From contig CAINND010000098.1 of NCBI GenBank assembly GCA_903851035.1, positions 1 through 39,388 of the forward strand: a stretch of DNA of 39,388 nt, given 5' to 3'. This DNA is from an uncultured Acidobacteriota bacterium (GTDB lineage: Bacteria; Acidobacteriota; Terriglobia; Terriglobales; Acidobacteriaceae). The notes under the pieces are model-generated. The model saw only the letters and a program-made list of their open reading frames with translations. It did not search any database and was not told the origin of the DNA. Position 1 is the stretch's first letter. Every line of letters starts with the position of its first letter. A program made the translations under genes and the position numbers. Below, piece after piece: positions 1 through 39,388 of this stretch.

Positions 1-2835
1 ACGGTGGTGACCGGCGTCAGCGGCAGCGGCAAAAGCTCGCTGGCCTTTGACACCATCTACGCCGAAGGTCAGCGCCGCTACGTGGAATCGCTCTCCGCCT
101 ACGCTCGCCAGTTCCTGGAGCGCATTGAGAAGCCGGACGTCGACCTGATCGACGGCATCGCCCCGGCCGTGGCCATCCGGCAGAAGAACCAGACGCGCAA
201 TCCCCGCTCCACCGTTGCCACGGCCACGGAGATCTACGACTACCTGCGCCTGCTGTACGCGCGCGTGGGGCGCACGATCTGTCCGCAGTGCGGGCAACAG
301 GTGGCGCACGACACGGTGGATGACGTTGCCGCGCGCATTCTTGCCCTGGGCGATGGCACGCGCGTGCAAGCCTTCTTCCCGTTGCTGCCGCTGGAGCCGA
401 TCAAGGCCGCAGACGCCGCCGAAGGAGCAAAGAAACCTCGCGGGCGGGCGAAGAAAGTTGTCGAGCCCGATGCGAAGGAACTGCTGAAAGAACGCCTGTT
501 CGAACTGCGCAAGCGCGGATTCAATCGCCTCTACCAGGATGCGAAGATCGTCGAGTTCAGCGCGCCAGAGAGTCTGCTGGAGCTGGACTTCGCGCGGCCT
601 GTGCACATCCTTTTGGACCGCATCGTGGTGGACGCCGATTCGCGCTCGCGCATTGTGGATGCCGTCGAGAGCGGTTATCGCGAGGCCGAGGAGGTTCTGT
701 TTGAAACGGCTCCGCGCGAGGGCGAGACGCAACGCCTGCGCTTCTCTGAGCGCTTTGAATGCAAGTCCTGCAACCTGCGTTTTGAAAAGCCGGAGCCGCG
801 CCTGTTCAGCTTCAACAATCCTTATGGCGCTTGCCCGCGCTGCCAGGGCTTCGGCAACACCATCGACTTTGACATGGACCTGGTGATCCCGGACAAGAGC
901 AAGACTCTTGCCGAAGGCGCCGTGGAGCCGTGGACGAAGCCGAAGTACAAGCCGCTGGCAACGGAGATGCGTCGCGTGGCGCGTGCCGCCGGTGTGCCGC
1001 TCGATGTCGCATGGGACGATCTGTTACCGGCGCAGCAGCGCTTTGTGCTGGAAGGCGACGGCCGCTGGGGCGGCGTGCGCGGCTTCTTTGAACATCTTGA
1101 GCGCAAAAAGTACAAGCTGCATGTACGCGTATTCCTTAGCCGTTACCGTGGCTACTCGCTGTGCGGAGCCTGCGGCGGCGCGCGGCTGCGGACAGAGGCG
1201 CGGCAGGTCAAGCTTGGTGGGCTGGACATCTGTGAACTGTGCCGCATGACCGTGGAGGCGGCGGATAAATTCTTCCGTGATTTGAAGCTGACGGAGGCCG
1301 AGGCGGCCATTGCCGGCAAGCTGCTGGAGGAACTCCGCGACCGCCTTCGCTTTTTGAATGAAGTCGGCCTGGAGTACCTGACACTCGACCGGCTGAGTTC
1401 CACCTTGAGCGGGGGCGAGGCCCAGCGCATTCAACTGGCAACGTCGCTAGGCTCGCGTCTGGTGGGCACCCTGTACGTACTGGATGAGCCATCCATCGGC
1501 CTGCATAGCCGCGACACGGAGCGGCTGGTTCACATCCTCAAGGGCCTGCGCGATCTGGGCAACACCATCCTCGTCGTCGAGCACGATGCCGAGGTGATGG
1601 CCTCGGCCGATCACATTCTCGACCTCGGCCCCGGCGCGGGTGAGTTGGGCGGCAGGCTGGTGGCCAGCGGAACCTACAGCGAGATACTGGCCAATCCAAA
1701 ATCGTTAACCGGGCGCTACCTGAGCGGCGATTTGCAGATTCAGATGCCTACACAGCGGCGCGTGGCAGGTAAACGCCTGCTGAAGCTGAAGGACGCTCGC
1801 GGCCACAACCTGAAGGGCGTCGACGTCACAATTCCGCTGAACATGCTGGTGGCCATCACGGGCGTCAGCGGCAGCGGAAAAAGCACTCTGGTGCACGACG
1901 TACTCTACCAGCGCCTTTCCGCACTGAAGAAGCAGACGACCGGCGCGGCGGCCGAGGGCAGCGTGAGTGAGCTTGAAGGCGAGCAGTGGCTGGATGAGGT
2001 GGAGCTGGTGGATCAGTCTCCCATTGGCCGCACCCCGCGCTCCAATCCCGTGACCTACATCAAAGCCTTCGACCCGATACGCGAACTCTTTGCCTCGCTG
2101 CCGGAGTCGAAGAAAAAAGGCTTTGCCGCCGGACACTTCTCCTTCAACATTCCCGGCGGACGTTGTGAAACCTGCAGCGGAGACGGCACGGTGACCGTCG
2201 AAATGCAGTTTTTGGCCGACGTGGAGCTGGTGTGCGAAGAGTGCAAGGGCACGCGCTACAAGCCGGACGTGCTGGCCATTCGCTATCACGGCAAGAACAT
2301 CCACGACGTGTTGAATCTGACGGTGAAGGAAGCGCTGGGCTTTTTCACCGGCGTTCCAAAGCTGCTGGATAAGCTCCGCGTGCTGGATGAAGTGGGCCTG
2401 GGCTATTTGCGCCTGGGCCAGAGCGCAACCACCCTGAGCGGCGGCGAAGCGCAGCGCATGAAGTTGGCCGCCCATCTGCAACCCGCCGGGCGCGAGTCGC
2501 TGCACAAAAACGCCGACGGCTCGGTCATACGGCGCGGACCGCAGGTGCTGTACATCTTTGACGAGCCCACGACGGGACTGCACTTTGACGATGTCAGCAA
2601 GCTGCTGGCGGCCTTCAAGAAGTTAATCGATGCAGGCGGCTCCATCGTCGTTATCGAGCACAATCTCGATGTCATCAAGGTGGCCGACTGGGTAATCGAC
2701 CTGGGCCCCGAAGGTGGTGAGCGCGGCGGAGAGATTGTCGCCGTGGGAACTCCAGAGGCGATTGCCGCCTGCGAGCGCTCCTACACCGGTCGCTGGTTGC
2801 GTAAGGTGCTGCCCACGGTGGAGGCTGCGCGATGA
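1..2835 (+). CDS. uvrA: UvrABC system protein A, 5'-truncated by window edge
   Basis: UvrA is the damage-recognition ATPase of nucleotide excision repair; it acts in the cytoplasm as a dimer that loads UvrB on DNA lesions. The reading frame is open at base 1, so roughly the first 30-40 residues are missing. The visible part begins at the first Walker A (GVSGSGKSS, residues 5-13), and a second Walker A (GVSGSGKST) lies near residue 620. Both ABC signatures (LSGGEAQR) and both Walker B motifs (LYVLDEPS, LYIFDEPT) are intact. Two CxxC...CxxC zinc modules are present: CKSC/CPRC near residue 258 and CETC/CEEC near 725. There is a basic insert near residue 145 (KKPRGRAKK), and about 14 extra residues (RESLHKNADGSVIRRG region) lie between the second signature and Walker B. 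The stop overlaps the next start (ATGA). The family assignment is secure. Confidence 0.97.
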   Translation, partial: TVVTGVSGSGKSSLAFDTIYAEGQRRYVESLSAYARQFLERIEKPDVDLIDGIAPAVAIRQKNQTRNPRSTVATATEIYDYLRLLYARVGRTICPQCGQQVAHDTVDDVAARILALGDGTRVQAFFPLLPLEPIKAADAAEGAKKPRGRAKKVVEPDAKELLKERLFELRKRGFNRLYQDAKIVEFSAPESLLELDFARPVHILLDRIVVDADSRSRIVDAVESGYREAEEVLFETAPREGETQRLRFSERFECKSCNLRFEKPEPRLFSFNNPYGACPRCQGFGNTIDFDMDLVIPDKSKTLAEGAVEPWTKPKYKPLATEMRRVARAAGVPLDVAWDDLLPAQQRFVLEGDGRWGGVRGFFEHLERKKYKLHVRVFLSRYRGYSLCGACGGARLRTEARQVKLGGLDICELCRMTVEAADKFFRDLKLTEAEAAIAGKLLEELRDRLRFLNEVGLEYLTLDRLSSTLSGGEAQRIQLATSLGSRLVGTLYVLDEPSIGLHSRDTERLVHILKGLRDLGNTILVVEHDAEVMASADHILDLGPGAGELGGRLVASGTYSEILANPKSLTGRYLSGDLQIQMPTQRRVAGKRLLKLKDARGHNLKGVDVTIPLNMLVAITGVSGSGKSTLVHDVLYQRLSALKKQTTGAAAEGSVSELEGEQWLDEVELVDQSPIGRTPRSNPVTYIKAFDPIRELFASLPESKKKGFAAGHFSFNIPGGRCETCSGDGTVTVEMQFLADVELVCEECKGTRYKPDVLAIRYHGKNIHDVLNLTVKEALGFFTGVPKLLDKLRVLDEVGLGYLRLGQSATTLSGGEAQRMKLAAHLQPAGRESLHKNADGSVIRRGPQVLYIFDEPTTGLHFDDVSKLLAAFKKLIDAGGSIVVIEHNLDVIKVADWVIDLGPEGGERGGEIVAVGTPEAIAACERSYTGRWLRKVLPTVEAAR

Positions 2836-4166
2836 GATTGTGTTTGGCGATGCCGCGAGCTATGGCTGCTGCCCTGCTGCTCACTCTGCTGCTGTCGGCT
2901 GCGCCGGTGTATGCGCAGAAAAATGTGTCACATCCTCAGCCGACACTGGTGGAGCAGGCCGAGGCGGCAATGGATCGCAGCGAATGGCACACGGCTGAGG
3001 AGTTGCTGGCGAAGTCCACGGCCAGCAATCCGCCCGGCAATCCCAAAGACGCGCGTGCCTGGTTCGACCTCGGCTATGTGATGCACGCTGAGAAGAATTA
3101 TCCGGAGGCGATTGCCGCCTACCGCAAGGCCGCGCAGCTACAGCCGCAGAGCTTTGAGTGCGCGCTGAACCTGGGGCTGATGCTGGCACATGAGAAGCAC
3201 TCGGAGGCGGAAAAGGTTCTGGAGCGCGCGACGACCTTAAAGCCCTCGACCGATCATGCGAATGAGGCGATGGCCCGTGCATGGGCTGCGCTGGCCGAGC
3301 TGCGCGAGGCAAAATCCGGGGCAGATGCCGCGAACTCCGCGCGCGATGCCTGGTCAAAGGCCGTGGCATTTTCTCCAACCGAGGATATCCTTGTCGCCTA
3401 CGGCCAGGCACTGGAGCGCTCCGGCGATGCGTCGGGCGCGGAAAAACAGTATCGCGCGGCGCTGGCGGCAAAGAAGGATTCGCGCGCGGCGCTGGTCTCG
3501 CTGGTGAACCTCTATCTGAAGGGCAAGCAACTGGCGCAGGCCGAGGAGGTGCTGAACGCGCTGGTGGCGGCCACTCCGGCGGACGAAAACGCGCATCTGC
3601 AACTTGGCCGTGTGTACAGCGCTGAGCAAAAGGATGATGCGGCCATCGTCGAGCTGAAAACGGCATTGGCCCTGCGCCCCGATGACATTGAAGCCCTGCG
3701 CGAGCTGGCTTACACCGAAGAACATGCGCGCCAGTGGACGGATGCCGAGAAGAGCTATCGAGCGTTGCTGGAAAAAGAGCCGCAAAACGCGGAGGCACTC
3801 TTCGGGCTGGGTAATTCCCTGCTGGGTCAACTGAAGTACAAGGATGCGAAGGAGACGTTTATTCGCTGCGTGCAATTGCGCGGCAACTGGCCGGAGGCAT
3901 TCGGTCAACTGGCGCGTGCGGCGCAGCGCGACAAGGATTACGAACTGGCGATTCGTGCTCTGGATGCTCGGGCGAAGCTGGCACCCGAATTGCCCTCGAC
4001 ATATTTCCTACGCGCCATTTGCTACGATTCCTTAAAAGCCTACAAGCCGGCGGCGGAATATTACAGAAAGTTCCTCATCCTCGCGGGCGGCAAGTATCCC
4101 GATGAGGAGTTTGAGGCGCGTCACCGTTTGAAGGCCATCGATCCCGAGGAGAAGAATAAGCGTTGA
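2832..4166 (+). CDS. Exported TPR-repeat protein
   Basis: This 444-residue protein starts with a signal peptide (basic MRLCLAMPR, hydrophobic core, VYAQ cleavage region near residue 28). The rest is alpha-helical with about ten degenerate tetratricopeptide units, for example AWFDLGYVMHAEKNYPEAI and LFGLGNSLLGQLKYKDA. TPR proteins are scaffolds for protein-protein contact; no enzymatic motif is visible. The ATG overlaps the uvrA stop by four bases, and its own stop overlaps the next gene's TTG, which suggests translational coupling in a uvrA operon. I infer a periplasmic or envelope-associated adaptor. Its partner is unknown, and the link to DNA repair is probably only positional. Confidence 0.85.
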   Translation: MRLCLAMPRAMAAALLLTLLLSAAPVYAQKNVSHPQPTLVEQAEAAMDRSEWHTAEELLAKSTASNPPGNPKDARAWFDLGYVMHAEKNYPEAIAAYRKAAQLQPQSFECALNLGLMLAHEKHSEAEKVLERATTLKPSTDHANEAMARAWAALAELREAKSGADAANSARDAWSKAVAFSPTEDILVAYGQALERSGDASGAEKQYRAALAAKKDSRAALVSLVNLYLKGKQLAQAEEVLNALVAATPADENAHLQLGRVYSAEQKDDAAIVELKTALALRPDDIEALRELAYTEEHARQWTDAEKSYRALLEKEPQNAEALFGLGNSLLGQLKYKDAKETFIRCVQLRGNWPEAFGQLARAAQRDKDYELAIRALDARAKLAPELPSTYFLRAICYDSLKAYKPAAEYYRKFLILAGGKYPDEEFEARHRLKAIDPEEKNKR

Positions 4167-4681
4167 GCTTGCGCAAGGTGATTACGGCGGTGCTGCTCAC
4201 GGTGGCGATGTGTGGAGTGTGCGTCGGGCAGCATCGCGACCCGCTGACGCAGACGGAGGCGCAGCAGTTGCGTGCGGCATCGCAGGCGCCGGAGCGCCGT
4301 GTTCGCCTGCTGCTGTCGTTTGCCGCCGACCGCCTGCTGGCCGCCGAGCGCAATGGCCTGCACTCAAGCCGGGAGAAAGATTTACAGACGGCCGCGCGCG
4401 ATCTGCAGGATTTCACGGTGCTGATGGATCGGCTGGATGCGGAGTTGGCCGGCAGCAACGCGCAGGGCGACACTCTGCAATCCGCGTTAAGTACGGTTCT
4501 GGAGGGCGAATCAGGATTTGCGCGGCGGCTCGACGAGTTCCAGAGGTTGGGCACGGCACAGCAGCGCATACTAGGCACTCCCGTGCAGCATGCTATGGCC
4601 GCCGTGGAGAACAGCCGCAACGCGGTACGGTTGATGCTGAGTCGCGAACAACAGCGCAACGCAAATCCGCCAATCCACTAA
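4163..4681 (+). CDS. Small exported helical protein, function unknown
   Basis: This 172-residue product is not recognised. The first ~22 residues form a signal peptide (LRKVITAVLLTVAMCGVCVGQ). The remainder is polar and strongly helical with heptad-like Leu/Ala spacing, including a segment around QTAARDLQDFTVLMDRLDAEL, so a coiled-coil or helical bundle is likely. The start is TTG inside the upstream stop (TTGA overlap). That overlap, the signal peptide at exactly that start and high third-position GC support a real gene. An alternative reading frame runs across the same bases but has no signal peptide and a shadow-like Arg/Ala composition. It is probably co-transcribed with the TPR protein and may be its periplasmic partner; that is inference only. 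Confidence 0.7.
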   Translation: MSLRKVITAVLLTVAMCGVCVGQHRDPLTQTEAQQLRAASQAPERRVRLLLSFAADRLLAAERNGLHSSREKDLQTAARDLQDFTVLMDRLDAELAGSNAQGDTLQSALSTVLEGESGFARRLDEFQRLGTAQQRILGTPVQHAMAAVENSRNAVRLMLSREQQRNANPPIH

Positions 4682-4710
4682 GCCACAAAGTTTGTTACCC
4701 TGAGACTGCC

Positions 4711-5400
4711 TTGAACTCCGCATTGATTTCCCTGCTGCAAGAGACTTACCGAGAACTGCGGCCGCGCGCGCCGATGCCGGACTTCGATCTGCGCTTCTAT
4801 CCCTTTGCCAACATCAACAACACCATCCGCCTCAGCCAGGGACGGTTGCGATTGCGGCTGAGCGATCTGCTGGAAGGCGCGCCGGAGCCGGTGCTGAAGG
4901 CCATTGTCCACATTCTGATTGCCAAGATTTATCGCAAGGAAATTGATACGGCGCACGCCACGCGTTATCGCCGCTACATTGCCAGCCAGCCTATGCAGGA
5001 GCGCGCGCAGCAGGTGCGTCAACTGCGCGGACGCAAGCGGCTGGAGTCTCCGCGGGGCGAGCACTACGACCTGGAATCGATCTTCGACGAATTGAATGTG
5101 CGCTTCTTTAACGGGCTGCTCGGGCGTCCGCAACTAAGCTGGAGCGGCGAGCGGGCGCGGCGACTGCTTGGGCACTACGATCCCGCGCATAACGTCATTA
5201 TCGTCAGCAAGGTTTTCGACCACGCCAGGGTGCCGCGTTACGCCGTGGAATATCTCCTGTATCACGAGATGCTGCATCTCAAGCATCCCATCACGCGCGG
5301 CAAAAGCGGACGCCGTCTTGTGCATCCAATATCCTTCCGCGAGGAAGAAAAGCTGTTTCCCCAGTTGGATGAGGCGCGGCGCTTTTTGAAGACGTTATAG
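4711..5400 (+). CDS. SprT-like / M48-type zinc metalloprotease domain protein
   Basis: This 229-residue cytoplasmic protein has no signal peptide. A zinc-protease helix HEMLH lies at residues 185-189, followed by KHP and, further on, a conserved-looking Phe-Arg-Glu-Glu-Glu stretch. The section before it (FDELNVRFFNGLLGRPQLSW, LGHYDPAHNVIIVSK) matches the SprT-like layout, where a 'lN..yF.g.l..p.l.w' strand precedes the HExxH helix. The frame stays open far upstream, but that part is the antisense-like shadow of the preceding gene. I therefore start at TTG 4711, 29 bases after the previous stop; ATG 4774 is a shorter alternative. SprT-family proteins often act in DNA-protein crosslink repair, which would fit placement downstream of uvrA, but the bacterial members are poorly characterised. 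Confidence 0.75.
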   Translation: MNSALISLLQETYRELRPRAPMPDFDLRFYPFANINNTIRLSQGRLRLRLSDLLEGAPEPVLKAIVHILIAKIYRKEIDTAHATRYRRYIASQPMQERAQQVRQLRGRKRLESPRGEHYDLESIFDELNVRFFNGLLGRPQLSWSGERARRLLGHYDPAHNVIIVSKVFDHARVPRYAVEYLLYHEMLHLKHPITRGKSGRRLVHPISFREEEKLFPQLDEARRFLKTL

Positions 5401-5407
5401 GCGGAAA

Positions 5408-5893
5408 CTACATGCGGTAGCGGCCCAGGTCGTCGTCGCTCAGGCCTTCCAGCCAGCGGCGCAGATCATCGCCGGTGATGCGTCCCGTGCCTCCGGTGGC
5501 CACTCTGGAGCTTGCCAGCACGCTCTCCTCAACAAAAATCGGCGCGTCGGCGCGCATGGCAAGGGCTATGGCGTCAGAGGGGCGAGAGTCAATGCGGATG
5601 GGCTGGCCATCAAGCGTAGCCCAGATGCAGGCGTAAAAAGTGTCGTTGCGCAATTCAGTGACGACCACGCGATCGATGACCGCTCCCAGGCCCGTGATGG
5701 TGTTCTTCAGCAGATCATGCGTCATCGGGCGCGGCGGTGTGGATTTCTCAATTTCCAGGGCGATGGCGTTGGCTTCAAACACGCCCACCCAAATGGGCAG
5801 CACGGAGTCGCTGTTCACGTCCTTGAGCACGATGATCGGCATATTGGTGGATGGATCCAGCATCAGGCCGCGAATGCGCATCTCGATTTCCAT
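5408..5893 (-). CDS. DUF151 bifunctional nuclease family protein
   Basis: This 161-residue protein belongs to the DUF151 'bifunctional nuclease' family. The diagnostic pattern is complete: LPIWVGVFEANAIAL, the PRPMTHDLL segment, and RPSDAIALAMRADAPIFVEE. Family members were described with DNase and RNase activity, but many bacterial members are unassigned. The ATG start follows a GGAGGACG-type Shine-Dalgarno sequence. The gene begins 18 bases after the miaB stop on the same strand, so the two are very likely co-transcribed. The pairing suggests a role in RNA metabolism, which is inference. Its 3' end lies seven bases from the convergent SprT-like gene, leaving no room for a separate terminator. 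Confidence 0.9.
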   Translation of the reverse strand: MEIEMRIRGLMLDPSTNMPIIVLKDVNSDSVLPIWVGVFEANAIALEIEKSTPPRPMTHDLLKNTITGLGAVIDRVVVTELRNDTFYACIWATLDGQPIRIDSRPSDAIALAMRADAPIFVEESVLASSRVATGGTGRITGDDLRRWLEGLSDDDLGRYRM

Positions 5894-5911
5894 GGCGACG
5901 TCCTCCGTTGA

Positions 5912-7255
5912 CTACTGCGTTGGCTCGGCGGCGAGCATCTCTCCCACCAGGCTGTTGGGGTGCGCTCGGATCACGCGCACGCGCACGTAGCTGCCCACCG
6001 CAGGAATCGCCACGCCCTCTGGAATCGTAAAGTTCAGCGGCTTATTCTGCGTGGTGCGCCCCGGCACCTGTCCCAGTTTGTGCTGCGTGCCTTCCACCAT
6101 CGCCTCCACCACCTGGCCCACGTGGCGCTGGTAATTGCGGCGCTGTATCTCCCGCTGATGCTCGTTGAGCACGTTCAGGCGGCGCGTCTTCTCTTCTTCC
6201 GGAATCGCGTCCTGCATGGTGATGGCCGGGGTGTTGGGCCGTGGCGAGTACTTGAAGCTGAAGATGCCGTCGAACTGCACCTCGTCCATCAGACTGAGCG
6301 TCTGATGGAAGTCCTCTTCCGTCTCTCCCGGAAAGCCGACGATGATGTCCGTGGTGATGCTGAGCTCGCGTTTGGCTTGGCGAATCCACGCAATGCGTTC
6401 CAGATATTCATCGCGAGTGTATTCGCGCTGCATGGCCGTCAACACGCGAGTGCTTCCACTCTGCACCGGCAGGTGGACGTGGTCGCACAGCGTGGGCCCC
6501 GCGTCCAGCACTTCGACGATCTGACGCGTAAAGTGGCGTGGGTGCGAGGTGGTAAAGCGCACGCGGCGGATGCCTGGGACGCGGCCGACCTCTGCCAGCA
6601 GCGTTGCGAAGGTGTGCTTCCCCTCGGGGTCTGCCCAGGAGTTCACGTTCTGCCCCAGCAGTTGAATCTCCGTCAATCCGCCCTGCACAATCTGCCGAGC
6701 CTCGTCCAGCACACTCTCCACGGTGCGGCTGCGTTCACGTCCGCGAGTGTATGGAACCACGCAGTAGGCGCAGAACTTGTCACAGCCCTCGATGATGGTG
6801 ATGTATCCGCGATGCGGGCTGACGCGCGCCGTGAACTCGGTCTCAAAGGTCTCATCCGTCTGGCGGTCGTCCAGTCCGGTGGCGCGCTCGCCGCGGCCAA
6901 TCTGCACCAGCATCTCCGGCAGATGGCTGTAGCTGGCTGAGCCGGCTACCAACGAAACGTGCGGCGCGCGTTCAAAGATGCGCTCGCCCTCCTGCTGCGC
7001 CACGCAGCCGATGACGGCGAACTGCTTGCCCTGCTTCTGCAATTTCTTGTAGTCGTTCAACCGGTGGAAGACCTTCTGCTCGGCCTTATCGCGGATGCTG
7101 CATGTGTTGTAGAAGATCAGATCGGCTTCTTCCACCGTCTGCACCTGGCGGTAGCCCTGGCTGACAAGCGAGCCCGCGACCTTTTCGCTGTCATGGAAGT
7201 TCATCTGGCAGCCGAAGGTCTCAATGAAAAACGTTTTGTTTTGCTCGGAACTCAA
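5912..7255 (-). CDS. miaB: tRNA-2-methylthio-N6-dimethylallyladenosine synthase
   Basis: MiaB is a radical-SAM enzyme with two [4Fe-4S] clusters. It adds a methylthio group to i6A37 of tRNAs reading UNN codons. The N-terminal UPF0004 domain shows its three cluster cysteines (FGCQMN, NTCSIRDKAE, IGCVAQQ). The radical-SAM motif CDKFCAYC follows near residue 158, then the GQNVNSW stretch, a typical TIM-barrel continuation (DIIVGFPGETEEDF) and a C-terminal TRAM domain. The length of 447 residues is normal. The MSSEQNKTFF start is consistent with family N-termini. It heads a two-gene operon with the DUF151 nuclease; the tRNA-Gln gene is divergent from it. Confidence 0.96.
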   Translation of the reverse strand: MSSEQNKTFFIETFGCQMNFHDSEKVAGSLVSQGYRQVQTVEEADLIFYNTCSIRDKAEQKVFHRLNDYKKLQKQGKQFAVIGCVAQQEGERIFERAPHVSLVAGSASYSHLPEMLVQIGRGERATGLDDRQTDETFETEFTARVSPHRGYITIIEGCDKFCAYCVVPYTRGRERSRTVESVLDEARQIVQGGLTEIQLLGQNVNSWADPEGKHTFATLLAEVGRVPGIRRVRFTTSHPRHFTRQIVEVLDAGPTLCDHVHLPVQSGSTRVLTAMQREYTRDEYLERIAWIRQAKRELSITTDIIVGFPGETEEDFHQTLSLMDEVQFDGIFSFKYSPRPNTPAITMQDAIPEEEKTRRLNVLNEHQREIQRRNYQRHVGQVVEAMVEGTQHKLGQVPGRTTQNKPLNFTIPEGVAIPAVGSYVRVRVIRAHPNSLVGEMLAAEPTQ

Positions 7256-7400
7256 TATTCGGGGAACCTCTGTGCGCCGGTTGCCACCGGCGGCCCTTTG
7301 GATGCCGAATGGCGGATGTTGAAACCATCCGCGCGGGCACCACTGTTCCCCTCATTATCGCATTGAAGCCGCCGCTTGTCGCCGCCGCGGGCGTGGCGGG

Positions 7401-7430
7401 TTGACGAACAGCGCACGCGCACTTTATCAT
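7401..7430 (+). promoter_or_regulatory. Sigma70-like promoter for tRNA-Gln
   Basis: TTGACG at 7401-7406 is separated by 18 bases from TATCAT at 7425-7430. Both hexamers are close to the housekeeping consensus, and the implied start site is about 30 bases upstream of the tRNA. There is no other gene on this strand nearby to explain it. Called by eye only. Confidence 0.5.
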
Positions 7431-7468
7431 CGTTCTTGTTACAAACAATCAGCGTGCAACGCGCTAGT

Positions 7469-7542
7469 TGCCCCCTCGTTCAATGGTAGGACACCTGCCT
7501 CTGGAGCAGGCTATCGGGGTTCGAATCCCTGGGGGGCAGCCA
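7469..7542 (+). tRNA. tRNA-Gln (anticodon CUG)
   Basis: A 74-base gene including encoded CCA. The acceptor stem TGCCCCC pairs with GGGGGCA, giving the U1-A72 pair typical of tRNA-Gln. The D arm is GTTC/GGAC. The anticodon stem CCTGC/GCAGG encloses loop CTCTGGA with anticodon CTG at 7501-7503. The T arm has the TTCGAAT loop, and G73 precedes CCA. All four stems close, with only G-U exceptions. It decodes CAG. Confidence 0.96.
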
Positions 7543-7751
7543 TAGAACTTCCTTAATTCCCCCTCCAAACATATTTCCTTTAGGACTTACCCTCCCGCAT
7601 TTCGGCTCCGCACACCACTACAAACGCGATTAGTGCGAAGACGAAGAAGATTTGCCGGGTGCCCCACCTTCCCCGCCGCTATTGTGGCTTAGGTGGAATC
7701 AGTCCCCTCCACATAGAAGGGCTTAGCTCTTGATTTTGCTCTCGTTCTTAG

Positions 7752-7800
7752 GTGTCATCCTGAGCGAAGCGGGCGCGCCAGCGCCTGCGCAGTCGAAGGC
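7752..7800. repeat. REP-like palindromic intergenic repeat
   Basis: The unit reads GTGTCATCCTGAGCGAAG, then a hairpin GCGGGCGC-GCCA-GCGCCTGC, then AGTCGAAGG. The same head (GTGTCAT..TGAGCG) and tail (AGTCGAA) occur at 32942-32989 in this window, so it is a dispersed family. Elements of this form are common in intergenic DNA of acidobacteria and several other phyla and resemble REP sequences mobilised in trans by RAYT transposases. No such transposase gene is in this window. Confidence 0.6.
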
Positions 7801-7883
7801 CCCCTACTAAGTCTGTTACGAAGACATCACTCAAGGTCACTTGCCGATGTGGGCTCTTCAAATCTGCCTGCATTGATTAACCA

Positions 7884-7920
7884 AAAGGGCCACCAATTAG
7901 GCGGCCCAGATAGTTTCTGG
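7884..7920. repeat. Upstream copy of duplicated terminator-like sequence
   Basis: AAAGGGCCACCAATTAGGCGGCCCAG followed by a GTTTCTGG tail. It matches the sequence at 8535-8570 with few differences. The hairpin arms here (GGGCCACC/GGCGGCCC) carry one mismatch that the other copy lacks. It lies 55 bases past the stop of the - strand gene between the copies, so it could also terminate that gene. Confidence 0.65.
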
Positions 7921-7974
7921 TCCATATCTACAAGCTGTTGTTCGGCGTGTTTGAAGCTGCCGCCTGGTCTACGA

Positions 7975-8430
7975 TCATGGCTTTGCTGGTTCAACCGGCT
8001 TGGATTTCGGCTCGCGGCTCACCACTTTGAAATCAAACTTTCGTTTGTGGCTATCCAGAATCTGAACGTACTTCGCTCCCTCGATGCGATATTGAATGTC
8101 GGTGTTGTCCTGTAACTCCGGCAAGTGTGCGGTTGAATCTAAAATCAGATGCAGAGCGATGATTTCATCGCCGGTATCAATCTGCAGGGAATACTTCTTC
8201 TTGGGGACAGGCGTGGTGCTATACGATCCGACTCCCGTTGCCGCGTATGGATCATATCCAGCACTCACGATCGGTTCGCCATATGCGCCGGTCACCCTAT
8301 CCACCTTGAAGTTCTGTATCTTGCCGGTTTTGTATTCTTTGTCGCCCTTGCCTGCAAATAAAGGGAGAGACAAGACTGCAATGAGTGCAACTAGAAACAC
8401 ATCACGACAGACACTTTTATGAAAAATCAT
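7975..8430 (-). CDS. Small exported protein, function unknown
   Basis: A 151-residue product that I do not recognise. The N-terminus is a signal peptide (MIFHKSVCRDVFLVALIAVLS, then LFAG). The mature part is polar with a central Gly/Tyr-rich stretch (AYGEPIVSAGYDPYAATGVGSY), then beta-like segments and a Lys/Pro-rich tail. The start at ATG 8430 is preferred over TTG 8436 because GAGG sits seven bases upstream. It is noticeably less GC-rich than its neighbours and lies alone between two copies of a terminator-like repeat, which suggests later insertion next to nuoB. Function cannot be assigned. Confidence 0.7.
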   Translation of the reverse strand: MIFHKSVCRDVFLVALIAVLSLPLFAGKGDKEYKTGKIQNFKVDRVTGAYGEPIVSAGYDPYAATGVGSYSTTPVPKKKYSLQIDTGDEIIALHLILDSTAHLPELQDNTDIQYRIEGAKYVQILDSHKRKFDFKVVSREPKSKPVEPAKP

Positions 8431-8534
8431 TGCCAAGCCTCGTACATATCAAGAGATTTCACTCAGATGGCACTGATTTTACTCGCGAAAAACAATCATG
8501 CAAGTTCCCATTTAATAACTGGTGACTGAAATAT

Positions 8535-8570
8535 AAAGGGCCGCCAATTAGGCGGCCCAGTTTGTTTCTG
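8535..8570 (-). terminator. Rho-independent terminator of nuoB (second repeat copy)
   Basis: Read on the - strand, GGGCCGCC-TAATT-GGCGGCCC forms a perfect 8-bp stem followed by TTTATATTT, located just after the nuoB stop. This is a clean intrinsic terminator. The region is also the better-preserved copy of the repeat at 7884-7920. Confidence 0.75.
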
Positions 8571-8578
8571 GCGTGTAT

Positions 8579-9157
8579 TTACTCGCCGATGTTCAGCGCG
8601 CGCTTGAAGCTGCCGCGCTCGTTCTTGATCTTCTCCTGCAGCAGCGTAATAGCGTAGATGAGCTGCTCCGGGCGCGGCGGACAGCCCGGCACGTAGATAT
8701 CCACGGGAATCCACTGGTTGACGCCCTGCACCACGGCGTAATTGTTGAAGACGCCGCCCGAGGTGGCGCAGGCACCCATGCTGATTACCCACTTCGGCTC
8801 CGGCATCTGCTGGTAGAGCTGGCGGATGACCGGTGCCATCTTCTGGCTGACGCGCCCGGCGATGATCATCAGGTCGCTTTGCCGCGGCGAGGGGCGAAAC
8901 ACCTCGGCGCCAAAGCGGGCAATGTCAAAGCGCGATGCGCCCATGGCCATCATCTCAATGGCGCAGCATGCCAGGCCAAAGGTCATGGGCCAAATGGAGT
9001 TCTTGCGCACCCAGTTGACGGCCGAATCGAGCGTGGTCAGGATGAGGCCTTCCTGCTCGTGGCTGCCGCCGTAGGTGACCTGCGCAATGCGCGCCGGTGC
9101 CTGCTGATCCTGCTCCACCGTCTGAAAGGCGCTGGTTGAAGTCTGCTTGTTATCCAT
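8579..9157 (-). CDS. nuoB: NADH-quinone oxidoreductase subunit B
   Basis: NuoB carries iron-sulfur cluster N2, the last electron carrier before quinone in complex I, on the cytoplasmic arm next to the membrane. The four ligand cysteines are visible: the tandem pair in [10 protein letters not shown], one in MGACATSGG and one in VPGCPPRPE. The start is MDNKQTS at 9157, preceded by GGGGGA at good spacing; an open frame extending further upstream is not believable. It is 192 residues, slightly longer than many NuoB proteins because of a ~25-residue polar N-terminus. No other nuo gene flanks it: a HAD phosphatase is divergent and an unknown gene lies downstream. The rest of complex I must be encoded elsewhere. 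Confidence 0.95.
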
Positions 9158-9320
9158 ATTCCCCCACCGAACCAAGTATTGTAGCGTGACGGGGCCGGAT
9201 GACGCCACTGGCCCGTAGTCGCGTGCGCCTGTTACTTTGATTGTGACGCCTGGGCGCGCGGCGGCCGCAATCTGTGCCGCCTCACACAGCCCAAGCGATG
9301 ATCTACATGGAGCGAATGAA

Positions 9321-10028
9321 TTGCCTTCCAGGATATTAAGCGGCGACGAGTTGATTGCGCAGGTGATGGAACAGATGCCGGAAATCGCCGTCTTTGACTG
9401 TGACGGCACCATGTGGGCCGGTGACTCCGGCAAGGACTTCTTCTACTGGGAGCTGGAGCGCGGCTTCGTTTCTCCGGAGGTGGAGCGCCACATCCGCGCC
9501 CGCTACGAAGGCTATCTGAACGGCCAGGTGGACGAGCTCACCATCTGCGGCGAGATGATCCAGATTAACCGCGGAGTGCCCGAGGCCAAGCTGCGCGAGG
9601 CCGCGCGTGAGATGTTTGACCGCCTGGTAAAGCCGCGCATCTTTCCGGAGATATTCGAGTTGACCCGTCGAATGGCCGCCGAAGGTTGCGAGCTTTGGGC
9701 CGTCAGCAGCACCAACAACTGGGTGGTGGAGGCCGCGGTCGAACACTTTGGAATCCCCGCCGAGCGCGTGCTGGCCGCCACGCTGGAGGTCGAGGACGGC
9801 ATTGTTACCGACCGTCTGCTGCGCGTTCCCACCGACGAGTTGAAACAGGTGGCCATTGACGATGTCATCTGCTGGCCGGTGGACGCCGTCTTTGGCAACT
9901 CCATGCACGATTTTGCCATGCTGGAAAAGGCCGTGGTGCCCTATGTCATCAATCCCAATCCCGACCTGGCGGATAAGGCCGCCGAGCTGGGGTGGAGCGT
10001 GTATAAGCCGCCCGCAGTGCGCGGGTAA
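9321..10028 (+). CDS. HAD-superfamily (SerB-like) phosphatase
   Basis: A cytoplasmic HAD-fold hydrolase of 235 residues. Motif I is FDCDGT (nucleophile Asp26, acid/base Asp28), motif II is VSSTNNW, motif III is the Lys of DELK, and motif IV is [10 protein letters not shown]. The helical cap between motifs I and II places it in the HAD-IB group with phosphoserine phosphatases and HisB-like enzymes. The substrate is not evident. I chose TTG 9321 because GGAG lies eight bases upstream; ATG 9366 and TTG 9351 are alternatives with weaker ribosome-binding sites. It is divergent from nuoB and followed by about 150 bases before the next gene. Confidence 0.85.
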
Positions 10029-10183
10029 AGCGCATTATTTTCGCCATTGATTCTTACCCGCTTGGTTTTTATCGCAGTTTGCAAAGTACAGCGGTAACCA
10101 CAGGTCATGGACCTAAAGGTATTTGTGGGGCTTTGCCGATATAAGGCACAATGCTCTCTATTGCGAGGGGCCTTGTACGCCAG

Positions 10184-10999
10184 ATGAAGATCGCTTCCCT
10201 ACAACCGAGTGTGACGGCGACCCTGAAGGGTTTGGGCGCCCTTTCCTGTGTGGTGGCCTGCACCACCTATTGCCGCGACCTCTGCCCGGAGGTCATGCAG
10301 TATTCGCCTGCAATCATTGAAGACGCGTGGTCGGCCAAGTCCGAGGAGATTCTTGCGGCCAAGCCGGACATCGTCATTGCCGCCTCACCCTATCGCGCCG
10401 AGTCGCTGGCGGAGATTTTGAAGGCAGGCATTCGAGTGCTGGCCCTGGCGCCGCACTCCCTCGATGACATTTACTCCGACATCCGCACCATTGCCGCGCT
10501 GGTGGAGCGCATCTCGGCCGGCGAGCACATTGTGCACGGCCTGATGGACGAAATCAGCCAGACGCGCGAGCAGACGCGTAACTTCATCCCCCAGCGCGTT
10601 TATTGCGAGGAGTGGGGTAAGCCCCTGATTGCCAGCCAGCTCTGGGTGGCGGAGCTGGTGCGCGCCGCCGGTGGCATCGTCATTGGCGAGCCCGGCAGGC
10701 AGATTACCGCAGAAGAAGTGGCCGCAGCCGATCCCGATGTGGTGCTGGCGGCCTGGTGCGGTGCGGGTGACCGCGTGCCGCTCAATAAACTGGTGGAGCG
10801 CCCGGGCTGGGCTGAAACCTCCGCCGTGCGCGAGGGCCGTGTGTACTGCGTCAGCGACGAGCTTTTCAACACTCCGGCGCAAACGCTCTCCGGCGGGCTG
10901 CGTGCCATCCGCTGGGCCATGTATCCCGACCGCTACTGGCGTCCAGAAGGCGTGCGCGCGCTGGGCGAGCCCGTAACATCCGAGGTTGAGGTTGCCTGA
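10184..10999 (+). CDS. BtuF-like cobalamin/metal-chelate binding protein without signal peptide
   Basis: A 271-residue protein with the class III solute-binding fold of BtuF/FepB proteins: opening strand KIASLQPSVTATL, EILAAKPDIVIAA, a long central helix, and the C-terminal lobe DPDVVLAAW ... VREGRVYCVSDELF. The N-terminus has no signal peptide or lipobox, so it should be cytoplasmic. It carries a cysteine-rich stretch CVVACTTYCRDLCPEV near residue 25. No ABC permease or ATPase gene is adjacent. Similar leaderless proteins are usually annotated as cobalamin-binding proteins; the ligand here is unproven. The 3' end overlaps the Nudix gene start, suggesting co-transcription. Confidence 0.75.
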   Translation: MKIASLQPSVTATLKGLGALSCVVACTTYCRDLCPEVMQYSPAIIEDAWSAKSEEILAAKPDIVIAASPYRAESLAEILKAGIRVLALAPHSLDDIYSDIRTIAALVERISAGEHIVHGLMDEISQTREQTRNFIPQRVYCEEWGKPLIASQLWVAELVRAAGGIVIGEPGRQITAEEVAAADPDVVLAAWCGAGDRVPLNKLVERPGWAETSAVREGRVYCVSDELFNTPAQTLSGGLRAIRWAMYPDRYWRPEGVRALGEPVTSEVEVA

Positions 11000-11417
11000 G
11001 GCAGCTTTGGCAGCTTCCAAACCAAAACAGGTAGTGGCCGGGCTGATGTTGCGCGGCACACAGGTATTGATTTGCCAGCGCAGCGAGCGGCAGAGCTTTT
11101 CCCTGCAATGGGAGTTCCCCGGCGGCAAGGTGGAGGCGGGTGAGACGCACTCCGAGGCGCTGGCACGTGAACTGCGCGAGGAACTCGGCATCGAGGCCAT
11201 GATCGGCCCTGAAGTTGCAACCATCTGCCACAAATATGCCGAGGGCCTGAGCGTGGAGTTGCACTTCTTTGTTGTCAGCAACTTCACCGGCGAGCCGCAA
11301 AACCGCGTCTTCCAGCAGATTCGCTGGAAGGAGCGCGCTTCGCTTGATGCGGAGAGCTTTCTGGAGGCGGACCGCAGTATCGTCAATCGGCTGTGTGCCG
11401 GAGATTTTACTGCTTAG
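10986..11417 (+). CDS. MutT-type Nudix hydrolase
   Basis: A 143-residue Nudix enzyme. The full Nudix box is visible (G-K-V-E-A-G-E ... R-E-L-R-E-E-L-G-I, roughly residues 46-68), preceded by WEFPGGK as in MutT. Such proteins hydrolyse nucleoside diphosphate-X compounds, typically 8-oxo-dGTP, to keep oxidised precursors out of DNA. TTG 10986 overlaps the upstream stop by 14 bases; TTG 10992 and TTG 11007 are alternatives. Its stop codon shares bases with the stop of the convergent Nramp-like gene, so no intergenic terminator exists between them. Confidence 0.88.
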   Translation: MRLPEAALAASKPKQVVAGLMLRGTQVLICQRSERQSFSLQWEFPGGKVEAGETHSEALARELREELGIEAMIGPEVATICHKYAEGLSVELHFFVVSNFTGEPQNRVFQQIRWKERASLDAESFLEADRSIVNRLCAGDFTA

Positions 11418-12664
11418 CTGTTCCCACCGAAGAGCATCATCAGCGTCAGCACAATCATAATGATCGTCGTCGCCCAGGCGATGATGTTGAAGAAGCGCGA
11501 GTTCACATGGCGCCCCATCAGCTCGCGCTTGTTGATAAGCAGCAGCATGGCCACCAGTACAAAGGGCAGCACCGCGCCGTTCACCACCTGCGAGAGGATG
11601 GTAATCTTCACCAGCGGCAGGTTGGGCCACAGGATGACGCCTGCCCCGGCGACGATCAATCCCGTGTAGAGCCAGTAGAAGAACGGCGCCTCGTGGAATT
11701 TCTTGTCCAGGCCGCTCTCAAAGCCCAGGCCCTCGCAAACGGCATAGGCCGTGGAGATGGGCAGGATGCTGGCGGCAAAGAGCGAGGCGTTGAACAATCC
11801 CACGCTGAAAAGAATGTAGGCGTACTTTCCGGCCAGCGGACGCAGACTGGCGGCGGCCTCAGCTCCATCTTTCAGGTCGTGATGCCCGGCGACGAAGAGC
11901 GTGGCGGCACAAGCGACGACGATGAACCAGGCGACCACGTCGGTAAAGATGCAGCCCACGATCACATCCAGGCGCGAGGCTCCGTACTGCTTCTCCGTAA
12001 TGCCCTTCTCGACCACGGAAGATTGCAGGTAGAACTGCATCCAGGGCGCAATGGTGGTGCCGATGACGCCGATGACCATGTAGAGATAGGTGCTGCTGCG
12101 GAAGAGATGAGGATTGGGCGGCACAATGGTCGCCATCCCCGCGGCCTTCCAGTCCGGATGCGCCAGCACTCCTGCTACCAGATACGCAAGATAGACAAAG
12201 CTGGCTGCCAGGAAGACCTTCTCCACGATCTGATAGCTGCCCTTGACGACCATCAGCCACACCAGCGCGGCGCAGAATGGCACGCTGACCCAGATGGGAA
12301 TGCCGAAGAGCGAAAGCGAACCGGCGATACCGGCAAACTCCGCCACCACGTTGCCAAAGTTGGTGATGACCAGTCCGGCCATCAGCAGGAAGGTGATGCG
12401 AAAGCCGAACTCCTCGCGAATGAGGTCGCTAAGGCCTTTGCCGGTGACGGCGCCCATGCGGGCCGTCATCTCCTGCACCACGATCAGCGCCAGGGTCATG
12501 GGAATCATGACCCACAGCAGCCCATAGCCAAACTGCGCGCCTGCCTGGGAATAGGTCCAGATGCCGCCCGCGTCGTTGTCCACGTTGGCGGTGATGAAGC
12601 CCGGGCCAACCACGGCCAGAAACATCATCAGACGGACTTTCCACATCTTCATCTTCGAAGGCAT
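11414..12664 (-). CDS. Nramp-family divalent metal transporter, atypical binding site
   Basis: An inner-membrane transporter of about 416 residues with ~11 hydrophobic segments. The family-defining first helix reads GPGFITANVDNDAGG (Asp29), so the usual D-P-G-N is D-N-D-A. In helix 6, where classical Nramp proteins have M-P-H with a metal-binding Met, this protein has I-A-P-W-M-Q, with Ala at residue 206. Loss of that Met is known from Nramp-related Mg2+ transporters and disfavours soft metals such as Mn2+ or Fe2+ (family knowledge). I infer Mg2+ or another hard divalent cation as substrate. A cytosolic MgtE-N/CBS protein is encoded one gene away on the same strand. GTG 12670 and ATG 12652 are alternative starts. 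Confidence 0.88.
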   Translation of the reverse strand: MPSKMKMWKVRLMMFLAVVGPGFITANVDNDAGGIWTYSQAGAQFGYGLLWVMIPMTLALIVVQEMTARMGAVTGKGLSDLIREEFGFRITFLLMAGLVITNFGNVVAEFAGIAGSLSLFGIPIWVSVPFCAALVWLMVVKGSYQIVEKVFLAASFVYLAYLVAGVLAHPDWKAAGMATIVPPNPHLFRSSTYLYMVIGVIGTTIAPWMQFYLQSSVVEKGITEKQYGASRLDVIVGCIFTDVVAWFIVVACAATLFVAGHHDLKDGAEAAASLRPLAGKYAYILFSVGLFNASLFAASILPISTAYAVCEGLGFESGLDKKFHEAPFFYWLYTGLIVAGAGVILWPNLPLVKITILSQVVNGAVLPFVLVAMLLLINKRELMGRHVNSRFFNIIAWATTIIMIVLTLMMLFGGNS

Positions 12665-12860
12665 CAACACCGCACCGGCTTGGTCTCTGGTTTACATTGG
12701 AATATCCAGAATAAATGGCTGGAAGGCGAAGCTCAAGGCAGCCATGTGAAAATCACTGGCAAAGGCTCTCCGCGCGCATAATTGATTGTGTTTTTGCTGC
12801 GCTCCGGAAGATAATTACTGGCATCGCCAGTACGTTAGCCGCGTGGATCGAGCTTTCTCA

Positions 12861-13619
12861 ATGCCCCTCATTTCGACCGAGCACGACGTCCGTCATCGCA
12901 TCTTCCAAATGATGAGCCTGCTCGGCGGCATCTTTGCCTGCTTCGTGATTGTGCCGGCCAATATCGTGGAAGGCCTGCCGCCAGCGATCAGCATAGGAGT
13001 CCTTCTCTTCGGACTCTGCTTTATCGGCGTCTATCTTGTCTCGCGCCGCTGGCAGGTCTATCCCTATTGGCTTTCCGCGCTGTTGGTGATGGGCCTGCTG
13101 AATTACGCATGGTTTTTTAATTACGGATCGATGGGGCCGGTTTCACTAATCTTCTTCAGCGCACCGATTCTTTTTACGGTCATCTTTGTTGGCTGGCGCC
13201 GGTGGTTCTTTAACGGCCTCTTTGTGGCCAATATTAGCTTGCTGTACGTCATTGAATACCAGCATCCATCATGGTTTGGCCGGTATGCAGATGGCATTGT
13301 CCGACTGGAAGACTTTCTCGTCACCATTCCCACGGCTGCCATTCTGTGCGTGCTGATGGTGAGCAGCGTGATGCAGGCCTATGAATCCGAGCACCAGCGC
13401 CTGCTGCATTCCAAGGCAGAGCTGGAAACAACGATGCTGGAGATGCGCGTGCTGAAGGGGTTGCTGCCCGTCTGCGCCTGCTGCAAAAAAGTCCGCACCA
13501 GTGACGGCAGTTGGACGCAGATCGAAACCTACATCGAACGCCACAGCGAGGCCAGCTTCAGCCACGGCCTGTGTCCGGAATGCATTCCGCAGTACATGGA
13601 TAAACCGGAAGACGCGTAG
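12861..13619 (+). CDS. Six-TM membrane protein with C-terminal four-cysteine module
   Basis: A 252-residue protein with about six transmembrane helices in the first 170 residues, then a coiled-coil linker (YESEHQRLLHSKAELETTM) and a C-terminal module. The module has CACCKK, about 30 residues containing SWTQIETYIERHSEASFSH, then CPEC. I recognise the module from C-termini of many PAS, receiver and sensor proteins ('LLPICs.CKkIRd..gyW.QiE.YI..Hs.a.FSHgiCpeC'). It has no assigned function that I know of; the two cysteine pairs suggest zinc or Fe-S binding. The linker-plus-module layout resembles a sensor without kinase or cyclase output. The start could be further upstream, but ATG 12861 gives a clean N-terminus. 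Confidence 0.75.
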   Translation: MPLISTEHDVRHRIFQMMSLLGGIFACFVIVPANIVEGLPPAISIGVLLFGLCFIGVYLVSRRWQVYPYWLSALLVMGLLNYAWFFNYGSMGPVSLIFFSAPILFTVIFVGWRRWFFNGLFVANISLLYVIEYQHPSWFGRYADGIVRLEDFLVTIPTAAILCVLMVSSVMQAYESEHQRLLHSKAELETTMLEMRVLKGLLPVCACCKKVRTSDGSWTQIETYIERHSEASFSHGLCPECIPQYMDKPEDA

Positions 13620-13657
13620 ATTCCAGCGCCCGGCACTTCCCTGTTACAACTGGCCTT

Positions 13658-14911
13658 TTACAACTGAGCCCGCAAGATGGCGATGACGTCGTCGGCCGTG
13701 ATGACGCCGGTGAGCGTGCCTTCGTCGTCCACCACGGGCAAGGTGAGCAGGTTGTATTTGTCGAAGATCTCCGCCACCTCGCGCTCGTCGGCCTCCGGCG
13801 AACAGGAGATCAAAGGATCGGCGGCCAGTTCGGCCAGCGGCGTCTCCGGGTGCGAGACGATAAGCTTTGCCAGCGGCACGGCGCCAACCAGCTTTTCGCC
13901 TTCTCCAATCAGGAAGATGGTGCTCATGCTCTCCAGCCCGCCCTCGAAGTGGCGCAGCATCTCCACGGCGTCATGCACGCGGGCGGTGGGCGCCAGCGCC
14001 ATGTACTCGGTGGTCATGCGGCCGGCGGCGGTGTCTTCCTCAAATTCCAGGAGCTCTTCCACCTCCTGGCGCTCTTCGGGCTGCATCTCCTGCAAAATGG
14101 CGTCGCTGCGCTCGTCTTCCAGGTCGGCCAGCAGGTCGGCCGCGGCGTCGGGATCCATCTCCTCCACGATGTCGGCGGCGCGTTCGCTCTCCATGGCGTT
14201 CACGATGGAGACCTGCAGCTTGGGATCGATCTCCTCCAGCGTGTCGGCCGCAACGTCTTCGTCGAGTGTCTGGAAGACGGCATCGCGCTCGGCCGGGCCA
14301 AGCTCTTCGATAATGTCGGCGATGTCGGCCGGGTGCAGGCGGCTGACGCGCTCCGACGAGATGCGCAATCGCACCCTTCGCGCCGGATCTGTCTCGATGA
14401 GGTTGACGAACTCCCAGGGGATGTTCTTCGGCGGAATGTTTTGCAGCCAGCGGCTCAGCGCGTATCGCGGCAGCACGCCTTTCAACAGTCGGCGGATGGC
14501 TCCCCGCGCGCCGGCATCCACAAATGCCACGCGCAGGTGCAGTCCCAGCGCCATCGCCGGATCGTCGCGCTCCATGGCCAGCTCAATATCGTTGACACGG
14601 ACGACCTTGCGCCCATGCACGTCGATAATCTGCTGGTCCAGCAGGTCGCGTTCCAGCAGCAACATACCCTCGCCGCTGGAGTAGGCGGGCAGTTCCGCGG
14701 CAATGGCAGCCGTGTGCACGCCGCCGTTCACGGTACGCAGCAGGTTGATTCCAACCAGCCGGTCGCCCTCCCGGGTGCGCACAATCAGCGAGGCGATATG
14801 CGAGGTGTCATCCTGCGGCAGCATGGCCACCTCACGCACGCGGCCCATGCGCGCCGAGTTGGCGTCATAGACGGTAAGGCCGAGCAGTTCGGAGAGCGCC
14901 ATGTGACTCAT
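13658..14911 (-). CDS. PRC-barrel / MgtE-N / CBS-pair cytosolic protein
   Basis: A 417-residue soluble protein. The N-terminus has one or two PRC-barrel-like modules (LLGLTVYDANSARMGRVREV; a second around GRKVVRVNDIEL). The middle is an acidic MgtE_N superhelix (HPADIADIIEELGPAERD, then repeated EEMDPDAAADLLADLEDE). The end is a pair of CBS domains (MTTEYMALAP..., then TLPVVDDEGTLTGVITADD). This is the Mg2+-sensing cytosolic half of an MgtE channel with no transmembrane domain. I infer a regulatory subunit for a separate transporter; the atypical Nramp gene nearby on the same strand is the obvious partner. The start at ATG 14911 is chosen because the longer open frame upstream has poor composition. 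Confidence 0.85.
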   Translation of the reverse strand: MSHMALSELLGLTVYDANSARMGRVREVAMLPQDDTSHIASLIVRTREGDRLVGINLLRTVNGGVHTAAIAAELPAYSSGEGMLLLERDLLDQQIIDVHGRKVVRVNDIELAMERDDPAMALGLHLRVAFVDAGARGAIRRLLKGVLPRYALSRWLQNIPPKNIPWEFVNLIETDPARRVRLRISSERVSRLHPADIADIIEELGPAERDAVFQTLDEDVAADTLEEIDPKLQVSIVNAMESERAADIVEEMDPDAAADLLADLEDERSDAILQEMQPEERQEVEELLEFEEDTAAGRMTTEYMALAPTARVHDAVEMLRHFEGGLESMSTIFLIGEGEKLVGAVPLAKLIVSHPETPLAELAADPLISCSPEADEREVAEIFDKYNLLTLPVVDDEGTLTGVITADDVIAILRAQL

Positions 14912-14991
14912 GGATTCAGAATACCCCCAAGGGAAACAAGCCTCCAAGCAAAAGCCGCAACGGGGGTATTTCAGGCTACAATCCTCCTCAT

Positions 14992-16140
14992 ATGGCACAT
15001 CGTTCTCCGCTCGCGCGGCCCGGCGCTCACCGCCCGGCAACCGCGGCCAACGCCCGCCTGCGCACGCTGGCCGGGCAACTGCTTACCTTTGGTTTTGACG
15101 GAACTACCCTGACCCCAGAGTTGCGCTCCACCCTGCGCGATCTCCAGCCCGGCGGCGTCATCCTCTTTGCCCGCAACATCACCGATGCCCGGCAGACCCA
15201 TGCCCTTCTCAAGTCCACGCAAAGGCTCTCCGTGCGTCCGCTCTTCCGCTGCGTTGACCTGGAGGGTGGCACCGTGGACCGCCTGCGCGATGTGCTTGGC
15301 CCGGCTCCCAGTGTGCAGGATGTAGTCGCCAGCGGTCCTACGGTCTACCGCGAGCACGGACGCCTGCTGGGCGCGGAGTCCTCCGCCCTGGGCTTTAATG
15401 TGGACTTCGCCCCGGTGCTCGACCTCCGCCTTCCGCCCTCGCTGGCTGTGCTGGGCTCGCGCACTGTTTCGGCAGACCCCTTGGCCACCGCGCGCTATGC
15501 CCGAGCCTTCCTGCTGGGGCTGCGCGAGGAAGGCATCGTAGGCTGCGGCAAGCACTTCCCCGGCCTCGGCGAGGCTGCGCTGGACACCCACAAGGAGCTG
15601 CCCAGCATCCGCAAAAGCTGGAAAGAGCTCTGGGCCAACGACCTGATGCCATATCGCCTGCTGGCCCGGCAGCTTCCCTTTGTCATGGTGGCCCATTGCG
15701 CTTACCCGGAGGTGACGGGCAAGGCCGTGCCTGCGTCTATCTCCCGCCGTTGGATTGATGGCATCCTGCGTAAAAAAATCGGCTACACGGGGCTGGTCAT
15801 CAGCGACGATCTTGAGATGGGCGGCGTCATGAACGGCTCATCGGTGGAAGAGGCCGCCATTGGCACTATTCTGGCCGGAGCCGATTGCTACCTGGTCTGT
15901 CACAACTCCGAGCTGGTGCACCGTGCCGCCCAGGCCGTGGTGGCTGAAGCCGAGCGCAGCAAGGTCTTCCGCGACCGCGTGGAAGTGGCTGCCAGGCGCG
16001 TGATGATGGCCAAGCGCCGCTGGAAGGCCATGCAACGGCCCTTCCCCGCCTCACCAACCGAGGCCCGGTTGAACCGCTTGCGGCAGTGGCTGTGGGCCTA
16101 TGCCGAGGCGCTTCGGCTGGCGTCCATTGCGCGCCAGTAA
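14992..16140 (+). CDS. Family 3 glycoside hydrolase, NagZ-like beta-N-acetylhexosaminidase
   Basis: A 382-residue GH3 enzyme without a signal peptide, as expected for NagZ, which removes GlcNAc from anhydro-muropeptides in the cytoplasm during cell-wall recycling. Diagnostic stretches are PGGVILFARNI, the substrate-binding KHFPGLG followed by DTH (the NagZ loop His), and ISDDLEMGG with the catalytic Asp at 272/273. The loop reads KHFPGLGEAALDTHKELP instead of the more usual KHFPGHGD..DSH, so the active-site loop differs in two positions. The 28-residue Arg/Ala-rich N-terminus is unusual; a start further downstream is possible. It is divergent from the PRC/MgtE-N gene, 80 bases away. Confidence 0.88.
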   Translation: MAHRSPLARPGAHRPATAANARLRTLAGQLLTFGFDGTTLTPELRSTLRDLQPGGVILFARNITDARQTHALLKSTQRLSVRPLFRCVDLEGGTVDRLRDVLGPAPSVQDVVASGPTVYREHGRLLGAESSALGFNVDFAPVLDLRLPPSLAVLGSRTVSADPLATARYARAFLLGLREEGIVGCGKHFPGLGEAALDTHKELPSIRKSWKELWANDLMPYRLLARQLPFVMVAHCAYPEVTGKAVPASISRRWIDGILRKKIGYTGLVISDDLEMGGVMNGSSVEEAAIGTILAGADCYLVCHNSELVHRAAQAVVAEAERSKVFRDRVEVAARRVMMAKRRWKAMQRPFPASPTEARLNRLRQWLWAYAEALRLASIARQ

Positions 16141-16144
16141 AAGT

Positions 16145-16169
16145 CGGGCGGCCCCAATGGAGCCGCCCG
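16145..16169. terminator. Hairpin between convergent genes
   Basis: CGGGCGGC-CCCAATGGA-GCCGCCCG forms a perfect 8-bp GC-rich stem between the 3' ends of the GH3 gene and the convergent amidinotransferase-fold gene. A clear T-run is lacking on the + side. Probably a shared terminator. Confidence 0.5.
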
Positions 16170-16204
16170 GTCAGGCAATAGTACAGTGGAGCAATAAAAA
16201 ATCG

Positions 16205-17098
16205 TCAGGGCAGCAGCATCTTAAGCTGTGCCACGGAGCCGCCCGCCTTGTGGAACTCGCCGAGTTCGACGGGCAGCGGCTCAATTCCTTCCGCGCCAAG
16301 AATCTGTTCCAGCCGCTTGCTGATATGCGGCGTAATGTAAAAGCCGTTGACCGACACGCCGTTGCAGATAAAGTGCAGCGCGTCCTCGCGCGTAACCTCA
16401 TGCAGGTTGGTGCTGGCGCGGATGATTGCCATTGTCTCCGGTGAAAAGGCGCCGGGATAGATCATCACCGAATCCGGCGTGAGCGGCGCAAGGCACAGGT
16501 TCAGGTGATAGAAGTAAGGGTCCACCAACTCCAACTTGCGTACGGCGAAGCCTATCTCTTCCATCATGGTGGAGAAAAGGTCCACGGCGCCGCGCGTGGA
16601 ACGGTTGCCGTAGCCGGCCCAAACCGTATGCCAGTCAGCGTTCCACAGCAGGTCGCCCGTGCCCTCGATAAACTCCTCGCCCTCAAGGTCAAGTTCCAGG
16701 ATGCGGTAGCCCTGCTTTGAGTACCAGTCGGAGAAGTAGCTCACCTCGTCGCGGCGGCTGCGGTGCAGCATGCGCGAGGGGATGGCGAAAGAGCGATCGT
16801 CGCGATCCACGCCGACAAAGCACTGATCGGCGGCAAAGCACATGTCGGTCAGGGCAGCCCGGGGCTCCAGCAACTGCACGTCAAGCTGGGCCGCGCGGAA
16901 TGCCTGGCAAAGACCCTCCCACTGCCGCATGGCAAGCGGAGAATCCACCTGCGCACCAGCGCGATAGAAGGGGTTGCGGGCTTCGTTGAGGGCAAAAAAC
17001 TCCGGACGCACCATGAGCACATGGCTGAGTTCGCGGGCCAGTGTTTCACTGCGATACGCGGGCCGCTTCGGCTTGGCGCCTTGATTGTTGCTCTCCAC
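16205..17098 (-). CDS. Amidinotransferase/DDAH-fold protein lacking the nucleophile Cys
   Basis: A 297-residue pentein-fold protein of the arginine deiminase/dimethylargininase/amidinotransferase superfamily. Visible landmarks are HVLMVRPEFF near the N-terminus, the ALTDMCFAAD segment (usually PD.vF.aN), the EEFIEGTGD loop (usually FEGxGD), and YHLNLCLAPL holding the catalytic His. The C-terminus reads EFHKAGGSVAQLKMLLP; active homologues have Cys where Gln291 stands (pattern GGS/G-V-x-C-L-x-L), so the nucleophile appears lost. No frameshift restores it. Either this subgroup uses another residue or the protein is non-catalytic. GTG 17098 is chosen for its upstream GGAG; TTG 17134 is an alternative start. 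Confidence 0.8.
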   Translation of the reverse strand: MESNNQGAKPKRPAYRSETLARELSHVLMVRPEFFALNEARNPFYRAGAQVDSPLAMRQWEGLCQAFRAAQLDVQLLEPRAALTDMCFAADQCFVGVDRDDRSFAIPSRMLHRSRRDEVSYFSDWYSKQGYRILELDLEGEEFIEGTGDLLWNADWHTVWAGYGNRSTRGAVDLFSTMMEEIGFAVRKLELVDPYFYHLNLCLAPLTPDSVMIYPGAFSPETMAIIRASTNLHEVTREDALHFICNGVSVNGFYITPHISKRLEQILGAEGIEPLPVELGEFHKAGGSVAQLKMLLP

Positions 17099-17134
17099 AC
17101 GATCTCCGATTAGTCGGGCGTGCTTGCGCGGCAA

Positions 17135-17417
17135 AATGCGAACCGGCCTTGAGCGGGGCCATGTCCATTTGCCGATGACCCATAGTAACCAGATAAAAAT
17201 ATGACATCGGTGAGGTGGGTCACAGGATTGCGTGTTCCATCCCCATAAAACTTGGTTGTAACGCAGATTAGAAACGATACGTTATGTATCACTAAGGTGC
17301 TATGTGGATACGATGATCTCGCCGGGAAATCGTTTTCCGGTCACCGCCCGCCTGCGCCGGATTGCCACAAATACCGGCTGAGCGCTCTCATCCCTGCCGG
17401 TTTACAATCGAGCCACC
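17135..17417. other. Divergent intergenic region with palindrome
   Basis: This separates the divergent amidinotransferase-fold and penicillin-acylase genes and must hold both promoters. A short inverted repeat GATAC-GTTAT-GTATC lies at 17276-17290, operator-like in size. No clear pair of promoter hexamers could be chosen by eye, and no coding region is seen. Confidence 0.35.
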
Positions 17418-19886
17418 ATGAATGAAGCGGCAAAAAGTCCCTGGCGGTTTCCCTGGCGGAAGTTCGCAATTGCCCTGTCGTTGTTTGTCGTTCTGGCCGT
17501 GGTCATCGCCGCGGCCGGCGGCTGGATCTATCTGCGCTGGGCCGTGCGCTCCTCCATGCCGCAACTGGATGGCACGTTGGCCATCAGCGGCCTCGCCGGG
17601 CCGGTGTCGGTCATTCGTGACCATCAGGGCGTGCCCAGCATCACCGCCAGTTCCATGGACGATCTCTTCTTTGCGCAGGGTTACGTCACAGCCCAGGATC
17701 GCCTTTGGCAAATGGACATGACGCGCCGCTATGCTGCCGGCGAACTTTCAGCCGCCCTCGGCTCGGATTACGTCAAACTCGACCGCCAGCAGCGCGTTCT
17801 CGGTCTGCGCGAGGTGGCTGAACATTCGCTTGCCGCCATGCCCGCCGAACAGCGCGCGGCACTGCTGGCCTACGCCCGCGGCGTCAACGCCTACATCGCC
17901 GACCATCAATACGGCCTGCCGCTGGAGATGCACATCCTGCGCTACTTCCCCCGCGCGTGGACCCCCGAGGACAGTATCCTAGTCGGTCTCAGCATGGCCG
18001 AAATGCTGAACCACGGCAGTTACCGGGCCGACCTCGGCAAGGAGTTCATCCTCTCCCGCCTGGGTCCGGAGCTGACCGCCGATCTCTATCCCGATCACTC
18101 CCCGCGCGACATTGCCCCCGGAGGCGTGCTGAAGGCCGTCGCACCCGCTCCCGTGGCTAGTGATCGCGCCCAGCACGATGCTCCGGCCGCGCTGCTGCAC
18201 CCGGCACAACACAACTGGCTGCCTATTCCCTACACGCTGCTGGCGGCTCCCTCCATTTTGGAGGCGCCCGAGTCCATCCGTCCCGGCTCCAACAACTGGG
18301 TCGTCAGCGGAGCCCACACCGCGAGCGGCAAGCCGCTTTTGAGCAACGACATGCACCTGCCTCACCAGTTGCCCAACACCTGGTATGAGGCGCACTTGCG
18401 CTGCGGCGATTTCGACGTAGCTGGGCTCACGCTGCCCGGCGCTCCCATGGTTGTGGTCGGCCACAATCGCCGCATCGCCTGGGGCTTCACCAACTTCGGC
18501 CCGGATGTCGAAGATATCTTCATCGAGCACTTCAACCAGCAGGGTGAGTACCAGACTCCGCAGGGCTGGCAGAAGCCCCAAGTGCGCCACGAGGTCATTC
18601 ACGTCAAGCGTGCCCGCGATGTGGAGTTCGACGTCCTGGTTACCCGCCACGGGCCGCTCATCAGCCGGGAGATGGCTTCGGAATCACGCGGTAGTGACAC
18701 GCGTCAGCTTGCCCTGCGCTGGGCCATGCTCGAGACGGGCATGACCATGCCATTCTTCGAGATGAACTCGGCCGCCAACTGGCAACAGTTTCGCCAGGCG
18801 CTCTCCACCTTCAACGGCCCCGGGCAAAACCTGGTCTACGCCGACGTGGATGGCAACATCGGCTATCAGGCTACGGGACGTATCCCCGTTCGTCGCGCGG
18901 GCGACGGCTCCCTGCCCGTGGATGGCGCCGACGACGCGCACGAGTGGACCGGCTGGATCGCCTTTGAAGATCTGCCGATGGTCTATAACCCGCCCTCCGG
19001 CATCATCGCTACCGCCAACGGGCGCACCACGCCGGATGGCTACACGAAGTTAATTACCCGCGAGTGGGGCGCGCCAGACCGCACCGAGCGCATCTATCAA
19101 GTTCTCAGTCAGCCGGGAAAAAAGTTCACCGCCGCCGAGATGCTCGCCCTGGAGACGGACATCCACAGCAATCTGGACGAGCACATTGGCCGCCTGATGG
19201 TCGCAGCCGTGGAAAACTCTCCCGAGGCCACAGCGCGAGCCAAGCAAGCCGCCGCATTGCTAAAGGGCTTCAACGGCGATCTCAATCACGATTCCACGCC
19301 CGCAGCCATCGAGCAGAAGGCCCGCCGCTGGCTGAGCCGCACCTTGCTGGAGAGCAAGCTGGGTTCGGACGCCGCGCAATACCGTTGGTACATGCAGGCC
19401 ACCTGGCTGGAAAACACGGTCACCGCACAGCCCGCGCGCTGGCTGCCCGCAAATTACAAAAGCTGGAGAGAGCTTCTGCTGGCCTCGGTGGAGGCCGCCG
19501 TCAAGCCGCCCGATGCGCCCGCCGACCTAGCGCAGTGGAAGTACGGCGACTACGCGACGATGCAGATTTCACACAAGATTTACAGCCAGATTCCGGGACT
19601 CCGCGCCAATGGAGAAACTCCGAAGCTGCCGCAATCCGGCAACACGAACACGGTCAAGCAGGTGGGAGCGGTCTTCGCCCCCTCGGAGCGCTTTACGGCT
19701 GACCTCGCCGATCTTGACCAGTCCACACTGAACATCGTCAACGGTCAGTCCGGCAACATCTTCAGCCCGTACTTTTACGATCAGTTTGAGGCCTGGTATC
19801 GCGGCACAACGTTCCGGCTGGCTTATCAGCCGCAAACCGTGGAGGCCACGGCCCAGCATCGTCTGCAATTGCTTCCAGGCAAGTAG
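17418..19886 (+). CDS. Penicillin acylase family (Ntn) amidohydrolase
   Basis: An 822-residue member of the penicillin G acylase/AHL acylase family, which hydrolyses amide bonds after self-cleavage that exposes an N-terminal Ser. Residues 15-40 form one hydrophobic segment after a basic cap (signal anchor or uncleaved signal). The alpha-chain part has ITASSMDDLFFAQGYVTAQDRLWQM. The maturation site is RPGSNNWVVSG with nucleophile Ser291, followed by LLSNDMHLPHQLPNTWYE and GHNRRIAWGFTN, all typical. The precursor cleavage Gly-Ser is intact, so an active periplasmic heterodimer is expected. The natural substrate is unknown: acyl-homoserine lactones, lipopeptides or other N-acyl compounds are possible. 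Confidence 0.92.
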   Translation: MNEAAKSPWRFPWRKFAIALSLFVVLAVVIAAAGGWIYLRWAVRSSMPQLDGTLAISGLAGPVSVIRDHQGVPSITASSMDDLFFAQGYVTAQDRLWQMDMTRRYAAGELSAALGSDYVKLDRQQRVLGLREVAEHSLAAMPAEQRAALLAYARGVNAYIADHQYGLPLEMHILRYFPRAWTPEDSILVGLSMAEMLNHGSYRADLGKEFILSRLGPELTADLYPDHSPRDIAPGGVLKAVAPAPVASDRAQHDAPAALLHPAQHNWLPIPYTLLAAPSILEAPESIRPGSNNWVVSGAHTASGKPLLSNDMHLPHQLPNTWYEAHLRCGDFDVAGLTLPGAPMVVVGHNRRIAWGFTNFGPDVEDIFIEHFNQQGEYQTPQGWQKPQVRHEVIHVKRARDVEFDVLVTRHGPLISREMASESRGSDTRQLALRWAMLETGMTMPFFEMNSAANWQQFRQALSTFNGPGQNLVYADVDGNIGYQATGRIPVRRAGDGSLPVDGADDAHEWTGWIAFEDLPMVYNPPSGIIATANGRTTPDGYTKLITREWGAPDRTERIYQVLSQPGKKFTAAEMLALETDIHSNLDEHIGRLMVAAVENSPEATARAKQAAALLKGFNGDLNHDSTPAAIEQKARRWLSRTLLESKLGSDAAQYRWYMQATWLENTVTAQPARWLPANYKSWRELLLASVEAAVKPPDAPADLAQWKYGDYATMQISHKIYSQIPGLRANGETPKLPQSGNTNTVKQVGAVFAPSERFTADLADLDQSTLNIVNGQSGNIFSPYFYDQFEAWYRGTTFRLAYQPQTVEATAQHRLQLLPGK

Positions 19887-19901
19887 TTTTCTTTGGTTTA
19901 A

Positions 19902-20783
19902 TTAAGTATGGCGCGGTGTGGTGATGCGCCACAGCACTGGCAGGCTGAGAATCAGCAGCACGCAGCAGGTGGCGCTGGCCTCCGGACCATAACCGCCGCC
20001 AGTGAGCCGGTGGCTGCCATGCACTGTGGCCGTGATGACCGTTGCAAAATCGCTGAGTCCGCTGACCGGCAATCCGAAGACCGAGCCCTGAAAAAGATTC
20101 CATCCCAGGTGCAGTCCAAAGGGAAACCACAGGTTGCCCGTGCGTAGCCGCGCCAGGGCAAACAGCACGCCCACCAGCAGAGTGTTCCAAAAGCCGAAGC
20201 TCCAAAGTCCCCCTGCGTTGGGATTGCCCAGGTGCAGCGCGCCGAATAACGCCGAAAGCGCCAGCACGGCCCCGGTCGCGCCCAGGCTCTCCACCAGCTT
20301 CTCAAAGGGATAGCCCCGGAAGCAGAGCTCCTCCAGCAGCGCCGCCCAGAACAGGGTGACAAAGATAATGCCCCCGCGCAGCAGCAACGCCGCGCTGAAG
20401 TGCATGTGCAATTGCAGTGAGCCGAAGATGGCGATGGCCCCGGCGTCCAGGCTCATCAGAGCCGCGCCCAGTGCAAGCCCGTACAGCCAGCCGCGCAGCG
20501 CTCCCCTGCTCAGCGGCAGACCCAGCGCGGCATCCAGCGGGCGCTCGTCAAGGTCCAGCACCCGCAGCAGGAAGGCGAAGCCTCCCATGGCCAGCGCGCA
20601 GCCCAGCAGGCGATACAGCAGCGCGGGCAGCAGTGTGTGTCCATGCAGCAGGCCGAAAACCACCCCGCTGCCGAAAAACACAGCAATCACCCACACGGCG
20701 GCAATCAGGAAGCGCACAAAGGCCGGCAGTCGCCTGGGCGCTGCCGCGCTTGCTGTTACAACGCTGGAATCAAGCGGGCTCAC
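19902..20783 (-). CDS. CPBP-family intramembrane metalloprotease (Rce1/CAAX-like)
   Basis: An integral membrane protein of 293 residues with about eight hydrophobic segments. It bears the three motifs of the CPBP/Abi family: EELCFRGYPF (EExxxR), FGALHL (FxxxH) and HLGWNLF (HxxxN). In eukaryotes Rce1 trims prenylated proteins; bacterial members act in protein processing, bacteriocin immunity or unknown roles. The start is GTG 20783, which overlaps the upstream gene's stop as GTGA, so translation is probably coupled to that small exported protein. A longer open frame upstream is the shadow of that gene. Confidence 0.88.
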   Translation of the reverse strand: MSPLDSSVVTASAAAPRRLPAFVRFLIAAVWVIAVFFGSGVVFGLLHGHTLLPALLYRLLGCALAMGGFAFLLRVLDLDERPLDAALGLPLSRGALRGWLYGLALGAALMSLDAGAIAIFGSLQLHMHFSAALLLRGGIIFVTLFWAALLEELCFRGYPFEKLVESLGATGAVLALSALFGALHLGNPNAGGLWSFGFWNTLLVGVLFALARLRTGNLWFPFGLHLGWNLFQGSVFGLPVSGLSDFATVITATVHGSHRLTGGGYGPEASATCCVLLILSLPVLWRITTPRHT

Positions 20784-21226
20784 TGTGGTCCGTGGTTGTC
20801 CTTTTGCGGCGCCTTCGGAGCAGAGGAATTTCCGCCGTACGGAGCGTCCTTGAGCGCGACCTTCAGCTCGCATTTGTGGACATGCTTGGTGTTGCCCACT
20901 TCCTGCGTGAGTATCTCAATTTTCTGGTCCTGCTTCTTCCAGCGCGCCTGGTAGAACTCTCCGCGCTGGGCGTTGGCCAGGAATGGCTCGTTGCAGGAGT
21001 ACGTGTAGTCAAAGCCCACGGTGCCGCCTTCCAGCAAAATGTTGCCACGGCCATAGCCCGAGTAGCTCATGTGGACGTAGCTCCAATGTGCCTGCAGGAT
21101 GCGCACACGCAATGGAAAGTCGGAACTGATCTCTGCGGCAGGAACTTCCGGCGGCTGATAGAAGCGTTGCGCCGCAAGCGGCATGGCACAGAGTAAAAAC
21201 AGCAGGAAGATTGCGGTTTTCTTCAT
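20780..21226 (-). CDS. Small exported protein, function unknown
   Basis: A 148-residue protein with a textbook signal peptide (MKKTAIFLLFLLCAMPLAAQ, cleavage after AAQ). The mature part is rich in aromatic and Gly residues (VHMSYSGYGRGNILLEGG) with two cysteines about 44 residues apart that could form a disulfide, and ends in a low-complexity Pro/Lys/Gln tail. A good AGGAGA ribosome-binding site precedes the ATG. I do not recognise the family. It is translationally coupled to the downstream CPBP protease, so it may be that protease's partner or substrate; this is inference. Confidence 0.8.
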   Translation of the reverse strand: MKKTAIFLLFLLCAMPLAAQRFYQPPEVPAAEISSDFPLRVRILQAHWSYVHMSYSGYGRGNILLEGGTVGFDYTYSCNEPFLANAQRGEFYQARWKKQDQKIEILTQEVGNTKHVHKCELKVALKDAPYGGNSSAPKAPQKDNHGPQ

Positions 21227-21334
21227 CTTTCTCCTTCGTTTATGCCTTGTGCTGCAAAGTAAATATAAAACGGATTCGCAAGAATCTTACCAGCGATTGG
21301 CCTGTCCGATGGTCAATGTTGTATGCAATTACTT

Positions 21335-22381
21335 TCAGATGCCGGCCTCCACCCGCACGCCACTTCGTGCCACGGCGAAGGGCAGCATCTGCGCTCCGTT
21401 GGCCACTAGCGCCAGCCGCACGCGCTCACGCCGCTCCGGCGGAACCATGAACAGCACGCATCCTCCTCCGCCCGCTCCGCAAACCTTGCCCGCCGCCGCT
21501 CCATTCTCCCGCGCCGTCTTGATCAGCAGGTCAATCAGCGGAGTGGCGATGGCCGGAGCGTTGGTGCGGCGAAGCTTCCACTCTTCGCGCAGCAGGCGTC
21601 CGGTCTCCGCCCAATCGGAGGCGGCAAGTGCCGCGCGCATGGCGTTTGCAATCTGCGCAATGCGCTCGAAGTTGCGGTGTATTTGCCGGTCGCCGTTGAT
21701 GTGGCGCTGGAAGACCTCCCAGTTGTTGATGCCGCTCTGCCGCGGCGCGCCTGTATAGGCCAGCAGAAATCGCTGGTCCACCTCATCCAGATCGCAGGCA
21801 ATCGCCTCGCGATGGATGCCGTCCACGTCAAGGTGAATTGCGCTGGCGCCGCCGTACAGCGCCGGGTAGTAATCCTGGCAGCCCGTTGGAACCTTGATGA
21901 GCTGCGCCTCGACGTTCTGCGCGATCTCGCGGATGGCCTCGCGTGAGAGTCTCCGCCCGGTAAAGCGTGCCAATGCCGCCGTCGTGGAGATCATCAAGGC
22001 CGAACTGCCGCTGATGCCCGCCCCGGCCGGAGACTCCGAGTGGGTCTCCAATCGAAAGCCCGTTGGCGGCTCGCCTTCGGGATAAAAGAACCTCAGTAAC
22101 CGCACGGCAAGCGCATGGCGAAATGTCTTGGCCTCGCGCAGGGCCTCAATGTTGGCAAAGCGGTCGGCCAGGCCTGTGTCCAGCGATATGAGCTCAATCC
22201 TCTTTGTGGCCAGGGGCGTAATGCGGCAGCGCGTCCAAATCTGTAGCGCAAGATTCACAACAACCGGGCTCTGGTGGAATAGATAGAGCGGCCACATATC
22301 CATGGTGCCGCCGGCCAGGTCGGCGCGGCAGGCGGCGGTGGCCACAATACTGGCCTGCGCAAGCGGTTTACGGGGTGCCAT
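21335..22381 (-). CDS. GHMP-family sugar/isoprenoid kinase
   Basis: A 348-residue cytoplasmic GHMP kinase (galactokinase, homoserine, mevalonate, phosphomevalonate fold). Motif 1 is RADLAGGTMDMWPLY. The ATP loop is ESPAGAGISGSSALM, one residue longer than the usual PxxxGLGSSA. The C-terminal motif 3 is GKVCGAGGGGCVLF. The AGGTxDxxP opening is closest to the heptose-7-phosphate/fucose kinase branch, but the substrate cannot be decided from sequence alone. The true start is MAPRKPL; the open frame continuing about 318 codons upstream is the antisense shadow of the cysteine hydrolase gene. It is divergent from that gene. Confidence 0.88.
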   Translation of the reverse strand: MAPRKPLAQASIVATAACRADLAGGTMDMWPLYLFHQSPVVVNLALQIWTRCRITPLATKRIELISLDTGLADRFANIEALREAKTFRHALAVRLLRFFYPEGEPPTGFRLETHSESPAGAGISGSSALMISTTAALARFTGRRLSREAIREIAQNVEAQLIKVPTGCQDYYPALYGGASAIHLDVDGIHREAIACDLDEVDQRFLLAYTGAPRQSGINNWEVFQRHINGDRQIHRNFERIAQIANAMRAALAASDWAETGRLLREEWKLRRTNAPAIATPLIDLLIKTARENGAAAGKVCGAGGGGCVLFMVPPERRERVRLALVANGAQMLPFAVARSGVRVEAGI

Positions 22382-22473
22382 GCAGTCATTTGTATCATGC
22401 TCCGGGCACAAGTTTCGCAAGCCACAGGCTGGCACCCGGGGCTTGGCTGGGTTAGGCTGTTCGATGTGCCTTA

Positions 22474-22489
22474 TGCGGGCCTGCCCGCA
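22474..22489. other. Short hairpin in the leader of the cysteine hydrolase gene
   Basis: TGCGGG-CCTG-CCCGCA is a perfect 6-bp stem, 40 bases upstream of the next start codon in a 147-base divergent spacer. It may be part of the 5' leader; no T-run follows. Confidence 0.3.
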
Positions 22490-22528
22490 GGGAGGCGGCG
22501 AGTCTTCTTCGCCATTGAGGAGCCATCC

Positions 22529-23134
22529 ATGAACCCTTCCAGCCTGCCCACTTTGGCCAGCACGGCCTGCGATCCGGTGGCGCGACGTTCGCTCGATCCC
22601 AGCCTCTGCACCCTGGTGGTGATTGACATACAGGAGAAGCTGCTGCCGCCCATGGCGCGCCGTGAGGAGTTGATCCGCAACTGCCGCCTGCTCATCCACC
22701 TCGCGCATATTCTGGAGATTCCCATCCTGATGACCACCCAGTACACCCGTGGCCTGGGTGCTACCGTGCCGGAGATCGCCGAACTGATGCCCGGCGTGGC
22801 GCCAATCGACAAAGTCGAGTTCGGCTGCTTCGGACGCGAACAATTCCGCACCGCCCTGCGCGATCTGCCCGGCCAGCGCAACACCGTCCTGCTCTGCGGC
22901 ATGGAGAGTCACATCTGCGTCATGCAGACCGCGCTCGGCGCCCTGCAAAACGGCTACCTTGTCCACGTTGCCGGCGACGCCGTCAGCAGCCGCAGCCTGG
23001 AAAACTGGAAGCTCGGTCTGGAGCGTATGAATGCCGCCGGGGCCGTCATCTCCGGCACGGAGATGATGATGTACGAACTGTTGCGGCAGAGCGGTACCGA
23101 GCAGTTTAAGAAGCTGCTGCCCTTCATCAAGTAA
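22529..23134 (+). CDS. Isochorismatase-like cysteine hydrolase
   Basis: A 201-residue cysteine hydrolase of the isochorismatase/YcaC/nicotinamidase superfamily. The catalytic triad is visible: Asp33 in VVIDIQEKL, Lys95 in IDKVEFGCF and Cys130 in CGMESHICV, with the GMESHICVMQTAL segment typical of the YcaC-like subgroup. These are cytoplasmic enzymes acting on small amides or vinyl ethers; the substrate is unknown. ATG 22529 follows GAGGAG with seven-base spacing, a strong ribosome-binding site. It is seven bases upstream of the serine hydrolase gene and probably co-transcribed with it. Confidence 0.9.
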   Translation: MNPSSLPTLASTACDPVARRSLDPSLCTLVVIDIQEKLLPPMARREELIRNCRLLIHLAHILEIPILMTTQYTRGLGATVPEIAELMPGVAPIDKVEFGCFGREQFRTALRDLPGQRNTVLLCGMESHICVMQTALGALQNGYLVHVAGDAVSSRSLENWKLGLERMNAAGAVISGTEMMMYELLRQSGTEQFKKLLPFIK

Positions 23135-23141
23135 ACCAGGC

Positions 23142-24284
23142 GTGGGCATAACCGTGGCAGACAGCGCAGGACACACATTTGAGTTGCGTGACCGCACGGC
23201 AGAGCTGAGTGCTGCCTTCGCCCCGGCCTTCGCCCTCTGCAAGCAGGCGGTGGCCGAGCGGGTCTTCCCCGGCGCTGCCCTGGCCATCAGCCTCGGCGAT
23301 GATCTGCTCGCCCTGCGCGGCTTTGGCCGCCACACCTACGCCGAAGACGCCGAGCCGACCACCGCAGAGACCATCTGGGACCTCGCCTCGCTAACCAAGC
23401 CCATCGCCACCGTCAGCATGGCCATGCTGCTTTATGAGCGCGGCCTGCTTCGGCTGGAAGACCGAGTGGTCAATCTGCTGCCGGGGTTCTCCACCTCGGA
23501 CGATCCCCGCCGCCGCGACGTAACGGTGCGCATGCTCCTCGAGCACTCCTCCGGACTGCCCGCGCATCGCAAGCTCTATCTGGAGGCCACAGATCGTCCA
23601 TCCATGGTGGCCGCCGCTCTCCGCGTTCCACTGGAGGCCGCGCCCGGCGCGCGCTACGAGTACAGCGACATCGGCTTCATCCTGCTGGGCGAGATTCTGG
23701 AGAGTTTGTCCCATGAGCGCATGGACATCTTTTGCCAGCGCGAGGTCTTTGACCGCTTCAACCTTAACTTTCGCTTTTGCCCGCATCCCCTTACGGCCAT
23801 AACATTTCCACCAACGTCGAATGACATTGCCTGGCGCGGGCGCATCATCCAGGGCGAGGTCGGCGACGAGAACGCCAGCGCCATGGAGGGCGTTGCCGCC
23901 CACGCCGGGCTCTTCGGCGACGCGCTTAGCGTGGTGCGCTTCGGGGCCTTCATCCTGCGCGGCGGCCAGCCACTCTTCCAACCGGAGACTGTTCGCCTCT
24001 TCACCACCCGCGCCACGCTCCCGGCGGGCACAAGCCGCACCCCGGGCTGGGACACCCCCTCGGCGCCGTCGCAATCCGGCACTTTGTTTTCCCCGCGCAG
24101 CTTCGGCCATCTCGGCTACACGGGAACCTCCCTCTGGTGCGATCCCGAGCGCCGCCTGACCGTTGCTCTGCTCAGCAACCGCACCTGGCCGGACGCGTCG
24201 AACCAGGCCATCAAGCTCTTTCGCCCCGCGCTGCATGACAAGGTCGTAGAATGTGTCGCCAAATATGCCGGTCAGGGCGTGTAA
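23142..24284 (+). CDS. Serine hydrolase, class C beta-lactamase/PBP-like
   Basis: A 380-residue member of the beta-lactamase-related serine hydrolase family. The SxxK motif is SLTK (Ser83, Lys86). The second motif is YSD in RYEYSDIGFILLGE. The third, KTG-like motif is HLGYTG. The ending FGHLGYTGTSLWCDPERRLTVALLSNRT is characteristic. No signal peptide is evident at the N-terminus with start GTG 23142 or 23154, which is unusual because most relatives are exported; the protein may be cytoplasmic. Known relatives are DD-peptidases, esterases and anhydro-muramic-acid-linked hydrolases. It lies between a cysteine hydrolase and murA. Confidence 0.87.
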   Translation: MGITVADSAGHTFELRDRTAELSAAFAPAFALCKQAVAERVFPGAALAISLGDDLLALRGFGRHTYAEDAEPTTAETIWDLASLTKPIATVSMAMLLYERGLLRLEDRVVNLLPGFSTSDDPRRRDVTVRMLLEHSSGLPAHRKLYLEATDRPSMVAAALRVPLEAAPGARYEYSDIGFILLGEILESLSHERMDIFCQREVFDRFNLNFRFCPHPLTAITFPPTSNDIAWRGRIIQGEVGDENASAMEGVAAHAGLFGDALSVVRFGAFILRGGQPLFQPETVRLFTTRATLPAGTSRTPGWDTPSAPSQSGTLFSPRSFGHLGYTGTSLWCDPERRLTVALLSNRTWPDASNQAIKLFRPALHDKVVECVAKYAGQGV

Positions 24285-24343
24285 AATATGAGTTTGCCGT
24301 GCCTTAGCAGGCTGGCGCAGCACTTTTACCGGGAAAGTTGGCA

Positions 24344-25639
24344 ATGGACAAGCTAGTTATTCGCGGCGGCAATCCTTTACTAGGCACCATCCGCATCAGC
24401 GGCGCTAAGAACGCTGCCCTGCCCGCCATGGCGGCAGCCCTGCTCACCGATGAGACCGTCATACTGGAAAATATTCCGCAGGTGCGCGACATTGAGACCG
24501 AGCGCCGTCTGCTGGCTGCCATGGGTGCCGAAGTCGAACTCGGTTACGGACGCGCGCAGCACCGCACCACCATCTGCGCCGCCAACCTGACGAAGAATCC
24601 CGAGGCCAGTTACGAGTTGGTGAAGACCATGCGTGCCAGTTCGCTTGTGCTTGGTCCGTTGGTCGCCCGCGCCGGTTTTGCCCGGGTCAGCATGCCCGGC
24701 GGATGCGCCATCGGCGCTCGCCCTATCGACCTGCACCTGAAGGGGCTGGAAAAACTGGGCGCGCAGATTATCCAGGAGCACGGCTACATTGAGGCTCGCG
24801 CAAAAAAACTCAAGGGTGCGCGCTATTCCTTCGACCGCATCACCGTCACCGGTACCGAGGACGTGATGATGGCCGCCGTGCTTGCCGAAGGCGAAACCGT
24901 GCTGGAAAACTGCGCCCGTGAACCCGAGGTAGTGGACCTGGCCACGCTGCTCGTTAAGATGGGTGCAAAGATTGAGGGCGCCGGAACTTCTACCATCAAG
25001 ATTAAGGGCGTCTCCAAGCTCAAAGGCGCGCGCCATCGCATCATCCCCGACCGCATCGAGGCCGCAACCTTCCTGCTGGCCGGCGCGCTCACCGGCGGAG
25101 ACCTGATGCTGCAAGGCTGCGAGCCCTCTCACCTGACCAGCCTGATGAACAAGCTGGAAGAGGTCGGTGTAAAGGTAAAGGTCAGCAAGGGCTGTGTGCG
25201 TGTGATGGGTGATGCCGCACCGCTCAAGGCCGCCGACATCGCCACGGAGGAGTATCCGGGCTTCCCCACCGACGTGCAGGCGCAGTACATGGCCCTGATG
25301 ACGCAGGCGGAAGGCACCTCCATCATCACAGAAAATATCTTTGAGAATCGCTTTATGCACGCCCAGGAGCTCTGCCGCATGGGCGCCAACATCCGCATCG
25401 AGGGCCGCCGGGCCATCGTGCGCGGCAAAACCCCGCTCAGCGGAGCCGCCGTGCAGGCCAGCGATCTCCGTGCCTCGGCCAGCCTGGTGCTGGCCGCGCT
25501 GGTGGCAAACGATGAGACCATCATCGACCGCGTCTATCACATCGATCGCGGCTACGAGCGCATCGAAGAAAAGCTCCGCGGCGTCGGAGCGCAGGTCAAG
25601 CGCATCGGCAACATCCTGCCGGAGCGAATCTCTGATTAA
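24344..25639 (+). CDS. murA: UDP-N-acetylglucosamine 1-carboxyvinyltransferase
   Basis: MurA transfers enolpyruvate from PEP to UDP-GlcNAc, the first committed step of peptidoglycan synthesis in the cytoplasm. The protein has 431 residues, the normal length. Lys22 in SGAKNAALP, the catalytic loop Cys121 in MPGGCAIGARPIDLHL, the EEYPGFPTDVQAQ segment (catalytic Asp) and the late FENRFMHAQEL stretch are all intact. The loop cysteine predicts fosfomycin sensitivity of this enzyme. ATG 24344 is preferred to TTG 24338 because GGGAAAG is well spaced for it. It is about 59 bases downstream of the serine hydrolase. Confidence 0.97.
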   Translation: MDKLVIRGGNPLLGTIRISGAKNAALPAMAAALLTDETVILENIPQVRDIETERRLLAAMGAEVELGYGRAQHRTTICAANLTKNPEASYELVKTMRASSLVLGPLVARAGFARVSMPGGCAIGARPIDLHLKGLEKLGAQIIQEHGYIEARAKKLKGARYSFDRITVTGTEDVMMAAVLAEGETVLENCAREPEVVDLATLLVKMGAKIEGAGTSTIKIKGVSKLKGARHRIIPDRIEAATFLLAGALTGGDLMLQGCEPSHLTSLMNKLEEVGVKVKVSKGCVRVMGDAAPLKAADIATEEYPGFPTDVQAQYMALMTQAEGTSIITENIFENRFMHAQELCRMGANIRIEGRRAIVRGKTPLSGAAVQASDLRASASLVLAALVANDETIIDRVYHIDRGYERIEEKLRGVGAQVKRIGNILPERISD

Positions 25640-25652
25640 GTTGTGAAAACTG

Positions 25653-27326
25653 TTATCGCCGCTGGCTGCGGTAGATGCTGACTTCCGGCTTATCCAACAC
25701 ATGGATAATGCTGAGCTTGGTCAGCCCGCGTGGATTGCGCTCCACCGCCGCGTCCACGGGATCGCCCTTGACGGCCACCACGAAGTCGGCCACGGCCCAG
25801 GGCGCGCTCAACCCGGCATCCCATCCATAGCGAGTGCTCTCGTTGACCGTGCGCGTAAAGTGAATGCCCGCCTGCTGCAAAGCGCCCACATATTCACTGG
25901 TGTAGATCATCACCCGGGCGTCGTCCGGCATGCGCTTCAGGGCTTCGGCCACCTGGTGCTCCAGTTGCAACCGCCCGCGGCTGTTCACCCACGCCTCGCG
26001 ATAGCAAATGGGAATCATCCAGCGGCGTCCGTAATTGCGTTGCTGCGAGCGTGGTCCCAACCCCTGCGCGGAGCTGAGATAGGCGGCTCCGGCAATTAGC
26101 CAGCAGACGGCTAGCGCGGCGGCGCCGAGTCCGCGACGGCGCAGTTGCCCCAGTGTCCACGGTACAAGCGCGGCAAAGACGGCAATGGCCGGCAGCAGCT
26201 CCAGCCCATAGCGCACGTTGTAATAGCTGTAGGGCCACCACTCCGGCACAAAGATTGGCACGCTGCCATAGGCAATCGACCAGGCGTAAAACGGCAGCGG
26301 AACCCACAGCAACAGCAGGGCTCCAAAGCGGCGGAAGTGGATGAGCGAGACCAGCACACCGGCAACGGCCAGTGCCATCAGCCAGCTTTCACGCAAGCCC
26401 TCACCGGTGTTCATCCGCGCTGATTTCAAAAAGTATTCAGCGGCCACCACCGGGTGTCCTTTGCCGGGATACGGCGGCATGCCCGGTACGGCGGTGCGCT
26501 GCTCAATGGCCTTGGCCGAATACGGCCCGTTCAGCCAATCCAGCGGGTGCTTATTGATCTTGTAGTTGTGCGCCAGCCACAACGTGGGGCAAAGCGCCAG
26601 CAGCAGCAGGAAGCTGACCAGCGAGCGGCGCAGTCGCAAGGCCTCACGCGGAGAGTCTTCTCCGCCGCGCCACAGCAGCACGGCCGCCACGGCGCAAAGC
26701 CCTACAACGAATGCCAGTATCCATCCGTCGTAGCGCGTAAAGATGGCCGCCGCCAGGCAGATGCCGCAGCGCTCCAACGCCAGCCACGCCGGGATGGTAG
26801 CCGTCTCCTCGTCGTCGCTCTGATCTTCGCTTAGAGCGCGCAGGAACTCATCAAAATAGCCCACGGCCCAGATGACGGCGGAAAGAAAGATCGTCTCCGT
26901 CATCGCCGTGGACTGCATGTACAACAGCGACGGATTCAGTGCGAAGATCGCCGTAGCAAGAAACGCCGCGCCCAGTGACGCCCGTGCCCGCACCATGCGG
27001 AATAGTCCGCCAACGGCCAGCACATAGGCCGCCATGGACGGTATGGATCCGCCGATGCCCGTGCGCCACAGCCCATCGAGAAACACAAATGGCGCAATCA
27101 GCAGATGCGGCAGCGGCAGCCACACCGAGCCCAACATGTCCCAGCCAGGGTCGCGCGCGTCAAAGATGCGGCGGGCAATGTTCAGGTGGGCCACGGCGTC
27201 GCCGTAAAGAAGGATGTCTCCGCGGCTGTAGAACCACAAAAACGACGCGAGCGAGACCAGAATGGCTGCGGCCGTTACCAACCCGGCTTCGCCGTAATCC
27301 TGCTCGTCGCGTGCCCGTGGGCTCAT
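25653..27326 (-). CDS. GT-C type membrane glycosyltransferase-like protein
   Basis: An integral membrane protein of 557 residues with about ten to eleven transmembrane segments and a ~130-residue C-terminal soluble domain. The first extracytoplasmic loop has ILLYGDAVAHLNIARRIFDARDPGW with acidic and His residues, as in the PMT/ArnT/GT39 superfamily of lipid-linked sugar transferases. TAMTETIF and AAIFTRYDGW follow, also typical of that superfamily. These enzymes move sugars from polyprenyl phosphates onto lipids or proteins on the periplasmic side. Acceptor and sugar are unknown. ATG 27326 follows GGGAG at five bases; ATG 27329 and GTG 27332 are alternatives. It is 27 bases downstream of the PfkB kinase and likely in its operon. 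Confidence 0.75.
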   Translation of the reverse strand: MSPRARDEQDYGEAGLVTAAAILVSLASFLWFYSRGDILLYGDAVAHLNIARRIFDARDPGWDMLGSVWLPLPHLLIAPFVFLDGLWRTGIGGSIPSMAAYVLAVGGLFRMVRARASLGAAFLATAIFALNPSLLYMQSTAMTETIFLSAVIWAVGYFDEFLRALSEDQSDDEETATIPAWLALERCGICLAAAIFTRYDGWILAFVVGLCAVAAVLLWRGGEDSPREALRLRRSLVSFLLLLALCPTLWLAHNYKINKHPLDWLNGPYSAKAIEQRTAVPGMPPYPGKGHPVVAAEYFLKSARMNTGEGLRESWLMALAVAGVLVSLIHFRRFGALLLLWVPLPFYAWSIAYGSVPIFVPEWWPYSYYNVRYGLELLPAIAVFAALVPWTLGQLRRRGLGAAALAVCWLIAGAAYLSSAQGLGPRSQQRNYGRRWMIPICYREAWVNSRGRLQLEHQVAEALKRMPDDARVMIYTSEYVGALQQAGIHFTRTVNESTRYGWDAGLSAPWAVADFVVAVKGDPVDAAVERNPRGLTKLSIIHVLDKPEVSIYRSQRR

Positions 27327-27353
27327 CATCACTCCCGCTGGTTATAGCTACAG

Positions 27354-28262
27354 TTAATCCAGGTGCGTCAGGCTGACGAAGAGCTTGAAGCGCTCTTCAA
27401 TCTCCTCGCGCGTCAGCGTCAGCAGCCTTTCGGGGCCAAAACGCTCCACCGTAAACGAGCCCATCACGCCGCCGTAGAACATCGCGTTCTTCAGCACGCT
27501 GCGTGTCAGCTTGGGCTGGCTGGCGATGTAGCCCATGAATCCGCCGGCAAAGGTGTCGCCTGCTCCGGTCGGGTCCTGCACCTCGGCAATCGGCAGCGCC
27601 GGCGCGCGGAAGGGATGCGAGCCATCGCCAAAGAACAGCGTCGCGCCGTACTCGCCATGCTTGATGACCAGCGAGCGCGGACCGTAGGTCAGAATCTTGC
27701 GCGCGGCCAGCACCAGGCTGTTTTCGCCGGTCAGCAGCTTGGCCTCCGTGTCGTTAATCAGCAGGATGTCCACTTCCTTCAGGGTCGCCATCAGCGCGTC
27801 GCGCTTGATGTTGATCCACAGGTTCATGGTGTCGCCGCCCACCAGCGCCACGTTGGGCATCTTGTGCCGCACGTCGAGCTGAAGCTCCGGCTGGATATTC
27901 GCCAGAAACAAAAACTTCGAATCCTGGTACGCGTCGGGAATCTTCGGCTGGAAGTTCTCGAATACGTTGAGGTCGGTAAAGTTCGTCTTCGCCTCGTTGA
28001 CGTTTTCGCCGTACTCGCCGCCCCAGTGGAAGGTCTTGCCCGGCGCGTGCTCAATGCCGCGAGTGTCAATGCCGCGCCCGGTCAGCACGGCTTCGTGCTC
28101 GGCCGTGTAGTCCTCGCCCACCACGCCAACCACGCGCACATCGGTAAAGAAGCTGGCGGAGAGCGAGAAGTACGTCGCCGCGCCGCCCATGATCTTTTCC
28201 CGCACGCCAAACGGAGTTTTCAATGTATCGAAGGCAACCGAGCCTACCACTAGAATCGACAT
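27354..28262 (-). CDS. PfkB-family carbohydrate/nucleoside kinase
   Basis: A 302-residue ribokinase-fold kinase. The N-terminal motif is GSVAFDTLKTP with MGGAATYFSLSASFF; the C-terminal signature DPTGAGDTFAGGFMG holds the catalytic Asp and anion hole. The relatively simple N-terminal lid and the adjacent mtnP point to a nucleoside or pentose substrate such as adenosine or ribose; this is an inference from context. The start ATG lies two bases after the mtnP stop, so the two genes are translationally linked. The membrane GT-C gene follows. Confidence 0.9.
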   Translation of the reverse strand: MSILVVGSVAFDTLKTPFGVREKIMGGAATYFSLSASFFTDVRVVGVVGEDYTAEHEAVLTGRGIDTRGIEHAPGKTFHWGGEYGENVNEAKTNFTDLNVFENFQPKIPDAYQDSKFLFLANIQPELQLDVRHKMPNVALVGGDTMNLWINIKRDALMATLKEVDILLINDTEAKLLTGENSLVLAARKILTYGPRSLVIKHGEYGATLFFGDGSHPFRAPALPIAEVQDPTGAGDTFAGGFMGYIASQPKLTRSVLKNAMFYGGVMGSFTVERFGPERLLTLTREEIEERFKLFVSLTHLD

Positions 28263-28264
28263 TG

Positions 28265-29140
28265 TTATGCTCCCGCCTTCTTCAGATATTTACCTACCAG
28301 CAGTTCCAGTTTGCTGCGCGTCGCCTCCGGAATTGCCTGCGGAGCGGTCATGATGGCCATGGCCAGCGCCTGCCCGCACTTGCAGCCGCGCCCTGCGGGC
28401 AGCAGGCCCACGGCCTCCCGCACCACGTTGGCGGCGTTCTCGGCATTCTTGTTCAGCACGGCCACAATCTGCTCCACCGTCACGCTGTCGTGTGCCGGAT
28501 GCCAGCAGTCGTAGTCGGTCACCATGGCGATGGTGACGTAGCAGATCTCGGCCTCGCGGGCCAGCTTCGCCTCCTGCAAGTTGGTCATGCCCACCAGGTC
28601 AAAGCCCATGGCGCGATACGCGTTGCTCTCCGCCTTGGTGGAAAACTGCGGGCCTTCCATGCAGACGTAGGTGCCGCCGCTCTTGGTCACCACCTCGGCC
28701 TTGGCTCCGGCCTTTGCCACCACCTGCGCCAGTTCGGGACAGATGGGATCGCCGAATGCGATGTGCGCCACAATGCCTTCGCCAAAGAAGGTGCTGATCC
28801 GCTGTTTGGTGCGGTCAAAAAACTGGTCGGGGATGACGAATTCCGTCGGCTTGTGCTCTTCTTTGAGCGAACCCACGGCCGATACGCTGAGGATGCGCTC
28901 CACGCCCAACTGCTTGAAGCCGTGAATGTTGGCGCGGAAGTTCAACTCCGTGGGCAGGATGCGGTGTCCGCGTCCATGCCGCGCCAGAAAGGCCACCTTG
29001 CGCCCCGCCAGCGTGCCCAGAATGTAGGGGTCACTGGGCGAGCCAAAGGGCGTCTCCAGTTGAACTTCGTGAACATCCGTGAGGCCCTTCATCGAATAAA
29101 GGCCGCTGCCGCCAATGATGCCAATTTCTGCCTGTGCCAA
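28265..29140 (-). CDS. mtnP: S-methyl-5'-thioadenosine phosphorylase
   Basis: A 291-residue purine-nucleoside phosphorylase of the MTAP branch, releasing adenine from methylthioadenosine, the by-product of polyamine synthesis and radical-SAM or quorum-signal chemistry. Family hallmarks are [12 protein letters not shown], the phosphate-binding [17 protein letters not shown], the [14 protein letters not shown] stretch, [13 protein letters not shown], and TDYDCWH for purine binding. TTG 29140 is the start because GGAG lies six bases before it and the product then begins [11 protein letters not shown], as in relatives; a TTG further upstream lacks a ribosome-binding site. First gene of a probable mtnP-kinase-GT operon. 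Confidence 0.93.
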
Positions 29141-29203
29141 GTGAATCTCCTGCAAATCCAGAAGGATACGAATAGCTAAATTATACCGGAGGCCGCCCTC
29201 CGG

Positions 29204-30643
29204 CTACTGCGCGGGCTCATGGATTTCGACCGCTTCATGCAGCGAACTCCGCAGTTGGGGCAGCAACCGTGCGGCGTCCGTCGCGGCAAAGCCTTCCAGC
29301 CCGATGATTGCCGTCCCCTCCACCACCAACTTCACCGTTCCCTCTTCGGTCTCCCACTCGCCAGCTGCCTTGCCCGGCTGCACCTTCTGGTAGCGGCGTG
29401 GCAGTTCGGCCTCGTAGATGGCGGCAAACTTCCGCGCGCTCTCCGCCGAATCCAGCTTGAGTACCAGCGCCATGGGCATTACACGCTCTGCATGGCCCTT
29501 TTGCGTGACCACCGCGTAGTAGCCGCCGCGCCAGGCCGTGGCCAACTTGGCCGCCTCATCGCCCGCCCACTGGCGCAGTATGACCCTCAGGTCCACCTCG
29601 CCCAGTCCGGAGAAGTCCTCGCGCCGCCAGCCCGAACCCAGCGTCTTTTCTACCGCCAGCACGCGAATCGTCTTCTGCGGCTCGCCGGATAGATATGCCG
29701 CCGGCTCCATCACCTGGTGCGTGTCCAGCGGCGGATGTTCCAGCACTCCGGCAAATGCTGCCTGTCGGCCACGGCGGGCCAGCACGCGCAGCACAAAGTC
29801 CGTGCCAAATGTGTATGGGAAAAGCATCATCTCGCGCAGGCAGATGGGGGCGCGCGCATATGTGTTGTCGGCTCCTGCATCGCTGATGCTAGAGCGCATC
29901 ACATCGGCCGCCGCCGGGTCGTCCTCCACGCTTTGTCCGCTGGGTGCCAGCATGTAGTCAAACAGCACCACCATGGCCTGCCCTTCCGCCATGCTCTGGC
30001 GTGCCTCGCGCTGCTCGTCAATCACCGATTGCGCGCTCTCATCGCGCGTGTCTTGGGCCACGTTCAGCCACTTGTCCAGGTCGTAGTTCTGGTCTTGCAG
30101 CGCGTGGGTCAATTCGTGCGCCATCACCGGCTTCTGCGCGTCGGGTGGAACCCAGTCCAGCAGGTACACCGTCTTGCTCTTGGGGTCGTACCAGCCCTCC
30201 ACCTGCTCCTTGTACAGCGACAGCATGTACTCGCGCAGTTTGAAACCTCGTGGCAGCAAGCCGAGCCTCTCCAGTGAGCGCCCGGCGCGGTCAAATCGCT
30301 CGTTGCCGGCGTCGTGGATGCGCTTTTCCAGGTAGCGCTGCACCTCTTCGCGGGTGGCTAGCTTTTTCTTCACCTCATGGCGAATGGGCAGCCCGGAGTG
30401 CTCGCTGGCAAATTGCAAAATCAGGTCGAGCGAGCGGAAGAGCTCTTTCGCCTCGGCATCGCCAATGTGGTATGCCGTGGAGGCCGGCGGCAGCGGCGCC
30501 TGCGTATCCGGAGCCGCCTGCCCCAGCGCCGTGGCTGCCAGCAGCAGCGCCAACATAAGTACCGCAAAAGCTCGTCCGGCGTAACTACCCCTGTCTTTTT
30601 GCAGTTTTTGATTCTCCACGTTCAAATTGCCCTCGTATTTCAT
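29204..30643 (-). CDS. Exported HExxH zinc metalloprotease-like protein, uncharacterised
   Basis: A protein of about 479 residues with a signal peptide or N-terminal anchor (basic region, then AFAVLMLALLLAATALGQA). A zinc-protease helix, MAHELTHALQDQ, has its HELTH at residues 176-180, preceded by GWYDPKSKTVYLLDW, the kind of edge strand seen before the active helix in gluzincins. A downstream Glu in MAEGQAMVVLFDYM is a candidate third zinc ligand. The last ~170 residues form a separate alpha/beta domain. I know of similar exported proteins in acidobacteria but no characterised one. ATG 30643 is chosen as the start closest to the signal sequence with a family-like N-terminus; it is not certain. 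Confidence 0.78.
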   Translation of the reverse strand: MKYEGNLNVENQKLQKDRGSYAGRAFAVLMLALLLAATALGQAAPDTQAPLPPASTAYHIGDAEAKELFRSLDLILQFASEHSGLPIRHEVKKKLATREEVQRYLEKRIHDAGNERFDRAGRSLERLGLLPRGFKLREYMLSLYKEQVEGWYDPKSKTVYLLDWVPPDAQKPVMAHELTHALQDQNYDLDKWLNVAQDTRDESAQSVIDEQREARQSMAEGQAMVVLFDYMLAPSGQSVEDDPAAADVMRSSISDAGADNTYARAPICLREMMLFPYTFGTDFVLRVLARRGRQAAFAGVLEHPPLDTHQVMEPAAYLSGEPQKTIRVLAVEKTLGSGWRREDFSGLGEVDLRVILRQWAGDEAAKLATAWRGGYYAVVTQKGHAERVMPMALVLKLDSAESARKFAAIYEAELPRRYQKVQPGKAAGEWETEEGTVKLVVEGTAIIGLEGFAATDAARLLPQLRSSLHEAVEIHEPAQ

Positions 30644-30664
30644 GCCATCACTTATTGTCGGCAA

Positions 30665-30996
30665 TCATAAATGGGAAGCACCCTGCCCGCGCTACGAAAG
30701 TGCCGTTGCGCTGGCTTACGCCTCTGCGTACAATGCTCAGAAGTTGAAAACCATGCTCTTCCGTTCGCGTGGTGCATTACAGGATTCAGCCCTCCCTGGA
30801 GGCTGGCATTCCCCCTGGGTCCGTTCCGGGCTCCGCTGTAATTGTAAGTCTCCCGATTTTGTACCGGCTGTTCTGGAGACCTTTCCGTATAGAAGTCTGT
30901 GCTGGCATCCGTAAACGCTTGTATGGCGTTGCGGATATGGCTGTGCAATGCTTTACCGGGCATGAATGCCGGGCAACAGGATAGGCAAGAACAATC
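30665..30996. other. Divergent intergenic region with possible structured leader
   Basis: No coding region is convincing here. Between 30775 and 30841 the arms ATTACAG and CTGTAAT enclose about 53 bases that can form two GC-rich hairpins (CAGCC...GGCTG, and one around CCCTGGGTCCGTTCCGGG). That would make a three-way junction in the 5' region of the GGDEF-EAL gene. It does not match the c-di-GMP riboswitch consensus sequences I know. Promoters for both flanking genes must lie here. Confidence 0.3.
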
Positions 30997-32856
30997 ATGG
31001 CTCACGTGAAAGACATGGGAGAGCTGACAGGCCATCGTGTGCTGGTCGTCGGCGCGGAGGACGAGGGTGCGCAGAACGCCTTTCTCCTGACCCCTGGCAT
31101 TTCTGCTCCAGAGCGCACCACCTTCAAGCGGGCGTACACAATGCTTGAGGACGCCCGCTTCAGCGGAGTTCCCTACACCGCCGTGCTGCTGCATATAGTC
31201 AACGCAGCCCCCTCTGATTTGCGTCATCAGGTCGAACAGCTCTGGAAGTCCGACGAGGCCTTGCAGGTGCTCTTGTGCTTTGAGGGCGAAGATTCCGCAT
31301 TCGCGGAGTTGCAGCGCACGTTCTCCGGCCTTGCCAACGTGATGCTGCTGCGCGAGTCCGTGCTCCCGCAGCTCAAGGAAGAGTGCCTGCGCATGTTGAG
31401 CGCGCGCTGGCACGCCCTGCGGAAGAACGCCGAACGCGACGAGCAGCTTCTCCAGTTGCGCACCGCTCTGCTGGAGATGGAAGCCGCCAAGGAACAGGCC
31501 GAAACCGCCGCCTTGCAGGATCCGCTGACCAAGCTGCCCAATCGACGGCTCTTCCAAAGCCGCCTCAGCCTGGCCATCAAGCACGCCGAGCGTACGCCCG
31601 GCTACCTGTGCGCGCTCCTCTACCTGGATATTGACCGCTTCAAGATCATCAACGACAGCCTGGGCCACCTGGCCGGCGACGAGATGCTGGTGGGCGTGGC
31701 CAAGCTGCTGGAAAGCTGCCTGCGCCGCAACGCCGAGCCCGGCTTCCGCTCCGGCAGTGAAGACATCGTGGCCCGCCTCGGCGGCGACGAGTTCGCCATC
31801 TTTCTGGATAACATCCGCGACACCAGTGACGCTCTGCGCATCGCCGACCGCATTTCCGAGAAGTTGAAGTCGCCCATCGTGTTGCGCGGCACGCCGGTCG
31901 CGGTAACGGCAAGCATTGGCGTGGCCCTCAGCGCCAGCCACTACACCAGCGCAGACAGCATGCTGCGTGATGCCGACATCGCCATGTATCGCGCCAAGGC
32001 CGCCGGCCGCGATGGCTGCGTGCTGTTTGACGAGAGCATGCATGTGCAGGCACTGGAGCGTCTGCACCGCGAGTTCGCGCTGCGGCAGGCCCTGGACCGT
32101 CAGGAGTTCTTCATCTGCTACCAGCCGATTGTCAGCCTGCGCGACGGTCGCGTGGATGTGATTGAGGCTCTTTTGCGCTGGCGCAACCGCGAACAGGGCG
32201 TGCTCATTCCCAGCGAGTTTATGCCCCTGGCCGAGGAGACCGGCCTGATGGTTCCAATCGGCGCCTGGGCGCTCAGCGAGGCCTGCCGCGAGGCGGCGCG
32301 CTGGCGGCAGGGGCATCCTGAACGGAACCGGCTTGGCGTCTGCGTTAACATCAGTGCCCGCCAGCTTGCCCAGCCGGACTTCGCGACCCTTGTGCGGCGC
32401 ATCCTGCTGGAAACTGGCCTTCCCGGCAGCGCACTGCGCCTGGAACTGAGTGAGCCGGTGGCCATGGCACAGCCCGAGCGCATGATTCCCGTGCTCAAGG
32501 ATTTGCAGGATCTCGGCGTCCATCTCAGCATCGACGATTTCGGCACAGGTTACAGCTCGCTGGAACAGTTGCAGCGTTACACCATGGACACCTTAAAGGT
32601 GGACAAGAACTTCATCCTCCGCATGGAAACCGACGACCGCGTCCTGAACATCGTGCGGACCATCGTCACCCTGGCGCGCAACCTCGGCATGACCTCCGTA
32701 GGCGAGGGCGCTGAAACCGTGGGCCAGATTAAGCTGCTGCAGGAGATGGGATGCGACTACGCCCAGGGTCACGCCCTGGCCCGTCCTCTGGATGCCAACG
32801 GCCTGCACGACCTGATGGCCGCCCTGCCGGAGATGAAGCTGCCACTACCGCAATAG
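30997..32856 (+). CDS. GGDEF-EAL protein with degenerate receiver domain
   Basis: A 619-residue cytoplasmic c-di-GMP turnover protein. Residues ~8-140 form a receiver-like alpha/beta domain in which the phosphoacceptor region reads VLLHIVNAAP, with His where Asp is expected, so it is probably not phosphorylated. A coiled-coil linker follows. The diguanylate cyclase domain has an intact GGDEF (residues 262-266) but no RxxD inhibitory site, since Gly stands where Arg is expected. The EAL domain has EALLRW (~390), NISARQL, IDDFGTGYSSL, KVDKNF and EGAET, all catalytic positions kept. Both activities are possible. No sensor membrane segment is present. ATG 30997 is the start; ATG 31015 is an alternative. 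Confidence 0.92.
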   Translation: MAHVKDMGELTGHRVLVVGAEDEGAQNAFLLTPGISAPERTTFKRAYTMLEDARFSGVPYTAVLLHIVNAAPSDLRHQVEQLWKSDEALQVLLCFEGEDSAFAELQRTFSGLANVMLLRESVLPQLKEECLRMLSARWHALRKNAERDEQLLQLRTALLEMEAAKEQAETAALQDPLTKLPNRRLFQSRLSLAIKHAERTPGYLCALLYLDIDRFKIINDSLGHLAGDEMLVGVAKLLESCLRRNAEPGFRSGSEDIVARLGGDEFAIFLDNIRDTSDALRIADRISEKLKSPIVLRGTPVAVTASIGVALSASHYTSADSMLRDADIAMYRAKAAGRDGCVLFDESMHVQALERLHREFALRQALDRQEFFICYQPIVSLRDGRVDVIEALLRWRNREQGVLIPSEFMPLAEETGLMVPIGAWALSEACREAARWRQGHPERNRLGVCVNISARQLAQPDFATLVRRILLETGLPGSALRLELSEPVAMAQPERMIPVLKDLQDLGVHLSIDDFGTGYSSLEQLQRYTMDTLKVDKNFILRMETDDRVLNIVRTIVTLARNLGMTSVGEGAETVGQIKLLQEMGCDYAQGHALARPLDANGLHDLMAALPEMKLPLPQ

Positions 32857-32941
32857 CTTTCCCGCTAGCGTAAATGCGAACGGCTCCCACCTGGGGCGGT
32901 ACACACTGCTGACAATCCTGGGGACCGTTCAAACTAACGAA

Positions 32942-33083
32942 GTGTCATGGTGAGCGCAGCGCCCGCTGTATGGGCACGGAGTCGAACCACCCTTTGTTTC
33001 TTAGGGAGCACTAAACTGGTGGAGAGCAAAACAAAGGTCGCTCCATTGCGCGCCTGCGGCGCTTCGGTCGCAATGACATTTCA
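32942..33083. repeat. Composite palindromic repeat (two REP-like units facing each other)
   Basis: The left unit begins GTGTCATGGTGAGCGCAGCG and ends AGTCGAA. The right unit, read on the other strand, begins TGTCATTGCGACCGAAGCG. Between them CCTTTGTTT (32990-32998) pairs with AAACAAAGG. The whole ~140-base block can fold into one long hairpin, resembling a bacterial interspersed mosaic element or a MITE. It shares its left head and tail with the element at 7752-7800. Confidence 0.6.
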
Positions 33084-33112
33084 ATTCATTCAACTTTGTC
33101 ACCACGCTGAAA

Positions 33113-33132
33113 CGGCTCCCATCAGGGAGCCG
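33113..33132 (-). terminator. Hairpin terminator after tRNA-Arg
   Basis: CGGCTCCC-TGAT-GGGAGCCG on the - strand is a perfect 8-bp stem with a tetraloop, followed by TTTC, 21 bases beyond the tRNA CCA. The T-run is short but the position is right. Confidence 0.55.
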
Positions 33133-33153
33133 ATTTCACGTGCACAGAAATTA

Positions 33154-33230
33154 TGGTGGCCCCGGGCAGATTCGAACTGCCGACCTCCGGTTTAGGAAAC
33201 CGCTGCTCTATCCAGCTGAGCTACGGGGCC
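33154..33230 (-). tRNA. tRNA-Arg (anticodon CCU)
   Basis: A 77-base gene including encoded CCA. The acceptor stem GGCCCCG/CGGGGCC is perfect, followed by A73. The D arm is GCTC/GAGC. The anticodon loop TTCCTAA has CCT (33194-33196 on the complementary strand). The T arm contains TTCGAAT. The anticodon stem has a G-G mismatch at 27-43, and the other four pairs close. It decodes AGG. Confidence 0.93.
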
Positions 33231-33316
33231 ACGCTACGGGCCGCATCGCCATGCCCGCATGGCTCATTGTAGCAATCCCCGTCAGCCATTGTCGTGGCCG
33301 TGGTAGCCACAAAGAC

Positions 33317-33344
33317 AAGGGCGAGAGCCGCAGCCCCCGCCCTT
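33317..33344 (-). terminator. Probable terminator of the inositol-phosphate synthase gene
   Basis: On the - strand AAGGGCG ... CGCCCTT forms a 7-bp stem with a GC-rich loop followed by GTCTTTGT, about 20 bases past the stop. Moderately convincing as an intrinsic terminator. Confidence 0.5.
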
Positions 33345-33365
33345 TGATTTTGCTCGAAAAGACGC

Positions 33366-34703
33366 TTAGTCGTAGTACTCCAGGCCCAGGTGCGTGATCA
33401 GCTCCTCGCCCGCAATGTGGCGCAGGGTGTTCTTCAGCTTCATCGACTGAATGAACAGATCGTGCTCCGGATACAGGCCCTTGGCCACCATCGGCGACTT
33501 GAAGTAGAAGCTCATCCACTCCTGAATGCCGATGTTCTTCAGTTCTTCGGTGCGTGCCGCCAGGTCGAGGAACAGAACGATATCCAACGCCAGCGGAGCG
33601 GCCAGAATGGAGTCGCGGCAGAGGAAGTCCACCTTTATCTGCATCGGGTAGCCCAGCCATCCGAAGATGTCGATGTTGTCCCAGCCCTCTTTGTTGTCTC
33701 CGCGCGGCGGATAGTAGTTGATGCGCACCTTGTGGAAGATGTCGCCGTAAAGATTCGGGTAGAGCTTGGGCTGCAGGATTTCATCCAGCACGCTCAGCTT
33801 GGACTCTTCCTTGGTCTTGAAGCTGCCCGGATCCTCCAGCACTTCGCCATCGCGGTTGCCCAGGATGTTGGTGCTGAACCAGCCGCTCAGGCCCAGCATG
33901 CGGGCCTTGAAGCCCGGCGCAAGGATGGTCTTCATCAGCGTCTGTCCGGTCTTGAAGTCCTTGCCGGCGATGGGCGCGTTGTTCTTCTTGGAGAGCTCCT
34001 GCATGAAGGGCAGGTCCACCGTCAGGTTCGGCGCGCCGTTGGCGTAAGGCACGCACTCCTGCAACGCGGCGTAAGCGTAAATCTGTGACGGCGCAATGTT
34101 CGGATCGCTATCCTTCAGGCCCTTTTCAAAGGCTTCCAAGCTGGCGTGTACCTTGCCCGGCTTCTGGAAGCTCTCGGTTGAGCCGCACCAGATCATCACC
34201 AGGCGCGAGCAGTTGTTCTTCTTCTTGAAGTCGCGAATATCCTTGCGAACCTGTTCGACCAGGTCGGCCTTGTTCTTGCCCTTTTTCACGTTGGGGCCGC
34301 TGATCAGCTTGACGTACTTGTGGTCGAAGACCGCAGGCATCGGCTTGATCTTGTCCAGGAAAGGCTTCAGCTTGCGAAGCAGGTCCTTTTCAAGAACAGC
34401 GGCGTTCATTGCCGATTCGTAAGCGCTGTCGGTGAAGATGTCCCAGCCGCCGAAGACGATGTCCTTCAGCTCGGCGAGGGGAACGAAGTCCTTGATGAAT
34501 GGAGTGCGTTTGTCGGTGCGTTTGCCCAGGCGGATGGTACCGATCTGCGTCAGCGAACCGATCGGCTCGCCAATCCCCTTGCGTACAGCTTCAACGCCGG
34601 CAATGAAGGTTGTGGCAACGGCGCCCAGTCCGACCACCAGAATGCCAAGTTTGCCCTTGGCGGGCGCAATTTGCGTAGGATTCAACTTCTGCCCTTTGGC
34701 CAT
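33366..34703 (-). CDS. ino1: myo-Inositol-1-phosphate synthase
   Basis: A 445-residue NAD-dependent enzyme that isomerises glucose-6-phosphate to inositol-1-phosphate. The Rossmann motif is GILVVGLGAVATTFIAG. The central region has the family's SGPNVKKGKNKADLVEQVRKD, and the catalytic region shows KDFKTGQTLMKT, LGLSGWFSTNILGNRDG and WDNIDIFGWLGYPMQIKVDFLCRDS, with the Lys and Asp residues used in the reaction. Length is between short actinobacterial and longer eukaryotic forms. The product could feed inositol phospholipids, inositol compatible solutes or glycans; no other inositol gene is adjacent. It is a single-gene unit with tRNA-Arg downstream and a divergent SDR gene upstream. Confidence 0.95.
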   Translation of the reverse strand: MAKGQKLNPTQIAPAKGKLGILVVGLGAVATTFIAGVEAVRKGIGEPIGSLTQIGTIRLGKRTDKRTPFIKDFVPLAELKDIVFGGWDIFTDSAYESAMNAAVLEKDLLRKLKPFLDKIKPMPAVFDHKYVKLISGPNVKKGKNKADLVEQVRKDIRDFKKKNNCSRLVMIWCGSTESFQKPGKVHASLEAFEKGLKDSDPNIAPSQIYAYAALQECVPYANGAPNLTVDLPFMQELSKKNNAPIAGKDFKTGQTLMKTILAPGFKARMLGLSGWFSTNILGNRDGEVLEDPGSFKTKEESKLSVLDEILQPKLYPNLYGDIFHKVRINYYPPRGDNKEGWDNIDIFGWLGYPMQIKVDFLCRDSILAAPLALDIVLFLDLAARTEELKNIGIQEWMSFYFKSPMVAKGLYPEHDLFIQSMKLKNTLRHIAGEELITHLGLEYYD

Positions 34704-34786
34704 CGCTATGAATCACTTCCTTGAAGAGTCTTGAGGAGTCAACGTCAATAACACAAACAACTTATGCTCTCGCTTCCAAGGGGTGT

Positions 34787-34817
34787 TTGGCAATTTTGTT
34801 GTAGTATGTGGTATAAC
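34787..34817 (+). promoter_or_regulatory. Possible promoter for the SDR-Ste24 pair
   Basis: TTGGCA (34787-34792) and TATAAC (34812-34817) are 19 bases apart, with TGTGG directly before the second hexamer. The spacing is slightly long. It lies about 60 bases ahead of the SDR start. Confidence 0.35.
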
Positions 34818-34875
34818 CGGATGGTCGAACGGCGAGCAGAGGGGGTTGTGATGCACTTTTGCTCATGGAGTGGGG

Positions 34876-35724
34876 ATGAATCAACATTTAGCGGTCATTA
34901 CAGGCTGTTCCAGCGGTTTTGGACTGCTCTCCACCGTGGAATTGGCGCGCCAGGGTTGGACGGTTGTGGCCACCATGCGCGATTTAAGCCGCCGCGGGGC
35001 GCTTGATGAGGCTGTGAGCCGTGCCGGGGTAGGCGAGCGCGTCAGCGTGCGTTTATTGGACGCCGCGGCCCATTCCACACACGCCGCCTTTGTGGAACAG
35101 GTGCTGGCCGACTACGGACGCATCGACCTGCTGGTCAATAACGCCGGCTTCGCCATGGCGGGCTTTGTCGAGGATTTATCGCTGGACGAATACCGCCGCC
35201 AGTTCGAGACCAACTTCTTCGGCATGGTCAGCCTGACCAAGGCAGTCCTGCCCACCATGCGCCAGCATCGCTCCGGGCGGATCGTCAACATCAGCTCCAT
35301 CGCCGGCCGCACCGGCACCCCGGCCATGAGTGCCTACAACGCCAGCAAGTTCGCCATGGAAGGCTTTACCGAGGCCCTGCGGCTGGAGATGGCGCCCATC
35401 GGCATCTTCCCTATCATCATCGAGCCCGGCTCCTTCGAAACCGGCATCTGGTATCACAAGGAGAACGTCGCCGCCGCCGCGGCCGATCCCAGCTCTCCCA
35501 ACACGGTGCGCAGCACTCACTTCCGCGATTACATCCAGCAGAGCCTGCAACGCGCAGACGCCAATGACGTGGCGCGCCTGATTGCCCACGTCGCCAGCGT
35601 GCCCCAGCCAAAGCTGCGCTACCCCATTGGCACGGATGCCAAACTGCTCCTGGTGTTGCGCCTGCTGCTGCCATGGAAGGCCTTTGAGAGCCTGGTGGTT
35701 AAGAAGATGGGACTCGGACTGTAG
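34876..35724 (+). CDS. Classical short-chain dehydrogenase/reductase
   Basis: A 282-residue NAD(P)-dependent oxidoreductase. The cofactor motif is TGCSSGFG (residues 9-16), NNAG follows, the catalytic Ser is in NISSIAG and YNASK supplies Tyr154 and Lys158. A C-terminal extension of ~40 residues resembles retinol-dehydrogenase-like or ketoreductase-type SDRs; the substrate is unknown. ATG 34876 is preferred over GTG 34870 because GGAG lies five bases upstream. It is 22 bases before the Ste24-type protease, so the two probably form an operon. Confidence 0.9.
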   Translation: MNQHLAVITGCSSGFGLLSTVELARQGWTVVATMRDLSRRGALDEAVSRAGVGERVSVRLLDAAAHSTHAAFVEQVLADYGRIDLLVNNAGFAMAGFVEDLSLDEYRRQFETNFFGMVSLTKAVLPTMRQHRSGRIVNISSIAGRTGTPAMSAYNASKFAMEGFTEALRLEMAPIGIFPIIIEPGSFETGIWYHKENVAAAAADPSSPNTVRSTHFRDYIQQSLQRADANDVARLIAHVASVPQPKLRYPIGTDAKLLLVLRLLLPWKAFESLVVKKMGLGL

Positions 35725-35746
35725 CCAGCACAGGAAAGGTCAACTC

Positions 35747-36955
35747 ATGCCGAACGCCAAAGTCCTCTCACCGGGCGAACAGGTGGCCCAGCGCACTATC
35801 ACCAGCTACACGCTCACCCCGGCGCAGATGGTTAAGAGCGAGGGTCTCTACCGCACTGGCATCGTCTTGTCTTTTGCCTACCCGGCGCTGGAGCTGGCCA
35901 TTGTCGTCGCCATCCTGTGGACGCGCTTCGGAGCCCGTCTGCAGCGCCTGGCCGAGCGCGCCAGCCGCAACCGCTTTGTGCAGGCCTGCGTCTTTGTGCC
36001 GCTGCTGATGCTGGTCTTCAGCCTGTTGGAGTTGCCGCTGGAGATGTACTCGCACCACCTCAGCCTGGCCTACGGCTTGAGCGTGCAGCGCTGGGGCGGC
36101 TGGTTCTGGGATCAGGCCAAGTCAGCCGGTCTCAGCATCCCCGTGATCACTTTATGCCTGTGGGGAATCTATGCGGCCATCCGCAAGACCCGCCGCTGGT
36201 GGCTGCGGGGATGGGTGGTCTCCATGCCAATCATGGCCATCATGTTTTTTCTCTCCCCGGTTCTAATCGACCCGATCTTCAACCGCTTCAATCCCCTGCA
36301 GGCGACCAATCCCGAGCTGACCACGCAGTTGCAATCGCTGGCGCATGGCTCCGGCCTGGAGATTCCCAAGTCGCGCATCTTCCTGATGCATGCCAGCGAC
36401 AAGGTGACCACCTACAACGCTTACGTTACCGGCTTCGGAGCCACCAAGCGCATCGTCGTATGGGACACCACTGCCCGCGATATGACCGTGCCGCAGACTC
36501 TCTTTGTCTTTGGACATGAGATGGGCCACTACGTCATGCATCACATTTACCTCATCATGGCGCTCTTCGCCGTGGGGATGTTCGCAGGCTTCTGGCTGGT
36601 TTCCGTGCTGGTGCCGTGGATGATTGAGCGCTGGGGCGCCGGTTGGGGAGTGGCGACTTTGGGCGACTGGGCCAGCCTGCCACTGCTGATCGGAGTGGTC
36701 ACCGTGCTTAGCTTTATCAGTGCGCCGCTCGACAGCACCATCAGCCGGCAGATGGAGCACGCTGCCGACGCCTATGGCTTGCAGGCGACCATTCCGGTCA
36801 CGCCCGACGCCCACCAGGTGGCCGCGCAATCCTTCCAGCTATTGGGTGAAAAAAGTTTTTCTTATCCGGAACCGTCGCGCCTGTATGTTATCTGGCACTA
36901 CTCGCATCCGCCCATCGCCGAGCGCATCCGGTTTGTTCTTGGCAATGAGAAATAG
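35747..36955 (+). CDS. M48-family (Ste24/CAAX prenyl protease 1-like) membrane protease
   Basis: A 402-residue integral membrane zinc protease. The active helix FGHEMGHYVMH has its HEMGH at residues 257-261. The third zinc ligand is probably the Glu in SRQMEHAADAYGL. The N-terminus has the PAQMVKSEGLYRTG and YPALELAIV stretches and the LLELPLEMYSHHLSLAYGLS region typical of Ste24 relatives, with about seven hydrophobic segments. SRIFLMHASDKVTTYNAYVTGFG is diagnostic of the family. Bacterial members degrade or process membrane proteins; no prenylation substrate is implied. Start ATG 35747 has AGGAAAGG upstream. A longer open frame upstream overlaps the SDR gene and is a shadow. Confidence 0.93.
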   Translation: MPNAKVLSPGEQVAQRTITSYTLTPAQMVKSEGLYRTGIVLSFAYPALELAIVVAILWTRFGARLQRLAERASRNRFVQACVFVPLLMLVFSLLELPLEMYSHHLSLAYGLSVQRWGGWFWDQAKSAGLSIPVITLCLWGIYAAIRKTRRWWLRGWVVSMPIMAIMFFLSPVLIDPIFNRFNPLQATNPELTTQLQSLAHGSGLEIPKSRIFLMHASDKVTTYNAYVTGFGATKRIVVWDTTARDMTVPQTLFVFGHEMGHYVMHHIYLIMALFAVGMFAGFWLVSVLVPWMIERWGAGWGVATLGDWASLPLLIGVVTVLSFISAPLDSTISRQMEHAADAYGLQATIPVTPDAHQVAAQSFQLLGEKSFSYPEPSRLYVIWHYSHPPIAERIRFVLGNEK

Positions 36956-37327
36956 GGCGGTGCGTAGTAACCCGGGAAACTAAAGTACTAACTTTTCCCA
37001 TGTCTAAATTGCACAATTTGGTGGAAACTTTCGCTGAATGGCCCCATACTCCCTTTGGTTCAGCCCCCGGGCTGTACTAAAGGGCGTTCACCGATGCAAT
37101 GGTTCTCTCATTCACGACACGGCCTGCATACTCTGAGGGCCGGTGTCTATGAACGCCAATTGTTTGCAGCTACGGCGGCGAGTGTCACCCTCCCCCACTC
37201 GCCGCTCGCTGCTTTTGAAGGTCTGCTGGTGGCCTCTGTTTTCTCTACAATCTTCTGGACCCTGCTGACGGTGGCCTTCCTGCACCTGGCCTGATTCGTC
37301 CGCTGAATCTTCTACTCTCTTAGTTCA
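36956..37327. other. Intergenic stretch, at most one small gene
   Basis: The first ~130 bases are AT-richer (CTAAAGTACTAACTTTTCCC, TTGCACAATTTGG). A small palindrome CAGCCCCCGGGCTG lies at 37063-37076 before the small open frame at 37094, listed separately. I see no RNA gene or mobile element. Confidence 0.4.
37094..37294 (+). CDS. Possible 66-residue single-TM small protein
   Basis: From ATG 37094 a 66-residue frame ends in a hydrophobic segment (FEGLLVASVFSTIFWTLLTVAFLHLA) that would make one C-terminal membrane helix. The N-terminal half is polar with several His and Arg residues. No good ribosome-binding site is seen and I recognise no family. The regular hydrophobic tail in an otherwise empty 370-base gap is the only support, so it may not be a gene. 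Confidence 0.3.
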   Translation: MQWFSHSRHGLHTLRAGVYERQLFAATAASVTLPHSPLAAFEGLLVASVFSTIFWTLLTVAFLHLA

Positions 37328-38908
37328 CTACTCCAGTCCAAATTCCTTCCAGCGTTTTGCGATGCGCTCTTTCACCTCGGCGCTCATCTCCACCTCGTCC
37401 GGCCAGGGACGCGTAAAGCCCTCGGTGGGCCACTTGCGCGTGGCGTCAATGCCCATCTTGCTGCCAAAGTTCGGCAGACGGCTGGCGTGGTCGAGCGAAT
37501 CCACCGGGCCGAGCGTGAACTGGATGTCGCGTTCGGGATCAATGTTGTTCAGCGCCCGCAGAGTCACCTCGCGCAGGTCCTTCACGTCGCAATCCTCGTC
37601 CACCACCACAATGCACTTGGTAAACATGGCCTGCCCCAGCGACCAGATGGCGTTCATCACCTTACGCGCCTGGCCGGGATAGCTCTTGCGGATGGAGATG
37701 ATCATCAGGTTGTGGGCAACGCCCTCCGGCGGCAGGTGGAAGTCCACAAGCTCGGGAATCATCATCTTGGCCGCCGGTAAAAAGATGCGCTCCACGGCCA
37801 GTGCCATCCAGGCATCTTCCTGCGGAGGCTTGCCGACAATGGTCGCCGCGTAGATGGGATTCTTGCGGTGCGTGATGCACTCAATGTGGAAGACCGGGTA
37901 AACATCCTCCAGCGAGTAGAAGCCCGTGTGATCGCCAAACGGACCCTCGGTGCGCATCTCTCCGATGTCCACGTAGCCTTCCAGCACGATCTCAGCCGAG
38001 GCCGGAACCTCCAGGTCGCTCAGCTCGCACTTCACCACCTCGACGGGCTTGCCGCGCAGGAAACCGGCAATCATGTACTCCTCAATGTCCGGCGGCGCGG
38101 GCACAATGGCAGAAAAAGTCACCGTGGGATCGGTGCCGATGGCGACGGCCACATCCATGCGTCCGTTGATGGGTTTGCCAGTAAAGGCCACGCTGGCGCC
38201 GCCCGTCTGCGCCATGATCTCGACCGAACTGGTCTTGCCCAGGGTCTCCTTTGACGCATCGCCTTCAGCCGCGGCAGCCCTGATGCGCTCGCGTTGATGC
38301 TCGGCGGCGTTCTTGTGGCGCTGCCAGTGCATGCCCGTGGTCTGCCCGTCGTAAACGTGCATGCGGTACATTCCGATGTTGCGCTTACCGTTGCGCGGGT
38401 CGCGCGTCATCACGCACGGCAGGGTGATAAAGCGTCCGCCATCCTGCGGCCAGCATTGCAGGATGGGAAAGTCGAGCACGGAGAAGTCGCCCTTCTTGAT
38501 GACCTCCTTGCACGGCCCACTGCTGACGCGCTTGGGGAAAAGGTTGCCCAGGTCGGCCAGCATGGGCAGCATCTTGATCTTTTCCAGCAATCCCTGTGGA
38601 GTCTTCACGTCCATCATCTGGTGGATGCGCGCGGCAATCTCGTCCAGCGAGTTGGAACCCAGCGCCAGGTTAATGCGCCGCTCGCTGCCGAACTGGTTGG
38701 TCAAAATCTTGTGGCCGGGATGGCCCTTGACGTTCTCAAACAGCAAGGCCGGACCGCCGGGCCCGCGGCCATTCTTTGCGCTCCACTTGCTGACGCGGTC
38801 GGTAATCTCGGTGACTTCGAGGATGGGATCGACTTCGGCGGTGATGCGCTTCAGCTCACCGGCTTTGTCCAGCGCCGCAATCCATTCACGCAAATCGTTG
38901 TAGGCCAC
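37328..38908 (-). CDS. ubiD: UbiD-family prenylated-FMN decarboxylase
   Basis: A 526-residue UbiD-type (de)carboxylase using prenylated FMN, acting in the cytoplasm. The cofactor/metal-binding stretch is NIGMYRMHVYDGQTTGMHW, the catalytic acid region is EGPFGDHTGFYS, and the N-terminus (DLREWIAALDKAGELKRI) and C-terminus (KWPTEGFTRPWPDEVEMS) are typical of the UbiD/menaquinone-pathway branch. In quinone synthesis it removes the ring carboxyl from a polyprenylated precursor; acidobacteria use menaquinone, so the exact step is uncertain. The flavin prenyltransferase UbiX is not in this window. Start MAYNDLRE is well placed. Confidence 0.92.
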   Translation of the reverse strand: MAYNDLREWIAALDKAGELKRITAEVDPILEVTEITDRVSKWSAKNGRGPGGPALLFENVKGHPGHKILTNQFGSERRINLALGSNSLDEIAARIHQMMDVKTPQGLLEKIKMLPMLADLGNLFPKRVSSGPCKEVIKKGDFSVLDFPILQCWPQDGGRFITLPCVMTRDPRNGKRNIGMYRMHVYDGQTTGMHWQRHKNAAEHQRERIRAAAAEGDASKETLGKTSSVEIMAQTGGASVAFTGKPINGRMDVAVAIGTDPTVTFSAIVPAPPDIEEYMIAGFLRGKPVEVVKCELSDLEVPASAEIVLEGYVDIGEMRTEGPFGDHTGFYSLEDVYPVFHIECITHRKNPIYAATIVGKPPQEDAWMALAVERIFLPAAKMMIPELVDFHLPPEGVAHNLMIISIRKSYPGQARKVMNAIWSLGQAMFTKCIVVVDEDCDVKDLREVTLRALNNIDPERDIQFTLGPVDSLDHASRLPNFGSKMGIDATRKWPTEGFTRPWPDEVEMSAEVKERIAKRWKEFGLE

Positions 38909-39002
38909 GGGGACTCCTCCGCACTGATTGCTACAAACTCATTTCTCGGCAACAGTTCGCGGTTTTCAATCTAATATCGAAAGTCTGTATACATTTAGAG
39001 CG

Positions 39003-39388
39003 CTAGGTCTTCGGCGATTCTTTTGTATCAACACTTTTAGATTGCTTGTTCTCGATAATCTCCCCACCTAGCAAATAAAGGAACTTGTCGAGTTGTTTGA
39101 ATGTAAATGAATTCAGATGATACCTCTCTCTGAACGCGCTCACAATCTCGCGGAAGTTTGAATACGTCCATAGGTCATCACGTCGGAATGAGTGAAAAGA
39201 ATCCCACCTCTGATAAGCCCACAAGCATTCCTCGACGCGGCTGTCGAAAATCGGATAGAGATCGGGTTTGTGCCAGCTACAGTATTTCGTTGCAAATGAG
39301 TAGTTATGGAAATGCCTATCTTGTTTCCATGGGATTTTGGATATTTTGGGAACCAAGCCCGCAGATCCCGCGGCGAGCTCTGTATCCA
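39003..39388 (-). CDS. C-terminal part of an unknown protein, cut by window edge
   Basis: The frame is open to the end of the window, so only the last ~128 residues are visible. The sequence has many aromatic and charged residues, with a notable block FATKYCSWHKPDLYPIFDSRV followed by a helical part and a Lys/Ser-rich tail. The 'K-x-x-x-W-H-x-P-x-x-x-P-I-x-D-S' pattern reminds me of helix-hairpin-helix/OGG-like glycosylase-fold proteins found in accessory regions, but this is a weak impression. It is clearly more AT-rich than all neighbours, with codons such as AAA, TTT and GAA favoured, consistent with horizontal acquisition. Confidence 0.6.
   Translation of the reverse strand, partial: DTELAAGSAGLVPKISKIPWKQDRHFHNYSFATKYCSWHKPDLYPIFDSRVEECLWAYQRWDSFHSFRRDDLWTYSNFREIVSAFRERYHLNSFTFKQLDKFLYLLGGEIIENKQSKSVDTKESPKT

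Follow-up and report, generated by a model that had tools for sequence, protein, structure and literature searches.

Does the Mg2+-sensing half of the MgtE channel, detached from that channel, serve an Nramp-like transporter? The question is raised by a stretch of 39,388 nucleotides from an uncultured member of the Acidobacteriaceae (contig CAINND010000098.1), referred to here as the window. Both genes were recovered where the preliminary description had placed them, on the minus strand, and the locus contains the following features.

11414..12670, minus strand: nrmT, encoding NrmT/NRMT, an Nramp-related divalent metal transporter (Pfam, PDB homology, alignment, AF2)
12706..12717, minus strand: CATTTATTCTGG, conserved -10-like element upstream of nrmT (alignment)
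12731-12736, minus strand: TTGAGC, possible -35 upstream of nrmT, with a 17-nt spacer to CATTTATTCTGG
12786..13619, plus strand: intervening ORF of 277 aa, or of 255 aa from 12852
13658..14911, minus strand: gene for a soluble PRC, MgtE_N and CBS-pair protein (PF05239, PF03448, PF00571; MgtE cytosolic-domain homology)
14917..14925, minus strand: GGTATTCTG, candidate -10-like element directly upstream of the soluble gene's ATG, proposed from the sequence only

Neither the pairing of NrmT with an MgtE-N-like gene nor the idea of feedback is new, as both were described in 2014 by Shin et al. (PMC4072509). Their pairs include those of Clostridium acetobutylicum and Acidobacterium capsulatum (ACP2976/2977), and they reported an MgtE-N-like gene in the local context of "most" NrmT members and an M-box riboswitch at a subset of the pairs. 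They speculated that the partner has a role in cytoplasmic feedback regulation or as a chaperone (PMC4072509). The additions of the present analysis are the unbroken co-occurrence of the two genes in 56 of 247 genomes and the avoidance of MgtE.

The transporter and its soluble partner

NrmT comprises 418 residues when translated from the GTG at 12670, or 416 from the ATG at 12664. It matches the Pfam Nramp family (PF01566) with an E value of 1.9e-99. Its closest solved relative is EleNRMT (7qia; E 1.6e-105), the next being a classical Nramp (E 1.3e-31). In the alignment, the metal site is formed by Asp33-Ala-Gly-Gly36 in TM1 and Thr205-Thr-Ile-Ala208 in TM6 (DAGG and TTIAP), and Trp210 occupies the position of the His in the classical M-P-H. 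The NRMT signature, given as DxxG in TM1 and TxxA/T in TM6 in PMC8806188, is present in the window NrmT; the classical Nramp/MntH site, DxxN with A/CxxM, was not found there by alignment. The replacement of the Nramp Met by Ala, noted previously, was confirmed, as Ala208 counted from GTG 12670 is Ala206 counted from ATG 12664. The accompanying claim that D-N-D-A replaces D-P-G-N had to be corrected: it starts two residues early, and Asp33-Ala-Gly-Gly36 is the stretch that aligns with D-P-G-N. The AF2 model of NrmT (pLDDT 77) had 7qia as its best structural match, with a TM-score of 0.88 compared to 0.80 or less for the classical Nramps among the matches listed. By family and by site, the window transporter belongs with the Nramp-related Mg2+ transporters (NRMT/NrmT), and the earlier assignment to a Mg2+-type Nramp is supported by the E values and the DxxG-TxxA site. 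NrmT very probably imports magnesium; by analogy with EleNRMT, it would transport Mg2+ without proton coupling. A classical, Met-containing Nramp (L001; TM6 ATVMPH) is also encoded in the window's genome, on contig C78.

The soluble partner has 417 residues from the ATG at 14911, and its C-terminus precedes most of the MgtE plug helix. Pfam matched MgtE_N (PF03448, E 7.3e-29), CBS (PF00571, E 1.9e-14) and PRC (PF05239, E 1.5e-6) but no membrane family, and the MgtE channel domain (PF01769) was absent, in agreement with the domain reading first proposed. The CBS domains had been called paired; Pfam scores one CBS unit, whereas model residues ~291-417 superpose on CBS-pair structures. The MgtE cytosolic domain 2yvy matched the protein at E 2.1e-30 and its AF2 model (pLDDT 88) with a Z-score of 20.1 and an rmsd of 4.0 over 242 residues, in a fold search crowded with CBS and MgtE matches, which says little about residues before ~94. 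Acidic residues of MgtE sites Mg4, Mg6 and Mg7 are kept (D255/D408, D259 and D223, respectively, of the window protein), site Mg5 (MgtE D226/D250) has become Asn/Ala, and the equivalents of MgtE E258 and D259 (Mg2, Mg3) would lie past the C-terminal end. Mg4 is not general, with Asp at position 91 in 28 and at position 247 in 30 of 50 aligned rows, which include two truncated copies (L004 and L006). The protein, the sole MgtE_N found in the window's genome, is an MgtE-like sensor fragment, and by analogy with MgtE it would sense Mg2+.

The soluble gene was correctly described as lying one gene away on the same strand. The two genes are not directly adjacent in the window, and since the ORF between them is on the opposite strand, the pair is no operon here. 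The product of this ORF has a hydrophobic N-terminal part and a Cys-rich C-terminus; no family was matched in Pfam or NCBIfam at E 0.001, and an attempt to name it failed. In the two closest relatives found, L104 and L142, the genes are directly adjacent without this ORF between them, and some match to it was present in 8 of the 31 genomes searched, including the window's own. The intervening ORF is not part of the system.

Co-occurrence of the pair and avoidance of MgtE

Type I NrmT and the full-length partner were found in the same 56 of 247 Acidobacteriota genomes, with no exception either way, at cuts set after seeing the gaps in the data (at least 46% identity for NrmT, with a gap from 46 to 39%; more than 190 bits for the partner, with a gap from 192.7 to 155.3 bits). 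The two genes are on different contigs or far apart in 17 of these 56 genomes: 16 pairs are split between contigs, which in draft assemblies is no measure of distance, and one is spaced 199 kb on a single contig. A tree was built from 48 of the 56 genomes, 9 of the 17 separated ones included; on it, the separated state needs five changes, at least four of them forced by well-supported branches. Twenty-five loci had no nearby partner; nine were followed up and the other 16 left out, and in 9 of 9 genomes without a partner within 7 kb it was present elsewhere. In one of these nine, the partner consists of two pieces in different frames.

We also took in 34 lower-identity rows, the upper part of a longer list, and the counts hold for those rows. 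An adjoining partner was present in 12 (5 opened), always downstream with a gap of 292-387 nt. The other 22 lacked one; 20 of them were opened and were picked for that trait, so that the missing partner is no separate finding, and L223 and L226 are truncated where their contigs stop. No fused NrmT-partner ORF was noticed among the matches, judged from ORF lengths alone, and A. capsulatum does not appear by name among the best 80 loci listed. The survey of co-occurrence and adjacency beyond chance that the preliminary description had proposed, run in one phylum of 247 genomes, did not refute its idea of a split system (56 of 56). A functional link between NrmT and the soluble partner beyond chance is supported within this phylum.

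The MgtE channel was present in 8 of 56 genomes with NrmT compared to 137 of 191 without. Genome-level Fisher values overstate this difference because the genomes are related. In a hand-compiled family-level table, in which the lack of MgtE in family f59 was inferred, MgtE occurred in 5 of the 13 families that have type I NrmT and in 55 of the other 60 (p 8.6e-5). NrmT avoids the MgtE channel, and the two are largely mutually exclusive. CorA showed no association with NrmT (34 of 56 genomes with it, 118 of 191 without).

Neither MgtE (PF01769) nor CorA was found in the window's genome, which is 98.9% complete in 121 contigs, such that absences are not absolute. Across 41 genomes of the organism's family, no MgtA-type ATPase attained the curated cut-off of 611 bits; the best match in the window's genome scored 53. 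In some relatives, long P-type ATPase matches fall short of this threshold, and two genomes of the family table lack such a score gap. As the window's genome is without MgtE and CorA, the pair is probably this organism's Mg2+ uptake system. MgtE and CorA are also missing from 13 genomes without type I NrmT, two of which have type II; therefore, other Mg2+ routes exist.

Upstream elements, plasmid pairs and the metal site

Some variant of the CATTTATTCTGG element is present in 20 of 22 aligned nrmT upstream regions by our own count, and TTTAT[TC]CTG occurs in 23 of 104 such regions compared to 1 of 546 control ORFs. A scan for sigma-70 consensus promoters upstream returned none, and the TTTATTCTG element is known from the alignment. 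TATTCTG was found in 4 of 79 soluble-gene upstream regions and in 10 of 546 controls. Co-regulation of both genes through one shared motif was unsupported, TTTAT[TC]CTG being found in 0 of 79 soluble-gene upstream regions. No M-box riboswitch (RF00380) was detected in positions 9000-18000 of the window at E values up to 5, nor in seven Acidobacteriota loci scanned.

Outside the phylum, 252 plasmid records had a match, and 12 were hand-picked among the 40 listed and opened. In eight, from Bacillota, Actinomycetota and Pseudomonadota, the two genes are neighbours in one order or the other, with an M-box Mg2+ riboswitch upstream in five; the other four have NrmT-like genes without an adjoining partner.

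A rule by which the partner follows a Mg-type site was rejected, as the site fails to sort partnered from unpartnered transporters cleanly. The NRMT signature, with TxxA or its near form TxxT, accounts for 33 of the 48 partnered type I NrmTs, counted together with 8 further variants; the remaining sites are TxxS (6) and AxxA (1). DxxA is found in four of the eight plasmid pairs, and TxxS and DxxA sites occur without a partner too. The 20 unpartnered homologues comprised 15 with D-D-D-P-S-G and TTISP, 2 with DNDAGA and TTIAP, 2 with ENDGPS and 1 that was unreadable. The two groups are best told apart by the residues around the metal-binding Asp (N-D-A/S versus D-D-P-S), i.e. by subfamily.

Readings of the pair and comparison with known systems

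The best explanation, which we hold to be somewhat more probable than its alternatives combined, is that the pair is the bacterium's Mg2+ uptake system, with NrmT as an importer restrained in trans by a Mg2+-reading partner. Like EleNRMT, NrmT would carry hydrated Mg2+, and some Mn2+, inward down the gradient without proton coupling. The partner would read cytosolic Mg2+, perhaps while its CBS pair binds a nucleotide, and would restrain NrmT at plentiful Mg2+. For NrmT, an unrelated LeuT-fold carrier, it may fill the role that the cytosolic domain plays within MgtE itself; gating in trans is what we infer, while the family, the site, the co-occurrence and the replacement of MgtE were computed here. 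More tentatively, and with doubt slightly outweighing confidence, we propose that the regulatory half of MgtE was detached and reused as a separate, even unlinked protein gating an unrelated LeuT-fold Mg2+ carrier, and that in Acidobacteriota this split system has largely replaced the MgtE channel, as the sole recognised Mg2+ importer in some genomes. Because the metal site does not separate partnered from unpartnered transporters, we lowered our confidence slightly in the first of these proposals and by still less in the second.

The only published test of such a pair used that of A. capsulatum: its NrmT fully restored Mn2+ uptake in a mutant defective in it and partially restored Mg2+ uptake, at low millimolar Mg2+ only, and adding the partner brought no gain over NrmT alone (PMC4072509). 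Better growth at scarce Mg2+ is, however, not what one would expect of a feedback inhibitor; that better growth at low Mg2+ was scored, not restraint at high Mg2+, suggests why the 2014 test saw no partner effect. According to PMC8806188, EleNRMT of Eggerthella lenta is a Mg2+ transporter that passes Mn2+ too, transports without a partner when purified, and binds Mn2+ (Kd ~100 uM) more tightly than Mg2+ (~400 uM). Counted against the best explanation were the Mn2+ rescue and idle partner of A. capsulatum, the partner-free transport by EleNRMT and the missing Mg5, Mg2 and Mg3. Further such points were that Mg4 is not general, that no M-box was seen in the acidobacterial loci scanned, that some plasmid NrmT-like genes are partner-less, that the metal site sorts the transporters imperfectly, that other Mg2+ routes exist in 13 genomes, and that long P-type ATPase matches below the cut-off occur in some relatives.

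Among the alternatives, the one that survives best, though we consider it unlikely, is that the partner works with NrmT without gating it, as a cytosolic Mg2+ buffer, a chaperone, or a stability or assembly factor. Co-occurrence without linkage requires a shared pathway and not contact, the ORF lengths of the matches gave no sign of a fusion, and a chaperone role was named by Shin et al. (PMC4072509); however, the part retained is the regulatory half of MgtE. A shade less probable is that NrmT is mainly a Mn2+ importer, the MgtE-like protein having been retuned to Mn2+ or something else. This would fit the full Mn2+ rescue by the tested acidobacterial NrmT (PMC4072509), the tighter Mn2+ binding given for EleNRMT (PMC8806188), the loss of Mg5 and the lack of an M-box in the acidobacterial loci scanned. 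It sits poorly with the classical Nramp on contig C78, with a genome in which neither MgtE nor CorA was found, and with the exclusion of MgtE, a Mg2+ channel, by NrmT; passage of Mn2+ is also a property of EleNRMT, itself a Mg2+ transporter. Common ancestry of clustered genes with no functional link is highly improbable, for although the 247 genomes are kin within one phylum and not independent (26 of the 56 with the pair are one family), 56 of 56 have both genes, 17 with the two on different contigs or far apart, linkage changed several times on the tree, and the plasmid pairs stand side by side in both orders in Bacillota, Actinomycetota and Pseudomonadota.

Mg2+ entry must be limited. If restraint of NrmT by its partner is true, it would represent a new mode of regulation for LeuT-fold carriers, by a Mg2+ sensor that is detached and exchangeable, and this role would explain the retention of an orphan MgtE domain. 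The genome data single out organisms in which neither MgtE nor CorA was found, where deletion should answer clearly.

The pair of Shin et al. and that of the window consist of the same two kinds of protein, and the partner lies upstream of NrmT in both A. capsulatum, which was compared by description, and the window. An M-box was observed at neither, and the genes are neighbours in A. capsulatum but parted by an opposite-strand ORF in the window. EleNRMT (PDB 7qia) shares ~46% identity, the DxxG-TxxA site and the fold with the window NrmT; its transport was seen with the purified protein, without a partner. The MgtE cytosolic domain (2yvy, 2oux) and the soluble partner have MgtE_N and the CBS pair in common (Z ~20), along with acidic residues of sites Mg4, Mg6 and Mg7, but Mg5 is lost in the partner. 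Compared to MgtE, the soluble partner is without the channel (PF01769) and the full plug helix, and has an added N-terminal PRC domain.

Metal site of the transporter

The gene pair, comprising NrmT (a probable Nramp-related Mg2+ transporter) and its soluble partner, occupies the following features of the window:

11414-12670, minus strand: NrmT, Nramp family, 418 residues (ORF call and family match)
12786-13619, plus strand: intervening ORF between the pair genes (ORF call)
13658-14911, minus strand: soluble partner, 417 residues, with PRC, MgtE_N and CBS domains (family match)
14917-14925, minus strand: TATTCTG, approximately 10 nt ahead of the partner ATG (sequence)

Among solved structures, the Eggerthella lenta Nramp EleNRMT, a Mg2+ transporter, was closest to NrmT (E 1.6e-105); a classical Nramp came next (1.3e-31). 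The NrmT model also superposed best on EleNRMT. The metal site, D33-A-G-G36 with T205-T-I-A208, fits DxxG-TxxA/T, described as the NRMT signature in PMC8806188, and the classical His of M-P-H is replaced by Trp210. The alanine noted in the preliminary description in place of the metal-binding Met (Ala206) is A208, numbering from the ATG at 12664 giving 206. Its reading of the TM1 motif as D-N-D-A was two residues out of register; D33-A-G-G36 aligns instead.

Co-occurrence and arrangement of the pair

The proposed association of the two genes was borne out in Acidobacteriota, where NrmT (at least 46% identity, type I) was found in 56 of 247 genomes and a full-length partner in the same 56. The intergenic distance was at most 500 nt in 21 genomes and 0.5 to 10 kb in 18; in the other 17 the genes were separated (16 on different contigs, one with 199 kb between the genes). 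The partner gene was upstream on the same strand in all 40 same-contig pairs, as it was at the 55 of at least 80 named-record loci where it was present; 32 of these 55, among the loci listed, had the genes less than 500 nt apart. At the other 25 loci the partner was not within the available flanking DNA, and for the nine checked with long two-sided flanks it was elsewhere in the genome (9/9). In one of these nine, the L137 genome (G253:C41:136767-138003), the partner consists of two overlapping pieces in different frames, which could reflect a frameshift, an assembly error or a split gene. Pairs closely resembling the acidobacterial ones also occurred on contigs in records titled Bifidobacterium breve (L120, 71% identity to the window NrmT) and Rhodanobacteraceae (L147, 64%); these MAGs may be mislabelled or contaminated.

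A tree was built from two outgroups and 48 of the 56 NrmT proteins, nine of its rows being separated from their partner. On it the separated state required five changes, at least four forced by well-supported branches; some of these could be reversals. In nine of ten inspected interrupted loci (L085-L093), related ORFs of 346-360 aa, most beginning MKILY, lay between the genes in the direction of the pair, with further large ORFs in three (L090-L092); the tenth (L084) held nothing but short ORFs. In the window the intervening ORF runs in the opposite direction, and NrmT and partner are therefore not one operon. This ORF, hydrophobic in its N-terminal part and Cys-rich at its C-terminus (CACCKKVR...CPEC), had no family match in Pfam or NCBIfam. 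A 42% match was found in one same-genus genome, and matches elsewhere covered the C-terminal part only; the ORF was not in the pair gaps of L104 (173 nt) or L142 (112 nt), loci whose NrmTs are 90% and, over 294 residues compared, 92% identical to that of the window. A conserved -10-like element 5' of nrmT in the upstream-region alignment points to a separate promoter for nrmT, with which the two genes could move away from each other. The TATTCTG element near the partner ATG, with TATTCTC or similar in the same place in several relatives, hints at near-leaderless transcripts.

A second NrmT group in Acidobacteriota (35 to 39% identity) had the partner downstream in 12 genomes, and all five loci inspected carried DNDAGG with TTIAP or TTITP. 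Among 20 of 22 lower-identity rows, chosen for lacking a neighbouring partner, sites were DDDPSG with TTISP (15), DNDAGA with TTIAP (2), ENDGPS with ATVTP (2) and unreadable (1); four partner queries gave no match in their flanks of about 3 kb. Partner presence thus tracks the NrmT subfamily. The DDDPSG plus TTISP proteins (15 of loci L208-L226) form an Nramp-related group without an MgtE-like neighbour; Acidobacteriota carry it either alongside NrmT or in its place. Partner presence is not strictly tied to the four ligand positions: TxxS occurs in 6 of the 48 type I NrmTs that have a partner, and DxxA in four of eight plasmid pairs.

Those eight pairs, from 12 plasmid records inspected, were neighbours in either gene order (Alicyclobacillus fastidiosus, Citrobacter, Cellulomonas, Leifsonia, Arthrobacter, Rhodococcus, Pseudarthrobacter and Mycolicibacterium). 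The other four loci (Alicyclobacillus curvatus, Methylobacterium, Caballeronia and Acidithiobacillus caldus) likewise showed NrmT-like sites, and a sequence search found no partner. An M-box Mg2+ riboswitch lay 5' of five of the eight pairs, separated from the pair by a small ORF in the Mycolicibacterium plasmid (L194); none was detected at the other three, at seven Acidobacteriota loci or in the window. MgtC/SapB genes adjoined or lay near the pair in Leifsonia (L187, 6845-7627) and Mycolicibacterium (6081-6791). The pairs of the Citrobacter freundii plasmid (conjugative, IncHI1B) and the Cellulomonas plasmid had as neighbours genes for a heavy-metal P-type ATPase and for an ArsR-type regulator.

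Substrate of NrmT

Mg2+ transporters were surveyed as MgtE, CorA and MgtA-type ATPase. The MgtE channel was present in 8 of 56 NrmT genomes versus 137 of the other 191 (p 9e-15 in a Fisher test that took no account of relatedness) and, by family, in 5 of 13 versus 55 of 60. CorA showed no exclusion pattern (34/56 versus 118/191); both were absent from 20/56 versus 13/191. Neither was found in the window's genome, and no MgtA-type ATPase reached the curated cut-off in the 41 genomes of its family, itself included. Weaker P-type ATPase matches occurred in 40 of the 41, some long, with short ones only in the window's genome. A separate classical Nramp lies there on a different contig from NrmT. 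The MgtE exclusion, the missing transporters and this separate Nramp argue that NrmT carries Mg2+ in this organism.

A direct test of the Acidobacterium capsulatum NrmT counts against this role: in PMC4072509 that protein fully rescued Mn2+ uptake but gave Mg2+ rescue only at low millimolar Mg2+, and adding the partner brought no additional improvement. Mn2+ rescue is compatible with a Mg2+ role, as EleNRMT carries both ions, without proton coupling (PMC8806188).

The soluble partner and its proposed role

Model residues ~187-417 of the partner matched the MgtE cytosolic domain (Z near 20, rmsd about 4), and the model strands can be read as a candidate second PRC-like barrel ahead of residue 135. 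The partner was aligned to Thermus MgtE, with numbering fixed via acidic residues at published positions and Mg2+-site residues from PMC5882242. Acidic residues are retained at Mg4 (D255, D408), Mg6 (D259) and Mg7 (D223). Across 50 related rows, Asp occupies the D95 position in 49 and an acidic residue the E59 position in 42, while Asp stands at the D91 position in only 28 and at the D247 position in 30. Unlike MgtE, the partner lacks most of the plug helix, E258 and D259 (Mg2, Mg3) falling past its C-terminus, and lacks Mg5 (N387/A411). Its mode therefore cannot equal that of MgtE exactly.

Most likely, NrmT is a Mg2+ carrier without coupling, restrained in trans by the partner, which would sense cytosolic Mg2+ and then hold NrmT back. 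The analysis establishes the protein families, the metal site, the co-occurrence and the MgtE exclusion; transport, sensing, contact between the two proteins and the direction of control are inferred. Shin et al. (2014; PMC4072509) noted the pairing in most members of the NrmT group, one acidobacterial among them, and put forward two possible functions, feedback regulation and a chaperone role, as alternatives. The partner was otherwise not found treated in titles and abstracts of the full-text literature searched, which leaves most subscription journals outside, or in the available portions of PMC8806188, PMC13060092, PMC9606685, PMC13209247 and PMC6711546; nor did that literature yield an earlier report of strict co-occurrence or MgtE exclusion. 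Both lend support to the published idea and do not constitute a new kind of system.
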